Source: Fictibacillus phosphorivorans (GTDB lineage Bacteria > Bacillota > Bacilli > Bacillales > Fictibacillaceae). Taken from it: 64,000 nt of DNA. The notes beneath the pieces are model-generated. The model saw only the letters and a program-made list of their open reading frames with translations. It had not been told where the DNA came from and searched no databases. Where the stretch lies: NCBI RefSeq assembly GCF_001629705.1, contig NZ_CP015378.1:3286001-3350000 (forward strand), given 5' to 3'. How positions within the stretch are numbered: the first letter of the stretch is position 1; each line of letters opens with the position of its first letter. The translations under genes were made by a program, and so were the position numbers. Below, piece by piece: positions 1 to 64,000 of this stretch.

Positions 1-1
1 A

Positions 2-208
2 ACGATCTATCATAAGGGAATCCGTCACTTCCTAACGTGGATCGTTCCTTATGGGTTTACTGCATTTTATCCTGCAGCATATTTTATCAAAGGTTCAGGA
101 TTTGAAAGATTGGCTCTATTAACACCTGTTGTCGCCATCTTCTCTTGCATCATTGCATACTGGTTTTGGAATAGAGGGCTCAAGGCATTTACGAGCACAG
201 GAAGTTAA
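2..208 (+). CDS. ABC-2 family transporter permease, C-terminal end (partial)
   Basis: The frame is open from the window edge to TAA at 206-208 and gives 68 residues. Two hydrophobic stretches are visible: one around IVPYGFTAFYPAAYFI, and one from LLTPVVAIFSCIIAYWFW. The end, RGLKAFTSTGS, resembles the typical end of ABC-2-like permeases of the COG3694/DUF990 type, which work in pairs with a second permease and an ATPase, usually in export. A strong terminator follows directly, so this is the last gene of its operon. The rest of the protein and its substrate lie outside the window. Family assignment is from memory of the C-terminal signature. Confidence 0.65.
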   Translation, partial: TIYHKGIRHFLTWIVPYGFTAFYPAAYFIKGSGFERLALLTPVVAIFSCIIAYWFWNRGLKAFTSTGS

Positions 209-213
209 ATGAA

Positions 214-258
214 AAGCTGGCACCTTATCAGTTGCGATGAGGTGCCAGCTTTGTTTTT
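214..258 (+). terminator. Rho-independent terminator after the ABC-2 permease gene
   Basis: A 12-bp perfect stem (AAGCTGGCACCT / AGGTGCCAGCTT) at 214-225 and 240-251 is followed by TTGTTTTT. It may also serve the converging sodC gene. Confidence 0.9.
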
Positions 259-265
259 AATAGCC

Positions 266-871
266 TTACTTTTTAATAACTCCACACAATACACGGTCTC
301 CTGAATTTCCTGAAGGATCTGTTTTATAATCATCCGCCTTGTCATGAATCACAAGTGATGTTCCACCGTTAGCAAAAAGCGAGTTGTCACTGCCTTCTGA
401 AAGCGTCACGAGGTTGGATACTACTTCGTCTTTTACGACTCCGCTTTTATCAGCCTTCACATTTTGAATATCACCTACATGTGGTCCTTTCGGATTCAAA
501 AATCCATGCTTCTTTTCGGTAGGATTAAAGTGCGCTCCCGCTGACTTGAAATCTGGTGGTGTACACTTTGCTGTTTCATGAAAATGAATGCCGTGTTCAC
601 CTGGCTTTACCCCAGTCGCGTTCACTTCGACCTTAACGCCATCTCCTGTCTGAGTTAACGTTGCTTCTCCCGCTTTATCTCCTTTTGCATTAACAAGGTT
701 AACGATATAAGAACCGCCTTTTACCTTACTAGATGCAGCTTGAGATTGCGCTTCAGCTTTGGATTCTTCCATATCATGATTTTTGTGTTCGTCTTCTTTA
801 TTTTTGTTTCCACATGATGCGAGTAGGAGTAAGAGCAACATGTAGAACAAAACCATTCCTAATTTTTTCAA
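266..871 (-). CDS. sodC: Cu/Zn superoxide dismutase-like lipoprotein
   Basis: This 201-residue protein has a lipoprotein signal peptide with lipobox LASC (Cys20), so it is probably anchored on the outer face of the membrane. The rest is a Cu/Zn-SOD fold, which converts superoxide to peroxide and oxygen. Expected ligands are visible: H96 and H98 (GIHFHE), H114 (GAHFNP), H122, H131 and D134 (HVGD), and H176 (LVIHDKADD). B. subtilis YojM, as I recall, lacks two copper ligands, whereas this protein seems to keep all of them. A Cys pair (C103 and the VLCGVI Cys) could form the usual disulfide. The start is TTG with AGGAGG about 9 bases upstream. It is a single gene with no obvious partner. Confidence 0.88.
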   Translation of the reverse strand: MKKLGMVLFYMLLLLLLASCGNKNKEDEHKNHDMEESKAEAQSQAASSKVKGGSYIVNLVNAKGDKAGEATLTQTGDGVKVEVNATGVKPGEHGIHFHETAKCTPPDFKSAGAHFNPTEKKHGFLNPKGPHVGDIQNVKADKSGVVKDEVVSNLVTLSEGSDNSLFANGGTSLVIHDKADDYKTDPSGNSGDRVLCGVIKK

Positions 872-937
872 AGCGATTTACCTCCTGATGATTAACGAAT
901 AGTACATTTTCCGCCCAATCATCAGAACTTTAAACCT

Positions 938-1651
938 TCATTTTAAAAAAAGTGTTTCAAGTTCCACCTCGTTCACGTTTTCTCCATCATATTCAACAAA
1001 ATAGCCTTTCGCGTGATCTCTCGAACTTACAACTTTATATAATTCGCCATTCACAAAGTGCAGTCCCGCACCGTCGTCTGCAGCATACCCTGGTTTTAGT
1101 CCATTCTCAATGAGTTTATGATAAGCGGGTCTTCGCTCTTTTTCTCCATCATAATGCGGACAATGACTTCCTGAAATGAAGCCTAAACACTCAAGTTTAG
1201 CTAATGGGCCGAACGAATCGGTTACGCCTTCTTCAAACCAGCAGAGAGATCCCGCGCTGAGTCCTGCTAAGATCTTTCCATCTTCATATGCTTTCTTTAA
1301 AAGAACATCTAGTCCCCATTCTTTCCATAGTGCTAAAAGATTCTTTGTATTGCCTCCTCCTACGTAAAAAACATCTTGCTGCTCTACAAAAATCTCCAAA
1401 TCCTTGGGTGGTGAAAATAAAGAAAGATGTGTAGGTTCACACTCTTCTGATTGAAACGCTGTATAGAATCGTTCGATATAACCATCTGAATCTCCACTTG
1501 CTGTAGGAATAAAACAAATGCGAGGTCGATCAGCCTTACTTTGCTTCAGAATGTAGCGATCTAATCTCTTATTTTCTGGCTCCATGGAAAAGCCCCCGCC
1601 ACCCATAGCAATAATCTGTTTTCTGATGTTTTGTTTCATATGCTCATTCAC
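938..1651 (-). CDS. Peptidase E-like protein (peptidase family S51)
   Basis: This 237-residue cytoplasmic protein begins with the IIAMGGGGFSME glycine-rich strand of S51 peptidases. It carries the nucleophile elbow GLSAGSLCW, with the catalytic Ser in the AGS context. YVGGGNTKNLLALW is a further family block. Members hydrolyse Asp-X dipeptides (peptidase E) or related substrates; the substrate here is unknown. The start is uncertain. The first ATG sits only 3 bases from AGAGGAG, while an in-frame ATG at 1639 has an 11-base spacing and would give the more usual MKQ start. It is monocistronic between sodC and the ABC pair. Confidence 0.82.
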   Translation of the reverse strand: MNEHMKQNIRKQIIAMGGGGFSMEPENKRLDRYILKQSKADRPRICFIPTASGDSDGYIERFYTAFQSEECEPTHLSLFSPPKDLEIFVEQQDVFYVGGGNTKNLLALWKEWGLDVLLKKAYEDGKILAGLSAGSLCWFEEGVTDSFGPLAKLECLGFISGSHCPHYDGEKERRPAYHKLIENGLKPGYAADDGAGLHFVNGELYKVVSSRDHAKGYFVEYDGENVNEVELETLFLK

Positions 1652-1712
1652 TCCTCTGTTATATTCTTTTCGATCTGTAGCGGAATTTATCCTTTAAAGT
1701 TGAGTCTTACAT

Positions 1713-1752
1713 AAAAGGAAAACACCCGCCAAATTTTCATATCGGCGGGTGC
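1713..1752 (-). terminator. Terminator of the MacB-like ABC operon
   Basis: Read on the minus strand, the perfect stem CACCCGCC / GGCGGGTG (1723-1730 and 1744-1751) is followed by TTTTCCTTTT just after the permease stop codon. Confidence 0.85.
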
Positions 1753-1756
1753 TCTA

Positions 1757-3070
1757 TTAAACATCTCTTCTTAAAGCTTTTAATACATCAACTGTGGTAG
1801 CTTTGGCTGCTGGCCGCCAACCAGAGAGTAAAGTTACACTCATACAAATCGTTACGGCGATTGCAGTCAGACTCCATGGAATATAAGATAAAATAAAATC
1901 TTCAGGTGGCTTTTCGTTCATAACCTGTTCAACGATGATAGGAAGCGCAAAATTGACTCCATAGCTGATGAGATACGCTAAAATGGTCCCTAAGCCCACT
2001 CCCCATAATCCGATATATCCACTCTCTAAAAGAAAGATGCGCTTGATCGTTTTTGGTGTTGCGCCAATCGCTTTCATGATACCGATGTCTTGAGAGCGCT
2101 CCGTAACAGCCATCGTCATCGTATTAAATATTCCAATAGAAGCAATGAGGACGGCAATACCACCAATGAAAATCAAGCCCGCTTTAAACAATGTGAAATA
2201 GATGTTCAGTTCTTTTAGTTCGCTAACTACAGAATACGTGAGATAACCTTCATCTTTGATCTTTTCGGATACTTCTTTAACCTCTTCGGCTGATGAAGTG
2301 TATACTTTGACAGTACTATATGAATCGTCACTGTTCTTAAGCTCAGGATCCATCTCACTCAATAGAGGCATAATTTCATCACGAAGATCATCCGTAATTA
2401 ACACCGAACTGTCGATCATCCATTCTTTTTTTGGTTTCTCCTTGATCCCCACCACTTTTACTTGTACCGTTTTTATCTCGGCATCTATTTTACTCTCTGG
2501 CTGATCTACCTTCATATGATAAGTTAATGTTTGATTTAACAAATCTCTATCATAAGCTAATTCCTTAATCTTCTTTTGTGCCTCTTCCTCACTCATTCCT
2601 TCTGTAAAGTTTTCAGGCATCTCTTTTCTTAATTCTTGAGCAAAATGGTGTCCGATAATAACCTCATTTTTACTCTTGGGCATTCTTCCTTTTTCAAGCT
2701 GCAATCCCGCTTTTCTCTCAGAAGGTATATTTGCACTGTTTACTTCAGCATATACTGTGTATTCTCCTAGTGACATTTCGCTCGCAGGTACATATTTCTT
2801 TCCACTAACCGCTTTAACATTTTTAACCTTTTCAAGATTTTTCACGTCTTTCTCAACTAAAGGACCGTTTTCTTTCTGTATTTCGATCTCGTTCATCAAC
2901 CGATAGCTCATCACATCATCTATGGCTGTCTTATGTATCGCAAAACCTACAGAGGCCAGCATGATTAAAAAAGCACACCCCATCGTAGATGCAAGTATTG
3001 TCATCCATACACGGGTCTTGTTTCTTTTCATATTACTTTTTACAAATCGATGTTTATCTTTGAACTTCAT
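1757..3070 (-). CDS. MacB/FtsX-type ABC transporter permease
   Basis: This 437-residue protein has the MacB topology. One membrane segment lies near residues 20-47, a large outside domain at about 55-285 is rich in Lys and Glu, and three membrane segments follow (about 290-320, 345-375 and 395-420). The FtsX block is seen in GIFNTMTMAVTERSQDIGIM and KAIGATPKTI. Such permeases use ATP hydrolysis mechanically, to move lipoproteins, peptides or drugs or to signal envelope stress; the cargo here is unknown. The start overlaps the 3' end of the ATPase gene by 17 bases, so the two are translationally coupled. No adaptor (MacA-like) protein or two-component system is next to it. Confidence 0.88.
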   Translation of the reverse strand: MKFKDKHRFVKSNMKRNKTRVWMTILASTMGCAFLIMLASVGFAIHKTAIDDVMSYRLMNEIEIQKENGPLVEKDVKNLEKVKNVKAVSGKKYVPASEMSLGEYTVYAEVNSANIPSERKAGLQLEKGRMPKSKNEVIIGHHFAQELRKEMPENFTEGMSEEEAQKKIKELAYDRDLLNQTLTYHMKVDQPESKIDAEIKTVQVKVVGIKEKPKKEWMIDSSVLITDDLRDEIMPLLSEMDPELKNSDDSYSTVKVYTSSAEEVKEVSEKIKDEGYLTYSVVSELKELNIYFTLFKAGLIFIGGIAVLIASIGIFNTMTMAVTERSQDIGIMKAIGATPKTIKRIFLLESGYIGLWGVGLGTILAYLISYGVNFALPIIVEQVMNEKPPEDFILSYIPWSLTAIAVTICMSVTLLSGWRPAAKATTVDVLKALRRDV

Positions 3071-3758
3071 GAAGCATGCTCCCTTCTCTTAAATAACCGT
3101 CTCTAATTTCCACTTTTCGATGAGCAATTGAAGCTACTTCATGGTCGTGTGTGATGATTAAAAATGTAATTCCATCTTTTTCATTCAATTCTTTTATAAA
3201 GTTTAATAGTTCTTTTTCGTTCTCAGAATCAAGACTACCTGTTGGTTCATCTGCCAAGATAAGAGGCGGATTCAAGATTAGTGCACGGGCTATACTTACG
3301 CGTTGCTGCTGACCTCCTGAAAGTTCTCCCGGATAGTGGCTTTGATACTGCTCAAGTCCGACCCTCTTTAACATTTTCATCGTTTGGTCTTTTCTATCTT
3401 TTTCGCTAACGCCTTTAAGTACCAATGGAAGTTCTACATTTTCATAGGCAGTCATGCTAGGAATCAGCTGAAAGCTTTGAAAAATAAAGCCTAGATGCTC
3501 TAAACGAAATTCAGCCCATTTTGATTCAGATAGTTTGCTGACCTGCTTTCCATCAATCACGATCTCTCCTGTTTGCGACCTAATAAAGCCAGAGATTAAG
3601 TTTAATAGAGTCGACTTTCCTGATCCGCTTCTTCCTATGATCGCTACAATTTCACCTTCTGCTACTTGCAGATCGACATGATGCAGAACCGGTACGACAT
3701 TCTCTTTTTCTTTCTTACCAATTTTGAACGCGTATGATAAATCCCTTACAGATATCAT
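3054..3758 (-). CDS. MacB/LolD-type ABC transporter ATP-binding protein
   Basis: This 234-residue protein has a complete ABC ATPase domain: Walker A GRSGSGKST (about residues 42-50), the LSGGQQQR signature, Walker B LILADEP and the switch His in IITHDHEV. The spacing and the ENVELPL block are typical of the LolD/MacB subfamily, which pairs with FtsX-type permeases such as the next gene. It is first in a two-gene operon. A sigma-A promoter lies about 50 bases upstream. RBS and ATG are normal. Confidence 0.92.
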   Translation of the reverse strand: MISVRDLSYAFKIGKKEKENVVPVLHHVDLQVAEGEIVAIIGRSGSGKSTLLNLISGFIRSQTGEIVIDGKQVSKLSESKWAEFRLEHLGFIFQSFQLIPSMTAYENVELPLVLKGVSEKDRKDQTMKMLKRVGLEQYQSHYPGELSGGQQQRVSIARALILNPPLILADEPTGSLDSENEKELLNFIKELNEKDGITFLIITHDHEVASIAHRKVEIRDGYLREGSMLHEVQR

Positions 3759-3803
3759 GTTGACACCCCTTTATGTATTAAGTGTACTATTCGTTATAAT
3801 ACA

Positions 3804-3833
3804 CATATACCATTATATTTCATCAGCTGTCAA
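3804..3833 (-). promoter_or_regulatory. Probable sigma-A promoter of the ABC operon
   Basis: On the minus strand, TTGACA (3828-3833), an 18-base spacer and TATATG (3804-3809) preceded by TG form an extended -10 promoter pointing into the ABC operon. Confidence 0.6.
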
Positions 3834-3917
3834 TACATTCCAAGTAACTTTTTAAAGAAGGATTTAAAGGGAAAGAAGAGTATAGGTAACAAAGGCATAC
3901 ATCTAGGAGGTACACAT

Positions 3918-5555
3918 ATGTTAAAGTGGCAAACAAAAGAGGGATACAAGAAATTATTAAAAGATTTGGTCTCGATCCCTAGCATTACCCATCACGATGG
4001 AGAACTGTTTATGGCGGAGCACCTCCACCATACGCTCTCATCACTAGACTATTTTTCGAAGCATCCTGATTACGTTCGCCATCATCCACTTCCAGATGGT
4101 CGAAAACTGATCACAGCATTTGTACAGAACGATCCTTCAATCAAAGAAACAATTATTCTGCTTAGTCATTTTGATGTTGTTTCAGTCGAAGATTTCGGGG
4201 AATGGAAGCATCTCGCATTTCGGCCAGAAGAACTAACTGAAAAGATCATCGAGAACAAAGAGCTACTTCATACCTTTGTTCAGGATGATCTGAATAGCGG
4301 CGATTGGCTCTTTGGTCGCGGCATCATGGATATGAAAGCTGGAGTTGCCCTTCATATGTCTATGATTGAAAAAGCAACAACCGGTCATTTTAAAGGAAAC
4401 GTACTCATGATTTCTGTTCCGGATGAAGAAGTTCATTCTGAAGGAATGCTTGCGGGTGTCAGTGTTTTACGACAATTGCAAGAGGAGTATGATATCAAAT
4501 ACATCACATGTTTGAACGGAGAACCAAGCTTCACAAAATATCCTGGAGACACTTCTTCCTATATGTATACAGGATCCACAGGAAAGATACTGCCTGGTTT
4601 TCTATGTTATGGCAAAGAGACTCACGTAGGTGAGCCACTTGCAGGTATGAACGGAAATGTGATGGCTGCTGAGATTACAAGAGAACTAGAATGGAACGTT
4701 GATTATGTAGAGAAGTTTCGTGAGGAGGCTACTCCTGTACCAACCAACTTGATCCAAAAAGATTTAAAGGATCACTATTCTGTGCAAATACCACACGCAG
4801 CTGTAACGCTGTTTAATCTTATGTTGTTTAATCGATCGCTATCCGATATTACAGATATGTTAATAAGTAGTGCAAAAAGCGCAGCACTTCGATTAGAAGA
4901 CCGTCTCTTTGAAAGAAGCAAAAATGTCTCTAAGATCGTACCTTTCACTCCGAAAAAAGAAAAAATCAAAGTACTGACTTTTAATGAACTCTATGAACAT
5001 GCCGTAACGAAATATGGACAAGAAGAGCTTGATCGCAGAGAGAACATGCTTCAGACAAACAATCCGAACGCAGATGAGAGAGAGCTGACGATACAATATG
5101 TATTTGAGTTAGCAAGCCTTTGCAGAGACATTTCTCCGATGATCGTCTTGTTCTACACACCGCCTTTTTATCCAGCTGTATGTTCAAGCGAACATCCGCT
5201 TATTAAAGCCACTTCTGATGAGGTAGTCAATCATGCGAAAAATACGTTCAACAGCGAACTCGTTAATGTCCACTATTTTAGTGGCTTATCTGACTTGAGT
5301 TATATTGGATTTCATGGAGATTCTCGTGACCTGTCATCTTTCACAAGTAACTTCCCATTACTAGGATCTCGCTATCATATACCGTTTGATGATATGAGAG
5401 AACTCGATATCCCGGTCATTAATATCGGTCCACTCGGTAAGGATGCACATCAATGGACAGAACGGCTTGAGATCAACAAAGTTATGGATGAAACGCATCC
5501 GTTAATCATATTTGCGATGGAAACTTTATTTGATCAAGCAAAAAACCAGATCTGA
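3918..5555 (+). CDS. rocB: M20-family metallopeptidase, RocB-like
   Basis: This 545-residue cytoplasmic protein resembles RocB, the M20-family protein linked to arginine utilisation in B. subtilis, whose exact reaction is not settled. M20 hallmarks are visible: ILLSHFDVVS with the metal His and Asp, GRGIMDMKAGVALHM with the bridging Asp, and SVPDEEVHSEG with the catalytic Glu-Glu pair. It is longer than typical M20 exopeptidases (about 400 residues) and close to the roughly 565 residues of RocB. CTAGGAGGT lies 6 bases before the ATG. It stands alone, divergent from the ABC operon, with no other roc genes visible, so the arginine role is inferred from family only. Confidence 0.8.
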   Translation: MLKWQTKEGYKKLLKDLVSIPSITHHDGELFMAEHLHHTLSSLDYFSKHPDYVRHHPLPDGRKLITAFVQNDPSIKETIILLSHFDVVSVEDFGEWKHLAFRPEELTEKIIENKELLHTFVQDDLNSGDWLFGRGIMDMKAGVALHMSMIEKATTGHFKGNVLMISVPDEEVHSEGMLAGVSVLRQLQEEYDIKYITCLNGEPSFTKYPGDTSSYMYTGSTGKILPGFLCYGKETHVGEPLAGMNGNVMAAEITRELEWNVDYVEKFREEATPVPTNLIQKDLKDHYSVQIPHAAVTLFNLMLFNRSLSDITDMLISSAKSAALRLEDRLFERSKNVSKIVPFTPKKEKIKVLTFNELYEHAVTKYGQEELDRRENMLQTNNPNADERELTIQYVFELASLCRDISPMIVLFYTPPFYPAVCSSEHPLIKATSDEVVNHAKNTFNSELVNVHYFSGLSDLSYIGFHGDSRDLSSFTSNFPLLGSRYHIPFDDMRELDIPVINIGPLGKDAHQWTERLEINKVMDETHPLIIFAMETLFDQAKNQI

Positions 5556-5570
5556 GGAGATCTGGTTTTC
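5541..5570. terminator. Bidirectional terminator between rocB-like and GalT-like genes
   Basis: ACCAGATCT / AGATCTGGT with a 4-base loop is flanked by A and T runs on either side. The rocB-like stop codon TGA (5553-5555) lies inside the hairpin. Confidence 0.85.
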
Positions 5571-6335
5571 TTATGCTTTAAAGTACATATCTTTAATGCT
5601 TTTGGCAATACCCTCTATATTGTTCGCTACTTGTTGTACACCATACCCCATATAAAGTGGTGACGTCACAAAACGAGGCATGATCTTGCAATATGTTCTG
5701 TCGTTATGTCTATAAAAGAAAAGATTATAACTTGTACAACTTCTATGGAAATGATTCAGCAAAAAATGAGTTCCAGCTTGAATACAGTCCGCGTATAAAG
5801 AAAGTTCTGCGTCTTTATCCCATATGACATTCAGTTCATAGAATCCAACTCTTGGTTCAGTCGATACGGTAAAACGGACCCCTTCTTTATCTAGGATCGT
5901 CAGTCCTTTGAACTGATTTTCGGAAAAATCATGAAGACAATCTACTTCATCTAATCCAATGATCTGCATATGAGGATGACGGATCGTTCCACCTGATAAA
6001 GGACCGTGGTTCTTAAAGAACATCACCGACGTGTATTTACCGCTGTTTAACATGTTCTCCCAATGTTTAAGACCAAAACGAAGGACTTTATAAAGATGCT
6101 CTTTTGAATAGTGTGAGAGTTCACCTTCACATTCATCTGTTTCAATCAAGACAGTTTGGAAGGCCCCGTCAAGAACGGTATATTTATTTTTCACTAGAAT
6201 GATTGAATCTTGTTTATCCAAGACTTCCTCTAACTCATCGATACGACAAAACGGACAAGGTGTTTCTTTATTTCTTATACTATTAGGCTTTTGAGCTCCT
6301 ACTTCTGTAAAAAAATTTATGTGTGTTTTTTTCAT
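5571..6335 (-). CDS. GalT/HIT-like protein (DUF4931 type)
   Basis: This 254-residue protein has a CPFC motif near residue 30 that probably helps bind zinc. It also has GTIRHPHMQI, the HPH-type active-site motif of the galactose-1-phosphate uridylyltransferase/HIT superfamily. It is shorter than GalT (about 330-500 residues) and resembles the DUF4931 group in bacilli. Nucleotidyl transfer or hydrolase activity is inferred and the substrate is unknown. ATG at 6335 is preferred over an in-frame GTG at 6344, because GCGGTGA lies upstream of it. A second CRIDE-type acidic stretch follows the CPFC motif. No galactose genes are nearby. Confidence 0.75.
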   Translation of the reverse strand: MKKTHINFFTEVGAQKPNSIRNKETPCPFCRIDELEEVLDKQDSIILVKNKYTVLDGAFQTVLIETDECEGELSHYSKEHLYKVLRFGLKHWENMLNSGKYTSVMFFKNHGPLSGGTIRHPHMQIIGLDEVDCLHDFSENQFKGLTILDKEGVRFTVSTEPRVGFYELNVIWDKDAELSLYADCIQAGTHFLLNHFHRSCTSYNLFFYRHNDRTYCKIMPRFVTSPLYMGYGVQQVANNIEGIAKSIKDMYFKA

Positions 6336-6405
6336 TCTTTTCACCGCTTTTGCTTGTTTCCTATCTATTTTCTAGCTGTTCTCATGAAAACCTTTAACTT
6401 ATTGT

Positions 6406-7062
6406 TTAATTATATCTAGATACACGTTCCCATTTCAATATTCCGTCATGCTTATTAATAGAACCCAACCACTCGAAGTTCTGTTCAATATGCATCAGTT
6501 GTCTTAACATGTCGTCTTCAGATTCTAGCGTTGTGTAGACTTTTACATTAACATAGTTCCATAACTCCCCCAAATTCTTTTGCACTTCGTATGGCTCGTT
6601 CAACGTGAGGTGTGATACTTCTTTTAAATAGGATTCAGCAAGGAATATCTGTTTCTCTTGTGTTAGATCTTTGGGAAACGTAATAAAAACAGTAAGGGTA
6701 TCTTTTTTTTGTGAGGCTACTACACCTGAAATCTTGTGATGGTTTCGCATATCATGTCGAGCTTTTGTTAAGATCGCTTGATTAACATAAGGAATTTTGG
6801 CTATTGATTGAGCTTCTTTTTTCTCTTGAAGCGAAAAAGGCATGCTCTCTGCAAATTGAATAAAAATAAAGATGAACGCTACGCCAAGAGCTAGACTTAA
6901 ACTTTGATGAAACCAGTGATACCACATGCTTTTTGGTGCAGGAGGCTTATGGAGATTCCTTGTTCTCTGAAGGACTTTCTGTCTTTGTTCCTCTTTAAAC
7001 GTTAGTGTTCTCATACGGCCGTTGTTCAATATTTCAGGCAGCTGCTTGAACGGATCTTCCAT
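6406..7062 (-). CDS. Putative membrane anti-sigma factor
   Basis: This 218-residue protein has a basic cytoplasmic N-terminus (about 1-48), one membrane segment (about 50-70, rich in Phe and Ile) and an extracytoplasmic C-terminal domain of about 145 residues. Position and topology fit an anti-sigma factor that holds the upstream ECF sigma factor until an envelope signal releases it. No HxxxCxxC zinc anti-sigma motif is present, so it is not of the ZAS type. It starts 4 bases after the sigma gene ends (AGGTGAGACC before ATG), which implies translational coupling. The outside domain is not recognised. The function is inferred mainly from context. Confidence 0.7.
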   Translation of the reverse strand: MEDPFKQLPEILNNGRMRTLTFKEEQRQKVLQRTRNLHKPPAPKSMWYHWFHQSLSLALGVAFIFIFIQFAESMPFSLQEKKEAQSIAKIPYVNQAILTKARHDMRNHHKISGVVASQKKDTLTVFITFPKDLTQEKQIFLAESYLKEVSHLTLNEPYEVQKNLGELWNYVNVKVYTTLESEDDMLRQLMHIEQNFEWLGSINKHDGILKWERVSRYN

Positions 7063-7066
7063 GGTC

Positions 7067-7621
7067 TCACCTACTCTTCTCCATTTTTCTTCGCAACATT
7101 TCTCTTCCTCGTTGAAGCAGTGTTCTGATCGTCGTTTCTTTCTTGTTTAAGATTTCACTGATCTCGCATACGGTTAATTCTTTATAATAGAAAAGAAGAA
7201 TCACTTCCCGATATTTAAGAGGAAGCTTTAATACATGTTCTGCTAACGCTTCATGTTCACTTTTTTGAACGATCGAAAGTTCTGGTGTTAAAACAGAGGA
7301 TGCTTTCGATTTCCCAAATCGGTCTATCACGTGAATGTATTTCTTCCATCCGCTTCTTAAATAATCTTTACACAAGTTTACAGTAATGGCATACACCCAC
7401 GTTTTAACAGAGGAATCATTTCTAAAATTGTCTTTATGTATATAGCACTTCACAAATACTTCTTGTGCTAAGTCTTCAGCTAACTTTCGGTCTTTAACAT
7501 ATGTATAAGCTAGTCTTATCACTTTGTCTTGGTAAACATCCATGATCTGTACGACCCATTCTTCCTGACTCAGAGAGTGTGAATCTATGCCTTCATTATG
7601 AAATTCCCGATTGATCTTCAA
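7067..7621 (-). CDS. ECF RNA polymerase sigma factor
   Basis: This 184-residue protein has sigma region 2 (about 30-95: YVKDRKLAEDLAQEVFVK, then SSVKTWVYAITVNLCKDYLRS) and region 4 (about 128-180: LPLKYREVILLFYYKELT, then a helix-turn-helix around EISEILNKKETTIRTLL). Length and arrangement match the ECF group, in the general SigX/SigV/SigW class. The start is TTG with AAGGAGGGGGA upstream. It is co-transcribed with the putative anti-sigma gene. ECF genes usually activate their own promoter, but I could not pick an unambiguous AAC-N16-CG motif upstream. The regulon is unknown; the adjacent divergent M23 cell-wall hydrolase is a possible target by position only. Confidence 0.9.
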   Translation of the reverse strand: MKINREFHNEGIDSHSLSQEEWVVQIMDVYQDKVIRLAYTYVKDRKLAEDLAQEVFVKCYIHKDNFRNDSSVKTWVYAITVNLCKDYLRSGWKKYIHVIDRFGKSKASSVLTPELSIVQKSEHEALAEHVLKLPLKYREVILLFYYKELTVCEISEILNKKETTIRTLLQRGREMLRRKMEKSR

Positions 7622-7982
7622 GTCCTTCCCCCTCCTTTAACAGTTTCCTATGCTTTTGACGAATGATCGTGATAGTTTTACTCACTTTTTATCTCTTGCG
7701 TTACAAAATCTATTCGTCTATTAACCTTACGTTGCCTTCATTTTTGTAATGAAATCCCATTCTATGTACCTACTCTTTTATTCGTTTACCGCGCTGATAT
7801 TACCTTTTTATTTCCTAATACAGACAAATCTCTACAGCGTATAAGTCGAATTATGTTTCAAAGTGTAATATTTTGAAATATAAATGTAATATTATTTCGC
7901 AATAACTGATGATTAATCAATGGTATAATCACTTCAGAAAAGAAATTGGCAACATTTGCACTTACAAGGAGGAGTACCCATC
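7622..7982. other. Divergent intergenic region between ECF sigma gene and M23 gene
   Basis: This AT-rich 361-base region must hold promoters for both directions. The only clear element is the extended -10 listed separately for the M23 gene. Toward the sigma gene, GTAAC and GCAAC motifs occur on the minus strand (about 7700-7735), but their spacing to CG-type -10 elements is not canonical. No repeat or RNA gene is seen. Confidence 0.5.
7921..7929 (+). promoter_or_regulatory. Extended -10 promoter element of the M23 peptidase gene
   Basis: TGGTATAAT lies 54 bases upstream of the TTG start. The -35 region is weak, as is usual for extended -10 promoters. Confidence 0.5.
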
Positions 7983-9302
7983 TTGAAACGTAAGCTAGTT
8001 ATGGCTACACTGTCTCTCAGTCTAGTATTCAGTACATATACGGTATCGGCAGAAACTCTGTCTTCTATAAAAGAGAAAAAAGAAAAAAATCGCTCTGAGC
8101 AAACGGAAAAGCAGGGTGAACTAAAGAAAAATCAAAATCAACAAGACCACACATTGGATCAGATTCAAAAATTAGAGAGTTCAATCAACAAAACTCTTAA
8201 CGATATTGGAAACAAAAAAGAATCGATCCAAGAAACAAAAGCTTCTATTGAAAAACTAAAAAAAGAGATTGATGTTCTTAAAAAGAGAATCAAAGAACGT
8301 GATGCACTTCTAAAAGAACGCGTAACTTCCATGTACGAAAGCGGAGGTGCGGTAAATTATTTAGATGTGGTATTAGGTTCTAAAGATTTCGGTGATTTCC
8401 TTGATCGCGTGTTTGCACTAAACGTGATTGCTGAACAAGATAAAGCCATCTTAGAAGAGCACAAACAAGATAAAGAGTCTGTTGAAAAGAAAAAGGGACA
8501 GGTTGAAAGTGAACTATTGTCTCTAAATACAGATTTGAATGAACTTGAAGGATTAAACCAAAAGCTAACAGATCAGAAAAAACAAAAGAGTGCTCTTCTT
8601 GCTCAGCTAGAAACGGAAGAAGACCATCTACATGATCATATTATGCAGTTGGATGAAACGAACGAACTTCTTTCCGCACAAGAAGCAGCGATAAAAGCTG
8701 AGATCGAACGCGCAAAACGTGAAGAAGCTGAACGTAAAAAGAAAGAAGCTGAAGCAAGAGCAGCTGCGGCTGCCGCTGCAGAGAAGGCTCGTGCTGAAGC
8801 AGCTGCTAGAGAGAAGAAACAATCTAACTCTGGAGGCGGCTCTAGTTCTTCACCTGCACCAACACCACCGCCGGCACCAACTCCTGCTCCAGCGCCAGTG
8901 AGTCGTGACTTTATCATGCCGTCACAAGGAATTATCACTTCTGGTTTTGGTAACAGAAGCGCGGGCATGCACTACGGAATGGATATCGCTCAAGGTGGAA
9001 GTACTGTTCCAATCGTAGCAGCAGCTTCTGGAACGGTTACAAGAGCGTACTATTCTAGTTCTTATGGTAACGTTGTTTATATAACGCATTTTATTAACGG
9101 GCAATTGTACACAACGCTATATGCACACATGAGATCTACACCTGCTGTTAGCCAAGGTCAGTCTGTCTCTCAAGGGACATTCTTAGGCTACCAAGGTAAC
9201 ACAGGGGCTTCTAGAGGACAGCATTTGCACTTTGAATTACACAAAGGCCCATGGAACGGCTCAAAATCAAATGCAGTCGATCCAAGACCATACCTTCAAT
9301 AA
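7983..9302 (+). CDS. Secreted coiled-coil murein hydrolase, peptidase M23 (EnvC-like)
   Basis: The protein has 439 residues. A signal peptide (about 1-24, ending TVSA) is followed by long coiled coil (about 28-255, Lys/Glu/Gln rich), an Ala-rich and then a Gly/Ser/Pro/Ala linker (about 255-300), and a C-terminal M23 domain. Zinc ligands are visible in GMHYGMDIA (His and Asp) and in GQHLHFELH. M23 enzymes cut peptide cross-bridges in the wall; EnvC-type members may instead activate an amidase, but here the ligands appear intact. The start is TTG at 7983, because AAGGAGGAG at 7966-7974 lies upstream of it and downstream of an earlier in-frame TTG. The gene diverges from the ECF sigma operon. 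Confidence 0.88.
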   Translation: MKRKLVMATLSLSLVFSTYTVSAETLSSIKEKKEKNRSEQTEKQGELKKNQNQQDHTLDQIQKLESSINKTLNDIGNKKESIQETKASIEKLKKEIDVLKKRIKERDALLKERVTSMYESGGAVNYLDVVLGSKDFGDFLDRVFALNVIAEQDKAILEEHKQDKESVEKKKGQVESELLSLNTDLNELEGLNQKLTDQKKQKSALLAQLETEEDHLHDHIMQLDETNELLSAQEAAIKAEIERAKREEAERKKKEAEARAAAAAAAEKARAEAAAREKKQSNSGGGSSSSPAPTPPPAPTPAPAPVSRDFIMPSQGIITSGFGNRSAGMHYGMDIAQGGSTVPIVAAASGTVTRAYYSSSYGNVVYITHFINGQLYTTLYAHMRSTPAVSQGQSVSQGTFLGYQGNTGASRGQHLHFELHKGPWNGSKSNAVDPRPYLQ

Positions 9303-9319
9303 TTTATAAATACAATACA

Positions 9320-9355
9320 AAAGACGCAGAGATTTTAGCTCTCTGCGTCTTTTTG
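9320..9355. terminator. Bidirectional terminator between M23 gene and tgl
   Basis: AAGACGCAGAG / CTCTGCGTCTT (9321-9331 and 9341-9351) is followed by TTTT on the plus strand, with A-rich sequence before it serving tgl on the other strand. Confidence 0.88.
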
Positions 9356-9366
9356 TATGGACATTT

Positions 9367-10143
9367 TTATATGACCCCACCAAGCAGTCTTCGAATTGGA
9401 TGACGTGTGTATTCTGACATGAGTCGATAGTTCGGCCTAATGATCTCCGCTGTTAAAAAAGCGGAAACCGTTGCACCAGGCATTCTTTTTTGATTAAGCA
9501 CATCGATAACCTCTCCAATAGTTCCTGTTCCGATGCCATGACCAAAAAATTGTCCGTTTCCAAGATCGATTAAGTTTTCACCTTGCCATTGAGGCGTATT
9601 CGGATGATGTTCTGGATTTTTAACATATCTCACATCTCCCGGTAACGAATCCCCAGATGGTACAGCAATAATCTGTAGATCTTCATCATGTTCTGTACTG
9701 TAGAGAAGCAATCCGTTAAACAATTGATCGAACATACCCGCTCCAATTGTTTCAAGTATTGCTTTGTACATCATGATCATAATAGCTGTCGTACATTCGA
9801 AACCGTACCGTTTTCCATTGATAAAAATATCTGAGATGGCGTCAGAAGGACGGGCATCGGATCGAAGTAAAAAACCGCCATAAGCTGTTCTCCTCCAATA
9901 TTGCGGATTGCAGCGCGAATTCACGAACGTCGCAAACCCTGCTCCGCTGTCACGCATAGCGTTTGCTGCTGCCACAATATTTGTACGCATGACCACTTCA
10001 AACAAAAATTGATGCGGACTTGTGTAATAAAACGATTCTCTGGATTTTTCAAGCTTTTCGCCTACTTGTTTCTGTGTAGATGTAAGCGAACTAAAACCAG
10101 AGATTTGAGCCGTTTTTACCGGATACCCATTAACAAAAATCAT
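9367..10143 (-). CDS. tgl: Protein-glutamine gamma-glutamyltransferase (spore coat transglutaminase)
   Basis: At 258 residues it is close to B. subtilis Tgl (245), which cross-links spore coat proteins through epsilon-(gamma-glutamyl)lysine bonds late in sporulation. Recognised blocks include MIFVNGYPVK at the start, the catalytic Cys117 in YGFECTTAI, and FGHGIGTGT. The start is the ATG at 10143, because AGGGGGGAG lies 4 bases before it; an upstream in-frame ATG has no RBS. A possible sigma-K promoter lies just upstream, consistent with mother-cell expression. It is monocistronic. Confidence 0.93.
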   Translation of the reverse strand: MIFVNGYPVKTAQISGFSSLTSTQKQVGEKLEKSRESFYYTSPHQFLFEVVMRTNIVAAANAMRDSGAGFATFVNSRCNPQYWRRTAYGGFLLRSDARPSDAISDIFINGKRYGFECTTAIMIMMYKAILETIGAGMFDQLFNGLLLYSTEHDEDLQIIAVPSGDSLPGDVRYVKNPEHHPNTPQWQGENLIDLGNGQFFGHGIGTGTIGEVIDVLNQKRMPGATVSAFLTAEIIRPNYRLMSEYTRHPIRRLLGGVI

Positions 10144-10173
10144 TTCTCTCCCCCCTGTCTGCACAGGATATTA

Positions 10174-10201
10174 CATAGTATGGTAAGAAGAGAAAAGTGG
10201 T
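10174..10201 (-). promoter_or_regulatory. Possible sigma-K promoter of tgl
   Basis: On the minus strand, AC (10200-10201), a 17-base spacer and CATACTATG (10174-10182) come close to the mother-cell consensus AC-N16/17-CATANNNTA, with one mismatch. tgl is a late mother-cell gene in B. subtilis. Confidence 0.45.
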
Positions 10202-10207
10202 GTTTTT

Positions 10208-11269
10208 TTAAGCGCCTCTCTTATGCACGAAATCAAAAGACAATCTCCGTTCACTCACAGGATTTTGTTTTCCCGACATGCGATCACGTTTCACTTTTTT
10301 ATTATGTCTTGTTTGAAGATGGTGCTGAATTCCTTCACCTATTAGCTGAAACGCATAGATAGCGATACCAAACATGATGATCGGACCGAGTGCGATAGAG
10401 GGGTTCACAGTAATTAGATTATAATAATCTCCAATCAGCCCGGACCATTCGTTTGACAAAGAAACAGGCGGATCCGGTACATAAGGGTTGTAATCTACAT
10501 CAGTTCCCCCAAAGAAGAGTTTAAAATAACCTAGATGCATGAATATAATCAATAATTGAACACATTGTTGACACCACACGATCACCAACTTGGGCAGCAA
10601 GTGTGGGATTACATGCTTTATGAAAATTCTCCACTTGCTAGCTCCTAAGATATGAGCGCCTACAATAAAATCTTCCTTCAGAATAAGTGCAAGAATATTT
10701 CCAATGGTTGAACCTAACAGTGGTATCACGAGGATTGTTAAGATAAAAACCTCAAGCCAAATACGCTGATTGAAAGTGTAAATAAAATATTCTTCCCAGC
10801 CCGGCATCCTTAATTGTTCCCATAATACAGGTGTTAAGAGAAAAACAGCAATTATGGTTAAAGGAATAAAGTAGAAAGAACTCAATAATTGGTCAAGCAT
10901 CCTTCTTATCCGATCTGATACGAAAAAAGTTAACGGAATGGCGAGAACAAAACTAAATAAGATTCTAAGAAAGGAAATCCCAAGAACACTAAGCAATGTG
11001 AACTTCGCTCCTTCAAGTATTTTCATACCTGTGTCATAGCCTAATGCATCCGTCCCAAACGGAAACATCAATGAAGGCTCATATGGAGCTGAACTAATTG
11101 GGTACCCATTCTCATCATATATAGCCTGTACTTGACGAATCTTACTATTAAAACTTAGCTCAAAGACAATACTTGATATGATAAGTCCAAAAATGATAAT
11201 GAACCCTATCCAAAATTTATAACTTTTAATGATGGGTATATCCTCCTTTAATTTATTTAAGCGCCCCAT
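10208..11269 (-). CDS. Opp/Dpp-type ABC transporter permease, C-type subunit (copy 2)
   Basis: This 353-residue protein has about six membrane segments and the permease EAA-like loop around VGAHILGASKWRIFIKHVIP. The DppC-like block FPFGTDALGYD is near residue 70. It is a close paralogue of the gene before it, sharing for example LLSSFYFIPLTIIAVF and GLIGDYY. Such subunits form the channel of peptide or nickel importers, but no binding protein or ATPase is encoded nearby. The ATG at 11269 overlaps the upstream gene by 13 bases. However, a strong AAAGGAGG lies further in, before ATC/ATT codons at 11233 and 11230 that align with the start of copy 1, so a non-ATG start is possible. The C-terminal tail is basic and cytoplasmic. 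Confidence 0.8.
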   Translation of the reverse strand: MGRLNKLKEDIPIIKSYKFWIGFIIIFGLIISSIVFELSFNSKIRQVQAIYDENGYPISSAPYEPSLMFPFGTDALGYDTGMKILEGAKFTLLSVLGISFLRILFSFVLAIPLTFFVSDRIRRMLDQLLSSFYFIPLTIIAVFLLTPVLWEQLRMPGWEEYFIYTFNQRIWLEVFILTILVIPLLGSTIGNILALILKEDFIVGAHILGASKWRIFIKHVIPHLLPKLVIVWCQQCVQLLIIFMHLGYFKLFFGGTDVDYNPYVPDPPVSLSNEWSGLIGDYYNLITVNPSIALGPIIMFGIAIYAFQLIGEGIQHHLQTRHNKKVKRDRMSGKQNPVSERRLSFDFVHKRGA

Positions 11270-12279
11270 TTCTCTATGAAAACAAATGATGATTTTTGTT
11301 CAATTTTCATTGCACTCTCTTCAGACAAACGAACGCCTCTCTTCTTCTTAAAATGCCTTGTTTGAAGATGGTGCTGAATGCCTTCACCTATTAACTGAAA
11401 GGCGTAGATAGCGATACCAAACATGATGATAGGACCGAGTGCGATAGAGGGGTTCGCATGAATCAGAATGTAATAATCTCCGATAAGACCTGACCACTCA
11501 TTTGACATTGATTTTGGAGGATCGGCCATCATCGGGTTGAAATCAATATCCGTCCCTCCAAAAAACAGCTTTAAATACCCCAGGTGAGTAAAAATAATAA
11601 GCACTTGCACGCACTGCTGACACCAAACAATTACAAGCTTTGGCAATAGGTGAGGAATTACATGCTTCTTAAATATCCGCCATCTGGATGCACCTAACAG
11701 TTGTGCACTGTCAATAAAGTCTTCTTTCAATATGGAAGCCATCATATTCCCAATCATTGAACCTAGTAGTGGTACTACGAGCAAAGTCAGAATAATCACC
11801 TCAAGACTTACCCTTGCAAAAAATGAATAAAGGAAAAATTCTTCTCCTTGAGCGTTCAGTTGCTCCCTAAGAATGGGACTCAATATAAATACAGCTATAA
11901 TCGTAAGTGGAATAAAATAAAACGAGCTGAGCAGCTGATCTAATCCTTTTCTAAACTTATCTGGTAGATAGAAGGCAAATGGAATAGCCACGATAAAACT
12001 GAATAGAACACGGAACACACCAATTGCAATAACGGCAATCAAGGTGAATTTTGCACCTTGAAGCACTTTATGGCTGATGTCATAGCCAAGCCGATCTGTA
12101 CCAAGAGGAAACATGAGCGAAGGATCAAAAGGTGCGCCACCTATCAGATTTTTTTGGTCATCATAAAGTAACTGAACTTGACGAACTTTGCTATCAAAAA
12201 ACCATTCGAAACTTAAACTAGAGAAGATGAACACCATCAAGATAGAAAAACCTATCCAAAACTTCATACTTCGAATCAT
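11257..12279 (-). CDS. Opp/Dpp-type ABC transporter permease, C-type subunit (copy 1)
   Basis: This 340-residue membrane protein starts MIRSMKFWIGF, has about six membrane helices, the FPLGTDRLGYD block, and the conserved loop DSAQLLGASRWRIFKKHVIP. It is the tandem paralogue of the next gene, with near-identical stretches such as IIMFGIAIYAFQLIGEGIQH. The start is chosen at 12279, where ATGA overlaps the stop of the B-type gene and GAGGAG stands 7 bases upstream. Substrate unknown. Without adjacent ATPase or binding protein it must borrow partners encoded elsewhere or have another role. Confidence 0.82.
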   Translation of the reverse strand: MIRSMKFWIGFSILMVFIFSSLSFEWFFDSKVRQVQLLYDDQKNLIGGAPFDPSLMFPLGTDRLGYDISHKVLQGAKFTLIAVIAIGVFRVLFSFIVAIPFAFYLPDKFRKGLDQLLSSFYFIPLTIIAVFILSPILREQLNAQGEEFFLYSFFARVSLEVIILTLLVVPLLGSMIGNMMASILKEDFIDSAQLLGASRWRIFKKHVIPHLLPKLVIVWCQQCVQVLIIFTHLGYLKLFFGGTDIDFNPMMADPPKSMSNEWSGLIGDYYILIHANPSIALGPIIMFGIAIYAFQLIGEGIQHHLQTRHFKKKRGVRLSEESAMKIEQKSSFVFIEKWGA

Positions 12280-13133
12280 GTCAATTCTCCTCTCTTCGTA
12301 AAATATAGAATGACCCATTCAAAAAAAGCGTACAAAAGAAAAAATGGGATGACGAGAAGAATGAGACAAGCAGCAAGCATTTCTGGCCTAAAATCGCTAT
12401 ACATATAATGTGTAATTCCATGGATATTAAAAATGATCTCTACAAGAAGCAAGTTAGAGATCATGAACCATAAGACCGATTTCGAAAAGTGGAAGATACC
12501 TTCACTTGTATTTCTTGTAACATGTACAACAAGTACGTATATCCTTCTCATACCTTTTGCTAAACTCATCTCAACATACTGTTTGCTAAGTTCTTCTTCA
12601 GAAAGAAGTATCATCATCTTATAAAAGTAAACAAAGGGAAGAATCATCAAACAAACAATAGGTACGATATAGATCCTTTCTTCCGCTCCCATCGAAGCCA
12701 CATTCGATACAAGAACCCCTGTTTTTTTATAAATAAATACAATCCCCATCTGTACGAGGGCAAAAACAAGCAGATCTGGCAAGGACTCTAAAAAGGTAAG
12801 TAGGTTTTTGATAGCTCTCCTTATAAACATTGGCAGCATTAACGTAACCCAAGTGAGAAGTTGCGCTATACAAAAAGCAATCAACAGTGCTCCAAAAAGA
12901 ATAGTCAGTGAATAAAGATATGGCGACCATATATCCTCTAAAAACAACCTTGGCCTTCCCTGATTGAAGTAAGTCATCTGGTTCAATTGTAAAATATCCA
13001 TACTAACCGCTTTGATCTTATTGAAATACATACTTACATCCTTATTCATGATTAATTCTGGTAGTCCACTGATTAAAATAATGGAAACGATCGTCAAAAT
13101 CAGTTGCATCAACAGTTTCTTCATAATTTTCAT
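12276..13133 (-). CDS. Opp/Dpp-type ABC transporter permease, B-type subunit
   Basis: This 285-residue membrane protein is divergent from OppB/DppB but keeps their layout: an N-terminal anchor (MKIMKKLLMQLILTIVSI), an outside segment, then about five helices. The EAA-like loop SLAKGMRRIYVLVVHVTRN is recognisable. The start at 13133 has AAGGGGGAG 4 bases upstream; a longer in-frame extension to 13334 has no RBS. It is first in the three-gene run and coupled by ATGA to the C-type genes. It should pair with one or both C-type subunits to form a channel, so two alternative heterodimers are possible. Substrate unknown. Confidence 0.72.
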   Translation of the reverse strand: MKIMKKLLMQLILTIVSIILISGLPELIMNKDVSMYFNKIKAVSMDILQLNQMTYFNQGRPRLFLEDIWSPYLYSLTILFGALLIAFCIAQLLTWVTLMLPMFIRRAIKNLLTFLESLPDLLVFALVQMGIVFIYKKTGVLVSNVASMGAEERIYIVPIVCLMILPFVYFYKMMILLSEEELSKQYVEMSLAKGMRRIYVLVVHVTRNTSEGIFHFSKSVLWFMISNLLLVEIIFNIHGITHYMYSDFRPEMLAACLILLVIPFFLLYAFFEWVILYFTKRGELT

Positions 13134-13266
13134 AACGCTCCCCCTTCTTCTACCTTTTAGACGGATGGAACCGATATTTTCACTCACTCTTTTATTTTTG
13201 AAGGATAAAACGGCTAAAACAATCCATATTAAGGAAGAGAAAAACTTACGGAATTGAGGACAGACT

Positions 13267-14094
13267 ATGTGGAATAAGATCAGGATTGGAGTTCTATTAA
13301 CGGCCTGTTTAAGCTTCTTCTTTCCCCTCACCACTGAAGCAAAAGAACCCCTAACTTATTTCCCAATCGTAAAAAAGGGGGAAGTTTTGGAGTGGGAGAA
13401 AGTAAACAAACTCCTTCCTAAAGGTGCTACTTTTAAAGTTGTGGATTTAGAGACAGGCTTTTATTTTCAAGTACAAAGAAGAGCGGGTAATAAGCATGCC
13501 GATGTACAGCCGTTGACTAGAGACGATACTGCTGTTCTAAAGCACCTCTATAACGACAAATGGAGCTGGAACCGCCGTGCTATACTAATTCCCGTAAATG
13601 GCAGGATGCTTGCTGGCAGCATGCATGGAATGCCTCATGGAGCAGGTGCTCTTGAAAACGGATTTCCTGGTCATTTTTGCATACACTTTTTAGGCAGTTC
13701 AACACACCGTTCTCGCAATATAGATCCTTCTCATCAATTTATGATCTTAAAAGCCGGAGGACAACTAACGAAATACGCAGCTGGAGCAAGCGCAAAACAA
13801 GCGGTTTCCATGTTTTTAGTCGGCATGAAACAGCAAGACATCAAAATAGCCATGCCTGTCGTTAACAAAGCTCTGTTAAAAGATCCGACCATTACAAAGC
13901 TGTTCAAAGGGATCACAAGTATGCAGTATGATATTAGATCTCCAAGCACCAGGTATCCACCTGTTGTACGAACTGAAATAAGAGCTAGGGTAAAAAAATA
14001 CGATGATAGCGGATTACAAACAGATACACTTACCTTTTTAATGGAACGCAAATCCATGACAGACGGCTGGAAAATCATAAAAATCAGATTCTAG
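13267..14094 (+). CDS. Secreted protein of unknown function with a possible L,D-transpeptidase-like motif
   Basis: The protein has 275 residues with a clear signal peptide (about 1-25, ending TTEA). The mature part contains NKHADVQPLTRDD, SMHGMPHGAG and FPGHFCIHFLGSSTH. I recall similar blocks in exported proteins of bacilli and paenibacilli, sometimes after copper-amine-oxidase-like domains. The HFCIHF core resembles the SHGCIRM active-site pattern of YkuD L,D-transpeptidases, with His and Cys in similar order; this is inference, not an established assignment. It diverges from the permease operon, and a terminator follows it. ATG starts 9 bases after a GAGGA motif. Confidence 0.65.
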   Translation: MWNKIRIGVLLTACLSFFFPLTTEAKEPLTYFPIVKKGEVLEWEKVNKLLPKGATFKVVDLETGFYFQVQRRAGNKHADVQPLTRDDTAVLKHLYNDKWSWNRRAILIPVNGRMLAGSMHGMPHGAGALENGFPGHFCIHFLGSSTHRSRNIDPSHQFMILKAGGQLTKYAAGASAKQAVSMFLVGMKQQDIKIAMPVVNKALLKDPTITKLFKGITSMQYDIRSPSTRYPPVVRTEIRARVKKYDDSGLQTDTLTFLMERKSMTDGWKIIKIRF

Positions 14095-14127
14095 AACCTA
14101 AAGAAGCTTTTTCTTTAGGTTTTTTTG
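14095..14127 (+). terminator. Terminator after the secreted protein gene
   Basis: AACCTAAAGAA / TTCTTTAGGTT (14095-14105 and 14111-14121) is followed by a T run. Confidence 0.88.
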
Positions 14128-14464
14128 TTTAGAGAGTTGTGAGGATCAAAGGGGTATAGCGCGATTAGACATTGTCGATACATGTCGACTCGCGGTTATA
14201 TGATCAATCTCGCGGAATTAACGTAAAGACTAACGGTAATAACACTAAAATTTCAGGGATTATAGGTGGGAAAAGAATCTTTAATACCCCACACCGTAAA
14301 AATAGCATTCACTTATCCCCTTCACGTTGATAAAACACGAATAAAAATATATTTTTTTAATAAATTGTTCGTATTTCAGTTGAAATCCACTTTAATAATT
14401 GTTATATTTACCAAGGGAAAAAACAATTCAAGAAAAACTACCAAGTATTTCAAGGGGGATTATT
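14128..14464. other. Intergenic region upstream of the FAD oxidoreductase gene
   Basis: Apart from the promoter at 14380-14408, I see only a weak suggestion of a decayed repeat: TCGCGGTTATATGATCAATC followed by TCGCGGAATTAACG near 14190-14230. No riboswitch or small gene is recognised. Confidence 0.4.
14380..14408 (+). promoter_or_regulatory. Sigma-A promoter of the FAD oxidoreductase gene
   Basis: TTGAAA (14380-14385), a 17-base spacer and TATATT (14403-14408) lie 57 bases upstream of the start codon. Confidence 0.65.
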
Positions 14465-15922
14465 ATGAATACCCATTATGATGTAATTGTTGTTGGCGCA
14501 GGTCCTGCAGGGATCTTTACGAGCTATGAACTAACGAGACAGCTTCCAGATGCAAAAATATTGTTAATAGATAAAGGACATGACATCTATGCACGTTCGT
14601 GTCCAATTTTAGAGAAGAAAGTTCAAAAATGTCCACCTGCAGCAGGTAGAAAAGAATTTGCGGGTTGTTTACCTGCTTGCTCGATCACAAACGGCTTTGG
14701 TGGAGCAGGAGCTTATTCGGATGGAAAGTTCAATATTACGAGCGAATTCGGAGGATGGATGACTGATTATCTTTCTGAAGAACAAGTGGTCGAACTTATT
14801 AAATATGTAGATGATATCAACTTAGAGCATGGTGCTACAGATTCGATCACGGATCCTCTTACCCCTGAAGTTAAAGATATTGAAAAGCGCGGTTATGCAG
14901 CTGGTTTAAAGCTGTTACGAGCTCAAGTTCGCCATCTTGGTACAGAACAAAACCTTGAAATACTAAAAAGCATATACGAATATTTAAAAACGCGCATCGA
15001 GATGAAATATAAAGCGGAGGTTGAAGATCTCATTACAGAACGAACGACTGAAGGATATGTAGCAAAAGGGATCCTTTTAAAAGACGGAACCTCTCTTACA
15101 TCCGAGAAAGTTGTTATTGTTCCTGGGCGGGATGGGTCAACATGGCTAACTAAGATCCTTAAGAAACGCCGTATTAAAATGACAGCTAACCAAGTCGATA
15201 TTGGCGTTCGCGTGGAAACGTCCAACTTGGTCATGGAAGAGATCAATAAGCACCTTTATGAAGGGAAATTTGTCTTTAATACATCTGTGGGCACAAAAGT
15301 AAGAACGTTCTGTTCTAACCCTTCTGGACATGTTGTCGTGGAGAACCACTCTGGCATCATGCTTGCGAACGGACACGCTTATAAAGATCCAAAGCTAGGC
15401 AGTGAGAACACAAACTTTGCATTGCTCGTATCACATCAGTTTGCTGAACCATTCGATCAGCCAACTGAGTACGCTCATGAAGTCTCTAAACTTGCCAACC
15501 AGCTGTCTATGGGTGGGCTCGTCGTTCAGAAATATGGAGATATCTTAAAAGGGCGTCGCTCTACAGATAAGCGTATAAAAGAAGGCTTCCTTCGTCCAAC
15601 GTTAAAAGAAGCGGTTCCAGGTGACCTTGGGCTTGTGCTTCCATATAACACGATGAAAAGTTTGATTGAGATGACTGAGGCTTTGGATAAAGTAACACCA
15701 GGGATCGCATCTGAACACACATTGTTTTATGGTGTAGAAGCTAAATTCTATTCTGCACGTCCAAAGCTCGATGAGAAGTTTGAGTCAGAAATCAACCGCC
15801 TCTATGTTGGTGGAGATGGTGCTGGGATTACGCGTGGTCTAGCCCAAGCAAGTGCATGTGGCGTTTGGATCGCTCAAAACGTTGCAGCGAAAATAAAAGA
15901 AAAAACACCAGCGTTGGTATAA
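14465..15922 (+). CDS. NAD(P)/FAD-dependent oxidoreductase (COG2509-like)
   Basis: This 485-residue cytoplasmic flavoprotein opens with the dinucleotide-binding strand DVIVVGAGPAGIFTSYEL and the acidic end LLIDKG. A cysteine-rich block CPAAGRKEFAGCLPAC follows at about 57-77 (CPP...C...C). The C-terminal FAD contact reads LYVGGDGAGITRGLAQAS. This arrangement matches a family of FAD-dependent dehydrogenases of unknown substrate found in many Firmicutes. The cysteine cluster could serve redox chemistry or metal binding, which is inference. Start at 14465 with CAAGGGGG upstream. It is monocistronic, with its own promoter and a shared terminator. Confidence 0.8.
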   Translation: MNTHYDVIVVGAGPAGIFTSYELTRQLPDAKILLIDKGHDIYARSCPILEKKVQKCPPAAGRKEFAGCLPACSITNGFGGAGAYSDGKFNITSEFGGWMTDYLSEEQVVELIKYVDDINLEHGATDSITDPLTPEVKDIEKRGYAAGLKLLRAQVRHLGTEQNLEILKSIYEYLKTRIEMKYKAEVEDLITERTTEGYVAKGILLKDGTSLTSEKVVIVPGRDGSTWLTKILKKRRIKMTANQVDIGVRVETSNLVMEEINKHLYEGKFVFNTSVGTKVRTFCSNPSGHVVVENHSGIMLANGHAYKDPKLGSENTNFALLVSHQFAEPFDQPTEYAHEVSKLANQLSMGGLVVQKYGDILKGRRSTDKRIKEGFLRPTLKEAVPGDLGLVLPYNTMKSLIEMTEALDKVTPGIASEHTLFYGVEAKFYSARPKLDEKFESEINRLYVGGDGAGITRGLAQASACGVWIAQNVAAKIKEKTPALV

Positions 15923-15930
15923 TTCAAATA

Positions 15931-15969
15931 AAAAATGCCTTAGGATTCTGATCCTAAGGCATTCGTTTT
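15931..15969. terminator. Bidirectional terminator between FAD oxidoreductase gene and brnQ
   Basis: A perfect 13-bp stem AATGCCTTAGGAT / ATCCTAAGGCATT (15934-15946 and 15951-15963) has a 4-base loop, with T runs in both directions. Confidence 0.92.
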
Positions 15970-15972
15970 TGC

Positions 15973-17286
15973 TTAATTTGTAGAGAAGATAACGATTCTA
16001 CCTCTTATTACAGCAATTATAAAACCTACAACTGATCCAATGATCGCTGGGATCAGCCACCCGATTCCATCTGCATATAGAGGAATATATGAATAAATCT
16101 GTTCGATTGCACCAAGTTTAATTCCAAAAGCTTTCAATCCATCTGCTATTGAGACCAGAGCAGTTGCAACGATTCCACCGATATATACTTCTTTTCTTCC
16201 AGAGAACAAATCATGTAAGAAGGAAAGCAGAATCAAAACGATCGCAATCGGATAGATCGCTGTTAAAACAGGTACAGAAACAGAGATGAGTTGTGTTAAT
16301 CCTAAGTTTGCAACACCTGCACTGAACACACTCATAATAAGTACAACCGTTTTATACGAAACATTTGGAAACATTTTTTTTGCAAACTCACCACATGCGG
16401 TGACAAGACCTACAGAAGTTGTTAAACAAGCTAGCGCGACAGCTAGTCCAAGTAGTACGTTTCCAAACGGACCAAATAGTTCTGCTACAACATTTGTAAG
16501 AATCTGACCGCCGTTATCCGTCTGACCAAGTGCCTGACTTGTTGCTCCTAAATAGGCTAAGATCCCATAAACAGCGGCTAAACAAGTAGCTGAGATCAAC
16601 CCCGCTTTAATAACCATCTTAGTCACTTGTTCTTTTTTCATTTCTGGCCGTTTCACTGCTGTGATGACTACGATACCGAACGCAAGTGCGCCAAGTGTAT
16701 CCATCGTCAAATAACCATCCATAAATCCTTTAATTAGTGGATTACTAGCATAATCAGGAGATGCTGTTCCTAATTTTCCAACCGGTGTTATGACCGCTTT
16801 AACTAAAAGAGATACAATAATAAGCAATAATAATGGCGTTAAGATATTTCCGATTCGGTCTACCAGTTTTGATGGATTTAACGACAGCCAGTAGGTTACG
16901 GTAAAGAATACAACCGTAAACAAGAAAAGAGTTAAACCATTGTTCATGCTTTCTGGTAAGAAAGGAACAACAGCCATCTCATAAGAAACGGTTCCTGTTC
17001 TCGGAATTCCGAAGAATGGCCCGATAGCTAAATAAAGGATGGTCGCGAAAACAGAACCGAACAATGGATTCACTCGCTCTGTTAACGTCTGTAGTCCACC
17101 ACCTGTTCGTGCTAGCGCGATTACCCCTAATAAAGGTAATCCAACACCTGTTATAAAAAAGCCAACCATGGACTGCCAGACCATCTCACCTGCTGACTGA
17201 CCCAATGCTGGCGGAAAGATTAAATTTCCAGCTCCAAAAAACAAAGCAAATAACATCAAGCCCACCGAGAGCGTTCGCTTCTGCAT
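15973..17286 (-). CDS. brnQ: Branched-chain amino acid transporter, BrnQ/LIVCS family
   Basis: This 437-residue protein has about 12 membrane segments. The N-terminus LMLFALFFGAGNLIFPPALG is the family signature of cation-coupled Leu/Ile/Val carriers. Further typical blocks are GIPRTGTVSYE and LGALAFGIVV. It imports branched-chain amino acids with Na+ or H+ (family knowledge). GGAGGAGG lies upstream of ATG. The leader is only about 195 bases to the next gene and shows no T-box. A weak palindrome AATTTTGTCGAAAT near 17339 is four mismatches from the CodY consensus. Confidence 0.95.
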   Translation of the reverse strand: MQKRTLSVGLMLFALFFGAGNLIFPPALGQSAGEMVWQSMVGFFITGVGLPLLGVIALARTGGGLQTLTERVNPLFGSVFATILYLAIGPFFGIPRTGTVSYEMAVVPFLPESMNNGLTLFLFTVVFFTVTYWLSLNPSKLVDRIGNILTPLLLLIIVSLLVKAVITPVGKLGTASPDYASNPLIKGFMDGYLTMDTLGALAFGIVVITAVKRPEMKKEQVTKMVIKAGLISATCLAAVYGILAYLGATSQALGQTDNGGQILTNVVAELFGPFGNVLLGLAVALACLTTSVGLVTACGEFAKKMFPNVSYKTVVLIMSVFSAGVANLGLTQLISVSVPVLTAIYPIAIVLILLSFLHDLFSGRKEVYIGGIVATALVSIADGLKAFGIKLGAIEQIYSYIPLYADGIGWLIPAIIGSVVGFIIAVIRGRIVIFSTN

Positions 17287-17445
17287 ATTTAATTTCCTCC
17301 TCCGTGGTCATTTATACAAATTGATTTTATATTTTTATCGAATTTTGTCGAAATATTTTTATATCCATATGTATTTGTAACATGATATGAGATTGGAGTC
17401 AATATTCAGATATAGTGAATTTTCTAACAAATGTTTTCGAAAAGA

Positions 17446-17476
17446 AAGGACTGAGACAACTCAGTCCTTATACACC
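17446..17476 (-). terminator. Terminator of the yhcN-like gene
   Basis: AAGGACTGAG / CTCAGTCCTT (17446-17455 and 17460-17469) with a 4-base loop is followed on the minus strand by TCTTTT. Confidence 0.82.
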
Positions 17477-17481
17477 ATTAT

Positions 17482-18024
17482 TTAACGGTTTGTTGGAAAC
17501 ACACGCTTGATCGTATCATTAAACTCTCTTACGAAACCTGATACAGGATTTCCTTTGTTGATCTCGTCTGCATATCCGTTCATACGATCGTTGAAGTCAG
17601 GATTTGTTGATACGAATACATCATTGATATCAGGATCTGTTTTTCGAACCGTATCCCCGATCTTCTTTTCTGTTTCTTTTGAAAGCTTCATGCTTTCTCC
17701 GCCCTTGAGCTTTGCCGCTACATATGCGTTGTTCTCTGTAACGATAACAGTCGCATCTTCAACCTCTTTAAGGTCTGTTACTTTATTAGCCGCTTTATCT
17801 GCTACGTCCATACGTGTGTTTTCATCGTATTGATTATCCATACCCATATCCATGTTGTTGTTCATGTTATTCATATTTCGATCAGCACGATTGTCGTAGT
17901 TCACTTCCGTCATGTTGTTACGCGCTTCTTTTCCCATATCCTTGTCGTTGTTGTTCATTCCACAAGCACCTAGGAAAGATGATAACATTACGGCCATTGA
18001 AGTAACGAGAATAGTCTTTTTCAT
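17482..18024 (-). CDS. yhcN: YhcN/YlaJ-family sporulation lipoprotein
   Basis: The protein has 180 residues. A lipoprotein signal ends in the lipobox LGAC (Cys21). An Asn/Asp/Met-rich linker (about 22-75, MNNMNNNMDMGMDN) follows, then a YhcN/YlaJ domain (about 80-165: ADKAANKVTDLKEVEDATVI, then AYVAAKLKG). In B. subtilis, YhcN is an inner spore membrane lipoprotein made in the forespore and affects germination or outgrowth. AAAGGAG lies 8 bases before the ATG. I did not find a convincing sigma-G promoter. Monocistronic, with its own terminator. Confidence 0.88.
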   Translation of the reverse strand: MKKTILVTSMAVMLSSFLGACGMNNNDKDMGKEARNNMTEVNYDNRADRNMNNMNNNMDMGMDNQYDENTRMDVADKAANKVTDLKEVEDATVIVTENNAYVAAKLKGGESMKLSKETEKKIGDTVRKTDPDINDVFVSTNPDFNDRMNGYADEINKGNPVSGFVREFNDTIKRVFPTNR

Positions 18025-18162
18025 TAAATGACACTCCTTTAAAATTTTTGACTGTCATCTAATAAAATTTGTTTGTTGAGAAGAAAATATACATAGCAAT
18101 GATTTTCTCAAACGCTCTTTTCTAAAAGATTGTTGCTTTTAACTCCTTGCCACCTTTGACAA

Positions 18163-18414
18163 TTGATTGGAGTGAAAGGTGCGAGACTCCTACGGGACAG
18201 GCGGGCAGTGCGAAAAGTGGAAGTGGCTCGTTCAGCCCCGACAAGCAAAAGGTGAATGAGCAAGGAAGGCGCTCTTTGCCTTCTGGATCATTTAGCTTTT
18301 GACCTCGAGGGGCTAGCCACTGCAACTAGAAAGCTGAGACACTTAAGAGTTAAACGTACGAATGTGGCTCAGCGCCTGCCCCGTGGAAAGCGAGCAGCCT
18401 GGAACGGAAATCAA
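18163..18414. repeat. Dispersed TTGATT-ended repeat element, copy 1, interrupted by a second element
   Basis: The outer sequence begins TTGATTGGAGTG and ends GGAACGGAAATCAA, as in the copies at 30465, 36251 (right end only) and 62243. The full copies elsewhere are 127 bp. This one is 252 bp because a palindromic sequence at about 18222-18321 lies inside it. It is non-coding: short open frames here are not supported by an RBS or by conservation of frame between copies. Confidence 0.85.
18222..18321. repeat. Palindromic element nested in repeat copy 1
   Basis: AGTGGCT at 18222-18228 pairs with AGCCACT at 18315-18321. Inner segments also pair (GCCCCG with CGAGGGGC, CAAAAG with CTTTTG, AAGGC with GCCTT), giving a long imperfect hairpin of about 100 bases. 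The segment GACCTCGAGGGGCTAG resembles a palindromic repeat I recall from other Bacillaceae intergenic regions. Confidence 0.7.
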
Positions 18415-18463
18415 CACTTCCAAAAGCAACAAAGTTTACGAAAACAGCCTTCTCAAAAGACAT

Positions 18464-18492
18464 AAAAAAAAGCCTTCCAGTATTGGAAGACA
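18464..18492 (-). terminator. Terminator of the dedA-like gene
   Basis: On the minus strand, TCTTCCA-ATAC-TGGAAGG is followed by a run of eight T. Confidence 0.75.
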
Positions 18493-18495
18493 TTA

Positions 18496-19110
18496 TTATT
18501 TAAACCATCCGTTTGAATAGGACCCTTTGTTTTTTGGCTTAAAGATGAGCCACGCAACAATACAAAGGATAACGATTGTAAAGGCAAAAAGACCAACTTT
18601 ATGAATCACTTCCATGACTAAAGCCCATCGACCTGCCAGCTGATAACCGATCACGATAAAAAACGAACACCAGAATAGAGCGCCACTATAAGCGTAAAGC
18701 GCAAATTGTCTCCAATTCAAAGAGTACATTCCAGCAAAGTAAGCAGTCAGATGTCTGATTCCTGGCATAAAGTATCCAAAGAACAACGCTGATTTTCCAT
18801 ACTTTAAAAAGAAATTCTGTGTTTTATCTATTTTCTCTTCAGAAATTCCAAATTTCGGACCTAACTTTTTTAATAGAGGTTTACCACAGATGTTACCGAA
18901 ATAATAGCTACCGGTTATACCTGTAATTGCTCCTAAAAATGCACTCAATACAGCTGGTAAAGCGGGAAGATCTCCAGCAAAAATGAAGTATCCTACCGTC
19001 GCTAAAAGGATCTCATCCGGAATAGGCAACCCGATAATCCCTAATGCCAATAATAAAAAAATACCAAAGTAGCTATATTGATGAATGATATTAAATAGGT
19101 CAAATTCCAT
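18496..19110 (-). CDS. DedA-family membrane protein
   Basis: This 204-residue protein has four to five membrane stretches and the DedA (SNARE-associated/VTT) signature. LGIIGLPIPDEILLA is near residue 25. Further blocks are GAITGITGSYYFGN and FGYFMPGIRHLTAYFAGM, with the conserved Arg of the re-entrant loop. Members act in membrane homeostasis; some flip undecaprenyl phosphate or phosphatidylethanolamine across the membrane (established for UptA and PetA relatives). Which lipid applies here cannot be told from sequence. It is monocistronic. Confidence 0.88.
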   Translation of the reverse strand: MEFDLFNIIHQYSYFGIFLLLALGIIGLPIPDEILLATVGYFIFAGDLPALPAVLSAFLGAITGITGSYYFGNICGKPLLKKLGPKFGISEEKIDKTQNFFLKYGKSALFFGYFMPGIRHLTAYFAGMYSLNWRQFALYAYSGALFWCSFFIVIGYQLAGRWALVMEVIHKVGLFAFTIVILCIVAWLIFKPKNKGSYSNGWFK

Positions 19111-19221
19111 GACGTCACCAACTTCTTTTTTTACACCTTCTACAATTGTAACGATAAATGGGGTGATTTGGAAAGAGAAAAATACATTTAAGTATATAGC
19201 ATGGTGATTTTTACTATGTAT

Positions 19222-19755
19222 TTAGGTCGTGTGATTCTTACTCGTAGTAAGTATAAACGTTATATCATTCCATGCTAAGCATTCTTCAATCAATTGCTGC
19301 TTTCCTACCGTGATCTTTTCTTCCTCTATCTTTTTCCCACCTAACGAAATATATGCTTGTTTAGATGGATTTTCTTTTAACACCCACACGATCATACTTT
19401 TCTTACCTATAGATAGGAGTTCTTCAGCGAATCTTTTTAGCATTCTTGTTCCATGCCCTTTTTGTTGCACAGCTTTTAACAAGTAAAAAGCATAGATCTC
19501 ACTATCAAATGGATGGTGTGATCTGATTGAACCTCCAGATATAAATCCACAAAGTTGCTTTTGTTGATCTTCCAAAACGAGCACAATATGTGATTTTTGC
19601 ATCAACCATTCTTTCCATCTCTGTTCTCTTTCCTTAACCGACATCTGTGATAGATAGTCATCCTCTACTATGCCTTTATAAGATTGCTGCCAGCTTTCCA
19701 CGTGAACTTTCGCAATTTCTGCTGCATCTGTTAGGTTGGCCCATCGGATGTTCAT
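19222..19755 (-). CDS. GNAT-family N-acetyltransferase
   Basis: This 177-residue protein has the GNAT order: N-terminal MNIRWANLTDAAEIAKVHVESW, a central strand, then the acetyl-CoA loop QQKGHGTRMLKRFAEEL (motif A, Q/R-x-x-G-x-G/A) at about 115-131. Motif B is ENPSKQAYISLGGK. Such enzymes transfer acetyl from acetyl-CoA to an amine; the acceptor is unknown. The start has a GAGGAGGAAG-type RBS. It may share a transcript with the NIF3 gene upstream (30-base gap, same strand). Confidence 0.85.
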   Translation of the reverse strand: MNIRWANLTDAAEIAKVHVESWQQSYKGIVEDDYLSQMSVKEREQRWKEWLMQKSHIVLVLEDQQKQLCGFISGGSIRSHHPFDSEIYAFYLLKAVQQKGHGTRMLKRFAEELLSIGKKSMIVWVLKENPSKQAYISLGGKKIEEEKITVGKQQLIEECLAWNDITFILTTSKNHTT

Positions 19756-19784
19756 ATCTTCTTCCTCCTCTCTTTAATTTGTTA

Positions 19785-20699
19785 TCATACCCACCATTTA
19801 CTTTGAGGTAATAGCGTTACCGGCAATTGAAAATTTACCTCGAACCAATTTTTCAACTGTGTGGCATGTACTAAATATTCGGAAGCAGCATGTGATACAC
19901 CGATTAAACTCATTGAAGTCTGTGCAATATAGCATTTCATGTGTTCATACTTCTTTTTGCCGTATTCATTATCGATGTGACAGTGCACCTCACCAGTCAA
20001 ATAGGCTTCTGCCCCCATCTTCTCCGCTTCTATCATCGTCTCTACTTTATCACCACATCCTGCTACAATCGCAATCTTCGTTATGTTTTTATGGATTACA
20101 CCTTGCACATCTGCATAGGGAATATCAAATAATTCAGTTGATCCAACAATTAATTCTTCTGTAGAAGTAGGAGCTATCTGACAAAGAATCCCGCAAGCTC
20201 CGTTATCATCCTTCAATAGTTCTCCAACCACTTTTGCGCCCAATGCTTTTCCCCAAGCATCACTCGTGCTGATCTTGCGTGAATAATCGAGTGGTACATG
20301 AAGTGTAAACACTGATAAACGCTTTTTCTTCATCTGCTGGATAAAATGAGGAGGGATCGGTATAAAACCTCTTCCCCATTTGCCTTTTGGATCTCCGCAT
20401 TCCATGACAATGGGGTGATGCATAAATAGTAGATCTCCAGGATTACTTTCAGAAATAAATCTTTCAAGTACTTCGTCTGTAGGAAAAACAGCTAGAAATA
20501 TACGTTTGACCTCTTCATCACCTCTAAGCATGAGTCCGTTAAACAACTTCGTAAATTCAGGTTCAAACTCATGCCGCCAATTAAAATGTATGGGATCGTA
20601 CACCATCGGAATAAATCTACTGAACGCTGGGTCTGTTCCAATTTTTCTATATGTAAAAAGTTCATCGATCGCGTGATCTATCCTCTTCAGTTCCACCAT
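19785..20699 (-). CDS. NIF3-like dinuclear metal centre protein
   Basis: This 304-residue protein belongs to the NIF3/YqfO/DUF34 superfamily. The metal-site region is visible as DLLFMHHPIVMECGD (the double His), SVFTLHVPLDYS, and near the C-terminus AYLTGEVHCHID with a further His/Glu pair. The family is widespread, with a debated role (GTP cyclohydrolase I-like fold, metal-linked functions). This member differs from the canonical YqfO next to the trmK gene. ATG at 20699 is chosen over 20756, because AAAGGACG precedes it while the longer start has no RBS. Same strand as flanking GNAT genes. Confidence 0.8.
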   Translation of the reverse strand: MVELKRIDHAIDELFTYRKIGTDPAFSRFIPMVYDPIHFNWRHEFEPEFTKLFNGLMLRGDEEVKRIFLAVFPTDEVLERFISESNPGDLLFMHHPIVMECGDPKGKWGRGFIPIPPHFIQQMKKKRLSVFTLHVPLDYSRKISTSDAWGKALGAKVVGELLKDDNGACGILCQIAPTSTEELIVGSTELFDIPYADVQGVIHKNITKIAIVAGCGDKVETMIEAEKMGAEAYLTGEVHCHIDNEYGKKKYEHMKCYIAQTSMSLIGVSHAASEYLVHATQLKNWFEVNFQLPVTLLPQSKWWV

Positions 20700-20759
20700 C
20701 TTGTTTTCGTCCTTTCTTGCGCGAGGTTTTTTCGATAGCCCATTTTCGTAAAGCATTTA

Positions 20760-21209
20760 TTAAGCATTCAACAATTTTTTAAAATAAATTATCTCTGGAT
20801 CTCCTTCGTCTAAGTTATCAACGAAACCACTCTTCTTAAAATGGTTCTTAATGAATACCTTTTTCATAGATTCATTAGATTCATTTGTCGAAGAGAATAG
20901 TTTGTTTGTGGGTGAGATCTTACTCATGTGCGTTAACAAACTACTCGCCAATCCCTTTCTTTGATGAGCCGGGTCAACCATGATGAGGGATATAAAACAG
21001 CAATCAAAGAAATGAGTGTGGTAGATAAGAAATGCAGCGACTTCTTCTTCTTCATACAGAATCAAACATCTTTCCTCTTTTATCGCCTGATGGATCTCGT
21101 CTTTTCTATGATCACTTCCTATCATTTTTTTATCTAGTTCTATAATTTTATGAAGATGGTGTTTCTTCGCATTCTGAATTTCCATATGTACCGTCCTTTT
21201 GTTTGTCAT
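20760..21209 (-). CDS. GNAT-family N-acetyltransferase
   Basis: This 149-residue protein has a compact GNAT fold, with the motif A acetyl-CoA loop HQRKGLASSLL at about 92-102 preceded by the strand FISLIMVDPA. The C-terminal GFVDNL resembles the usual motif B strand. The acceptor substrate is unknown. It is followed three bases later by the open frame leading into the NIF3 gene, so the three genes 21209-19222 could form one operon. The first ATG has an AAAGGACGGT motif about 5 bases upstream. A second Met at residue 9 is an alternative start. Confidence 0.82.
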   Translation of the reverse strand: MTNKRTVHMEIQNAKKHHLHKIIELDKKMIGSDHRKDEIHQAIKEERCLILYEEEEVAAFLIYHTHFFDCCFISLIMVDPAHQRKGLASSLLTHMSKISPTNKLFSSTNESNESMKKVFIKNHFKKSGFVDNLDEGDPEIIYFKKLLNA

Positions 21210-21257
21210 TATGTTTGGTTTTGCTACAATAAAGAAAAAAGTTGAGGTGTTCTATTT

Positions 21258-21569
21258 ATGGCAATTGTAGATATTACGATCATTCCAATCGGTACTGAAA
21301 CTCCAAGCGTTAGCGAATATGTAGCAGAAATACAAAAAGTTCTTCAGCAAAACAAAGATAAGGTAAATTACCAGCTTACTCCGATGAGTACATTGATCGA
21401 AGGAGAGCTTCCAGATCTCTTTGATGTTATTCAGCAACTTCACGAGGTTCCTTTTTCAAATGGCATTCAGCGCGTAGCCACAAACATTCGCATCGATGAC
21501 CGCCGTGATAAAAAATCCACGATGACAGGTAAGCTGGAAGCTGTAGAAGCAAGGATGACTAAGGAGTAA
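21258..21569 (+). CDS. yqgV: Thiamine-binding protein of the MTH1187/YkoF-related family
   Basis: This 103-residue protein matches the MTH1187/YqgV (DUF77) family: AIVDITIIPIGTETPSVSEYV at the start, QLTPMSTLIEGELPDLF in the middle and RIDDRRDKK near the end. Members are small tetrameric ferredoxin-fold proteins reported to bind thiamine or its pyrimidine moiety. No riboswitch (THI-box) is seen upstream. GAGGTG precedes the ATG by 8 bases. The gene stands alone between minus-strand neighbours. Confidence 0.9.
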   Translation: MAIVDITIIPIGTETPSVSEYVAEIQKVLQQNKDKVNYQLTPMSTLIEGELPDLFDVIQQLHEVPFSNGIQRVATNIRIDDRRDKKSTMTGKLEAVEARMTKE

Positions 21570-21596
21570 TTACTTACCTAGTTTTATTTTTCGTAT

Positions 21597-21640
21597 GGCG
21601 CTCGTTCAGCATGCATTTCATGCCGATGAACGAGCTTTCA
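21597..21640 (+). terminator. Hairpin downstream of yqgV
   Basis: GCTCGTTCA / TGAACGAGC (21600-21608 and 21627-21635) is followed by a short TTTC. It is weaker than the next hairpin. Confidence 0.45.
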
Positions 21641-21656
21641 ATCAACCACATTTACA

Positions 21657-21708
21657 AAAAAGCTTACTCTCATAGGGCTATCCGCCCCACTCAGAGTAAG
21701 CTTTTCTT
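21657..21708. terminator. Bidirectional terminator between yqgV and floT
   Basis: A 13-bp stem AAAAGCTTACTCT / AGAGTAAGCTTTT (21658-21670 and 21693-21705) has T runs in both directions. Confidence 0.85.
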
Positions 21709-21711
21709 TAT

Positions 21712-23277
21712 TTATTCGCCCTTTGAAGTCTTTACTTCTGCTTTTTCCTTTGTTGCTACTGCATTAGGTTCTTTTTTAGCAAATTCGATGCGAAGATCGT
21801 CGATGCTGTTGCGAACATTCCCTTTGCCAGAGAAATTTTCTAGCAGTTCTTTAACATCAATGCCTGAAGATGCTTTTAAAGATTCTTGAAGGGATGACAT
21901 TAAGTTTGTCGCATAACCTGTGATACGGTTTGCTCCACCATTTTCACTGCCGCCTGTATCCACGACTGTAATTTTATCGATGTTAGAAAGTGGTGCTGCC
22001 ACTTGCTTCGCGTATTCAGGAAGCATCTTAATCATCATATCCATCATCGCAGCCTGACCGTATAACTCAAACGCTTCAGCGATCTTTTGTTTCGCTTCGG
22101 CTTCAGCAAGACCTTTCAGACGGATAACATCTGCTTCGGATTCCCCTTTTGCACGTTCCGCTTCTGCTCTTGAAAGTCCGTCTAAGCGCACTTTCTCAGC
22201 TTCGGCTTTTGCCATAGCTTCAACACGGTATTTATGAGCATCCGCTTCAGCCACTTGCTTACGCTTATCTGCTTCGGCTGACTGTTCAACCGCATAACGA
22301 TCTGCGTCAGCTTTTTTCTTAACTTCTGAGTCGTACTGCTTTTCACGACGCAGGATCTCTTTTTCTTCAAGTTCGATCTGCTTTTGACGCTCGATGATTT
22401 TAATCTGCATCTGTTGTTCGGTTACTTGCTGTTTTGCGATCGCTTCTTCCAAGTGGTAAGCCTGGTCTGCACGGGCTTTGGCAACATCTTGTTCACGACG
22501 GAACTCAGCTACTTTCAACTGATTCATCTTTTCAGCTTCCGCTACTTCTGTCGCGCGGCCTAACTCAGACTGCTTCGCTTCTTTATCTGCTTCAGCACGT
22601 TTAATACGCGTTTCTTTTTCAGCTTCTGCCATCGCCATATCAGCATCACGCTTAATCTGTGCGATTCGAGGCTTACCAAGAGAATCTAGGTATCCGTTCT
22701 TATCACGTAGATCTTTGATCGTAAACGATACGATGATCAATCCCATTTTAGCTAGATCTTGAGAAGCTACACGTTGCACTTCCTGTGAAAATTTTTCACG
22801 ATTCTTATAGATCTCTTCTACCGTCATAGATCCTAAAATGGAACGTAAATGTCCTTCAAGAACTTCACGTGCTTCATTCTCACGATCTTCTTTCAACTTA
22901 CCTAGGAATTGTTCAGCTGCAGTCGCGATCTCACCGATTGAGCTTCCTACTTTGATGATTGCTGTTCCGTCAGCCATAACTGGAACACCTTGCTCTGTAT
23001 ATACCTCTGGTGTTTGCACGTCTAACTTACTCGTTAACAAACTAAGTGGCTTTGCTTGTTGGAAAACAGGAAGTACAAACGTACCGCCTCCACGAACGAT
23101 CTTGATACGATTTCCCGCTTCATCAATATTTACGTTCTTGCTTCCTAAGAAGCTTCCTGTAACGATTAATGCTTCATCTGGGCTCGCCGTTCTATACTTT
23201 GTGATAAAAACACTAATAAGAGCAACGACTAAGAAAACGGCAACCCCTATCACAATAAATAATGGTGAAAAACTCAT
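21712..23277 (-). CDS. floT: Flotillin-like membrane scaffold protein
   Basis: The protein has 521 residues. An N-terminal membrane hairpin or helix (about 5-28) is followed by an SPFH/PHB domain (about 35-220, with SPDEALIVTGSF and VRGGGTFVLPVFQ), then a long Ala/Glu/Lys coiled coil (about 220-420, with repeated EAEK and RAEA) and a C-terminal oligomerisation region. It matches B. subtilis FloT (YuaG), which organises functional membrane microdomains and influences signalling and secretion. It lies 15 bases after yuaF, as in B. subtilis. GGAGGGG lies 7 bases before the ATG. Confidence 0.94.
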   Translation of the reverse strand: MSFSPLFIVIGVAVFLVVALISVFITKYRTASPDEALIVTGSFLGSKNVNIDEAGNRIKIVRGGGTFVLPVFQQAKPLSLLTSKLDVQTPEVYTEQGVPVMADGTAIIKVGSSIGEIATAAEQFLGKLKEDRENEAREVLEGHLRSILGSMTVEEIYKNREKFSQEVQRVASQDLAKMGLIIVSFTIKDLRDKNGYLDSLGKPRIAQIKRDADMAMAEAEKETRIKRAEADKEAKQSELGRATEVAEAEKMNQLKVAEFRREQDVAKARADQAYHLEEAIAKQQVTEQQMQIKIIERQKQIELEEKEILRREKQYDSEVKKKADADRYAVEQSAEADKRKQVAEADAHKYRVEAMAKAEAEKVRLDGLSRAEAERAKGESEADVIRLKGLAEAEAKQKIAEAFELYGQAAMMDMMIKMLPEYAKQVAAPLSNIDKITVVDTGGSENGGANRITGYATNLMSSLQESLKASSGIDVKELLENFSGKGNVRNSIDDLRIEFAKKEPNAVATKEKAEVKTSKGE

Positions 23278-23292
23278 AATAACCCCTCCAGA

Positions 23293-23826
23293 TTAATGAA
23301 TATATGTTTGTTCCACTTGCTCATAACGCATGACAGATACGACACCTTTTTGAATATCAATGATCAACACTTTTTCTCCTTGTGAGATCGGTTTGTTATC
23401 CATGCTAATCGCTGATTTTGAAATCCTTCCGCTGATTCCTTCGATTAAGATCTCCCCAAATCCATCTGTCGGAACCGAAGTTAGTACGGTACCCACTCTG
23501 CCTTTAAGATCTTCGTCTCTATAAGCTAATGATTCTTCTGATGAACGGATTGGCATCAAAACGAAAACGTTCAATAAAGTCACGAGCAACAACGATAGTA
23601 GACCACTGAACACCATAATGAACCAGCTGTTTATATTCGTCATGATCTCTAATAAATAGCCCGAAGCCGTCCCGATTGTAAAAAAGGATAAGATGAGCGA
23701 TGGATGCAAAAAGTCTACAGCTGCATCAAGCATGTCACCAAATAAGATGTATACAAAAGTGATGCACCCAAAAACAATAAAACTTCCTAAATAGATCGTA
23801 GACAACGGATATCCGAATAATTCCAC
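23293..23826 (-). CDS. yuaF: NfeD-like membrane protein YuaF
   Basis: This 177-residue protein has about three membrane segments (about 8-28, 40-62, 65-95), then a soluble OB-fold NfeD domain (about 105-175, including GRVGTVLTSVPTDGFGEI). NfeD partners work with flotillins, and this gene directly precedes floT. The start is taken as GTG at 23826, since ACAGGAGAG lies 6 bases upstream and the product then begins MELFGYPL; the ATG at 23847 has no RBS. I looked for a sigma-W promoter (TGAAAC-N16-CGTA), as known in B. subtilis, and did not find one on this strand. A third gene, yuaI, is absent. Confidence 0.88.
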   Translation of the reverse strand: MELFGYPLSTIYLGSFIVFGCITFVYILFGDMLDAAVDFLHPSLILSFFTIGTASGYLLEIMTNINSWFIMVFSGLLSLLLVTLLNVFVLMPIRSSEESLAYRDEDLKGRVGTVLTSVPTDGFGEILIEGISGRISKSAISMDNKPISQGEKVLIIDIQKGVVSVMRYEQVEQTYIH

Positions 23827-24064
23827 GGTCTTCTCTCCTGTCTTCATATACTTTTTACTTCAAATAAGAATTAACCACGCCCTTTTGTCGAATTTGATAA
23901 TTTGATATAACCTTAACAAAGTGAAACAAAAAAGATTGTAAAATTTTGTCGACAATGATTAATTTCCAATATTGGTTTTATATAGATATTTACGAAGGTG
24001 CCAGAAAAAAGTTTCAGTTAGTTAACAATATTTTGTATAATTTTGTTAAAAGGAGTGAAATCCA

Positions 24065-24745
24065 ATGTACACAGAAAAATTGTGGCAGTATTTAAACAAC
24101 AAAGCTAATAAAGAAGATGCGGAGCCAATGAAAAAGTATATGCGCGATCAGTTCGAATTCTTCGGGATTCGTTCTCCCATTTTGAAACAAAGTATGAAGG
24201 ACTTTTTGAAGGAGTATGGATTGCCTGCAAAAGAACAACTACCTTCCATTATTGAAGAAGCTTGGTCTAGACCGGAACGAGAAATGCAGTATGCGACTTT
24301 TACAATTGTTGAAAAGTTAAAGAAGCAGATGACCAAAGAGGATATTGAATGGATCGAGTATACCATCATTAATAAGAGTTGGTGGGATACGGTCGATCAC
24401 ATCGCTAAACATATCGCAGGCATTTATTTAATGAAGTTTCCAGATGAGATCGAACCCGTTACAAAACGTTGGGTTCAGTCCAAGAACATTTGGCTCATGC
24501 GATCGGCAATTCTGTTTCAACTCGGATATAAAGACAAAACCGATAAAGAACTTCTAGCACAAATCATTAAAGATACAAAGTACGATCAAGATTTTTTTAT
24601 TCGAAAAGGAATTGGATGGGCATTAAGGGAGTACGCATACACAGATGCTGATTGGGTATGGGAGTTTGTACATAAAGAAGAGTTAAGTCCGCTCTCCTAT
24701 AAAGAGGCGATTAAGAATATTAAAAAGACAAAGCAGCCGCATTAA
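24065..24745 (+). CDS. alkD: DNA alkylation repair protein (AlkD family)
   Basis: This 226-residue all-helical HEAT-repeat-like protein carries AlkD hallmarks: YMRDQFEFFGIRSP near the start, SWWDTVDHIAKH (conserved Trp and Asp) around residues 101-112, and FFIRKGIGWALREYA (conserved Arg and Trp) at about 178-192. AlkD excises bulky or cationic alkylated bases such as N7-alkylguanine and N3-alkyladenine without flipping them. AAGGAG lies 8 bases before the ATG. A terminator follows directly. Confidence 0.92.
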   Translation: MYTEKLWQYLNNKANKEDAEPMKKYMRDQFEFFGIRSPILKQSMKDFLKEYGLPAKEQLPSIIEEAWSRPEREMQYATFTIVEKLKKQMTKEDIEWIEYTIINKSWWDTVDHIAKHIAGIYLMKFPDEIEPVTKRWVQSKNIWLMRSAILFQLGYKDKTDKELLAQIIKDTKYDQDFFIRKGIGWALREYAYTDADWVWEFVHKEELSPLSYKEAIKNIKKTKQPH

Positions 24746-24764
24746 AAACGGCTGCTTTTTTTAT
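24728..24764. terminator. Bidirectional terminator between alkD and the PAS-STAS gene
   Basis: AAAGCAGCCG / CGGCTGCTTT (24730-24739 and 24749-24758) is followed by T runs. It includes the alkD stop codon. Confidence 0.88.
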
Positions 24765-25516
24765 TTCTCTTGTTCTTTGACAACATAACGAATCGCATTT
24801 CGAAAAGAGACAAAGGAGAGTTGATTAGTATGCACACCTAGAGAAACCATATCTTTGACCATTTCCTTAGGAAATCCGCAATACAATACATCGGCTCCCA
24901 TCAGTTTAATCGCATCTGTCAGGTTTTGAATCTCGATCCCAAGCTCAGAATCTGTAATGGTCGTTACACCTGAAAAATCTAAGATTACGTAATCGGCTCC
25001 ATTGTTTAGACATTCTTTCAATAGTTTTGTAGTCAACGTTTCAAGTCTTTCCAATGTAAGTTCACCAATCAGCGGCACTAACAGTGTATGTTCTGCAACG
25101 GTTTGAAGGATTGGCGTTGCTAGCTCATTCAGTATTTCTTTTGTTCTTTCTCTTTCCTGTTCGCGCTCTGTTAAGTCTTTCCACGTTAACAGATAGCCCC
25201 TTTTCTGATTTTCGACAAGCAGCTCCGTTACAATCAACCTGGCAACAAATCTATCAAAAAGAACGATCTGCGCATCAATTGGAAACTCATTGTAATTCAT
25301 TAGCTCTTCTTGAAGAAAGTTTTTATGAAGGCTTTTTATAGGCTGACCAATCATATCTTCTGGAGTACCAATATTTAAATATTTCTTCATCACTTGAAGT
25401 AAATTCTTACTGCTATTATTCATCCAAGAGATGTGAAGGTCTTGATCTATGAAAAAGATATTCTCTTCTAAACAATTCAGTGTGTCCTTAATCGTACCCT
25501 CTAACACATAATTCAT
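24761..25516 (-). CDS. PAS-STAS protein, RsbR-type stressosome component
   Basis: This 251-residue cytoplasmic protein has a PAS domain (about 10-120: ENIFFIDQDLHISWMNN) and a short coiled linker (EREQERERTKE). A C-terminal STAS domain (about 138-245) includes VILDFSGVTTITDSELG and LMGADVLYCGFPKEM. The architecture resembles RsbR paralogues and YtvA, which gate sigma-B through RsbT. The residue aligned with the second RsbR phospho-threonine appears to be Ser. The PAS domain lacks the YtvA LOV motif (NCRFLQG), so it is not a blue-light sensor of that type. No rsb genes are adjacent. Its signal is unknown. Confidence 0.78.
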   Translation of the reverse strand: MNYVLEGTIKDTLNCLEENIFFIDQDLHISWMNNSSKNLLQVMKKYLNIGTPEDMIGQPIKSLHKNFLQEELMNYNEFPIDAQIVLFDRFVARLIVTELLVENQKRGYLLTWKDLTEREQERERTKEILNELATPILQTVAEHTLLVPLIGELTLERLETLTTKLLKECLNNGADYVILDFSGVTTITDSELGIEIQNLTDAIKLMGADVLYCGFPKEMVKDMVSLGVHTNQLSFVSFRNAIRYVVKEQEK

Positions 25517-25604
25517 GAGAAGTGCTCCTCTTTGTAAAGTCCTGTTCCCATCATATCGGAATTTTTACTATTACACTATTAAAAAGACTAGAGTCCCCAA
25601 TCTA

Positions 25605-25618
25605 TGTAAGCGCTATCT
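25605..25618. promoter_or_regulatory. Candidate CcpA operator (cre site)
   Basis: TGTAAGCGCTATCT matches the consensus TGWAARCGYTWNCW at every position. It lies between the divergent PAS-STAS and hom genes, 105 bases before the hom start. Confidence 0.55.
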
Positions 25619-25722
25619 AAATCTTTACAAAGATTCCTGTTGTGTGATGTTCCAACTACATGTAAAATGTCCATATCAAACAAACAAGTGTACTTTCCAC
25701 AAAAACAAAGGGGCGGATAAAT

Positions 25723-27015
25723 TTGGTTACTCACGTTTCAGTAGGACTTTTAGGATTAGGAACTGTAGGCAGTGGTGTTGTCAGAATGATCGAAGGAAAT
25801 CGAGAAGAATTGCAACACCGAGTGGGATGCCCTGTTTTTATCGAGAAAATACTCGTACAGAATGTCGAGAAAGAACGTCTTGTCTCCATTAACAATGAAT
25901 GGTTAACTCAGCATCCCGAAGATGTTATTCAAAATCCAAATATACAGGTTGTTATTGAAGTGATGGGCGGTATTGAATTAGCACGAGAATATATCACACT
26001 TGCACTTCAAAATAAAAAGCATGTGATCACAGCAAACAAAGATCTGATGGCCCTATATGGTGCAGAACTCTTACAGGTGGCACATGAAAATGAATGTGAT
26101 CTCTTTTATGAAGCAAGTGTTGCAGGAGGCATCCCTATTATTCGATCACTAGTCGATGGGTTAGCTTCAGACAAAATTACGAAGATGATGGGAATCGTAA
26201 ATGGAACAACGAACTATATTCTTACAAAAATGGATAAACAACAGCGCAACTATGAGGAAGTATTAAAAGAAGCTCAAGATCTTGGATACGCAGAAGCTGA
26301 CCCCACATCAGACGTAGAGGGAATCGATGCAGCGAGGAAGATGGCCATTCTCTCAACCCTCGGATTTTCTATGCACATCCACCTAGATGACGTAACCGTG
26401 TCAGGTATATCCAAGGTTACACAAGAGGATCTTGAATACGCGCGTCAGTTCGGTTATACGCTGAAATTGATCGGAAACGCAAAAAAGGATAATGGCAAAG
26501 TGGAAATCAGTGTTGAGCCTACTCTCCTTCCCGACTCTCATCCGTTAGCAAGTGTTCACAATGAATACAATGCTGTCTATGTGTACGGTGAGTCAGTGGG
26601 AGAAACGATGTTCTTTGGGCCAGGAGCAGGACAGTTACCGACTGCTACGTCCGTTGTTTCAGATTTAGTTGCTGTTGTTAAGAACATGCGACTTGGAGTG
26701 AATGGGAAAAGCGTGGTTGCTCCTCAGTTTGATAAACAATTAAAACAACCGAACGAGATCGACGGAAAATTCTTTTACCGGTTGTACGTGAAAGATGAGG
26801 CAGGTGCTTTCTCTTCCATCACTTCTCTGTTTGCATTGCATGATATCTCACTTGAAAAATTAATTCAAAGCCCTGTAGATCATAAAGGAGTTGCAGAAAT
26901 TGTGATCGTAACCCACGGAACAAACAAACAGCAAGATAGTCACGTCTACAACCTGCTTCGGGACTCTGAAGTCGTTCAAGAAATTAAAAGTCACTATCGT
27001 GTGGAGGGAGCTTAA
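25723..27015 (+). CDS. hom: Homoserine dehydrogenase
   Basis: This 430-residue protein has an NAD(P)-binding domain starting [19 protein letters not shown], then the catalytic block ([56 protein letters not shown]) with the conserved Lys and Asp residues, and a C-terminal ACT domain (about 350-425) for threonine feedback. It reduces aspartate semialdehyde to homoserine, the branch point to threonine and methionine. The start is TTG, with AAGGGGCGG upstream. First gene of hom-thrC-thrB. A cre-like site lies in the leader; no T-box was seen. Confidence 0.95.
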
Positions 27016-27016
27016 T

Positions 27017-28075
27017 ATGCATTGGAAAGGATTACTACATCAATATAAAGAATATTTGCCAGTCAATGCGTCTACTCCCCTTCTATCGTTAAACGAAGGG
27101 CATACACCACTTATCCCGCTCCCACATCTTTCAAAAGAATGGGGCATCAACCTTTATGCGAAGTACGAAGGAGCGAATCCTACAGGCTCTTTTAAAGACA
27201 GAGGGATGGTCATGGCTGTAGCAAAAGCGAAAGAAGAAGGAAGCAGAGCCATCATCTGTGCTTCTACAGGAAATACTTCTGCTGCAGCGGCCGCCTACGG
27301 TGCAAGAGCTGGCCTCCGATGTATCGTTGTTATCCCTGATGGTAAGATTGCACAAGGAAAACTGGCTCAAGCAAAAATGTATGGAGCAGAGATCTTTGCC
27401 ATAGAAGGAAATTTTGATGAAGCACTTCAGATGGTACAAAAAATGAGTGAAGAAGAAGATTTCACTCTCGTTAACTCAGTAAATCCATATCGACTTGAAG
27501 GACAGAAAACAGCAGCTTTCGAATTGGTTGATGCGCTTGCCGGAGCTCCTGACATCTTGGCTATACCTGTTGGAAACGCTGGTAATATTAGTGCGTATTG
27601 GAAAGGATTCAAAGAGTATGATGCCGTTAAATCTTCCGGCCTCCCTCGCATCCATGGATTTCAAGCAGCCGGTGCCGCTCCAATCGTAAACGGATCTGTT
27701 GTAAAAAATCCTGAAACGATCGCAACGGCCATTCGAATCGGAAATCCTGCCAGCTGGAAGTTAGCTTCATCCGCGTTAGAAGAATCCGGTGGCGTCATTG
27801 ATTCTGTCACAGATGAAGAGATTTTAGAAGCATATCAGATGCTCGCTTCCAAAGAAGGTGTTTTCGCTGAACCTGCTTCTTGCAGCACGATAGCTGGACT
27901 ATATAAACAACATAAACAAGGAGTACTACCAAACGGTGCTTCCGTTGTTGCCATCCTAACCGGTAATGGCCTTAAAGATCCTGATATCGCACTAAAAACA
28001 GTGAAACAAGAACCGATCGTGATTCCGAATGATTTTGATTTATTACGTCAACAGCTAAAAGGATGTGTTGTATAA
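27017..28075 (+). CDS. thrC: Threonine synthase
   Basis: This 352-residue PLP enzyme of fold type II has the PLP lysine in [11 protein letters not shown] (about residues 53-63). The phosphate-binding loop is [13 protein letters not shown], and further substrate contacts occur in [15 protein letters not shown]. It converts O-phosphohomoserine to threonine. The start is the ATG at 27017, 1 base after the hom stop, with GGAGGGAG upstream; the thrB start directly abuts its stop codon. This tight packing implies coupled translation of the threonine branch. The order hom-thrC-thrB is as in B. subtilis. Confidence 0.95.
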
Positions 28076-28990
28076 ATGAAAGCAGAACCTTTTTCGATCC
28101 ATGTTCCGGCAAGTACAGCCAATCTTGGTCCTGGCTTTGATTCTGTTGGTCTTGCTCTAAACAGATACTTAACCGTTCACGTTCAGCCTTTCGCTCCGCG
28201 CAAAACAACATTTCACGGAGAGGAACTTCAAGCATTCAATAAAGATGAAAACAACTTAATCATGCAAGCCGCACATTTCACCGCAGATTCTTTTCGAAAG
28301 AAACTGCCTCCTTGTCAGTTAGATGTGGTGAGTACATTTCCTACATCAAAAGGAATGGGAAGCTCTGCATCAGCGATCGTGGCAGGCATCGAACTAGCAA
28401 ACATCCTTTTAGACCTTGAGTTATCTAAGGAATCAAAATCACTTCTTGCCAGTTCTCTTGAAGAACATCCTGATAATGTGATTCCTGCTATCTTTGGAGG
28501 ACTTACGATCAGTTTCTATAATGGACAAGTGGTCGAAACAGTTCATGTTCCAGATGTTGCCGTTGAGATGATTATAGCTATTCCAGACGGAGTTCTTCAT
28601 ACGAAACAATCACGAGGCTCACTGCCAAACCTTCTTCCCTTCAACAAAGCGGTTGAAGGCAGTGCGATCAGCAATGTGCTTGTTGCCGCATTAATGAAGA
28701 ATGACTGGAAAAAAGCAGCTGATATGATGAACCGCGATCTGTTTCATGAACCGTTTCGTTCAAAATGGGTCCCTTTATATGCTGAACTTAAGGAAAAAGC
28801 GATCGAACTCGGTGCTTATGGTGCCGCAATAAGCGGTTCTGGCCCCTCCATCGTCTGCTTCACTCCTCACCAAAAAGCGGCTGGTATTACAGAACAACTT
28901 TCTACGTTGTTTCCACAGTACCACTTTGAAACGATTTTTCCTGATCGCAGGGGTGTTGTTGTTGAAAAATGCTTGTCTGCCGCTTTATGA
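28076..28990 (+). CDS. thrB: Homoserine kinase
   Basis: This 304-residue GHMP-family kinase carries the N-terminal substrate motif VPASTANLGPGFDSVGLAL. The ATP loop is PTSKGMGSSASAIVAG (about 86-101), and the C-terminal motif is GAAISGSGPSIVCF. It phosphorylates homoserine for ThrC. The ATG follows the thrC TAA with no gap; the RBS, AAAGGATG, lies inside thrC. It ends the operon and a terminator follows about 50 bases later. Confidence 0.95.
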   Translation: MKAEPFSIHVPASTANLGPGFDSVGLALNRYLTVHVQPFAPRKTTFHGEELQAFNKDENNLIMQAAHFTADSFRKKLPPCQLDVVSTFPTSKGMGSSASAIVAGIELANILLDLELSKESKSLLASSLEEHPDNVIPAIFGGLTISFYNGQVVETVHVPDVAVEMIIAIPDGVLHTKQSRGSLPNLLPFNKAVEGSAISNVLVAALMKNDWKKAADMMNRDLFHEPFRSKWVPLYAELKEKAIELGAYGAAISGSGPSIVCFTPHQKAAGITEQLSTLFPQYHFETIFPDRRGVVVEKCLSAAL

Positions 28991-29035
28991 TCCTTATTTC
29001 TCTAAACTTGAAAACGAAAAGAATGGTAAACGTAC

Positions 29036-29071
29036 AAAAGGATTAAGCAACAGCTGCTTAATCCTCTTTTC
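29036..29071. terminator. Bidirectional terminator between thrB and the GH18 gene
   Basis: AGGATTAAGCA / TGCTTAATCCT (29039-29049 and 29055-29065) is followed by CTTTTCTT on the plus strand and TTTG on the minus strand. Confidence 0.8.
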
Positions 29072-30247
29072 TTATTTATGAGTAATATTGAACTGATCTC
29101 TAAGTAGCGTCCAGTTCTCAGGGAATGGTTCTCCCAGTACCCAATAAGCAAGACCTCTTAGTTTATACTTCTTTACGAGTTGGTTTTTCGCTTCTGCACT
29201 TTGTTCGTTCTCAAACCAGACAACATGCTCTTTGCCGTTATCATCTTTGTAATTAAAAAACGGTGCTTGAGACTCGTTATCGTATTTTACAGTTGCATCC
29301 TCTTTTAATGCTAAGTCATGTGCTTCCGCTGGAGCAACGCGTTTTGCGAATTTATTTCCTTTTTTATAAGGCAGTGTCCAGTCATATCCGTATAACGGTG
29401 CACCCATCACAATTTTTTCTGGAGGAATGACTGATGTTGCATACTTAACCACTTTTTCTACTTGAGGAACTGGTGCAACAGCCATTGGAGGTCCACCAGA
29501 CCATCCCCACTCATAAGTCATGAGGACAACAAAGTCTGCTAGTTCTCCATGACGTTTATAGTCATGTGCTCCATGCCATGGTCCTTTTTGTTCATCGCTT
29601 GTTTTTGGTGCTAAAGCAGTTGATACTTTAAATCCTTCTTTTTGAACTTGTGGAATGATCGTTTCTAAGAATCCATTATAAAGCTCTCGATCTTTCTCTT
29701 TGATATGTTCGAAATCGATATTAAGTGCTTTATATCCTTTTTGCTTCATCGTACTAATAACGCTTCCGATCAGTGTTTTTGAAGCTGTCTTATCTGTGAA
29801 GATGTTATGTGCGATCTCTGGTGAGAAGTTTCCATCAATAAAGTTTGTTAAAACCATCATCGGCATGGCTTTAGATTTCTTCACTTCTTGAAGCGCTGCG
29901 TAATCTTTGATCGGCTTCAGCGATCCGTCTTTATTAACTTGATAACTAAAAAACGCTACGTATGTTAAGTCGTTTACTGATTCTTGTACATCTCTTATGG
30001 ACTGCTTCGCTTCGATCGGCTCTAAAAACCCTAACGTTTCAATCTTGGTCTTGCCATGATTCGTTTCAGCTTTAGAGATGTCCACCTGTTTTTTTTGTGG
30101 CGAGTTAATCTGTTCTAACCTTGGGCTATTCCGCGTTTCGTTACTCATGTTCTTTGGCGCAGCTTCGCTTTCTTTCATGTTGTTAGAATTGCCGCATCCG
30201 CTAAGTACAATCGTAAACGCCGCTAAAAAAGCGACTATCTTTTTCAT
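29072..30247 (-). CDS. Glycoside hydrolase family 18 lipoprotein
   Basis: This 391-residue protein has a lipoprotein signal with lipobox LSGC (about Cys18), a charged linker (about 20-70) and a GH18 barrel (about 72-391). The catalytic strand reads YKALNIDFEHI, with Asp and the acid/base Glu of the DxE pattern. Other family strands are VLMTYEWGW, IVMGAPLYGYDW and GLAYWVLG. Bacterial relatives (YdhD, YaaH, SleL) cut spore-cortex or wall glycan; this one lacks LysM repeats and is membrane anchored instead. The start at 30247 follows AAGGAGG by 7 bases; a longer frame to 30334 has no RBS. Substrate unproven. Confidence 0.85.
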   Translation of the reverse strand: MKKIVAFLAAFTIVLSGCGNSNNMKESEAAPKNMSNETRNSPRLEQINSPQKKQVDISKAETNHGKTKIETLGFLEPIEAKQSIRDVQESVNDLTYVAFFSYQVNKDGSLKPIKDYAALQEVKKSKAMPMMVLTNFIDGNFSPEIAHNIFTDKTASKTLIGSVISTMKQKGYKALNIDFEHIKEKDRELYNGFLETIIPQVQKEGFKVSTALAPKTSDEQKGPWHGAHDYKRHGELADFVVLMTYEWGWSGGPPMAVAPVPQVEKVVKYATSVIPPEKIVMGAPLYGYDWTLPYKKGNKFAKRVAPAEAHDLALKEDATVKYDNESQAPFFNYKDDNGKEHVVWFENEQSAEAKNQLVKKYKLRGLAYWVLGEPFPENWTLLRDQFNITHK

Positions 30248-30464
30248 AAACAAACCTCCTTCATTTTCGTTATTTTTCCATGAAGAGGTTTGTCCTATTC
30301 TCTTTTTTAGAAATAGATAGCTCGTTACGCCCAACTCGTGTTGGTATCTTAACTTCCATAAGGTACAAAAATGGAACTAACTCGTGAATAAAAAAGAGCT
30401 TATAAAAAAGAGCTTATTTCTTCAAGACTGGTACTTTTTAATGTTCTTTTTACTTCTATGCAAG

Positions 30465-30591
30465 TTGATTGGAGTGCAAGGTTGCAGACTCCTACGGGAT
30501 GAGCGGTCAGGTGGAGACTCCTAACGGCGCAAAGCGGCAGGAGGCTCACCGTTCGCCCCGTGGAAAGCATGCAACCTGGAACGGAAATCAA
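30465..30591. repeat. Dispersed TTGATT-ended repeat element, copy 2
   Basis: This 127-bp copy runs from TTGATTGGAGTG to ACGGAAATCAA. Internal blocks GAGACTCCTACGGGA and CGCCCCGTGGAAAGC are shared with copies 1 and 4. Termini are inverted (TTGATT/AATCAA). It lies between GH18 and ampS. Confidence 0.85.
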
Positions 30592-30619
30592 CTTCCTTCA
30601 GTTCATTCATATATTGGAA

Positions 30620-30655
30620 AACAAAAAAAAGACCCCAACATCGTGGAGTCTTTAA
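30620..30655 (-). terminator. Terminator of ampS
   Basis: On the minus strand, AAAGACTCC pairs with GGGGTCTTT (one G-T pair) and is followed by a run of T. Confidence 0.8.
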
Positions 30656-30659
30656 ACCT

Positions 30660-31895
30660 TTATATCGCCCAGTTTCCATTTGTAAATAATGGAATACGTT
30701 TGCCATCTTCATATTCAGCTTCAATTTCAAGGTCTGCAGACCCAATCATAAAGTCCGTATGACCGCGGCTAAAGTTGATCTCTTTCTCTTCCATCTGTTC
30801 GGGTGAAAGGTTTCCTGCATCCTTCACTGACATCGTAATTGATGTTCCGATCGCTAGATGGCACGAAGCATTTTCATCATACAACGTGTTATTAAAAGTG
30901 ATGCCTGAGTTGGAGATCGGCGAATCATGAGGAACTAATGCAACTTCCCCTAAATACCCCATTCCATCATCGATACTAAGCAGTTGTTTTAACGTGTCGT
31001 ACCCTTCTTCGGCCGTGAAATCAACCACTTTTCCATCTTTGAACGTTAAACTGAAGTTATCAATGATGTTCCCCATCGCTGAAAGTGGCTTTGAACTTGA
31101 AACTTTACCGTTCACACCGTATTTTCTTGGTGTTGTGAACACTTCTTCTGTTGGCAAGTTCGGGATATAATACGTACCGAACGTTGAATGATGACCTCCA
31201 CCAATCCACGTGTGATCCGGATGTAGGTCGATGCTTAGATCAGTACCCTCAGACTTGTAATGAAGCGTTTTAAACTTTTGTTCGTTTAAGTAGTTTACTT
31301 TCTCTGTCAATGTCTTCACATGTTCGTCCCATGCTGCTACAGGATCGTTCTGATCAACGCGAACGGTTTTGAAGATCGCTTCCCATAATGCATCTACTGC
31401 TTCTTCATCATTTTTGTCTGGAAATACGCTCTTAGCCCAACCAACCGTGGGTGCACCTGCGATCGCCCAGTGCATATCTCCTCTTAATTGCCCTGCTGAA
31501 AAAGCTTGAAGTTTCTCACCACGATTTTTTTGAACGAACATCATCCGCTCAGAAGGAACACCTTTATAAGCATTCGGGTCATTTCCTGTAATCATCAAGA
31601 AGCAATCATGATTTTCCACTAGGCTGTTGTATTTATCAATCTCCCAAGAAGGCAGATCATTTTGAAGAACCTCTTCTGCTGCAAGCGTTAGGTGAATACG
31701 GCTTGTTTGTGTATCACTCCAATCCACCATCACTCGTTTACAACCGTTCTCATAGGCATGCTTCGTTACCTTGCGAGTAAATTCTGCTGTTTCTATCGGC
31801 GAACTGATAAGCAACCTTTGTCCTTCTTTTAAACCTAACCCAACCTTTATCACTAATTCAGCGTATTGATCCAACTTCTCTTCAAACGACTTCAT
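30660..31895 (-). CDS. ampS: Aminopeptidase, peptidase family M29
   Basis: This 411-residue cytoplasmic metallo-aminopeptidase matches AmpS/aminopeptidase T. The C-terminal metal-binding region is visible in DFTAEEGYDTL, GEVALVPHDSPIS, LYDENASCHLAIG and RGHTDFMIGS, which supply the Glu, His, Tyr and Asp residues of the two-metal site. M29 enzymes remove N-terminal residues from peptides with broad specificity. ATG at 31895 follows CGGAGGGG by 5 bases; a frame extension to 31922 lacks an RBS. Monocistronic. Confidence 0.93.
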   Translation of the reverse strand: MKSFEEKLDQYAELVIKVGLGLKEGQRLLISSPIETAEFTRKVTKHAYENGCKRVMVDWSDTQTSRIHLTLAAEEVLQNDLPSWEIDKYNSLVENHDCFLMITGNDPNAYKGVPSERMMFVQKNRGEKLQAFSAGQLRGDMHWAIAGAPTVGWAKSVFPDKNDEEAVDALWEAIFKTVRVDQNDPVAAWDEHVKTLTEKVNYLNEQKFKTLHYKSEGTDLSIDLHPDHTWIGGGHHSTFGTYYIPNLPTEEVFTTPRKYGVNGKVSSSKPLSAMGNIIDNFSLTFKDGKVVDFTAEEGYDTLKQLLSIDDGMGYLGEVALVPHDSPISNSGITFNNTLYDENASCHLAIGTSITMSVKDAGNLSPEQMEEKEINFSRGHTDFMIGSADLEIEAEYEDGKRIPLFTNGNWAI

Positions 31896-32052
31896 ACTTT
31901 CCCCTCCGATTGGTAAATACATAAAAACGACTGATAAGTTTATATTATTTACAATTATATAAAAAAAAGAATATTATGACTACTGTTTTCTTTCTCGCTT
32001 TTATTTGATCACCATATTGAATTGTACGTAAAAAAAGAATAAAAAGAAAAGA

Positions 32053-33003
32053 TCACATTACGATATGTGATCTTGAATGACTATTTTCGTTCTTATTGAG
32101 ACTAAATCCGATCTGAGTAAGTGCGCTCTCTAAATTATTCGTGATCAAGATACCTTTAAAGTCAACATCGACATGAAGAGTTGTTAATGCAAGGTCAGGT
32201 CTGAATCCAGTAAGAATGGGAGTGACTCCTATTAACCTTAGCAACTTCACGATATTTAACAGATATTCGCTAACAGAATTATTGATTCTGCTCACACCAG
32301 AAAGATCGATGATCATATGTTCAAGCTCTAAACTCATGCTGCTTTCCAGTGTGCTTTGAATGATGAGCTCTGCTCGATATTCATTAATATGGCCAATGAT
32401 AGGAAGGATTGCAACACCTTTTGTTAAAGGAACGATCGGTACTGAGATTTCTTTAATCTCCTTATTCGCCTTATCAAGCTCTAATACGTATGTCAACAAC
32501 GAAGACATCGTCTGAAAAAGCTCAACATGCTGATCAGTAAACTCGAACCGATCTGTATCTAGACCACAGATAGTTCCGTAATTTTCACCATCTTCATAAT
32601 AGATCGGAATCGCAATAAAGCTACCCCCACCTAGATTTGCAGTTACATTTAGATCTTTCGTCCGTTCATTTTGCGTAATATCTTCTATAAGAAGAATGTC
32701 ATTGCCTTTATCTACGCTCACTTTACAGAACGTTTCTTGAAAAGGCATTGTTGTACCTTCTTGAATCAATACCGTATTTTTATTGACTGCTTTTTTGATT
32801 TCATTTACTTGTTTGTCATTCTTAGCGATAAACAACGTATTAATGTTGATAAGTTTGCTCATAAAATGAAGAATGTTTGCGGTGGCTTCTTCAAAATTTT
32901 TAACTGATTTATTCTTAATTACTGAATTTAGATGAATAGACAAAGTAAATGACCAACCTTTCATTTCTAAAAATCTTTCTGCCATAATTCTTTGATGGTC
33001 CAC
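32053..33003 (-). CDS. GAF-STAS protein, RsbR-type
   Basis: This 316-residue cytoplasmic protein has a GAF-like sensor domain (about 30-170, including GGGSFIAIPIYYEDGENYGTIC) and a C-terminal STAS domain (about 188-300). The STAS domain includes MIIDLSGVSRINNSVSEYLL and LLRLIGVTPILTGFRPDLA. This is the RsbT co-antagonist layout with GAF in place of the globin-like N-domain. In the STAS signature loop the usual phospho-Thr/Ser positions read N-N-S, so a Ser may be kept. The annotated GTG start has a weak RBS; ATG at residue 7 (32985) is an alternative. The STAS output suggests a link to stressosome or sigma-B signalling, by family only. Confidence 0.75.
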   Translation of the reverse strand: MDHQRIMAERFLEMKGWSFTLSIHLNSVIKNKSVKNFEEATANILHFMSKLININTLFIAKNDKQVNEIKKAVNKNTVLIQEGTTMPFQETFCKVSVDKGNDILLIEDITQNERTKDLNVTANLGGGSFIAIPIYYEDGENYGTICGLDTDRFEFTDQHVELFQTMSSLLTYVLELDKANKEIKEISVPIVPLTKGVAILPIIGHINEYRAELIIQSTLESSMSLELEHMIIDLSGVSRINNSVSEYLLNIVKLLRLIGVTPILTGFRPDLALTTLHVDVDFKGILITNNLESALTQIGFSLNKNENSHSRSHIVM

Positions 33004-33369
33004 CCCTTTATTTACCCTACGGATAAGGAAATAAACATTTAAAGTAAAACAATTGTTAACGTTGACTAAAAAAATCTCTAAACTCGGATAAAAAGATAAA
33101 AAACAGCTCTTCTATTAGGGTTGTTTTTTCCTGTGTCTTTGGAACTATATAAAAACACCTGACCTATACCATTTTTCTCTATTATTTTTAAATAAAAAGT
33201 GTTTAAAAATAGTTCTTCAAATAGTAAATACTCCCTATTCTAAATCTAAAACACGGGAGTTATCTCCTATTCTAGTAGTTGATGTATCATGGTAACATTT
33301 TGAATACGCGGAATTATCCGACAATATATGTCGGTATTCGGAAACTACTACGATTTAGGGGGAATCTTG
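33004..33369. other. Intergenic region upstream of inhA
   Basis: This AT-rich 366-base region is divergent between the GAF-STAS and inhA genes. It contains a terminator-like hairpin (33097-33131) and a small palindrome CCGACAATATATGTCGG (33318-33334) about 36 bases before the inhA start. No confident promoter was picked. Confidence 0.5.
33097..33131. terminator. Terminator-like hairpin upstream of inhA
   Basis: AAAAAACAGCTC can pair over 12 positions (two G-T pairs) with GGGTTGTTTTTT, ending in a T run on the plus strand and preceded by an A run. It stands about 240 bases before inhA, where no gene needs ending on the plus strand, so it could be an attenuator or close an unseen small transcript. 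Confidence 0.4.
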
Positions 33370-35754
33370 GTGAAAAAAGGGAAATGGGTATCTGCTGCAC
33401 TCGCTACGATGTTAAGTTGTTCTGCTTTTTCAAGTGTTAGCGCTGCACCTGCAAATGTATCATCTGATGTAGCAACACAACACCAGAACGATCATAAAGG
33501 TCATAAACATGGTGGCGGTCCTTTTGATTTAGGAATCGCTAATGATGAGAAGTTGATCGAAATGTTGAAGAAAAAAGGCGAAATCAGTAAAAACGCATCT
33601 GAAGCAGATGCACAGAAAAAATTACAGCAATATTTGCACAAGAAACAAGAGAACGCTTCAAAATTCTCTGAAGGTGCATTAGAAGACGAGCATAGTGAAA
33701 AGCGTAAAGAAATTAGAAAGAAGCACAAAAAAGAAGGACTTAAAAAAGACGGTAGAAAAGAAGATAAGATTAAGAACGTAAAAGAAGAAAAATGGAAAGG
33801 ACAAAAGCGCGTAGATAACGTTCTTGTTCTTTTGGTAGAATTTCCAGACTACCCTGCTTCGAACATAACAAAAGAAGAAACAGACATGTTCTATGATGAA
33901 TATACAAAGAAACACTATGAAGACTTAGTCTTTGGAAATAAAGGATACGAAGGGCCGAATGGAGAAAAATTGATCTCCATGAAGCAATATTATGAACAGC
34001 AATCCGGTGGAAGTTATTCTGTAAAAGGAAGTGTTGGAGGTTGGTATAAAGCGAAACATCCAGCTGCTTATTATGGAGGTAACGTCCCTACTCCAGATGG
34101 AAACGATAAAGACGCTCGTTCTCTCGTAAAAGAAGCGTTAGAAGCGGCGGCAAAAGATCCTAACATTAATCTAGGAGACTATGACCAAGAGGATCGCTAC
34201 GACTTAGATGGAGATGGCAATACACGTGAGGCTGATGGTTTAGTAGACCACCTTATGATCGTTCACTCAAGCGTTGGTGAAGAAGCTGGTGGAGGTGCAC
34301 TTGCTGGTGACGCAATTTGGAGCCACCGTTGGAACCTTGGCTCACCTTTCCCAATCGCAGGCTCAGAGTCTGAAGTTGATTATTGGAACGGTATGATGGG
34401 AGCTTATGATTATACGGTTCAACCTGCAGATGGAGCAGCTGGCGTATTCGCACATGAATATGGCCATGATCTTGAGCTTCCAGATGAGTACGATACACAA
34501 TACTCTGGTGAAGGTGAGCCTGTTGCCTACTGGTCGATCATGTCTAGTGGAAGCTGGGCAGGTAAAGTTCCTGGTACTGAGCCGACTGGATTCAGTGCTT
34601 GGTCAAAAGAATTCTTACAATCGTACATCGGTGGTAACTGGTTAAGTGGAGAAACGTTCGTTTACGAAGAGATCGACCGTAAAGGAATCGACGTTCTTCT
34701 AGATCAGGCAAACACGAAAGGCACGAACAACGATGCCGTTCGCGTTGATCTTCCACAAAAAGAAACTATCGTTAACAAGCCGTATAGCGGTGAATATCAA
34801 TATTTCAGTGGTAGTGGAGATGACTTAGATAACTCATTGGTTACATCTCTTGATCTCTCAAAAGCTTCAACCGCTACACTAAACTTCAAAACGTGGTATG
34901 ACATTGAAACAGATTGGGATTATGCTTCTATTCAAGTGAAAGAAGAAGGATCAGCAGATTGGGTAACCGTTAAAGGAAACCTGACTACGGATACGAATCC
35001 AAACGAACAAAACCCTGGCCATGGTATTACAGGAAGCACGAATGGTGAATGGGTGAACGGAGCGTTCAACCTATCTGCTTACGCTGGTAAGAAGATCGAC
35101 TTAAAGTTCAACTATTGGACAGATGTAGCGGCAACTATGCCTGGATTCTTTGTAGATGATATCTCCATCAATGTTGATGGAACTGAAGTAGTGTCTGATA
35201 ATGCTGAAGGAACGCCTAAATTTAAGCTAGAAGGCTTTACAAAAAACCAAGGTAAATTCCTATCTGATCATTACTACTTATTAGAATGGAGAAATCACCA
35301 AGGTGTGGATAAAGGTCTTGCTCACATCGCACGTGGTAAAAGCTTAATGTCTTATGATGGCGGACTTCTTGTATGGTACGTGGATAACAGCTATTCTGAT
35401 AACTGGACAGGCATCCACCCTGGAGATGGTTTCCTAGGTGTAGTCGACGCGAACCAAGAAACGCTAAAATGGAGTGATGGAAAAGTGGCTTCAACTCGCT
35501 ACTTGATCCATGATGCTGCATTCAACACGGATAAAGGGAAGCCGATGTTCTTAGATTACAAATCAATCAACGGAACTTCTCTTACAGATAACGCGATCCA
35601 TCCAAACTCCGTATTCAATGATAAAGATGACTACTCTAACCCTGGACTTCTAGACGCTGGACGTAACGTTCCACAATACGGCCTAAAGTTCTCTGTTGAA
35701 GGCAAGAGTAAAGATAATTCTGTAGCGAAGATCAAAATCTCTCGCAAGAAATAA
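33370..35754 (+). CDS. inhA: Immune inhibitor A-type secreted metalloprotease (peptidase M6)
   Basis: The protein has 794 residues. A signal peptide (about 1-25, ending VSA) is followed by a propeptide with the conserved motif IANDEKLIEML (about 56-91) and a highly charged Lys/Glu segment (about 95-150). The M6 catalytic domain has the zinc motif HEYGH at 362-366, then ELPDEYD. C-terminal beta-rich domains follow (about 470-794), including a MAM/VEG-like jelly-roll around NFKTWYDIETDWDYASIQV. InhA enzymes degrade extracellular proteins such as antimicrobial peptides and matrix, and are made as zymogens. The start is taken as GTG at 33370, after GGGGGAATCTT; a TTG one codon earlier is equally possible. 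A terminator separates it from the lipoprotein gene that copies its propeptide. Confidence 0.92.
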   Translation: MKKGKWVSAALATMLSCSAFSSVSAAPANVSSDVATQHQNDHKGHKHGGGPFDLGIANDEKLIEMLKKKGEISKNASEADAQKKLQQYLHKKQENASKFSEGALEDEHSEKRKEIRKKHKKEGLKKDGRKEDKIKNVKEEKWKGQKRVDNVLVLLVEFPDYPASNITKEETDMFYDEYTKKHYEDLVFGNKGYEGPNGEKLISMKQYYEQQSGGSYSVKGSVGGWYKAKHPAAYYGGNVPTPDGNDKDARSLVKEALEAAAKDPNINLGDYDQEDRYDLDGDGNTREADGLVDHLMIVHSSVGEEAGGGALAGDAIWSHRWNLGSPFPIAGSESEVDYWNGMMGAYDYTVQPADGAAGVFAHEYGHDLELPDEYDTQYSGEGEPVAYWSIMSSGSWAGKVPGTEPTGFSAWSKEFLQSYIGGNWLSGETFVYEEIDRKGIDVLLDQANTKGTNNDAVRVDLPQKETIVNKPYSGEYQYFSGSGDDLDNSLVTSLDLSKASTATLNFKTWYDIETDWDYASIQVKEEGSADWVTVKGNLTTDTNPNEQNPGHGITGSTNGEWVNGAFNLSAYAGKKIDLKFNYWTDVAATMPGFFVDDISINVDGTEVVSDNAEGTPKFKLEGFTKNQGKFLSDHYYLLEWRNHQGVDKGLAHIARGKSLMSYDGGLLVWYVDNSYSDNWTGIHPGDGFLGVVDANQETLKWSDGKVASTRYLIHDAAFNTDKGKPMFLDYKSINGTSLTDNAIHPNSVFNDKDDYSNPGLLDAGRNVPQYGLKFSVEGKSKDNSVAKIKISRKK

Positions 35755-35765
35755 ACATTTGTTAT

Positions 35766-35803
35766 AAAACCCAACTGTATACGTGCAGTTGGGTTTTATT
35801 TTC
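35766..35803 (+). terminator. Terminator between inhA and the companion lipoprotein gene
   Basis: A perfect 12-bp stem AAAACCCAACTG / CAGTTGGGTTTT (35766-35777 and 35786-35797) is followed by ATTTT. Confidence 0.88.
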
Positions 35804-35835
35804 CTAGGGTAAACTGTTAATAAGGAGGGTATGAG

Positions 35836-36201
35836 ATGAAAAAGTTTGTACGCGTATTCTTAACGGTTTTTACATTGATTTTCCTTGTGAGCTGCAGCAC
35901 ACAAGAACACGATAATCATTCTGGGAAAAAGACAGAATCCGATACTCAAGATTCCTCTAGTTCGAATAAAGCTGAGCAGAACGAGGTGACGACCATGATT
36001 GCGAATGATGAAAAAATTATACAGATGCTTAAAGAGAAAGGCGAAATATCAGAGGATGCCACAACAGAAGAAATCAACAATGCCCTTCAAAAATATCTGC
36101 AACAAAAGAACCCTAACAACCTAGAGAGTGAAAAAGCTAAAAAGAAATACATCGAGGAATTGAAGCAAAAGATTCAAAAAGAAAGTAAGACAGCTGAATA
36201 A
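35836..36201 (+). CDS. Lipoprotein with an InhA-propeptide-like domain
   Basis: This 121-residue protein has a lipoprotein signal ending LVSC (Cys20), a hydrophilic Ser/Asp/Asn linker (about 21-52), and then residues 55-91, which match the propeptide of the adjacent InhA. Both have IANDEK, then MLK-x-KGEIS, then LQ-x-YL; about 21 of 37 positions are identical by eye. The C-terminus (92-121) is a Lys/Glu helix. Propeptides of secreted proteases often act in trans as chaperones or inhibitors, so an anchored copy could bind InhA at the membrane; this is inference. AAGGAGG lies 7 bases upstream of ATG. It sits 81 bases after inhA, past a terminator, so it may have its own promoter or depend on readthrough. 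Confidence 0.8.
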   Translation: MKKFVRVFLTVFTLIFLVSCSTQEHDNHSGKKTESDTQDSSSSNKAEQNEVTTMIANDEKIIQMLKEKGEISEDATTEEINNALQKYLQQKNPNNLESEKAKKKYIEELKQKIQKESKTAE

Positions 36202-36250
36202 TTGTAGTCATCCAAAGCATATAAGAGACTGTTTATTTATTAATTTACTC

Positions 36251-36326
36251 GACACTTATACGTGGAACGTACGAATGTGGCTCTCCGCCTGCCCCGCGGA
36301 AAGCGAGCATCTGTAACGGAAATCAA
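36251..36326. repeat. Dispersed repeat element, copy 3 (right end only)
   Basis: This 76-bp fragment matches the right part of copies 1 and 4 (GACACTTATACGTG, AACGTACGAATGTGGCTC, CGCCTGCCCCGCGGAAAGC, end ACGGAAATCAA). The TTGATTGGAG left end is missing. Confidence 0.8.
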
Positions 36327-36356
36327 ATACTTTCAAAGCACCCACATTCTATAGAA

Positions 36357-36409
36357 AAAAAAGATGGTTTAAAGTGTCTATACTTACAGCACTTTAAAAC
36401 CATCTTTTT
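36357..36409. terminator. Bidirectional terminator between copy 3 and the MMPL gene
   Basis: AAAAGATGGTTT-AAAGTG pairs with CACTTT-AAAACCATCTTTT over about 18 positions with one mismatch, with A and T runs outside. Confidence 0.85.
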
Positions 36410-36415
36410 TATGAC

Positions 36416-39400
36416 TTAGCTTCGTTTATACGGCCACCAGTTTGCTTCTCCAAAGTTCTTAACAAGAACCGGGATGAGTAATGGTAGTACGACAAATGCG
36501 TATAGAAGCAACCCTACTAAGATGATGGACGCGATCTGCAATAGTGAAAGCATTCCTGAAGGCATCATCGCAGCAAACGTTCCACCTAATATGATAACGG
36601 CCGAAATGATAACCGTCCCCATTTTTTTCATAGCAAGAAGCATCGCATCTGCAACCGTAAGATCTTTGTACTCGTTAAATCGGTCCATCAAGAAGATGCT
36701 GTAATCAACGCCGAGCGCCACAAGGATTACGAATCCAAAGAACGGAACAGCCCAGCTGATTCCTGTGTAGCCTAATAGATTTACATAGATGAATTCATTG
36801 ATCCCCATTGACGTGTAGTACGTTAAAATGAGCGAACCGATCAAGTAAACTGGCATTATTAATGAACGGAACAAAAATACAAGAATAATTGAGATCCCTA
36901 CTAACATGAGCAGAACCGTTCTTGAAAAATCATTGCTAGAAACCGTCTGCAAGTCAGCGTTTGAACTCGTGATTCCCCCAACAGCCACTTTCGCGTTCTC
37001 TAGCTCCGTTCCTTTCGTCACTCGATTGATCGCATCTTTTATCTCGTCTACTTCATCAATAGATTCGTTCGAATAAGGGTTGATTCCAAACACAACATCC
37101 ATCGTCATCGTTTTACGATCTTTTGATAGATACGCATCCAGTGCCTGTTCGAAATCCTTACTTTGAAGGACTTCTTCTGGCATATAAAAAGCACTTTTAT
37201 CCTTTGTTTCGGCTAGGTTGTTCAAATAATTTTGAGCAGAACCGAGACCATCTGACACTTGATTCAAACCATCAGCACTCTGATCCAGACCAGTCGTTAA
37301 CTGACTGAACTGACCACCAAGATCTTCAAATCCTTTTAACAGTTTCTGTTGGCCATTATTGATACCGTTTAAGCCGTTTGTTAGCTTAGGCACATTATCA
37401 ACGATCTGACCTTGGCCGTCAGCAAGTTGGCCTAGACCTGACTGAAGTTGATTCGTACCATCGATCACTTGCTGAAGCCCGCCGATTATACCTTGTTGGT
37501 AGCCGTTTATCTCTTTGAATTTACCATTGGCTTGTTGAACACCTGATGAAACTTGATTCAATCCACTGTTTAATTGGTCAAGTTGACCTTTGATAACAGG
37601 CAGCTGATTTTGAGTAGCTTTCACAGTGTTCTTGATCTTCTGATACTCCGCATCGTCACCTGCAATCCCATAACGATTTTCCAACGCTTGAAAGTCTTGA
37701 TCTTTAATAGACGCCAAGGCAGTATTCAAGCTTCCTAATCCTTGCCCTAGTTTTACGTAGTTTGATTGAATCGTTGATAGATTTGATCCTGCTTGTTCAT
37801 AACCCTGCTGAATCTTTTGATAACCAGAAAGCAGCTCTTGTTGTTTGGACTTTATCTGTTGCAATCCTTTTTGTGCATCAGCTGCTCCCATCGTTCCTTT
37901 TCGGATGCCATCTTCTATTTTCACCAGATTCTTTTGAATCTCAGTTAAACCAGATTGAGTAGCACTCGTACCGTCAATAAGCTGTTGAATGCCGTCAGTC
38001 GCACCAGTCAGCTGCGGTTCAGATTTTGATAACTCACCGCTCGCTTCCATAAGCCCACTGCTGATTTTATTGATCCCGTCTTTTCCATCACCGAGGCCAT
38101 CACCTAAGCTTTCAGCCTGCTTGTAGACAAAGAAATCTTCAACCGGTTCGCCCGTAGGTCTGGAAACAGATCTTACCGCATCAACATGGTTAACTTTTTC
38201 AAGTTCTTGGCTAATCTTTTCAGCAAGCTCCATGTATGAAGTCGAGTCCATCTTTTCATCATTTTTTATAACGATGTTTGTTGGCATCGATTCTCCCGCT
38301 CCAAAGCTCTTTTCAATCACATTAAACGCTTGGATCGAAGAAACATCTCCTGAGATTTCTTCTAATGAGTTAAAGGATAGTTTGCCATCATACGTTACAA
38401 GAAAAGGTACGCAAATGATCGCAACGAGTATGAGTGACAGCAGCGGACGTTTTAATGAAAAGTTCCCAGCTATCGCCCAGAGTTTGCTCTCACCATGCTC
38501 TGCTTTTTTCTTAGATGGCCAAAAGATCTTCTGACCTAAGACCATCATGAAGAATGGAACAATCGTGAACAGAGCAACTAAAAGAATACCTACACCAACC
38601 GCAACAGCCGCTGCTGATTGATAGAGAATAAATTGTGAAAAACCGATCGCTGCAAATCCGATCATGACTGCCAAACCGCTAAAGAAAACGGTACGCCCTG
38701 CCTGACGATATGTCGCGATGATCGCTTCTGTTTTACTCTCTGTGAGCGTTAGTTCTTCTTTATATCGACTTAGCAAGAGAATACAATAATCGGTTCCAAT
38801 TCCAAACAATACAGCAACTAAAAAAATCTGCGTATAATTGGATATCGGAAAGTCGAACGAATCGACTAACATCGCCACGATAGATTGTGAAGCGAGATAC
38901 GTCACACCAACGGTTAATAACGGAATGAGTGGCGCAACAACAGATCTGAATACTAAGAGCAAGACGCCTAGAATGAATACTACCGTAATGCCTTCTGTTT
39001 TCTTGAGGCCTTCTTCAGAACTCTTTACAAGATCTTCGTTGATCATCCAGTTGCTTGTATAATAGTGATCAACTTTGTTGTCTTCGATCGTTTTATATAG
39101 AGCTTCATTCACTTCACTTGGTTCTCGATCATTCCAAGCTACTTTTATAGACGTTAAGATAGATTTCCCATCTTCTGAGACTAACTGCTTCTCAAGACTC
39201 TTTTCATTAAAGTGAGTCAGAATCTCTGTGATTCCTAGTTCTTTTTTATTCTTTTCAAGTTGACGGATCGCTCGCTCAACTTCTTTTTTATCTGCAGCAC
39301 TTAGTCCTTTTTCATCCGTAAATACTAGTGCAATCGAAGACTCATCCCCACCGCCTTCTTGTTCCTGAACTTCACTCATAATGTCTGATGCTAATGATGA

Positions 39401-39538
39401 TGAAAAGCCGTCTGGTACATCGACTTGTCCTTTTTCTCGTACTAGCTCAGCCATGTTAGGTGCCGAGAACATAAGAACGGCCACAACGGCTATCCACACT
39501 ATAAGCACCAGCCATTTTTGTTTTAAAATAAACCGCAC
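36416..39538 (-). CDS. ydgH: MMPL/RND-family transporter (YdgH-like)
   Basis: This 1040-residue membrane protein has two MMPL halves, each with about six membrane helices (about 180-370 and 860-1030). GIGTDYCILLLSRYKEEL in the first half and ALGVDYSIFLMDRFNEYK in the second are the paired proton-relay segments with conserved Asp and Tyr. Between the halves lies a long outside insertion (about 470-800) of Gln/Gly/Leu-rich coiled repeats such as QLQSGLGQLADGQGQ, as in YhgE/Pip-type proteins. MMPL transporters export lipids, drugs or peptides using the proton gradient. The start is GTG after GGGGGGAG. It lies 15 bases after the MarR gene, the same pairing as ydgG-ydgH in B. subtilis. Confidence 0.9.
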   Translation of the reverse strand: MRFILKQKWLVLIVWIAVVAVLMFSAPNMAELVREKGQVDVPDGFSSSLASDIMSEVQEQEGGGDESSIALVFTDEKGLSAADKKEVERAIRQLEKNKKELGITEILTHFNEKSLEKQLVSEDGKSILTSIKVAWNDREPSEVNEALYKTIEDNKVDHYYTSNWMINEDLVKSSEEGLKKTEGITVVFILGVLLLVFRSVVAPLIPLLTVGVTYLASQSIVAMLVDSFDFPISNYTQIFLVAVLFGIGTDYCILLLSRYKEELTLTESKTEAIIATYRQAGRTVFFSGLAVMIGFAAIGFSQFILYQSAAAVAVGVGILLVALFTIVPFFMMVLGQKIFWPSKKKAEHGESKLWAIAGNFSLKRPLLSLILVAIICVPFLVTYDGKLSFNSLEEISGDVSSIQAFNVIEKSFGAGESMPTNIVIKNDEKMDSTSYMELAEKISQELEKVNHVDAVRSVSRPTGEPVEDFFVYKQAESLGDGLGDGKDGINKISSGLMEASGELSKSEPQLTGATDGIQQLIDGTSATQSGLTEIQKNLVKIEDGIRKGTMGAADAQKGLQQIKSKQQELLSGYQKIQQGYEQAGSNLSTIQSNYVKLGQGLGSLNTALASIKDQDFQALENRYGIAGDDAEYQKIKNTVKATQNQLPVIKGQLDQLNSGLNQVSSGVQQANGKFKEINGYQQGIIGGLQQVIDGTNQLQSGLGQLADGQGQIVDNVPKLTNGLNGINNGQQKLLKGFEDLGGQFSQLTTGLDQSADGLNQVSDGLGSAQNYLNNLAETKDKSAFYMPEEVLQSKDFEQALDAYLSKDRKTMTMDVVFGINPYSNESIDEVDEIKDAINRVTKGTELENAKVAVGGITSSNADLQTVSSNDFSRTVLLMLVGISIILVFLFRSLIMPVYLIGSLILTYYTSMGINEFIYVNLLGYTGISWAVPFFGFVILVALGVDYSIFLMDRFNEYKDLTVADAMLLAMKKMGTVIISAVIILGGTFAAMMPSGMLSLLQIASIILVGLLLYAFVVLPLLIPVLVKNFGEANWWPYKRS

Positions 39539-39553
39539 GATTTCTCCCCCCGC

Positions 39554-40006
39554 TTATTGTTTTTCTTGAAGTGTCGTTAAGATGTTATTGATTTTTTCAT
39601 ACGTGTCAATGAATTGTTTGATCTCCTGCTCTTCAAACTGAGTAATGATGGACTCTACTAAGTTATAGATTCTCTCTTCGGTTTTTTTGTATAGTTCAAG
39701 TCCCGTTTCCGTTAATGTAAGATAAACGACGCGGCGATCATTTTGATCTCTCGTTCTCTCGATCAAATCTTGATCCCACAATTTTGTGATCACAGCTGTA
39801 ATGGCACTTTTCTTCACATCAAATACTTTCGCTAGTTCGGTTGATGTGCAGTTCTCTGTCTTGTAAATGTACTTCAAAGTATAAAATTGATCATTTGAAA
39901 GTTCACTCTGTAGCTGTTCTTTTACTAGGGACTCTCCTTTTTTATGAACAGCAAATGTGAGATCGATATAACGATCAACAAGTTCTTTAATGGATAGTTG
40001 TGACAT
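39554..40006 (-). CDS. ydgG: MarR-family transcriptional regulator (YdgG-like)
   Basis: This 150-residue protein has the MarR winged-helix fold. The recognition helix region is CTSTELAKVFDVKKSAITAVITKL (residues about 53-76), and the wing is RTRDQNDRRVVYLTLTETG with the conserved Asp-Arg-Arg. It is first in the operon with the MMPL exporter and probably represses it. A perfect 15-base palindrome 33-47 bases upstream of its start is a good operator candidate. AGGAGG lies 6 bases before the ATG. The inducing ligand is unknown. Confidence 0.92.
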   Translation of the reverse strand: MSQLSIKELVDRYIDLTFAVHKKGESLVKEQLQSELSNDQFYTLKYIYKTENCTSTELAKVFDVKKSAITAVITKLWDQDLIERTRDQNDRRVVYLTLTETGLELYKKTEERIYNLVESIITQFEEQEIKQFIDTYEKINNILTTLQEKQ

Positions 40007-40038
40007 GCTTAACCTCCTGTTTGTTCATTTTTTTAACT

Positions 40039-40053
40039 GTTCAATTATTGAAC
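40039..40053. promoter_or_regulatory. Palindromic operator candidate for the MarR regulator
   Basis: GTTCAATTATTGAAC is a perfect inverted repeat (7-bp arms around one central base) between the MarR start codon and its likely promoter. Its size and location are typical of MarR operators. Confidence 0.6.
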
Positions 40054-40140
40054 TATCTATTTCCAAACTTAGATTACATGGTGGACAAGTAGCTTGTCAA
40101 TCACTCTTCTAAAACTTTTGGCGAGATCGGTTTAAACGTA

Positions 40141-40175
40141 ACAAAAAAGACATATCTCTTTAGATATGCCTTCAT
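40141..40175 (-). terminator. Terminator of the dinB-family gene
   Basis: On the minus strand, GGCATATCT / AGATATGTC with a 4-base loop is followed by TTTTTT. Confidence 0.78.
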
Positions 40176-40183
40176 CATCATTC

Positions 40184-40705
40184 TTATGAGGTTTGCTTTT
40201 TTTCTTGGAGTGAATATAGATAAAAAATATAATCGATCGATGCCCCTTTATAGCCGAGCTGATTGACGATTGCAGATAGATGGCCTCGATGATACGTGCC
40301 ATGATTTACGATGTGTTGAACGAGATCTGCATAGGTTGAATTCAGTGTTCCGAAGTGTGGATGATGAACAGTGATATCAGCAGATAAATCTCCTCTTCCT
40401 TTGATGAAGTTCTCGTAGTCATCAGACATAGCTTCGAACTTCTTCTGCATGTTTTGTAGATCTGCAGTATTCAATTCTTCGTGTAACTGTTTAACGGAGT
40501 TTAAAATATCTTCGAATGTTTTCCCTTTTAATACCTGCAGCCATACATAATCGACTTGATACATGTGTACGAGTACATCGGCGATTGTAGGAAAAACACT
40601 TTCTACCTCTTTTTTGTACATTTCGGGAGGAAGTTCTTTTAGTTTCTCAAATACTTTTTCATTTGCCCATGTGTTGAATTGGTGAAGCTGTAGCGATTTA
40701 TCCAT
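40184..40705 (-). CDS. DinB-family protein (putative metal-dependent hydrolase or thiol transferase)
   Basis: This 173-residue four-helix-bundle protein has the DinB metal triad. One His lies in helix 2 (VLVHMYQVDYVW), and two lie in HIVNHGTYHRGHLSA near residue 135. The family includes DNA-damage-induced DinB of B. subtilis, thiol S-transferases such as BstA-type enzymes, and many of unknown role. There is no LexA-type operator (GAAC-N4-GTTC) in the short upstream region that I could see, so the damage link is not supported here. GGAGGTATGAAGG precedes the ATG. Confidence 0.82.
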   Translation of the reverse strand: MDKSLQLHQFNTWANEKVFEKLKELPPEMYKKEVESVFPTIADVLVHMYQVDYVWLQVLKGKTFEDILNSVKQLHEELNTADLQNMQKKFEAMSDDYENFIKGRGDLSADITVHHPHFGTLNSTYADLVQHIVNHGTYHRGHLSAIVNQLGYKGASIDYIFYLYSLQEKKQTS

Positions 40706-40815
40706 CCTTCATACCTCCAAGTTTGTTATTCAAGGTACTAATTTCGATATTGGGATGGAAACTCCTTTAAAAATACAAACAAACGTTCTTTATTTGAAAG
40801 CTGTTTTGATAGTAG

Positions 40816-40880
40816 TTGATATCCGCTCCAGGCTGCTATCTTTCCGCCGGTTAGGGTGAGCCACATTCTCTACGTTTCAA
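40816..40880 (-). repeat. Dispersed repeat element, copy 5 (degenerate fragment)
   Basis: On the minus strand it reads AACGTAGAGAATGTGGCTCA, then GGCGGAAAGATAGCAGCCTGG, ending GCGGATATCAA. This matches the right end of the element with several changes; the left end is missing. Confidence 0.65.
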
Positions 40881-40917
40881 ATTTGCAAGTATACCCAGCT
40901 AGGTATTAGAAGGTCTC

Positions 40918-41001
40918 AATCCATCAGTTTTCGCTCTTAATCCAAAAGTTTTGCGGTTTTATCCACGAGTTTTGCTTCTTAATCATAAAGTTATCCGCGA
41001 G
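40918..41001. repeat. 21-bp tandem repeat, four units
   Basis: Units start at 40918, 40939, 40960 and 40981, each exactly 21 bases, with the pattern AATCCANNAGTTTTGCNNNTT. The last unit is the most diverged. The array lies between the degenerate repeat and the first luciferase-like gene and is not part of a supported reading frame. Confidence 0.75.
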
Positions 41002-41087
41002 TCTACAAAATTCGACAAGTTCATTAGCTCACATACCCCAACAAAAAAGCGCACTCCCCCTCAGGAGTACGCTGATCATCACACATT

Positions 41088-42101
41088 TTATTTTACGATT
41101 TCAGATAACAATTCAAATGAACGCAATCTTGCAGCATGATCGTAGATCTGGCCATTTACGATGATCTCATCTGCTTGTGTTTCGTCCAAGAACGCTTGCA
41201 GCTTGGCTTTCACAGTATCTGGGCTGCCGATAAAGGATGTGCGCAACTGCTGGTCGAGTGCCGCTTTTTCATACGGACTCCAGATGCCGTCCATGCTCTC
41301 AACAGGTGGCTTCAACTTCGTTGGATTTCCGCGTACTAAGTTGACGAACTGCTGCTGCAGGGATGTAGCGATTCTCGCTGCTTCCTCGTCAGTATCTGCG
41401 ATTACCACGTTCGCTCCAACCATCGCATACGGTTGCTCGAGTACTTCTGATGGTGTGAACGTATTACGGTATAGCTCTAGAGCAGGAATCGTGTTGTCTG
41501 GCGAAAAATGACTTGCGAATGCAAACGGCAGTCCTTCTCTACCTGCCAATCGTGCACTAAATCCGCTTGAACCTAAAAGCCAGATCGGAATATCTTGTCC
41601 TTCTCCAGGAACCGCTCTAACTTTCATGGGCGATTCTGCTCGTTCTGGGTCAAGATACGTTCGCAGCTCATCTAGCTGATACGGGAAATCGTCACCCATG
41701 TTACCTAGATCACGGCGAAGTGCTTGTGCTGTTACCTGGTCTGTTCCTGGCGCACGTCCTAGACCAAGGTCGATTCTACCTGGATACAGGGCATCAAGTG
41801 TACCAAATTGTTCAGCAATCACGAGCGGTGCGTGGTTAGGAAGCATGATTCCACCAGAGCCGACTCGAATTTTAGATGTACCACCTGCAACGTGTCCGAT
41901 CACGACCGAAGTGGCAGAGCTCGCGATACCAGGCATGTTATGATGTTCAGCCAGCCAATAACGGTTGTATCCCCATTTTTCCGCATGCTGAGCGAGATCT
42001 AACGTATTCTGGAACGATTCAGTTACCGTACCCCCTTCAACGACCGGAGCAAGGTCAAGGACTGACCATTTTACATCACTTAAACTTTTTTTATTGGACA
42101 T
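41088..42101 (-). CDS. LLM-class (luciferase-like) flavin-dependent oxidoreductase, copy 1
   Basis: This 337-residue protein has the bacterial luciferase-like TIM barrel. It opens with the strand [16 protein letters not shown], then [31 protein letters not shown] and [13 protein letters not shown]. These blocks mark the YtmO/YwcH subgroup of group 1 LLM proteins, which use reduced FMN to oxidise small molecules. The substrate is unknown. It is a paralogue of the gene upstream (about 109-base gap), and both are on the minus strand. AAGGAGG lies about 8 bases before the ATG. Confidence 0.88.
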
Positions 42102-42210
42102 CGTAACGTCCTCCTTATTTAAAGCAACAAAAAATTAGCTACTATATTTTAATAATTCGTTACTAGTATAACAAGTTTGCATTCTTTAATAAAAAATACT
42201 GCTTATTCCC

Positions 42211-43212
42211 TTATGTGGATAGAAGAAGATGTTTAGCTATTAATTCGTATGACTTTATTCGGTCCTCATAAGAGTGAGTAATCGTCACAATCATCAATTC
42301 ATCTGCTTTATACGTTTCTTGAAGTCGATATAGTTCTTTCTTTACCTCTTGTGGGTTGCCGATAATCATTTTTCGTTTCGCTTCAGATATGAACTGTTTC
42401 CGTTCTTCTATGGAAAAAGAACGGTGAGCTTCTTCTATGGTTGGAACGCCATTTCCTTCACCAGAAGCATTCTGTTTTCTCCAAAGAATTCCAGGTAATG
42501 CAAGTTCCTCAGCCTGTTCTGTTGTCTCTGCACAGATCACAGACACAGCAACAATCGTTTTTGCTTCTTTTAATGAGACACTTGGTACAAACGTTTTTTG
42601 ATAAGAAGCTACAATCTCAGGTCCTAATTTTTCACTCATAAAATGACCGAACGCATAAGCTGTTCCATATCCAGAAGCTAGGTCTGCACTCTTTTGGCTT
42701 GTTCCAAGAATCCAAGGAACTGGTTTTATGTCAGGGACTGGAGACGGCTTTATTTTAGAAAACATATCGTCTTTTGGAAAATCGTTACGGAGAAAATTCA
42801 GCAGTTGTTTCGTCAATTCAGGAACTTTTCGAACATTCTCCAGATAATTGTCCGAAAGAGCGATCGACGCTTCTGCCGATCCCCCAGGAGCACGACCGAT
42901 ACCAAGATCAATTCTATCTGGAAAAAGTGTAGCAAGCATGTTATAGGTTTCCGCAACTCTGTAAGGTTTATAATGCGGTAAAAGCACAGCACCTGCGCCG
43001 AGCCGAATCTTTTTTGTGTTTGCCCCAATATAGCTCAGCATCACTTCTGGTGCTGAACAAGATAAGCCGCTGAAGTTATGATGTTCTGCGATCCAATAAC
43101 GGGTATATCCGAGCTTTTCTCCTTCCCTTGCCAGTTGCATAGAAGCTTGAAGAGCATCTTGCGCACGTTTACCGGATGAGATTGGGGATTGATCGAGTAT
43201 GCTTAATTTCAT
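42211..43212 (-). CDS. LLM-class (luciferase-like) flavin-dependent oxidoreductase, copy 2
   Basis: This 333-residue protein has the same layout as its downstream neighbour: KLSILDQSPIS, YWIAEHHNFSGLSCSAPEV, IRLGAGAVLLPHYKP and IDLGIGRAPGGSAEA. It is a distinct paralogue rather than a recent duplicate, since loops differ in length and sequence. The FMN-dependent monooxygenase function is inferred from family. GGAGGAGG precedes the ATG. With copy 1 it may form a two-gene operon, although the 109-base gap could hold a separate promoter. Confidence 0.88.
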   Translation of the reverse strand: MKLSILDQSPISSGKRAQDALQASMQLAREGEKLGYTRYWIAEHHNFSGLSCSAPEVMLSYIGANTKKIRLGAGAVLLPHYKPYRVAETYNMLATLFPDRIDLGIGRAPGGSAEASIALSDNYLENVRKVPELTKQLLNFLRNDFPKDDMFSKIKPSPVPDIKPVPWILGTSQKSADLASGYGTAYAFGHFMSEKLGPEIVASYQKTFVPSVSLKEAKTIVAVSVICAETTEQAEELALPGILWRKQNASGEGNGVPTIEEAHRSFSIEERKQFISEAKRKMIIGNPQEVKKELYRLQETYKADELMIVTITHSYEDRIKSYELIAKHLLLST

Positions 43213-43287
43213 CTCGTGCCTCCTCCCTTATATTCTTGTATTTTACTCCAAGTCTTACTCTCTTTACTTTTTTGAGGATTATCATAT

Positions 43288-43318
43288 AAAAAAAGAACCC
43301 CGCTTGAGGTTCCTTTCA
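43288..43318 (-). terminator. Terminator of the yuxH-like gene
   Basis: On the minus strand, GAACCTC / GGGGTTC (one G-T pair) is followed by a run of seven T. Confidence 0.78.
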
Positions 43319-43328
43319 TCTGAATGAG

Positions 43329-44552
43329 CTAGACTTTTATTTCTGTATCCGCCTTTACAAACTGATCAGCAGATAAAGTACTTGCTCGGTAATGCGTATA
43401 GAGTTCCGCTTCTGACAAATTGAGCGAGCGGCATATCGACTGGATTTCCAGCCATGAACCTCTCTCCAAACCTTGTATGATTTTTAATGCGAGATTATAG
43501 GAATCTATGTTTCCTAAAAGAGCTTCAGCCAGCTCATTCGTTATCGGAAGGTCAGCAATCACGTCTCTCATGTTTTTACTCAGCAGCGTGTCGATAAGAG
43601 AGAACATGCCAAACATGTAGAGATGATTTTTTGACACACCTACTGATTTCGCGATGCGTTCAAAGAAAAAGGCACGAGTAAGACTCATCTTTACAATTTC
43701 CAGTTGAGTATCAACTCTGTTCAAACTCGACATCATCAAAATCATGACGAGCTTTTTGATTTCATACAGTCCTACTAGGACGACAGCTTGTTTTATCGTT
43801 GTAATCTTACTTTTAAAGAAGTAGGTACCAGAATTCATCACTTTCAAAAGCTTATAAGAAAGCGAGAGATCTCGTTGAATTAAGCTGCTGATCTCATGAA
43901 TGTCTGGCTCTGAACCATTCAGTTTTTCTAATAGCAGAAGATAGTTTGTCGGAATAGGAGCGATATCTTTTCCCTGCAATACGACTGGTCTGCTGAAGAA
44001 GTAGCCTTGAAAGTATTCAAATCCTAGCTCTTTTGCTTGTTCAAACTGCTCACGTGTTTCTATCTTTTCTGCTAGAAATGTAATCTGCTCGCGGTACGTT
44101 TCAATCATGATCTTCATCTCTTGGACGTCCATTAATAAGTAGTCCACTTTAATGATATCGATATAAGGCAGTACTCTATCTAAGTTGCGGTTTACCGAAA
44201 CATCATCAAGCGCAATAATATAACCTTTATTCTTTAACTCTTTACAGACCTCAAGCACTTCGTCCGTTAAACGAACATCCTCTAAGATTTCAACGACGAT
44301 ATATTGAGGAGAAATATACGTAGGAATCCGATTTAATAACAGATTTTCCGTAAAGTTTATAAAACATTTCTTGCGTTCTCCAACTTCTTTGATCCCGATT
44401 CCAGCAAAGCTGTTCACCATAACATCGATTGTAGCACTATCATGGTCCAATCCATCATATCTATTGTTCTCACTGTTTCTATATAAAAGTTCATAAGCGA
44501 CAACGTTCTCATCTTTGTCTAAGATCGGTTGTCTGCCAATAAAAATATCCAT
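43329..44552 (-). CDS. yuxH: EAL-HDOD signalling protein (YuxH-like)
   Basis: This 407-residue cytoplasmic protein has an N-terminal EAL-fold domain (about 1-200) and a C-terminal HDOD domain (about 205-405, with LSYKLLKVMNSG and AVVLVGLYEIKKLVMI). The EAL signature is degenerate: VVEILEDV replaces E-x-L. ALDDV keeps one acidic pair, so c-di-GMP hydrolysis is doubtful and it may act as a binding or scaffold protein. It matches B. subtilis YuxH. ATG at 44552 is preferred, since it follows GGGGATAGAG and gives the usual MDIFIGRQPI start. Confidence 0.86.
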   Translation of the reverse strand: MDIFIGRQPILDKDENVVAYELLYRNSENNRYDGLDHDSATIDVMVNSFAGIGIKEVGERKKCFINFTENLLLNRIPTYISPQYIVVEILEDVRLTDEVLEVCKELKNKGYIIALDDVSVNRNLDRVLPYIDIIKVDYLLMDVQEMKIMIETYREQITFLAEKIETREQFEQAKELGFEYFQGYFFSRPVVLQGKDIAPIPTNYLLLLEKLNGSEPDIHEISSLIQRDLSLSYKLLKVMNSGTYFFKSKITTIKQAVVLVGLYEIKKLVMILMMSSLNRVDTQLEIVKMSLTRAFFFERIAKSVGVSKNHLYMFGMFSLIDTLLSKNMRDVIADLPITNELAEALLGNIDSYNLALKIIQGLERGSWLEIQSICRSLNLSEAELYTHYRASTLSADQFVKADTEIKV

Positions 44553-44694
44553 CTCTATCCCCATTCACACTCATTCATCTTTTTCCTTTATATAGACATC
44601 AAACCATAAATTGTAAACAAGTACAATACGTGTTTTGATGTTAAATGCTTCCAAATACTTTTTGTGTATACTTTTGTCGAACCTGTAAGTTCAT

Positions 44695-44720
44695 GTTTCA
44701 ACTCAATAGTCAGTGGGAAC
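44695..44720 (+). promoter_or_regulatory. Candidate sigma-B promoter of the yflT-csbD pair
   Basis: GTTTCA (44695-44700), a 14-base spacer and GGGAAC (44715-44720) match the sigma-B pattern GTTTAA-N12/14-GGGTAT at 9 of 12 positions, 39 bases before the start codon of a stress gene. Confidence 0.55.
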
Positions 44721-44759
44721 ACAAACTACGTACTAATCTTCTACAAAGGGAGGAAATCG

Positions 44760-45287
44760 ATGGATACTCATGGTAAAGTGGTTGGCGTTTTCCGTACAGA
44801 AGATGATGCGATTGATGCAATTAAAGAGCTGAGAGATCAAGGTTATAGTGACAACGAAATTTCAGTGATCGCAAAAGACAAAAAAGAAGTAAAACACATT
44901 CATGAAGAAACTGGCTCAAAAGCTCCTGAAGGGGCTGCCACGGGAATGGCCACAGGTGGCATTCTTGGTGGACTTGGTGGTCTATTACTAGGTGCGGGCG
45001 CACTCGCTATTCCAGGAATCGGCCCGATCGTAGCAGCAGGTCCTATTGCAGCAGCACTCGGTGGAGCCGCGGTAGGAGCTGGCGCCGGCGGAATTGTTGG
45101 TGCTCTTGTAGGATTAGGAATACCTGAAAATGAAGCGAAAGAATACGAACAATCTGTTGAAGCTGGGGACATTCTCGTTCTTGTTGATGCGAACGAAGTA
45201 AGCCGACATAGACAAGCTAATGATACATTCCGTACGTACCGTTCCACAAACGCACATCGTTATGAAGATTCATATTCCAACAAATAG
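44760..45287 (+). CDS. yflT: General stress protein, YflT/GsP17M family
   Basis: The protein has 175 residues. The YflT domain (about 1-55: KVVGVFRTEDDAIDAIKEL, then YSDNEISVIAK) is followed by a long Gly/Ala-rich hydrophobic region (about 62-120) that could insert in the membrane as helical hairpins, then an acidic end. YflT (GsP17M) is a sigma-B-dependent general stress protein of unknown mechanism. GGGAGG lies 6 bases before the ATG at 44760. It is followed 20 bases later by csbD, another sigma-B gene, and a sigma-B-like promoter is in place, so a stress operon is likely. Confidence 0.88.
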   Translation: MDTHGKVVGVFRTEDDAIDAIKELRDQGYSDNEISVIAKDKKEVKHIHEETGSKAPEGAATGMATGGILGGLGGLLLGAGALAIPGIGPIVAAGPIAAALGGAAVGAGAGGIVGALVGLGIPENEAKEYEQSVEAGDILVLVDANEVSRHRQANDTFRTYRSTNAHRYEDSYSNK

Positions 45288-45307
45288 TAAAAGGAGGAGG
45301 ATTCAAT

Positions 45308-45514
45308 ATGAAAAACGATACAATGGAAGGCAAATGGAAACAGTTAAAAGGTGAAGCGAAGAAACAATGGGGCAACCTCACAGATGATGATTACGATCAA
45401 GCACAGGGTGACCGTGAGAAAATGATCGGAAAGATTCAGGAAAGACACGGAAGAAAACGTGAAGAAGCTGAGCGTGAATACGACGATTGGTATAGCAGAA
45501 TGGAGCAATATTAA
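45308..45514 (+). CDS. csbD: CsbD-family stress protein
   Basis: This 68-residue highly charged cytoplasmic protein matches CsbD in NDTMEGKWKQLKGEAKKQWG and LTDDDYDQAQGDREKMIGKI. CsbD is induced through sigma-B in B. subtilis; its molecular role is unknown. AAAGGAGGAGG lies 8 bases before the ATG. It is second in the yflT-csbD pair and closed by a strong terminator. Confidence 0.93.
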   Translation: MKNDTMEGKWKQLKGEAKKQWGNLTDDDYDQAQGDREKMIGKIQERHGRKREEAEREYDDWYSRMEQY

Positions 45515-45520
45515 AAATAG

Positions 45521-45562
45521 TAGAAACCCCACTAAGTCACGACTTAGTGGGGTTTGTTTTGT
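45521..45562. terminator. Bidirectional terminator between csbD and the LVIVD gene
   Basis: The 15-bp stem AAACCCCACTAAGTC / GACTTAGTGGGGTTT (45524-45538 and 45541-45555) is followed by GTTTT. Confidence 0.88.
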
Positions 45563-45566
45563 AGCG

Positions 45567-46997
45567 TTATTTAATAAGAAAGGATTGTAAGTTCATCTTG
45601 TTCACATTTAAATCCGCTTTTTTCTGTAAAACTTTTAATCCTTGCCCCATATCAGAAGCTAATATATAGTTTCGATCTACGAAAACACCCCATACGTTTG
45701 CTTTGTCAGATACATATGATCCTACTTCCACCGGATTTGCTGGATCCGTAAGGTCAACCATACGGATGCCATCAGAATAATGAGAAAGGTAGAGCGTATT
45801 TCCTCTTACTTTTGGATCATGCACCGTATATGTTCCTGGCTTGCGCTCTCCTGCCTTAATCTGCACCATCGAGTTTAACGTTCTAAACGTACTTAATAGA
45901 ACAGGATTACTTTTATCTTTTATGTCGTATACACGAACATATCCCCAGCCTCTTTCAAATCCTGGGTCATGAGGATCAGGATTAAAAATTTCTCGCGTTT
46001 CAATCAAAATGTTTCCACCATGAGCTAACGCCGCCGAATGCGCTGCTCCTTGAACATCACGTTCAAATTTTGTCCTTCCAACAAACTTTGGATTCGCAGG
46101 ATCTTCAATATTTAAAATGATTGTTCCAAGATCCCAATAGGAGAGGTATGCATATTTACCTGTTTCATCCGTGATGACACTATGTAAAAATGCCGTGCGC
46201 TGTGCGCCTGTCTCGTCTTCATATTGATAATCACCATTAAAGCTACCGCCAACTTCAGTTGGATCCCAGTTTGAGAGTTCCTCCGATTTTCTAGGGTTTG
46301 TTACATCAACGATTGAAAAGTCATGAACATCGACCCCTTTGTCCTTATAGCGATGAGCTTGATAATTAGTAGCTAAAAGTAAGACTTTGTTGTTCTGTTC
46401 TGTCAGCCAATGTTCATGCGTCCCGGTAGGAAGATTAGAAGGTGTTTTCCAAAACCCTAGCTTTTTTGGCTCTTTAGGGTTGGTAACATCGTATAACACC
46501 ACACCACCATTTTCAGATGTTTCTCCTTCATAGCCATATCGCTCTTTATCTACGCGCTGAACACTCACAGCCGCTAAGTCTCCTTTAAATGACGGAGTAC
46601 TTACTGATTGAACGATTACCTTTTCCTGCCATGTTCCAGGTATATCATTCGCAAGAACAGCAACTTCTTTAGGATTGGCAGGATCTTTCATATCAAAAAT
46701 CCTTACTCCCTCATTTGTCATCTGACCACGGTGTGTACCAAGATATGCATACCCTTTGTACGCATATACATCTGCGGTTGTAGCAGGTTTTCCTTTTATG
46801 TCTTTTAGGGGTACAGCAGCCACTTCTTTAAGATGCTCAAAGTTTTTAGATCCTTCTACTTTTGGAATTCCACCAAACGTAGATTCTCCAGCTTCAATGT
46901 AGCTTTTTTGTCCGTTTTCGCAAGCTAAAGCAATTCCTCCACCTGCTAAAGAAAGTGCAAGTGTACTTAATAAAATTTTTGATGCAAATTTGTTCAT
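45567..46997 (-). CDS. Secreted LVIVD-repeat beta-propeller protein
   Basis: This 476-residue protein has a signal peptide (about 1-25) followed by about six to seven propeller blades. Each blade has the LVIVD-type motif: VRIFDMKDPANPKEVA, VVLYDVTNPKEPKKLG, FSIVDVTNPRKSEEL, IILNIEDPANPKFVG, VRVYDIKDKSNPVLL and IRMVDLTDPANPVEV. It carries several His residues (GTHEHWL, HDFSI). LVIVD proteins are surface or periplasmic propellers of unknown ligand. GGAGGTGG lies upstream of the ATG. Monocistronic. Confidence 0.87.
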   Translation of the reverse strand: MNKFASKILLSTLALSLAGGGIALACENGQKSYIEAGESTFGGIPKVEGSKNFEHLKEVAAVPLKDIKGKPATTADVYAYKGYAYLGTHRGQMTNEGVRIFDMKDPANPKEVAVLANDIPGTWQEKVIVQSVSTPSFKGDLAAVSVQRVDKERYGYEGETSENGGVVLYDVTNPKEPKKLGFWKTPSNLPTGTHEHWLTEQNNKVLLLATNYQAHRYKDKGVDVHDFSIVDVTNPRKSEELSNWDPTEVGGSFNGDYQYEDETGAQRTAFLHSVITDETGKYAYLSYWDLGTIILNIEDPANPKFVGRTKFERDVQGAAHSAALAHGGNILIETREIFNPDPHDPGFERGWGYVRVYDIKDKSNPVLLSTFRTLNSMVQIKAGERKPGTYTVHDPKVRGNTLYLSHYSDGIRMVDLTDPANPVEVGSYVSDKANVWGVFVDRNYILASDMGQGLKVLQKKADLNVNKMNLQSFLIK

Positions 46998-47155
46998 ATC
47001 CCCTTAGCCACCTCCATCTTAATAGTTCCTACAATAAAGGAGTTAATCACAAGAAAGAAGTGGAAAATAGACTAAATATTCCACATATAACGTGTGAGAA
47101 TTTGCGTACTTTTGTCGTTTAACAACGGGACTATCATCCTGTTAAACATAAAGAA
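46998..47155. other. Short gap before the uppP terminator
   Basis: It holds promoter sequence for the LVIVD gene and nothing else that I recognise. Confidence 0.4.
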
Positions 47156-47200
47156 AACCCTGAACTCATTGGAACTTATATCGTCCAAGGTTCAGGGTCA
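47156..47200 (-). terminator. Terminator of uppP
   Basis: CCCTGAAC at one arm and GTTCAGGG at the other (with inner TTGGA / TCCAA pairing) are followed on the minus strand by TTTTCTTT. Confidence 0.8.
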
Positions 47201-47203
47201 AAT

Positions 47204-48040
47204 TTACATGATAACAAAAAAGATAACAGCTACTAGCACTAAACGATAAATCGCAAATGGCGTTAGCTTAACTTTTTCAATAACGTTTAAGAAGAAACGG
47301 ATGGATAACATGGCGAATACAAATGCACTGATGAATCCAACCACAAAGAATGGCATAGCGTCCATACTAAAATATTCTAAGTTCTTTAACAGGGAGATTC
47401 CACTCGCACCTGCCATGATCGGAACAGCCATAATGAATGTAAAGTCAGCTGCAGCACGGTGACTAAGCCCTAGAAGGACACCACCTGAAATCGTAGCACC
47501 AGAGCGCGAAAATCCTGGCCAGAGTGATAAACACTGAATCAATCCGATCGAGAATGCTTGCTTGTACGTAATCTTATCTACTGTATCAATGACAGGGTTT
47601 TGATTTTTAGCAGCAAATCGATCGGCAAAAATCATGAGAAACGCACCAATCGCGAGTCCAATAAGCACTGTATTCGTCGTGAAAAGGTATTCGTCGATAT
47701 AATCTTCGAACAACAATCCAAGTACACCTGCCGGCAAGAGCCCTACGATGACTTGTGTTAATTTTAAACGGCTCCCCGTGATTTCATTTGTTGCTTTGTT
47801 TCTGCTAAATCCAAGCATGTCGATAAATCGCTGTCTGAAAACAACGACTACAGCTAAAATCGAACCAAGCTGTATGACAACTTTAAATGTATTGGCTGGA
47901 TACTTACCTAAAAAGTCTTGTGATCTTAACCACATGTCATCTACAAGAATCATATGTCCCGTTGATGATACAGGAGCAAACTCCGTCAAACCTTCTACTA
48001 ACCCTAAAATTAGGGCTTTTAATAACAATAGGATGTCCAT
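47204..48040 (-). CDS. uppP: Undecaprenyl-diphosphatase (BacA type)
   Basis: This 278-residue protein has about eight membrane helices and the BacA motifs: LVEGLTEFAPVSSTGHMIL (E-x-x-x-E-like and PVSSTGH) near the N-terminus, and LWPGFSRSGATISGGVLLG (PGxSRSG) near residue 170. It dephosphorylates undecaprenyl diphosphate to recycle the wall lipid carrier and gives bacitracin tolerance. AAAGGAGA precedes the ATG by about 11 bases. Monocistronic. Confidence 0.95.
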   Translation of the reverse strand: MDILLLLKALILGLVEGLTEFAPVSSTGHMILVDDMWLRSQDFLGKYPANTFKVVIQLGSILAVVVVFRQRFIDMLGFSRNKATNEITGSRLKLTQVIVGLLPAGVLGLLFEDYIDEYLFTTNTVLIGLAIGAFLMIFADRFAAKNQNPVIDTVDKITYKQAFSIGLIQCLSLWPGFSRSGATISGGVLLGLSHRAAADFTFIMAVPIMAGASGISLLKNLEYFSMDAMPFFVVGFISAFVFAMLSIRFFLNVIEKVKLTPFAIYRLVLVAVIFFVIM

Positions 48041-48159
48041 AAAAATAACTGATCTCCTTTAACAACTTATACTCTCATCTCTATATAATAGACGTTTTTC
48101 GATGATTAGCAAAGAATGATGTAAAACTTTTTATAACACTGTAACATATTGCGAAAAAG

Positions 48160-48200
48160 TGAGAAACCCCGTCGGAATGAAATCCAACGAGGTTTTTTAA
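48160..48200 (-). terminator. Terminator of the M42 peptidase gene
   Basis: On the minus strand, AAACCTCGT and ACGGGGTTT pair (one G-T), with inner GGA / TCC pairing, followed by TCTC. The T run is weak. Confidence 0.6.
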
Positions 48201-48203
48201 AGT

Positions 48204-49268
48204 TTAATACTTTAAAAGCGAATGAAGTTTTTCTTTATCTAGAACCTTCACCAGCTCTACTAGAAGCTTTGCGCTATTTTCTAAGTCGCTTTTACTGACC
48301 ATGGAAGTATGACTATGGATGTATCGGGCTGCAACTCCCACTACCAAACTTGGGATTCCTTTTTTGAAGAGATGGAACTTACCAGCATCCGTTCCTCCGC
48401 CAAGCATAACGTCTACTTGGTACGGTATGTTATGTTTCTCTGCAACCTCGATGATTAAGTCGCGAAATCCAGTGTGTGGAATCATGGACGAATCTAGGAA
48501 CGTGATGAGCGGCCCTTTTCCGAGCTTCGCTTTGTTTACATTCCCACCAGGACCATCTTCTGCAACTCCTACATCGAGTGCAATCGCCACGTCTGGCTCC
48601 ATAATCGCAGGTGCCGTAATCGCTCCCCTAAGCCCTACTTCTTCTTGAACGGTCGCACCACAATAGACGGTGTTTGGATGATTGATATTTTGTAGCTGTT
48701 GCAGTACTTGTAATGCCGTGTAACAGCCTGCTCGATTGTCGAGTGCCTTGGCAAGAATCGTATCACCGTCAGGCATCAGTTCAAATGGGCATATCGGTAG
48801 AATCGGATCTCCTACTCTAATCCCCCACTCCTTCACTTGGTCTTTATCTTTTGCACCAATATCTATAAACATCTCTTTCATCGGATACACACGGTTTCGT
48901 TCATCTGCCGTTAAGATATGAGGTGCCTTAGAGCCCACGACACCGGTGAACGTTTTACTTTTCGTCTGTACATGTACGCGTTGTGCGAGAAGTACTTGTG
49001 ACCACCAGCCTCCTAAAGGAACGAAGCGCAGATAGCCTTGTTCTGTGATCTCACTGACCATAAATCCGACTTCGTCCATGTGACCTGCAAGAAGTATTTT
49101 AGGACCATCATTCGTAGATCCATGCTTTTCACCAAATACACTACCGATATGATCATTCATCAATGTAGCACCCGTTTTACTGATCTCGCGTTTCATAATC
49201 TCTCGAATCGCTTTTTCAAAACCAGGAGCACCATTTGTTTCTGTTAACTCTTTTAATAAGTCCATCAT
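48204..49268 (-). CDS. ytoP: M42-family aminopeptidase (YtoP-like)
   Basis: This 354-residue cytoplasmic dinuclear-metal aminopeptidase has all M42 ligands visible: AGHMDEVGF (His, plus catalytic Asp), AKALDNRAG (bridging Asp), TVQEEVGLRG (catalytic and metal Glu), IALDVGVAED (Asp) and RYIHSHTSM (His). Such tetrahedral (TET-like) enzymes trim short peptides. It most resembles YtoP among the three B. subtilis M42 proteins. GAAGGTG lies upstream of the ATG. Monocistronic. Confidence 0.92.
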   Translation of the reverse strand: MMDLLKELTETNGAPGFEKAIREIMKREISKTGATLMNDHIGSVFGEKHGSTNDGPKILLAGHMDEVGFMVSEITEQGYLRFVPLGGWWSQVLLAQRVHVQTKSKTFTGVVGSKAPHILTADERNRVYPMKEMFIDIGAKDKDQVKEWGIRVGDPILPICPFELMPDGDTILAKALDNRAGCYTALQVLQQLQNINHPNTVYCGATVQEEVGLRGAITAPAIMEPDVAIALDVGVAEDGPGGNVNKAKLGKGPLITFLDSSMIPHTGFRDLIIEVAEKHNIPYQVDVMLGGGTDAGKFHLFKKGIPSLVVGVAARYIHSHTSMVSKSDLENSAKLLVELVKVLDKEKLHSLLKY

Positions 49269-49342
49269 TTTTCACCTTCCTATTTTATAGGATGGGGAAA
49301 ATATACGGTTTGAATACGTTCTTTTTCAGAAGGAGAATAAAA

Positions 49343-50323
49343 TTATTCAAAATCGAAGTTCAAGACGTATTTTCTACCTTTATTGGTTCCAATCGTTTTA
49401 AAACGTAGTGAGTTTAAAAGGTGTTTCGTGATATGTGGTGAGTTGATATGGAGGAAATCATTCATTTGCCGATTACTGATCGTGTTATTAATCAAAAGAT
49501 AATAATCACGTAAGCCTTGTAGATGAGCATTTTTAGAAGTTGCCATACATCTATTACATACCCATGTACCATATGTTCTGTGCATACTAAACAATTTACA
49601 GTTTGTACACTGTATTCCTTTTATTAAATCACTTTCCGAGATGTAAAAACGTTGAAGGATATTGAATTCGAGTGGAGTGTCCTTTAACAGAAGTTGGTTA
49701 GAGAGGGTACAATGACATTCATCAGTAAGGAGATGAGTTGTGTGTCTATCCTCAAGTTCTTTTATTTTTTCAGGCAAAACATAGTAGGGTAATACGAACT
49801 GCGAGAGGTTTTGAGATTTTTCTTTTTCAGTGGACTTGATTACAGTTTTATCATTTCCGATGATTACAAGCGGCTCAATAGGAATCGAGGGGAACTTTTG
49901 AAGCTTAAGCCACTTTTGAAGTTGCTCCACTTGTCTATTTACTTGGACAACTGGGCTGCTGAATGCTGTTTCATCCTTATTGTCATTAATCCTTATTAAC
50001 TGATTGAAAATAGAGTCAAAAATAAGTGTTCCAGTTATGTTTTTCACTTCGATGATAATCATGAAATTCGAGGATAGAAGAAGGCAATCAATTTGGAAGA
50101 AATGTGTACCATCATTAAGACGGAGGTCATGAAGGATATGGTACTTCTGTTCGGGTAAAAAACTTAGTGGAAAATCTAATGAACGCTCACCACGATATCC
50201 AGCTATACTTTTTGCATATGTTTCAGAAGCAATTTGTCTTTTTGGATGTTCAAGATCAAGTCGTCTAAATAGTGCCTCAAACTTGTATAATTTAATTGGC
50301 TTTGTTCGTTTTTTGATGATCAA
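49343..50323 (-). CDS. NERD-domain protein with C-terminal zinc ribbon
   Basis: The protein has 326 residues. A NERD (nuclease-related) domain at about 38-150 shows the PD-(D/E)XK-like core Asp79 (FFQIDCLLL) and Glu92-x-Lys94 (IIIEVKN). A four-cysteine zinc ribbon (CTNC ... CNRC, about 248-270) and a helix-turn-helix-like end (about 280-320) follow. This arrangement is common in soil bacilli as a stand-alone gene with unknown role; nuclease activity is plausible but unproven. The start is TTG with AAAGGAG 7 bases upstream. Neighbours give no functional hint, and the GC content looks slightly lower than its surroundings. Confidence 0.82.
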   Translation of the reverse strand: MIIKKRTKPIKLYKFEALFRRLDLEHPKRQIASETYAKSIAGYRGERSLDFPLSFLPEQKYHILHDLRLNDGTHFFQIDCLLLSSNFMIIIEVKNITGTLIFDSIFNQLIRINDNKDETAFSSPVVQVNRQVEQLQKWLKLQKFPSIPIEPLVIIGNDKTVIKSTEKEKSQNLSQFVLPYYVLPEKIKELEDRHTTHLLTDECHCTLSNQLLLKDTPLEFNILQRFYISESDLIKGIQCTNCKLFSMHRTYGTWVCNRCMATSKNAHLQGLRDYYLLINNTISNRQMNDFLHINSPHITKHLLNSLRFKTIGTNKGRKYVLNFDFE

Positions 50324-50394
50324 AGTCTAACTCCTTTCATGATTATATTGTTAATAATTCTTTTGTATGGGTGCAAATCCTGTTAGGAAAACAG

Positions 50395-50515
50395 ATATCA
50401 GCAACTTTTTTGTTATATCGGCGAAAATGAGTATTTTATCGGCAACTTTCGAATTATATCGGCAAGAATTTAAATATATCGGCGAAAATCAAAATATATC
50501 GACATTTGCACAAAT
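50395..50515. repeat. 20-bp tandem repeat, six degenerate units
   Basis: Units start at 50395, 50415, 50436, 50456, 50476 and 50496, so the period is 20 with one 21. The core is ATATCGGCRAAAATNNNNAT. The array lies between the NERD gene start and the tmRNA terminator. Confidence 0.75.
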
Positions 50516-50524
50516 TCAGCATAC

Positions 50525-50553
50525 AAAAAAGGACTCACCTTGGGGCGAGTCCT
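50525..50553 (-). terminator. Terminator of ssrA
   Basis: On the minus strand, AGGACTC / GAGTCCT with a G/C-rich loop is followed by TTTTTTG, 17 bases after the tmRNA 3' end. Confidence 0.88.
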
Positions 50554-50569
50554 GTTATCCACCTATGTA

Positions 50570-51206
50570 TGGTGGAGACGGTGGGACATGTTATTCCATG
50601 CTTTCGTCATGGCACTGACTATATCTTGAACCTGAAGAATCAGGTTCTTCGGCGTATTATACGAAATATAAATTTACTTGATTCCAAGCAGACATTTCGT
50701 ATCCTAGTACTACCAAAAATGGCAGCCTATAAGTCGATACACGGCTGTTGGATTACTCCACATACCGCTCGGCATTGCCTTGCAACGATAAATGTTGGTT
50801 AGGTTTCACCGATAAAGCCGAATTATCACTTATGTGTTACCACATAAGGCGACTAAATATTAATCGAACCCACGTCCAAAGATATTGGCACTTAAGCTTC
50901 TACGAGTGTAGTCGGTTCATTCGCGTTTCGCGGATCCGTCTGCCAGCCGACAGGCGCCTGGACCGCTAGCCTGATTATTCTCTTCCTTCGTCCTCAGGCG
51001 GAGGACAACCGGCGTAGCCCACTAAGAGTGAGTCCCTTACCCTACCACATGGGCGATGGAGGGAGGAACAGCTAAAGTGCTATTACGCAGCTAAAGCTAA
51101 GTTGTTGTTTTGTTTGCCAGTTATTGGCTGTGGCGTTTTAACGAGGCCGACCCCCTCGACTCGCAACTTAAGCTCAAACTACCCCTGTCGAATCCGTAAC
51201 GTCCCC
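50570..51206 (-). ncRNA. ssrA: tmRNA (ssrA), interrupted by a group I-like intron
   Basis: On the minus strand the 5' end reads GGGGACGTTACGGATTCGAC and the 3' end ACCGTCTCCACCA, which form the alanyl acceptor stem. The tag frame at 51118-51083 encodes GKQNNNLALAA then TAA, a Bacillus-like degradation tag. The gene spans 637 bases, but the T-loop is split: GTGGGTTCGAT at 50873-50863 and TCCCAC at 50586-50581 are 276 bases apart. Removing the insert leaves 361 nt, close to the 363 nt that I recall for B. subtilis tmRNA, and restores a normal T arm. tmRNA with SmpB rescues stalled ribosomes. The gene lies downstream of smpB but has its own promoter. Confidence 0.95.
50587..50862 (-). other. Group I self-splicing intron in the tmRNA T-loop
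   Basis: The insert has the expected signals, read on the minus strand. The 5' exon ends in U (CGAT) and the intron ends in G (AACATG). Intron GTCG (50853-50850) pairs with exon CGAT through a U-G wobble at the splice site (P1). A perfect P2 hairpin CTTATGTG-GTAA-CACATAAG has a GNRA loop. The S element AAGATATAGTC (50627-50617) can form P7 with GACTTATA upstream. A P8-like hairpin AACCTGA-TTCT-TCAGGTT stands just before S, and a P9-like hairpin with a GAAA loop follows it. No endonuclease gene fits in 276 bases. I recall reports of group I introns in tmRNA T-loops of some Firmicutes. Confidence 0.88.
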
Positions 51207-51290
51207 ATATAAAATGGTAAGCAAAAACTTAATTCTGCGGAACCTCGGAAAGAGATAAAAGCTCAATCGCTTCTATACACTTGTGTACTC

Positions 51291-51319
51291 AGTATAACAT
51301 TTTTGCTTCATCTTCTCAA
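51291..51319 (-). promoter_or_regulatory. Sigma-A promoter of ssrA
   Basis: On the minus strand, TTGAGA (51314-51319), a 17-base spacer and TATACT (51291-51296). Transcription would start about 78 bases before the mature 5' end, leaving a leader for RNase P to remove. Confidence 0.75.
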
Positions 51320-51345
51320 TTGTAACATCCTGTAAAAGGAACCAA

Positions 51346-51813
51346 TTAAGCTTTTTGGCGATCTCGGAATGCACGCTCGATCTCTCGCTTTGCATCCTTT
51401 TTCTTCAGATCGTCACGCTTGTCGTAATGCTTTTTCCCTTTTGCAAGTCCAATCAAAAGCTTCGCAAAACCATTCTTTAAATACATTTTCAAAGGAACGA
51501 TAGAGTAACCTTGTTCTTTGGTTGCACCTAATAGCTTGTTGATCTCTTTGCGGTGTAAAAGCAGCTTGCGCGTACGAAGTGGATCATGGTTGTACCGGTT
51601 TCCTTGCTCGTATGTGCTGATGTGCATGTTGTGTAGAAACAACTCGCCATTTTGCACACGTGCAAAGGAATCTTTTAAATTTGCCCTGCCTGCGCGAATG
51701 GATTTGATCTCCGTGCCCTGAAGGACAATTCCTGCTTCAAATGTTTCTTCGACGTGGTAATCGTGCCGCGCTTTCTTATTCTGTGCGACTACTTTCCCTT
51801 CTCCTTTTGGCAT
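51346..51813 (-). CDS. smpB: SsrA-binding protein SmpB
   Basis: This 155-residue protein has the SmpB OB-fold: [65 protein letters not shown] and [23 protein letters not shown] blocks. A basic C-terminal tail enters the mRNA channel. It binds tmRNA and is required for trans-translation. ATG at 51813 is chosen, because GGGGAGG lies 12 bases before it; a GTG at 51834 overlaps that same RBS. It sits between rnr and ssrA, the usual order in bacilli. Confidence 0.97.
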
Positions 51814-51873
51814 GTAAAACTCAATCCTCCCCACAGCAAGTGAAGTTTAATTATAGCAATATGGTCAAATAAC

Positions 51874-51905
51874 GTCAAGGTTCACCACCGAGGATGAACC
51901 TTGAC
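51874..51905 (-). terminator. Hairpin between rnr and smpB
   Basis: Perfect 11-bp arms GTCAAGGTTCA / TGAACCTTGAC at 51874-51884 and 51895-51905. On the minus strand it is followed by GTTATTTG, not a clean T run, so it may be an attenuator, a processing site or a weak terminator. Confidence 0.5.
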
Positions 51906-51916
51906 TAACTTGCTCA

Positions 51917-54235
51917 TTATTTCTTCTTTTTCTTGCCTTTTTTCTTAGCTACTGGTTTATAGAAAGGCTTCTTCTTCCCTTTCTTTGAATCTTGAGGTCC
52001 GCTGGAACGCTCTGATTCACTTGTGCGGTTCTTGCTTCTTCTTCCTCGTCCGCGTTTTGGTGTATCTCCAATATCGATGACTTTTTGGCGATCTTTAAAG
52101 CGTTTACGAGGTGTTCCTTTCATTCCGACGATTTCAAAATCGATCGCGCGCTCATCTACATTTACGTTCGCAACTCGAATGGAAATCTCATCACCGATTC
52201 GGAAAACGTTACCTGTTCGCTCACCGATCATCGCCATAAACTTCTCATCGAATCGATAGTAGTCGTCTGTTAGGTAGCTAACGTGTACGAGTCCTTCAAT
52301 CGTGTTTGGAAGTTCAACGAACAATCCAAAGTTCGTTACAGAGCTGATCACGCCGTCAAACTCTTCGCCTATCTTATCAAGCATGAACTGTGATTTTTTA
52401 AGCTCATCTGTTTCACGTTCCGCATCAACAGCACGGCGTTCCATTGCTGATGAATGCTTAGCGATCCCAGGAAGTTCTGCTTTCCAATGACTGACTGTTT
52501 TTGGTCCTGTGTCTTTTTTAAACAGATACATACGGATGAGGCGATGTACGATCAAGTCTGGATAACGGCGGATCGGTGACGTGAAATGCGTGTAGAATTC
52601 AGTCGCCAAGCCATAGTGACCAAGTGACATATGATCGTACTTCGCTTGCTTCATGGAACGAAGCATGATTTTGCTAATTACCATTTCCTCAGGCTCGCCT
52701 TTTACCGTCTCCAAAAGCTGTTGCAGGCTGCGCGGGTGAATATCGCTTGCAGTCCCTTTTAACGCATAACCAAACATACCGATGAACTCTAAGAAACGTT
52801 CTAATTTGCCCTCATCAGGGTCTTCATGAATTCGGTACATGAAAGGAAGTTCGAGTTCATGGAAATGCTGTGCAACGGTTTCGTTGGCACATAGCATAAA
52901 TTCTTCAATCAGTTTTTCTGCAACCGATCTCTCGCGAAGAACAACATCTTGTGGGTCGCTGTTTTCGTCTACGAGTACTTTTGCTTCAGAGAAATCGAAG
53001 TCAATCGCCCCGCGTGCAAAACGTTTTTTGCGAAGAATTTCTGCAAGCTCTCCCATTAACTTAAAGAAAGGGATGAGTGACTCGTATTTCTTGTTAACCG
53101 CTTCGTCTTCATCCTGTAAGATTTTACGAACATCTGTATAAGTCATTCGCTCTGTTGTTTTGATCACACTCGGGAAGATTTCGTGTTTAATGACTTCTCC
53201 ATCGTGGTTGATCTCCATCTCACATGAAATCGTTAAGCGATCAACTTTCGGGTTCAATGAACAGATTCCGTTTGATAGACGATGTGGAATCATCGGGATT
53301 ACACGATCGACTAAGTACACACTCGTACCACGCTCTTGCGCTTCTTTATCGATTGGAGAATCTTCAGTTACATAGTGCGTAACATCTGCGATATGTACGC
53401 CAAGCTTATAATGGCCGTTTGGCAGCTTGATAACATGAACCGCATCATCCAAGTCTTTCGCGTCCGCTCCATCAATCGTTACAATGGTTTCGTTACGAAG
53501 ATCACGACGTCCTTCAATATCTTTCGGGTCGATCTCATCTGGCGTATTATGAGCTTGCTCAAGTGCTTCAACAGGAAACTCTCTTGGCAGTCCATGTTTG
53601 AAGATAACAGAGATAATATCTACACCTGGATCGTACTTATGCCCGATGATGTGAATGATCTCTCCTTCAGCACTGTTTCTACCCTCAGGATATTTTGTGA
53701 TCTTCACTAGTACCTTATGTCCTTCTACAGCGCCGTTAACGCCGTCTGCAGGAATAAAGATATCATTCGGGATCCGTTTATCATCAGCCACAACAAAACC
53801 GAATTTACGGCTTTCCTGGAACGTTCCGACGACCTCTGTAACGCCTCGTTCTAAAATACGAATGATCGTACCTTCTGGACGTGATCCTGACGATGTTTGG
53901 TTGAGGCGCACAAGAACCGTGTCTCCGCTCATCGCACCATTCATATCAGATTGTGAGATGTACACATCTTTTTGTTCAGACTCTTCCGGGATAAGGAATG
54001 CAAAGCCTTTCGCATGCCCTTGAACGCGGCCTTTAATCAGGCTCATCTTTTCAGGTAATCCATAACGGTTCGTACGTGTTCGAACGACTGATCCTTCATC
54101 TTCTAATTCGTTAAGTGTTAAAACCAGTTTCTTGAAAGCTTCAGCGTCAGGAAGTTGAAGAGCTTCTTCAATCTCTGTTACTGTCATCGGTTTTTCCGAT
54201 TCTTTCATGAGCTGGAGTATTTGCAGTTTATCCAA
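51917..54235 (-). CDS. rnr: Ribonuclease R
   Basis: The protein has 772 residues. An N-terminal helix-turn-helix domain (about 1-65) is followed by two cold-shock domains (about 70-215) and the RNB catalytic domain (about 250-575: [14 protein letters not shown] with the metal Asp cluster, [15 protein letters not shown]). Next comes an S1 domain (about 625-710: [20 protein letters not shown]), then a long Lys-rich tail. RNase R is a 3'-5' exonuclease that degrades structured RNA and works with tmRNA-SmpB on faulty mRNAs, matching its place upstream of smpB and ssrA. The start is TTG, preceded by AAAGGAGG. Confidence 0.97.
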
Positions 54236-54266
54236 AAACTGACCTCCTTTTTAAGGAAAAAAGGTT

Positions 54267-55013
54267 CTATTCTGACCAATCAAGGTCTTCTAAGAAAGCA
54301 TAAACATCTTCATGCAGCTGTTCTTTTTCCTTGTCTAATGTAATAACGTGTGATGAGTTTTCATACCATTTCAGGTCTTTCTTATCACTTTCTACTTCTT
54401 CATAGATAATATTTGCAGAGTCTGTGTTAATCATTTCATCATTTCTAGCCTGCACAACAAACGTAGGTGCGTATACGAGATCTACCGAATTTCTTACACT
54501 TTGAATAAGATCTTGAAGAGCTTTTAACGTGTTCATCGGTGTTTTTTTGAATTCTTCCATCTCTTCTTGAATCTGTTCTGCTGTTTTCTGTTCTCGCTTT
54601 TTATATTCTTCAGCGTACGCACAAACCCCTTTATACATCACTTCTTCACTCTTGATGGACATGGGTGCGCACATCGGAATAACAGCTTTTACAGGATGTT
54701 CTGTGGCCAGTTTCAATGAGAAGACCCCACCTAATGAAAGACCACACACGGCAATCTCGTCGTAGCCTTTTTCTTTTAGATGATTGTAGCCGCCAATCAC
54801 ATCTTCCCACCAGTCTTCGGGTCCTGTGTGTACTAATTCTTCAGGAGGAACGGCATGCCCTTTATACTGAGGCGCGTGACATGTATAGCCTTTCTTCTGC
54901 AGAAATCTCCCCATCATTCGTACATCGGCTGAACTGCCTGTGAACCCATGTAACATTAAGACTGCCCGCTTTCCTCCTTCAAAGAAAAACGGTTTTGGTG
55001 CTGCGATTTTCAT
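54267..55013 (-). CDS. est: Carboxylesterase (Est30/YvaK type alpha/beta hydrolase)
   Basis: This 248-residue alpha/beta hydrolase has the oxyanion strand [15 protein letters not shown] and the nucleophile elbow GLSLGG (Ser about 94). An acid Asp lies in ARNDEMIN (about 193), and the base His in NSSHVITLD (about 223), all at the positions of Est30. These enzymes hydrolyse short-chain esters. The gene is directly upstream of rnr, as in other bacilli (secG-est-rnr-smpB). GGAGAGG lies 5 bases before the ATG. It is a paralogue of the next gene upstream. Confidence 0.93.
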
Positions 55014-55025
55014 GTTGTACCTCTC

Positions 55026-55715
55026 CTATTCATTCGTTAAAAATTCATAAACTTCTTGAATTAGTTCTTCTTTCTCTACATCATGACAGATCATGTGCTT
55101 TGATTCTTTAAAATAACAAAGACGCTTATTAGATGCTGAGATCGCTTTATATAGATATTCAGCACTTCTTCTCGGAACAAGTCCGTCACATTCGCCTTGA
55201 ACGATTAGAGTGGGTGCTGAGACTTGTGAGAATTCAGGTTTGATCATCCTTACAAGCTTCTGAAACTCTCTCGTTGCACTGAAAGGTGTATCAAGAAACT
55301 TTTTTCGATACCTTTTATATAATTCATGATCTCTTAGTTGACCGTTCAGACCAGAGACCATCATATTGGCAATATCTTTAATCATTTGTGCAGGGTTAAG
55401 ATAGTACGCACTCGCGTTCAATAGAATTAGTTTGTCGCACCCGTATTTGGAAGCAAGATAACCCGCGATCATGCCGCCCATTGAGAAGCCGACAATATAG
55501 ATCAGTTCAACCTTTTCGCGGAGCTCCAAATAAGCATTTTCAGCTTCTTGAAGCCATTCTATATGTGTTCTACCTCTTAATGAGAGCTCAGTTCCGTGGC
55601 CAGGATAAGTGGGCACAGATAACAACCAGTCTGTATGCTTCTCTAGATATTCTGTAATTGGCTCGATCTCATAAGGTCCACCAGTGAACCCATGCAAACA
55701 AAGACACCCGATCAT
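55026..55715 (-). CDS. Alpha/beta hydrolase (second esterase-like paralogue)
   Basis: This 229-residue protein has the same fold as its neighbour: CLCLHGFTGGPYEIEPI, nucleophile elbow GFSMGG (Ser about 75), an Asp in QGECDGLVP and a His in ESKHMICHD. It is smaller and diverged, with a different cap region, so it is an old rather than recent duplication. Substrate unknown. It lies between secG and est, 12 bases before est, and is probably co-transcribed. AAAGGTGG precedes the ATG. Confidence 0.88.
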   Translation of the reverse strand: MIGCLCLHGFTGGPYEIEPITEYLEKHTDWLLSVPTYPGHGTELSLRGRTHIEWLQEAENAYLELREKVELIYIVGFSMGGMIAGYLASKYGCDKLILLNASAYYLNPAQMIKDIANMMVSGLNGQLRDHELYKRYRKKFLDTPFSATREFQKLVRMIKPEFSQVSAPTLIVQGECDGLVPRRSAEYLYKAISASNKRLCYFKESKHMICHDVEKEELIQEVYEFLTNE

Positions 55716-55809
55716 GCTACCACCTTTTTTGTCTATAGGTTACCCTTTTATCCTCGTAACAAATCATATCACAACCACTCTCATAAAGGTTATGCCGCGT
55801 TTCTATAGA

Positions 55810-55852
55810 CTAAAAAAACAACAAGCGGCATTCACCACTTGTTGTTTTTGAC
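55810..55852. terminator. Terminator between secG and the esterase pair
   Basis: AAAACAACAAG / CTTGTTGTTTT with an A-run on one side and T-run on the other. On the minus strand it closes the secG transcript, at least partially. Confidence 0.8.
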
Positions 55853-55858
55853 TGCTCT

Positions 55859-56098
55859 TTAGTTCATCGGAATAAAGTATGCTACTGAAATCGTTAGAAT
55901 GAAGAACAACACTGCAAGAATGATCGTTAACTTACTTAGCAATGCGTCGATTCCACGTGCTTTTTGTTTACCAAAAAGCTGTTCAGCTCCACCAGTAATC
56001 GCACCTGATAATCCTGCCGAACGACCTGATTGAAGAACAACGACAACGATTAATGCGACTGATACTAAAATAAGAAGGATTTTTGCTGCTGTTAGCAT
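55859..56098 (-). CDS. secG: Preprotein translocase subunit SecG
   Basis: This 79-residue membrane protein has two helices (about 4-22 and 55-76) flanking the conserved loop [15 protein letters not shown] and [14 protein letters not shown]. SecG joins SecYE to help SecA-driven export. GGAGGTG lies 9 bases before the ATG. The gene order secG-esterase-rnr-smpB-ssrA is the conserved bacillar arrangement. Confidence 0.96.
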
Positions 56099-56187
56099 GT
56101 ATGTTACACCTCCACCGTTCCACGTTACATTACCCTAAATGTACCATAACTTGAAGGGACGAGGCAAAGTTTTTTTCAGAACCTTCA

Positions 56188-56520
56188 TTAATTTGTTCCT
56201 GAATAGTTGATATCAAATTCTTTATGAAAAATATAGAGACGAACCGCTCTAATGACATTCAGTCTTTTGTTTAACATCCCTACTACTTGAACGGTAGCTC
56301 CTGGCTGGACGGCTTCGTCTGGCGCGATATCAAGCGTCTTGTCTCCATCGAGCAGCTCTGTTTGAGCATCCAGTTTTACTTTCATCAATGTTTTTTTATG
56401 AGAGATGGTAAATACTTGGCCATTGGTTTCTTTTACTTTTCCAATAAAGCTGATCGGATTCAATTTTTCTAGTTTGCTTTCTGCACCATCCGAAGATTCT
56501 TGTTTAAGTGGTTGCATCAT
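56188..56520 (-). CDS. Small conserved-looking protein of unknown function
   Basis: This protein of about 110 residues has no signal peptide or membrane helix. A short acidic N-terminus (QESSDGAESKLEKLN) is followed by a beta-rich part (FIGKVKETNGQVFTISHKKTLMKVKLD, then PGATVQVVGMLNKR) that looks like a small OB- or SH3-type barrel. I do not recognise the family. ATG at 56520 follows GAGGGGA; another ATG two codons earlier overlaps that RBS. It lies between secG and another small gene, all on the minus strand. Good RBS, protein-like codon use and a plausible fold support it as a real gene. Confidence 0.6.
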   Translation of the reverse strand: MMQPLKQESSDGAESKLEKLNPISFIGKVKETNGQVFTISHKKTLMKVKLDAQTELLDGDKTLDIAPDEAVQPGATVQVVGMLNKRLNVIRAVRLYIFHKEFDINYSGTN

Positions 56521-56571
56521 AAACATCCCCTCTTCGTAATTATGGGGACATCCCCCATTTTCATTTTACTG

Positions 56572-56826
56572 TTACTTGTTGAGTTTTATGTCTGTTTCTA
56601 GTGGTGTGTCTTTTTTTGACGAGTAGTAGTTATCATTGAAAATGGATTTTTTGATTACAACATCTTCATAGGTCTCAGATCTCAAACGAGCTTTCTCACC
56701 ATTTGTTATCTGCAGGTCATAGGTCCGTATATACAAAATCGTAAATAATAGAATGATAAATGCACGGATTAATCGAAATCGAAAAGATCTTCCCCTACGA
56801 TCCCGTCTAGTTTCCTCTACCCTCAT
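56572..56826 (-). CDS. Small single-pass membrane protein of unknown function
   Basis: This protein of about 84 residues has a strongly basic N-terminus (ETRRDRRGRSFRFRLIR), one membrane helix (about 21-36, AFIILLFTILYIRTY) and a charged outside tail ending in DIKLNK. By charge the N-terminus faces the cytoplasm. No family is recognised. The ATG at 56826 has only a modest GGTGAAG motif; an in-frame TTG at 56859 is an alternative. It may be co-transcribed with the next small gene (51-base gap). Confidence 0.5.
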   Translation of the reverse strand: MRVEETRRDRRGRSFRFRLIRAFIILLFTILYIRTYDLQITNGEKARLRSETYEDVVIKKSIFNDNYYSSKKDTPLETDIKLNK

Positions 56827-56988
56827 TTTTTCTTCACCACACCTATTTAAAAGAAACAACTAAATTAAAAGGAGTTTTTTCCTTTTATTTAATTTACTCT
56901 CTTTTTGTCTAGTCTAAAATGGATTTATCATGACTCTTTCCTCATACGAAAATGATAAGGTTCAGATAATTCCGCGGGTTTTTTTATA

Positions 56989-57028
56989 ATAAAAAAAGTC
57001 TATCAGAACGATTGTGTTCTAACAGACT
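56989..57028 (-). terminator. Terminator of the FHA regulator gene
   Basis: On the minus strand, AGTCTGTTAGAAC / GTTCTGATAGACT with a 6-base loop (one mismatch) is followed by seven T. Confidence 0.85.
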
Positions 57029-57045
57029 CTAGGGAGTATTCCTAT

Positions 57046-57750
57046 TTAATTAATTTGCAGCATGTATCCATATCGGGGAACGGTAACGATCGAATCGCCG
57101 TATGGACCAAGCTTCTTTCTGAGACGGTAGACAAGTGCATTGATCTCATCGTTTCCAACGTCAGGGATGTCGTTCGAACCAGCGACCATTCTCTCTGGCC
57201 ATATTTGAATCTTTATTTCGTCACTGCTGACAGCCTGATTCTTTTTGCGATACAAAAATACTAGAAGATCGGTGTGTTTTCCTGACAGAAATAATGGCTC
57301 ACCATCAATCGAGATCTGGCGGCGTTCAGGAATGATATGCAACCCACTCGTAATTTGTGACTCTGCAGGTTGAATGGGTGAAGTGAACTCCATCGTAAGG
57401 TCCGATTGATCTTCTTGAGTGTTCAGATAGGTTAAAAGAATAACTCCCTTTGCCAAGCTGATTACATCTCCAGATTGAAGCTGTTTCGGCATATGTGGCT
57501 CGAGAAGCTGATTATTGAGCGCCGTTCCGTGCTTTGAATCTAAATCTCGAATAAAAGTAACCCCGTCTTGCATGTAAATCTCAGCATGCTTTCGGGAAAC
57601 GTATGGACTTATAAATGACACATCTGTTTCGTTCGTTTGAGAAGAACGGCCGAAGACGAGTGCTTCTCCTTCAGGTTTCAATGGCATGAGGCTCCCTGTG
57701 TCATAAGGATCCCCCGCTTCAATGCGTATGTATAAACTATCATTCATCAA
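57046..57750 (-). CDS. FHA-domain winged-helix regulator
   Basis: The protein has 234 residues. An FHA domain (about 5-110) shows the phosphothreonine-binding residues in LVFGRSSQTN, YVSRKHAEI and DLDSKHGTALNN. A C-terminal OmpR/PhoB-type winged helix (about 135-234) reads LFLSGKHTDLLVFLYRKKNQAVSSDEI, ending in VPRYGYMLQI. The fusion suggests a DNA-binding protein whose activity or partner choice responds to Ser/Thr phosphorylation instead of a receiver Asp. The kinase is unknown and none is in the window. GGGGG lies upstream of the ATG. It is monocistronic, beside a tandem repeat array. Confidence 0.82.
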   Translation of the reverse strand: MMNDSLYIRIEAGDPYDTGSLMPLKPEGEALVFGRSSQTNETDVSFISPYVSRKHAEIYMQDGVTFIRDLDSKHGTALNNQLLEPHMPKQLQSGDVISLAKGVILLTYLNTQEDQSDLTMEFTSPIQPAESQITSGLHIIPERRQISIDGEPLFLSGKHTDLLVFLYRKKNQAVSSDEIKIQIWPERMVAGSNDIPDVGNDEINALVYRLRKKLGPYGDSIVTVPRYGYMLQIN

Positions 57751-58276
57751 AAATTCCCCCGTACATCAAGCAGTACTTGTTATAAGCATTTTAAATGATT
57801 TTCTTTAAAAATAGAAGGATTATGAGGCATTGTGAGAAATTCGTTTAGAGCTGTGCTGGATATTTGGTGATTAATAAACTTTTTAGGTTCGTGAATGATT
57901 GCAGTGACAATGAAATTCTGAGAAGATTCGTGAAGTTCTGGAATCGCTCACAAAGTCTTGGAATCGCTCATAAAATTCTCGAATCGCTCACATATTCCTG
58001 GAATCGCTCATAAAACTCTCGAATCGCTCACAAAGTCTTGGAATCGCTCATAAAACTCTCGAATCGCTCTCAAATTCCTGGAATCGCTCATAAAACTTTC
58101 GAATCGCTCACAAAATTCTAGAATCGCTCACAACCCCCATGAAAACACTATATGTATTTAATTCTGAAATCCTTTAAGCAAAAAAGACAAGCCATATTAC
58201 CTATCTTTCTCTTTTTAGGTATAGGACAACCCTGCTTTTACGAATCTTAAAGGTAACACGATTGGAGGGATCAAAG
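57751..58276. other. Long intergenic region with tandem repeat and toxin leader
   Basis: The 20-bp tandem array fills 57941-58133. The stretch 58180-58276 is the likely 5' leader of the holin-like toxin gene; CCTATC and AGGTATAGG blocks around 58199-58226 can pair. The rest shows nothing recognised. Confidence 0.55.
57941..58133. repeat. 20-bp tandem repeat, nearly ten units
   Basis: Units begin with GAATCGCTC at 57941, 57961, 57981, 58001, 58021, 58041, 58061, 58081, 58101 and 58121 (last one cut short), with no change in period. Units alternate between a form ending in TCTTG/TCCTG and one ending in CTC/TTC, so a 40-bp higher-order period is visible. A decayed unit may precede the array at 57921. 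Confidence 0.92.
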
Positions 58277-58363
58277 ATGACTGTTTTTGAAACGATGTCG
58301 CTCATGATCAGTTTCTCAATGCTCATTGTTACTATCCTTCACTCTAACAATCGCTCTCGATAA
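58277..58363 (+). CDS. Holin-like small hydrophobic toxin
   Basis: A 28-codon gene encodes MTVFETMSLMISFSMLIVTI followed by LHSNNRSR: one membrane helix and a short basic tail. This pattern matches the putative holin-like toxin family (Hol_Tox type), many members of which are type I toxins held off by antisense RNA. GGAGGG lies 7 bases before the ATG. A strong terminator follows at once. No antisense promoter could be identified by eye on the other strand. The neighbours are the FHA regulator and eno, facing away and toward it respectively. Confidence 0.75.
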   Translation: MTVFETMSLMISFSMLIVTILHSNNRSR

Positions 58364-58395
58364 GCAGCAGAGTTGGCTTAAACCCCTTTTAAATG

Positions 58396-58452
58396 AAGAC
58401 AGCCCCCGGATCAGCGCTTTTAGTGCTTAATCCGGGGGCTTGTCTTTTTCAC
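58396..58452 (+). terminator. Terminator of the holin-like toxin gene
   Basis: A long stem built on AGCCCCCGGAT / ATCCGGGGGCT (with GACA/TGTC extension and AGC/GCT inside) is followed by TTGTCTTTTTC. Confidence 0.88.
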
Positions 58453-58497
58453 AAAGACAAAATGGCGAGTTTGTCTTTGTTTGGGGTCAGACCCCAA
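58451..58497 (-). terminator. Hairpins after eno
   Basis: Directly after the eno stop comes the 17-bp palindrome TTGGGGTCAGACCCCAA (58481-58497). Then perfect 11-bp arms ACAAAGACAAA / TTTGTCTTTGT (58451-58461 and 58470-58480) follow. T runs are poor, so termination may rely on the two hairpins together with the one beyond. Confidence 0.55.
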
Positions 58498-59805
<1,308 letters not shown>

Positions 59806-59885
59806 TTAAAAGAAAATGTAATTTGAGAATAAGTCATTTCTGGCATGATGTACAAGAGTCTCTGTACATATTCCGTAAAAGAAAC

Positions 59886-62185
<2,300 letters not shown>

Positions 62186-62242
62186 TTAAAAGTGTTTCTT
62201 TTAGGGTAGTGCTAAATGTCATCAATTTGCTTCTTTGACAAG

Positions 62243-62369
62243 TTGATTGGAGTGGAAGGTGTGAGACTCCTGCGGGACAGGCCGGCAGGTGAGACACTTA
62301 TACGTGAAACGTACGAATGTGGCTCACCGCCTGCCCCGCGGAAAGCGAAGCACCTGGAGCGGAAATCAA
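62243..62369. repeat. Dispersed TTGATT-ended repeat element, copy 4, inside the glycolytic cluster
   Basis: This 127-bp copy begins TTGATTGGAGTGGAAGG and ends GAGCGGAAATCAA, with the internal blocks GAGACTCCTGCGGGA, ACGTACGAATGTGGCTC and CGCCTGCCCCGCGGAAAGC shared with copies 1 and 3. It ends 14 bases from the pgk stop codon and starts 69 bases upstream of tpiA. Confidence 0.88.
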
Positions 62370-62383
62370 CCGCCCACATAAGC

Positions 62384-63568
62384 TTACTTATCGTTTAGTG
62401 CTACAACTCCAGGAAGTTCTTTACCTTCCATGAACTCAAGGGAAGCACCGCCGCCTGTTGAGATGTGGCTCATTTTATCAGCAAGACCAAACTTCTCAAC
62501 CGCTGCAGCAGAATCTCCACCACCGATAACGCTATACGTGTCAGTTGCTTCTGCAAGTGCATTTGCTACTGAACGAGTACCGTTTGCGAATGCGTCGATC
62601 TCAAATACACCCATCGGTCCGTTCCATATTACAAGCTTCGATTCTTTAATAACCTTTACGTACTTTTCGATCGTTTTTGTTCCGATATCAAGACCTTCCC
62701 AATCAGATGGGATGGAATCGATCGCTACTACTTTCGTGTTAGCATCGTTCGAGAAGTCATCGGCTACTAAAACATCCTCAGCAATCAGGAAGTTCACGCC
62801 TTTTTCCTTTGCTTTTTCCATGAAACCACGAGCTGTTTCAATCTTATCTTCTTCTAATAGAGATTTCCCTACATCATGGCCAAGTGCCTTAATAAACGTA
62901 TAACCAAGGCCTCCACCAATAATCAGGTTATCCACCTTGTCTAAAAGATTGTCGATAACGTCAATCTTATCTTTAACTTTTGCACCACCGATGATAGCAG
63001 TGAATGGACGATCTGGATTCGAAAGAGCTTTTCCTAGTACTTCAAGTTCTTTTTCCATCAACAAACCGGATACAGCAGGAAGATGCTTTGCGATTCCTTC
63101 AGTTGAAGCATGCGCTCTGTGAGCTGCTCCGAAAGCATCGTTTACGTACACATCTGCGAGTGCAGCAAACTTTTGCGCTAATTCAGGATCGTTTTTCTCT
63201 TCACCTGGGTAAAAACGAACGTTCTCAAGTAAGATTACGCCGCCTTCTTCTAGGTTAGCGACTGCTTTTTCAACTTCTTCTCCGTAAGCTTCATCCGTTT
63301 TTACAACTTCTTTCCCAAGAAGCTCGCTTAAACGTTCTGCTACTGGAGTTAGACGAAGTTCTTCAACAACTTGTCCTTTTGGACGTCCTAAGTGACTTGC
63401 TAAAAGAACTTTAGCGCCTTGCTCTGTTAAGTATTTGATGGTAGGAAGAGCAGCGTTGATACGCGTTTCATCCGTAATGTTTCCATCTTTCATAGGTACG
63501 TTAAAATCAACACGGCAAAATACCACTTTGCCTTTTAAATCGATGTCACGAACACTTTTTTTGTTCAT
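62384..63568 (-). CDS. pgk: Phosphoglycerate kinase
   Basis: This 394-residue protein has two Rossmann domains. The substrate Arg/His residues are in [12 protein letters not shown] and [24 protein letters not shown] marks the N-domain end. Nucleotide contacts are in [20 protein letters not shown] and the C-terminal [15 protein letters not shown] and [15 protein letters not shown]. It makes ATP from 1,3-bisphosphoglycerate. AGGAGG lies 12 bases before the ATG. It lies between gap and tpiA in the glycolytic cluster. Confidence 0.98.
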
Positions 63569-63696
63569 AAGTACATGCAGCCTCCTGACTAGTAAAAAGA
63601 TTAAAAGAATAGCAATCCCCAGGTTTTACATGGGAAAGAGGAGTAGAAGCCTGTTTGAAACGACTTCTCCCCCTCCTTATTGTTCTTCTCTATCTA

Positions 63697-64000
63697 TTAA
63701 AGTCCTTTTTTAGCGATATAGTCAATTAAATCTACAACGCGGCTAGAGTATCCAGTTTCGTTATCGTACCAAGATACAACTTTAACCATGTTTCCTTCCA
63801 TAACCATCGTAGAAAGAGCATCGATTGTAGAAGAGTGAGTGTCGCCATTGTAGTCAGTAGATACAAGCGGCTCTTCAGAGTAGCCAAGGATTCCTTTAAG
63901 GTTACCTTCAGCTTCAGCTTTAAGCGCTGCGTTTACTTCGTCAACAGTAACTTCTTTGTCAAGTTCAACAACTAAGTCAACTAGAGATACGTTTGGAGTT
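63697..64000 (-). CDS. gap: Glyceraldehyde-3-phosphate dehydrogenase, C-terminal part (partial)
   Basis: The frame runs from the window edge to TAA at 63697-63699 and gives about 100 residues. It includes TPNVSLVDLVVEL, GILGYSEEPLVSTDYNG and VVSWYDNETGYSSRVVDLI, the conserved C-terminal catalytic-domain blocks of GapA. The N-terminal NAD domain and active-site Cys lie outside the window. It is upstream of pgk, as in the standard cggR-gap-pgk-tpiA-gpmI-eno operon, so cggR probably follows beyond the edge. The gap-pgk spacer (63569-63696) shows no clear terminator. Confidence 0.97.
   Translation of the reverse strand, partial: TPNVSLVDLVVELDKEVTVDEVNAALKAEAEGNLKGILGYSEEPLVSTDYNGDTHSSTIDALSTMVMEGNMVKVVSWYDNETGYSSRVVDLIDYIAKKGL

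Follow-up and report, generated by a model that had tools for sequence, protein, structure and literature searches.

A predicted group I intron in the tmRNA gene of Fictibacillus phosphorivorans and its gain and loss among relatives

The window analyzed here is a 64,000-nucleotide stretch of the Fictibacillus phosphorivorans genome. On its minus strand lies ssrA, the gene for tmRNA, which releases stalled ribosomes; it is interrupted in the T-loop by an insert between loop nucleotides 6 and 7. The 5' exon (51206-50863, 344 nt) holds the acceptor 5' strand GGGGACG, the tag reading frame, the T-stem 5' strand, and T-loop nucleotides 1-6. It is followed by the predicted group I intron (50862-50587, 276 nt) and the 3' exon (50586-50570, 17 nt), which contains T-loop nucleotide 7, the T-stem 3' strand, the acceptor 3' strand CGTCTCC, and an encoded ACCA. 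The insertion point reads GGGTTCGAT / intron / TCCCAC, which is the subsite between loop nucleotides 6 and 7. The acceptor stem pairs at all seven positions when G.U is counted, as scored in locus L011, whose ends are identical. The third acceptor pair of the window ssrA is a G.U wobble, which we take to be the alanine mark, in tRNA terms. The tag reading frame encodes GKQNNNLALAA followed by two stops (51080..51118, minus strand).

The gene for the tmRNA partner protein, smpB, lies directly upstream of ssrA on the same strand (51349..51834; PF01668, 220.8 bits). Shortly 3' of the 3' exon is a terminator-like hairpin with a T run (50530..50553, minus strand), although one such hairpin was found compared to 0.8 expected in shuffled sequence. 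Upstream of ssrA is a promoter-like site, TTGAGA-17-TATACT with a TG before the second hexamer (51291..51319, minus strand). This is a weak signal, as two such sites were found on both strands of the region around ssrA and 2.1 were expected. Between a NERD-domain gene and ssrA, the motif ATATCGGCRA occurs three times within 71 bases (50415-50485); the window has no other exact match (0.11 expected).

The Rfam tmRNA model RF00023 matched 51198-50861 on the minus strand with 168.8 bits (cut-off 47). It covers neither strand of the acceptor stem and lacks the 3' strand of the T stem. When the exons were joined, ARAGORN called one tmRNA of 361 nt with the tag GKQNNNLALAA and its two stops. ARAGORN called no tmRNA in the unspliced gene and no gene in the whole window, and an ssrA absent from its output on the window is here confirmed base by base. 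An earlier, sequence-only reading of this DNA had given the coordinates, strand, exon ends, 276-nt insert, 361-nt joined length, and tag frame; the sequence and ARAGORN agree with it to the base.

The group I intron model RF00028 matched 50872-50596 on the minus strand from end to end (model positions 1-253) with 37.8 bits and an E value of 6.9e-8. The gathering score of RF00028 is 50 bits, a threshold set by curators and not a property of the family, and since the window match scores below it, the intron is absent from a default-threshold listing. The Rfam search that the sequence-only reading had suggested therefore gave a tmRNA match over its cut-off and a group I match that is significant by E value but under its own. 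As a control, 13 other loci with a tmRNA intron were searched. RF00023 was found in all 13, while RF00028 reached an E value of 0.01 in five (30.9-47.6 bits) and its cut-off in none. These data suggest that the general model is a poor detector of this type of intron and show the 37.8 bits of the window to be in line with other introns of this type. Across the genome (4,230,665 bases), with 138 of 295 first-look candidates scored, RF00028 reached an E value of 0.001 at two places, the window locus and one other. The matches to the tmRNA and group I models adjoin in the T-loop, which supports the reading of an intron within ssrA. The ORF list contains no open frame of 60 or more amino acids on the minus strand inside 50587-50862, and thus no endonuclease frame. 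Matches to Betaproteobacteria_toxic_sRNA, SNORD36, and CRISPR-DR57 fell below their own cut-offs and were taken as chance.

The fold drawn for the window intron comprises P1, P2, P3, P4, P5, P5a, P6/P6a, P7, P7.1, P7.2 with an inner hairpin, P8, and P9. For the pair counts, 38 of 39 distinct tmRNA intron sequences were aligned. The remaining intron, that of L108 / G033, is 430 nt long compared to 270-308 nt for the other 38, and it was omitted from the alignment and the intron tree due to its length. Standard pairs fill 97.8% of the 3040 alignment cells (38 introns, 80 pairs), and 31 of the 80 pairs have changes on both sides. Five measures were compared with 500 shuffles of the partners, and no shuffle equaled the observed value on any of them; this control is inflated because the aligned introns are related. 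Sliding the partners by 1-3 columns lowered pairing from 97.8% to 33-41%, a control that favors the fold because the fold was derived from one of the aligned sequences.

At the 5' splice site, P1 (50850..50866; all helices are on the minus strand) pairs exon CGAT (50866-50863) and intron TAA with TTAGTCG (50856-50850). Six of its seven pairs are invariant in all 38 introns and the outermost, the seventh, fails in 17, leaving 93.6% paired overall. The wobble at the splice site, T50863 with G50853, is U.G in 38/38 introns, and every intron ends in G, here at 50587. The P2 hairpin (50829..50848) has a GUAA loop, is paired in 100% of cells, and shows both-side changes in three of eight pairs. The 5' strand of P3 (50817..50822) pairs with 50653-50648 and varies on both sides at four of six pairs. 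P4 (50812-50807 with 50774-50769) has one such pair in six, and four of the six never vary; P5 (50803-50801 with 50780-50778) has none in three, while all four pairs of P5a (50797-50794 with 50786-50783) changed on both sides. In P6 and P6a (50741..50768), the latter with a GUAA loop, the count is four of 10. P7, the guanosine-binding helix of group I introns, pairs GACT (50732..50735) with AGTC (50620-50617) and is paired and invariant in 38/38.

Between P7 and P3 lie extra helices, P7.1 (50725-50710; both-side changes in two of six pairs) and P7.2 with its inner hairpin (50702-50659; six of nine and four of four pairs, respectively). Helices at this position are presumably a mark of subgroup IA, so we call the window intron IA-like. 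The hairpin inside P7.2 is paired in just 84.9% of cells; helices other than it and P1 are 96-100% paired over the 38 sequences. P8 (50647-50628) has both-side changes in three of eight pairs. It is followed by AAGATATAGTC (50627-50617), named the S element in the sequence-only reading, which contains the 3' strand of P7 and is identical in 37 of the 38 aligned rows, with C for T in the other. The P9 hairpin (50612-50596) has a GAAA loop and both-side changes in none of five pairs. Two further elements were judged by eye and lie outside the pair count: for P9.0, pairing is possible between GTG (50615-50613) and CAT (50590-50588), which directly precedes the terminal G, and P10 has at most one pair. 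The U.G wobble, 3'-terminal G, GNRA hairpins (P2, P6a, and P9), and S element noted in that reading are thus all present. Since P7, six of the seven P1 pairs, and four of the six P4 pairs are invariant, they give no support by covariation. The predicted pseudoknotted P3/P7 core with P4-P6 and P8 is supported by covariation, with P7 itself invariant.

Introns of this kind are well documented. PMC11915505 describes 883 unique intron-form tmRNA sequences, all with the insertion in the T-loop and most at position 7. They are predominantly from Bacillota, and those at position 7 occur in 21 phyla. Borders of a -1 U and a terminal G are reported for all but 15 of them, and an endonuclease gene for 36 of the 883 (4.1%). 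The window intron shares with the position-7 introns the gene, the subsite, the -1 U paired to G in P1, and the terminal G. It is also like the class described there in being short (276 nt compared to a mean of 293), in lacking an endonuclease gene, in having a P7.1 region, and in coming from Bacillota, as most do. There is no difference in kind. The sequence-only reading had described such introns as rare and noted in a few Firmicutes, a view that is outdated given the 883 genes, the 21 phyla at the main subsite, and the presence of the intron in 24 of 71 loci parsed here from the best 80 of 581 (below). The window ssrA is a typical case of a class already published for hundreds of bacteria, and not a rarity. 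Similar in layout is a construct of the tmRNA gene of Clostridium botulinum, with a 338-nt 5' exon, a 287-nt intron, and a 24-nt 3' exon. PMC2729099 uses this intron and states that it was earlier shown to self-splice. It belongs to another genus and its splicing is reported, whereas that of the window gene is predicted. Other group I introns of Bacillota sit in protein-coding hosts: a review of bacterial group I introns names those in flagellin, recA, and nrdE genes of the Bacillus group, and the word tmRNA is absent from its main text, as far as that text was accessible (PMC3984707).

Over the single contig of the genome, RF00023 exceeded its cut-off once. The other 15 RF00023 listings comprise 14 of tRNA size (76-93 bases) and one that covers 18 bases. 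A pseudogene at this locus accompanied by an intact ssrA elsewhere, which the sequence-only reading had named as grounds for rejecting its proposal, is therefore ruled out.

Relatives were collected as family genomes and as loci of named species. The latter are the best 80 of 581 loci confirmed by SmpB; 71 could be parsed, and the nine without a pattern-parsable ssrA enter no count. Judged by SmpB, members of Fictibacillus are the nearest named relatives among the best 80, and the SmpB of F. norfolkensis is 100% identical over 155 residues. ssrA is present in 33 of 34 family genomes. BLAST found the intron in 18 of these 33, and parsing likewise gave 18 with the intron at the same base and 15 with an exact empty site. 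Of the 71 parsed named loci, 24 have the intron and 47 do not. The introns of the four closest congeners are 95-97% identical. The one family genome without ssrA, G001, is a congener draft in 110 contigs that gave no ssrA match among the 31 of 50 candidates scored and no smpB match. An assembly gap is the most likely explanation; a joint loss of ssrA and smpB, if true, would be notable. Two other observations concern individual loci. Peribacillus huizhouensis (L041) has two ssrA copies, at 3284 and 4394 and thus 1.1 kb apart, neither of which has an intron and both of which have T as loop nucleotide 6. The tree includes the first copy. In Cytobacillus firmus (L066), ssrA has the intron and is followed about 1.4 kb downstream by a fluoride riboswitch (5110-5170; 58.5 bits, cut-off 34).

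A phage or plasmid source of the intron was also considered. With all 637 bases as the query, blastn found no record covering 80% of it in the phage and plasmid collections. The 10 phage and three plasmid-collection records that matched did so with parts of the 5' exon alone, within query positions 1-343, and such a source was rejected on this basis. An exact 32-base core pattern had no matches in viral contigs, but it is so strict that it would miss most relatives.

Next to its hosts, the intron behaves differently at close and wide range. Distances between introns correlate with distances between host flanks both within the genus (11 intron-bearing genomes, r 0.79) and within the family (17 genomes, r 0.72), each with 1 of 9999 permutations as high. 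This favors vertical descent or exchange among close relatives. On a tree of the flanking smpB/rnr region, the intron state of the 33 family loci needs six changes compared to a shuffled mean of 11.1, and none of 500 shuffles was as low, so the intron is clustered in this set. The 71 named loci (from the best 80 of 581) need 18 changes, of which supported branches force at least 13. Here the shuffled mean is 20.2 and 78 of 500 shuffles were as low, so the intron is hardly clustered, which speaks against a purely vertical history. The host trees come from a short region with long branches and the intron tree is weakly resolved (four of 14 inner branches well supported), making all of these counts approximate.

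The base at loop nucleotide 6, directly before the insertion point, differs between the two states. It is T in every intron-bearing locus (18/18 family, 24/24 named, 42/42 pooled) and C in most intronless ones (14/15 family, 41/47 named, 55/62 pooled). The named loci and family genomes overlap, so the pooled 42 and 62 count some genomes twice; for example, L095, L099, and L103 carry introns identical to the ones in L011, L012, and L017. T with the intron is expected, since the intron needs U there for its U.G pair. We know of nothing that requires C in the intronless loci, and C may be the older state. On supported branches, base and intron change together in an average of 5.5 of six independent contrasts for the family (median sign-test p 0.06) and 9.9 of 13 for the named loci (median p 0.002). 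The opposite direction was never seen, and no difference was found in 0.5 and 3.1 contrasts on average, respectively. Put in whole numbers, nine or 10 of the 13 named contrasts change jointly and three or four show no difference.

Within the genus, the comparison can be made between nearly identical genes. The joined exon has 26 variable sites over 17 genomes, our own included. The one-piece ssrA of intronless congeners resembles the 361-nt joined exon of the window but has C instead of T at loop nucleotide 6 (e.g., L112 of G003), and the joined exon of G003 differs from those of the intron-bearing G002 and G014 at this base alone. Conversely, the intronless G010 has kept T, and its joined exon is identical to that of the intron-bearing G009.

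These findings add to the published class a repeated, base-coupled gain and loss of the intron among relatives. How this happens is less certain. One possibility, which we consider less likely than not, is that in Bacillaceae and near kin, loop nucleotide 6 marks an intron-permissive (T) and an intron-resistant (C) allele, and that the intron comes and goes mainly through exchange of short DNA stretches between ssrA alleles, which carries the base along. In this view, precise excision at the RNA level would play little part, since it would leave T behind. Alternatively, the intron may be lost first and T changed to C later. G010, with T and without the intron, fits this order of events or a recent precise loss. 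Because the splice-site base switches together with the intron, the way in which the intron is gained and lost can be tested in a genus with both states. The open-access texts searched, as far as accessible, contain no statement of a C/T switch at this base in intronless relatives; early reports were beyond reach, and novelty is not claimed.

Taken with the fold and the joined exons, the model matches support the proposal of the sequence-only reading that this is a group I intron in the T-loop of a tmRNA gene. Very likely, this is a functional ssrA gene with a primary transcript that contains a small predicted group I ribozyme and would be spliced to a working tmRNA. In the proposed course of events, the intron would fold into P1-P9 with P7.1 and P7.2 and bind free guanosine in P7. 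The RNA would be cut after U50863, paired to G50853 in P1, and the exons joined at the G50587/U50586 border. The product would be a 361-nt pre-tmRNA with a T stem and an acceptor stem able to pair, which should allow its maturation, charging with alanine, and work with SmpB. The insert encodes no homing endonuclease. Its history tracks that of its hosts within the genus, and at wider range it is often lost, gained, or exchanged. If it splices as proposed, a gene central to bacterial translation can carry an intron of the self-splicing type that comes and goes among close relatives.

If splicing works in this way, trans-translation should need it. The sequence-only reading had extended this dependence to ribosome rescue in general. 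However, the genome also encodes a full-length NFACT/RqcH-type protein (PF05833, 566 bits). Bacillus subtilis can do without ssrA, and RqcH acts in another pathway related to rescue. Given the RqcH-type protein, a full dependence of rescue on splicing is too strong a claim, and rescue as a whole perhaps does not require it. That reading had also raised a link between trans-translation and GTP levels, which is speculation. In such a scheme, splicing would be a regulated checkpoint, responding for example to guanosine or GTP, that sets the supply of tmRNA. General group I chemistry is all that speaks for it. Close congeners with an almost identical exon lack the intron, the changes of state forced among the named loci speak for a dispensable element, and the RqcH-type protein offers another rescue-related pathway. 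We regard such a checkpoint as very unlikely.

It is extremely improbable that the intron is a decayed insert that no longer splices, with ssrA a pseudogene. The RF00028 score below threshold would fit decay, but low scores are common to the sister loci. Moreover, the joined exons retain the tmRNA parts and tag, pairing in the helices is maintained over the 38 sequences (with P1 and the P7.2 inner hairpin the least complete), the introns of the closest congeners are well conserved, smpB is intact, and no other ssrA is over the cut-off. Finally, an intervening sequence removed by proteins, as in the permuted two-piece tmRNA, is less likely still: its one sign, a truncated match to the permuted-tmRNA model RF04321 (31.6 bits, cut-off 47), is under the cut-off and weaker than RF00023 over the same bases, the gene order is standard, and the insert shows a complete group I fold supported by covariation, together with U.G / terminal G borders. 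A permuted tmRNA was rejected because this match is truncated and under the cut-off.

Group I intron-like RNAs were also seen near flagellin genes. In our own genome, a second such RNA (L010 1501-1739, minus strand; C1:3510338-3510576) scored 26.2 bits against the cut-off of 50. It lies about 20 nt after the stop of a putative FliB-like ORF, which had no Pfam match, and 1.4 kb downstream of an intact flagellin gene. By eye, it is followed by a degenerate copy of the flagellin 3' end, and it resembles a displaced intron of a flagellin gene. In congeners, a group I intron sits right at the flagellin stop codon (L142 1306-1718 in G014; L143 1500-1990 in G002), and L144, L145, and L146 are alike by BLAST. 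It scored 72.1-74.6 bits in L142, L143, L144, and L146. On its 3' side, the sequence coding for the flagellin C terminus occurs again. The frame of L142 ends in AQSQQTPQGVLQLLR if left unspliced, and the repeated end behind the intron gives QANQQPQGVLQLLR, so a complete C terminus might result with or without splicing. A further group I intron is found in the flagellin region of L143 (2001-2345, minus strand; 88.5 bits) and L146 (1989-2339, minus strand; 91.2 bits), upstream of a stretch coding for MAKEMM, which makes two introns per locus.
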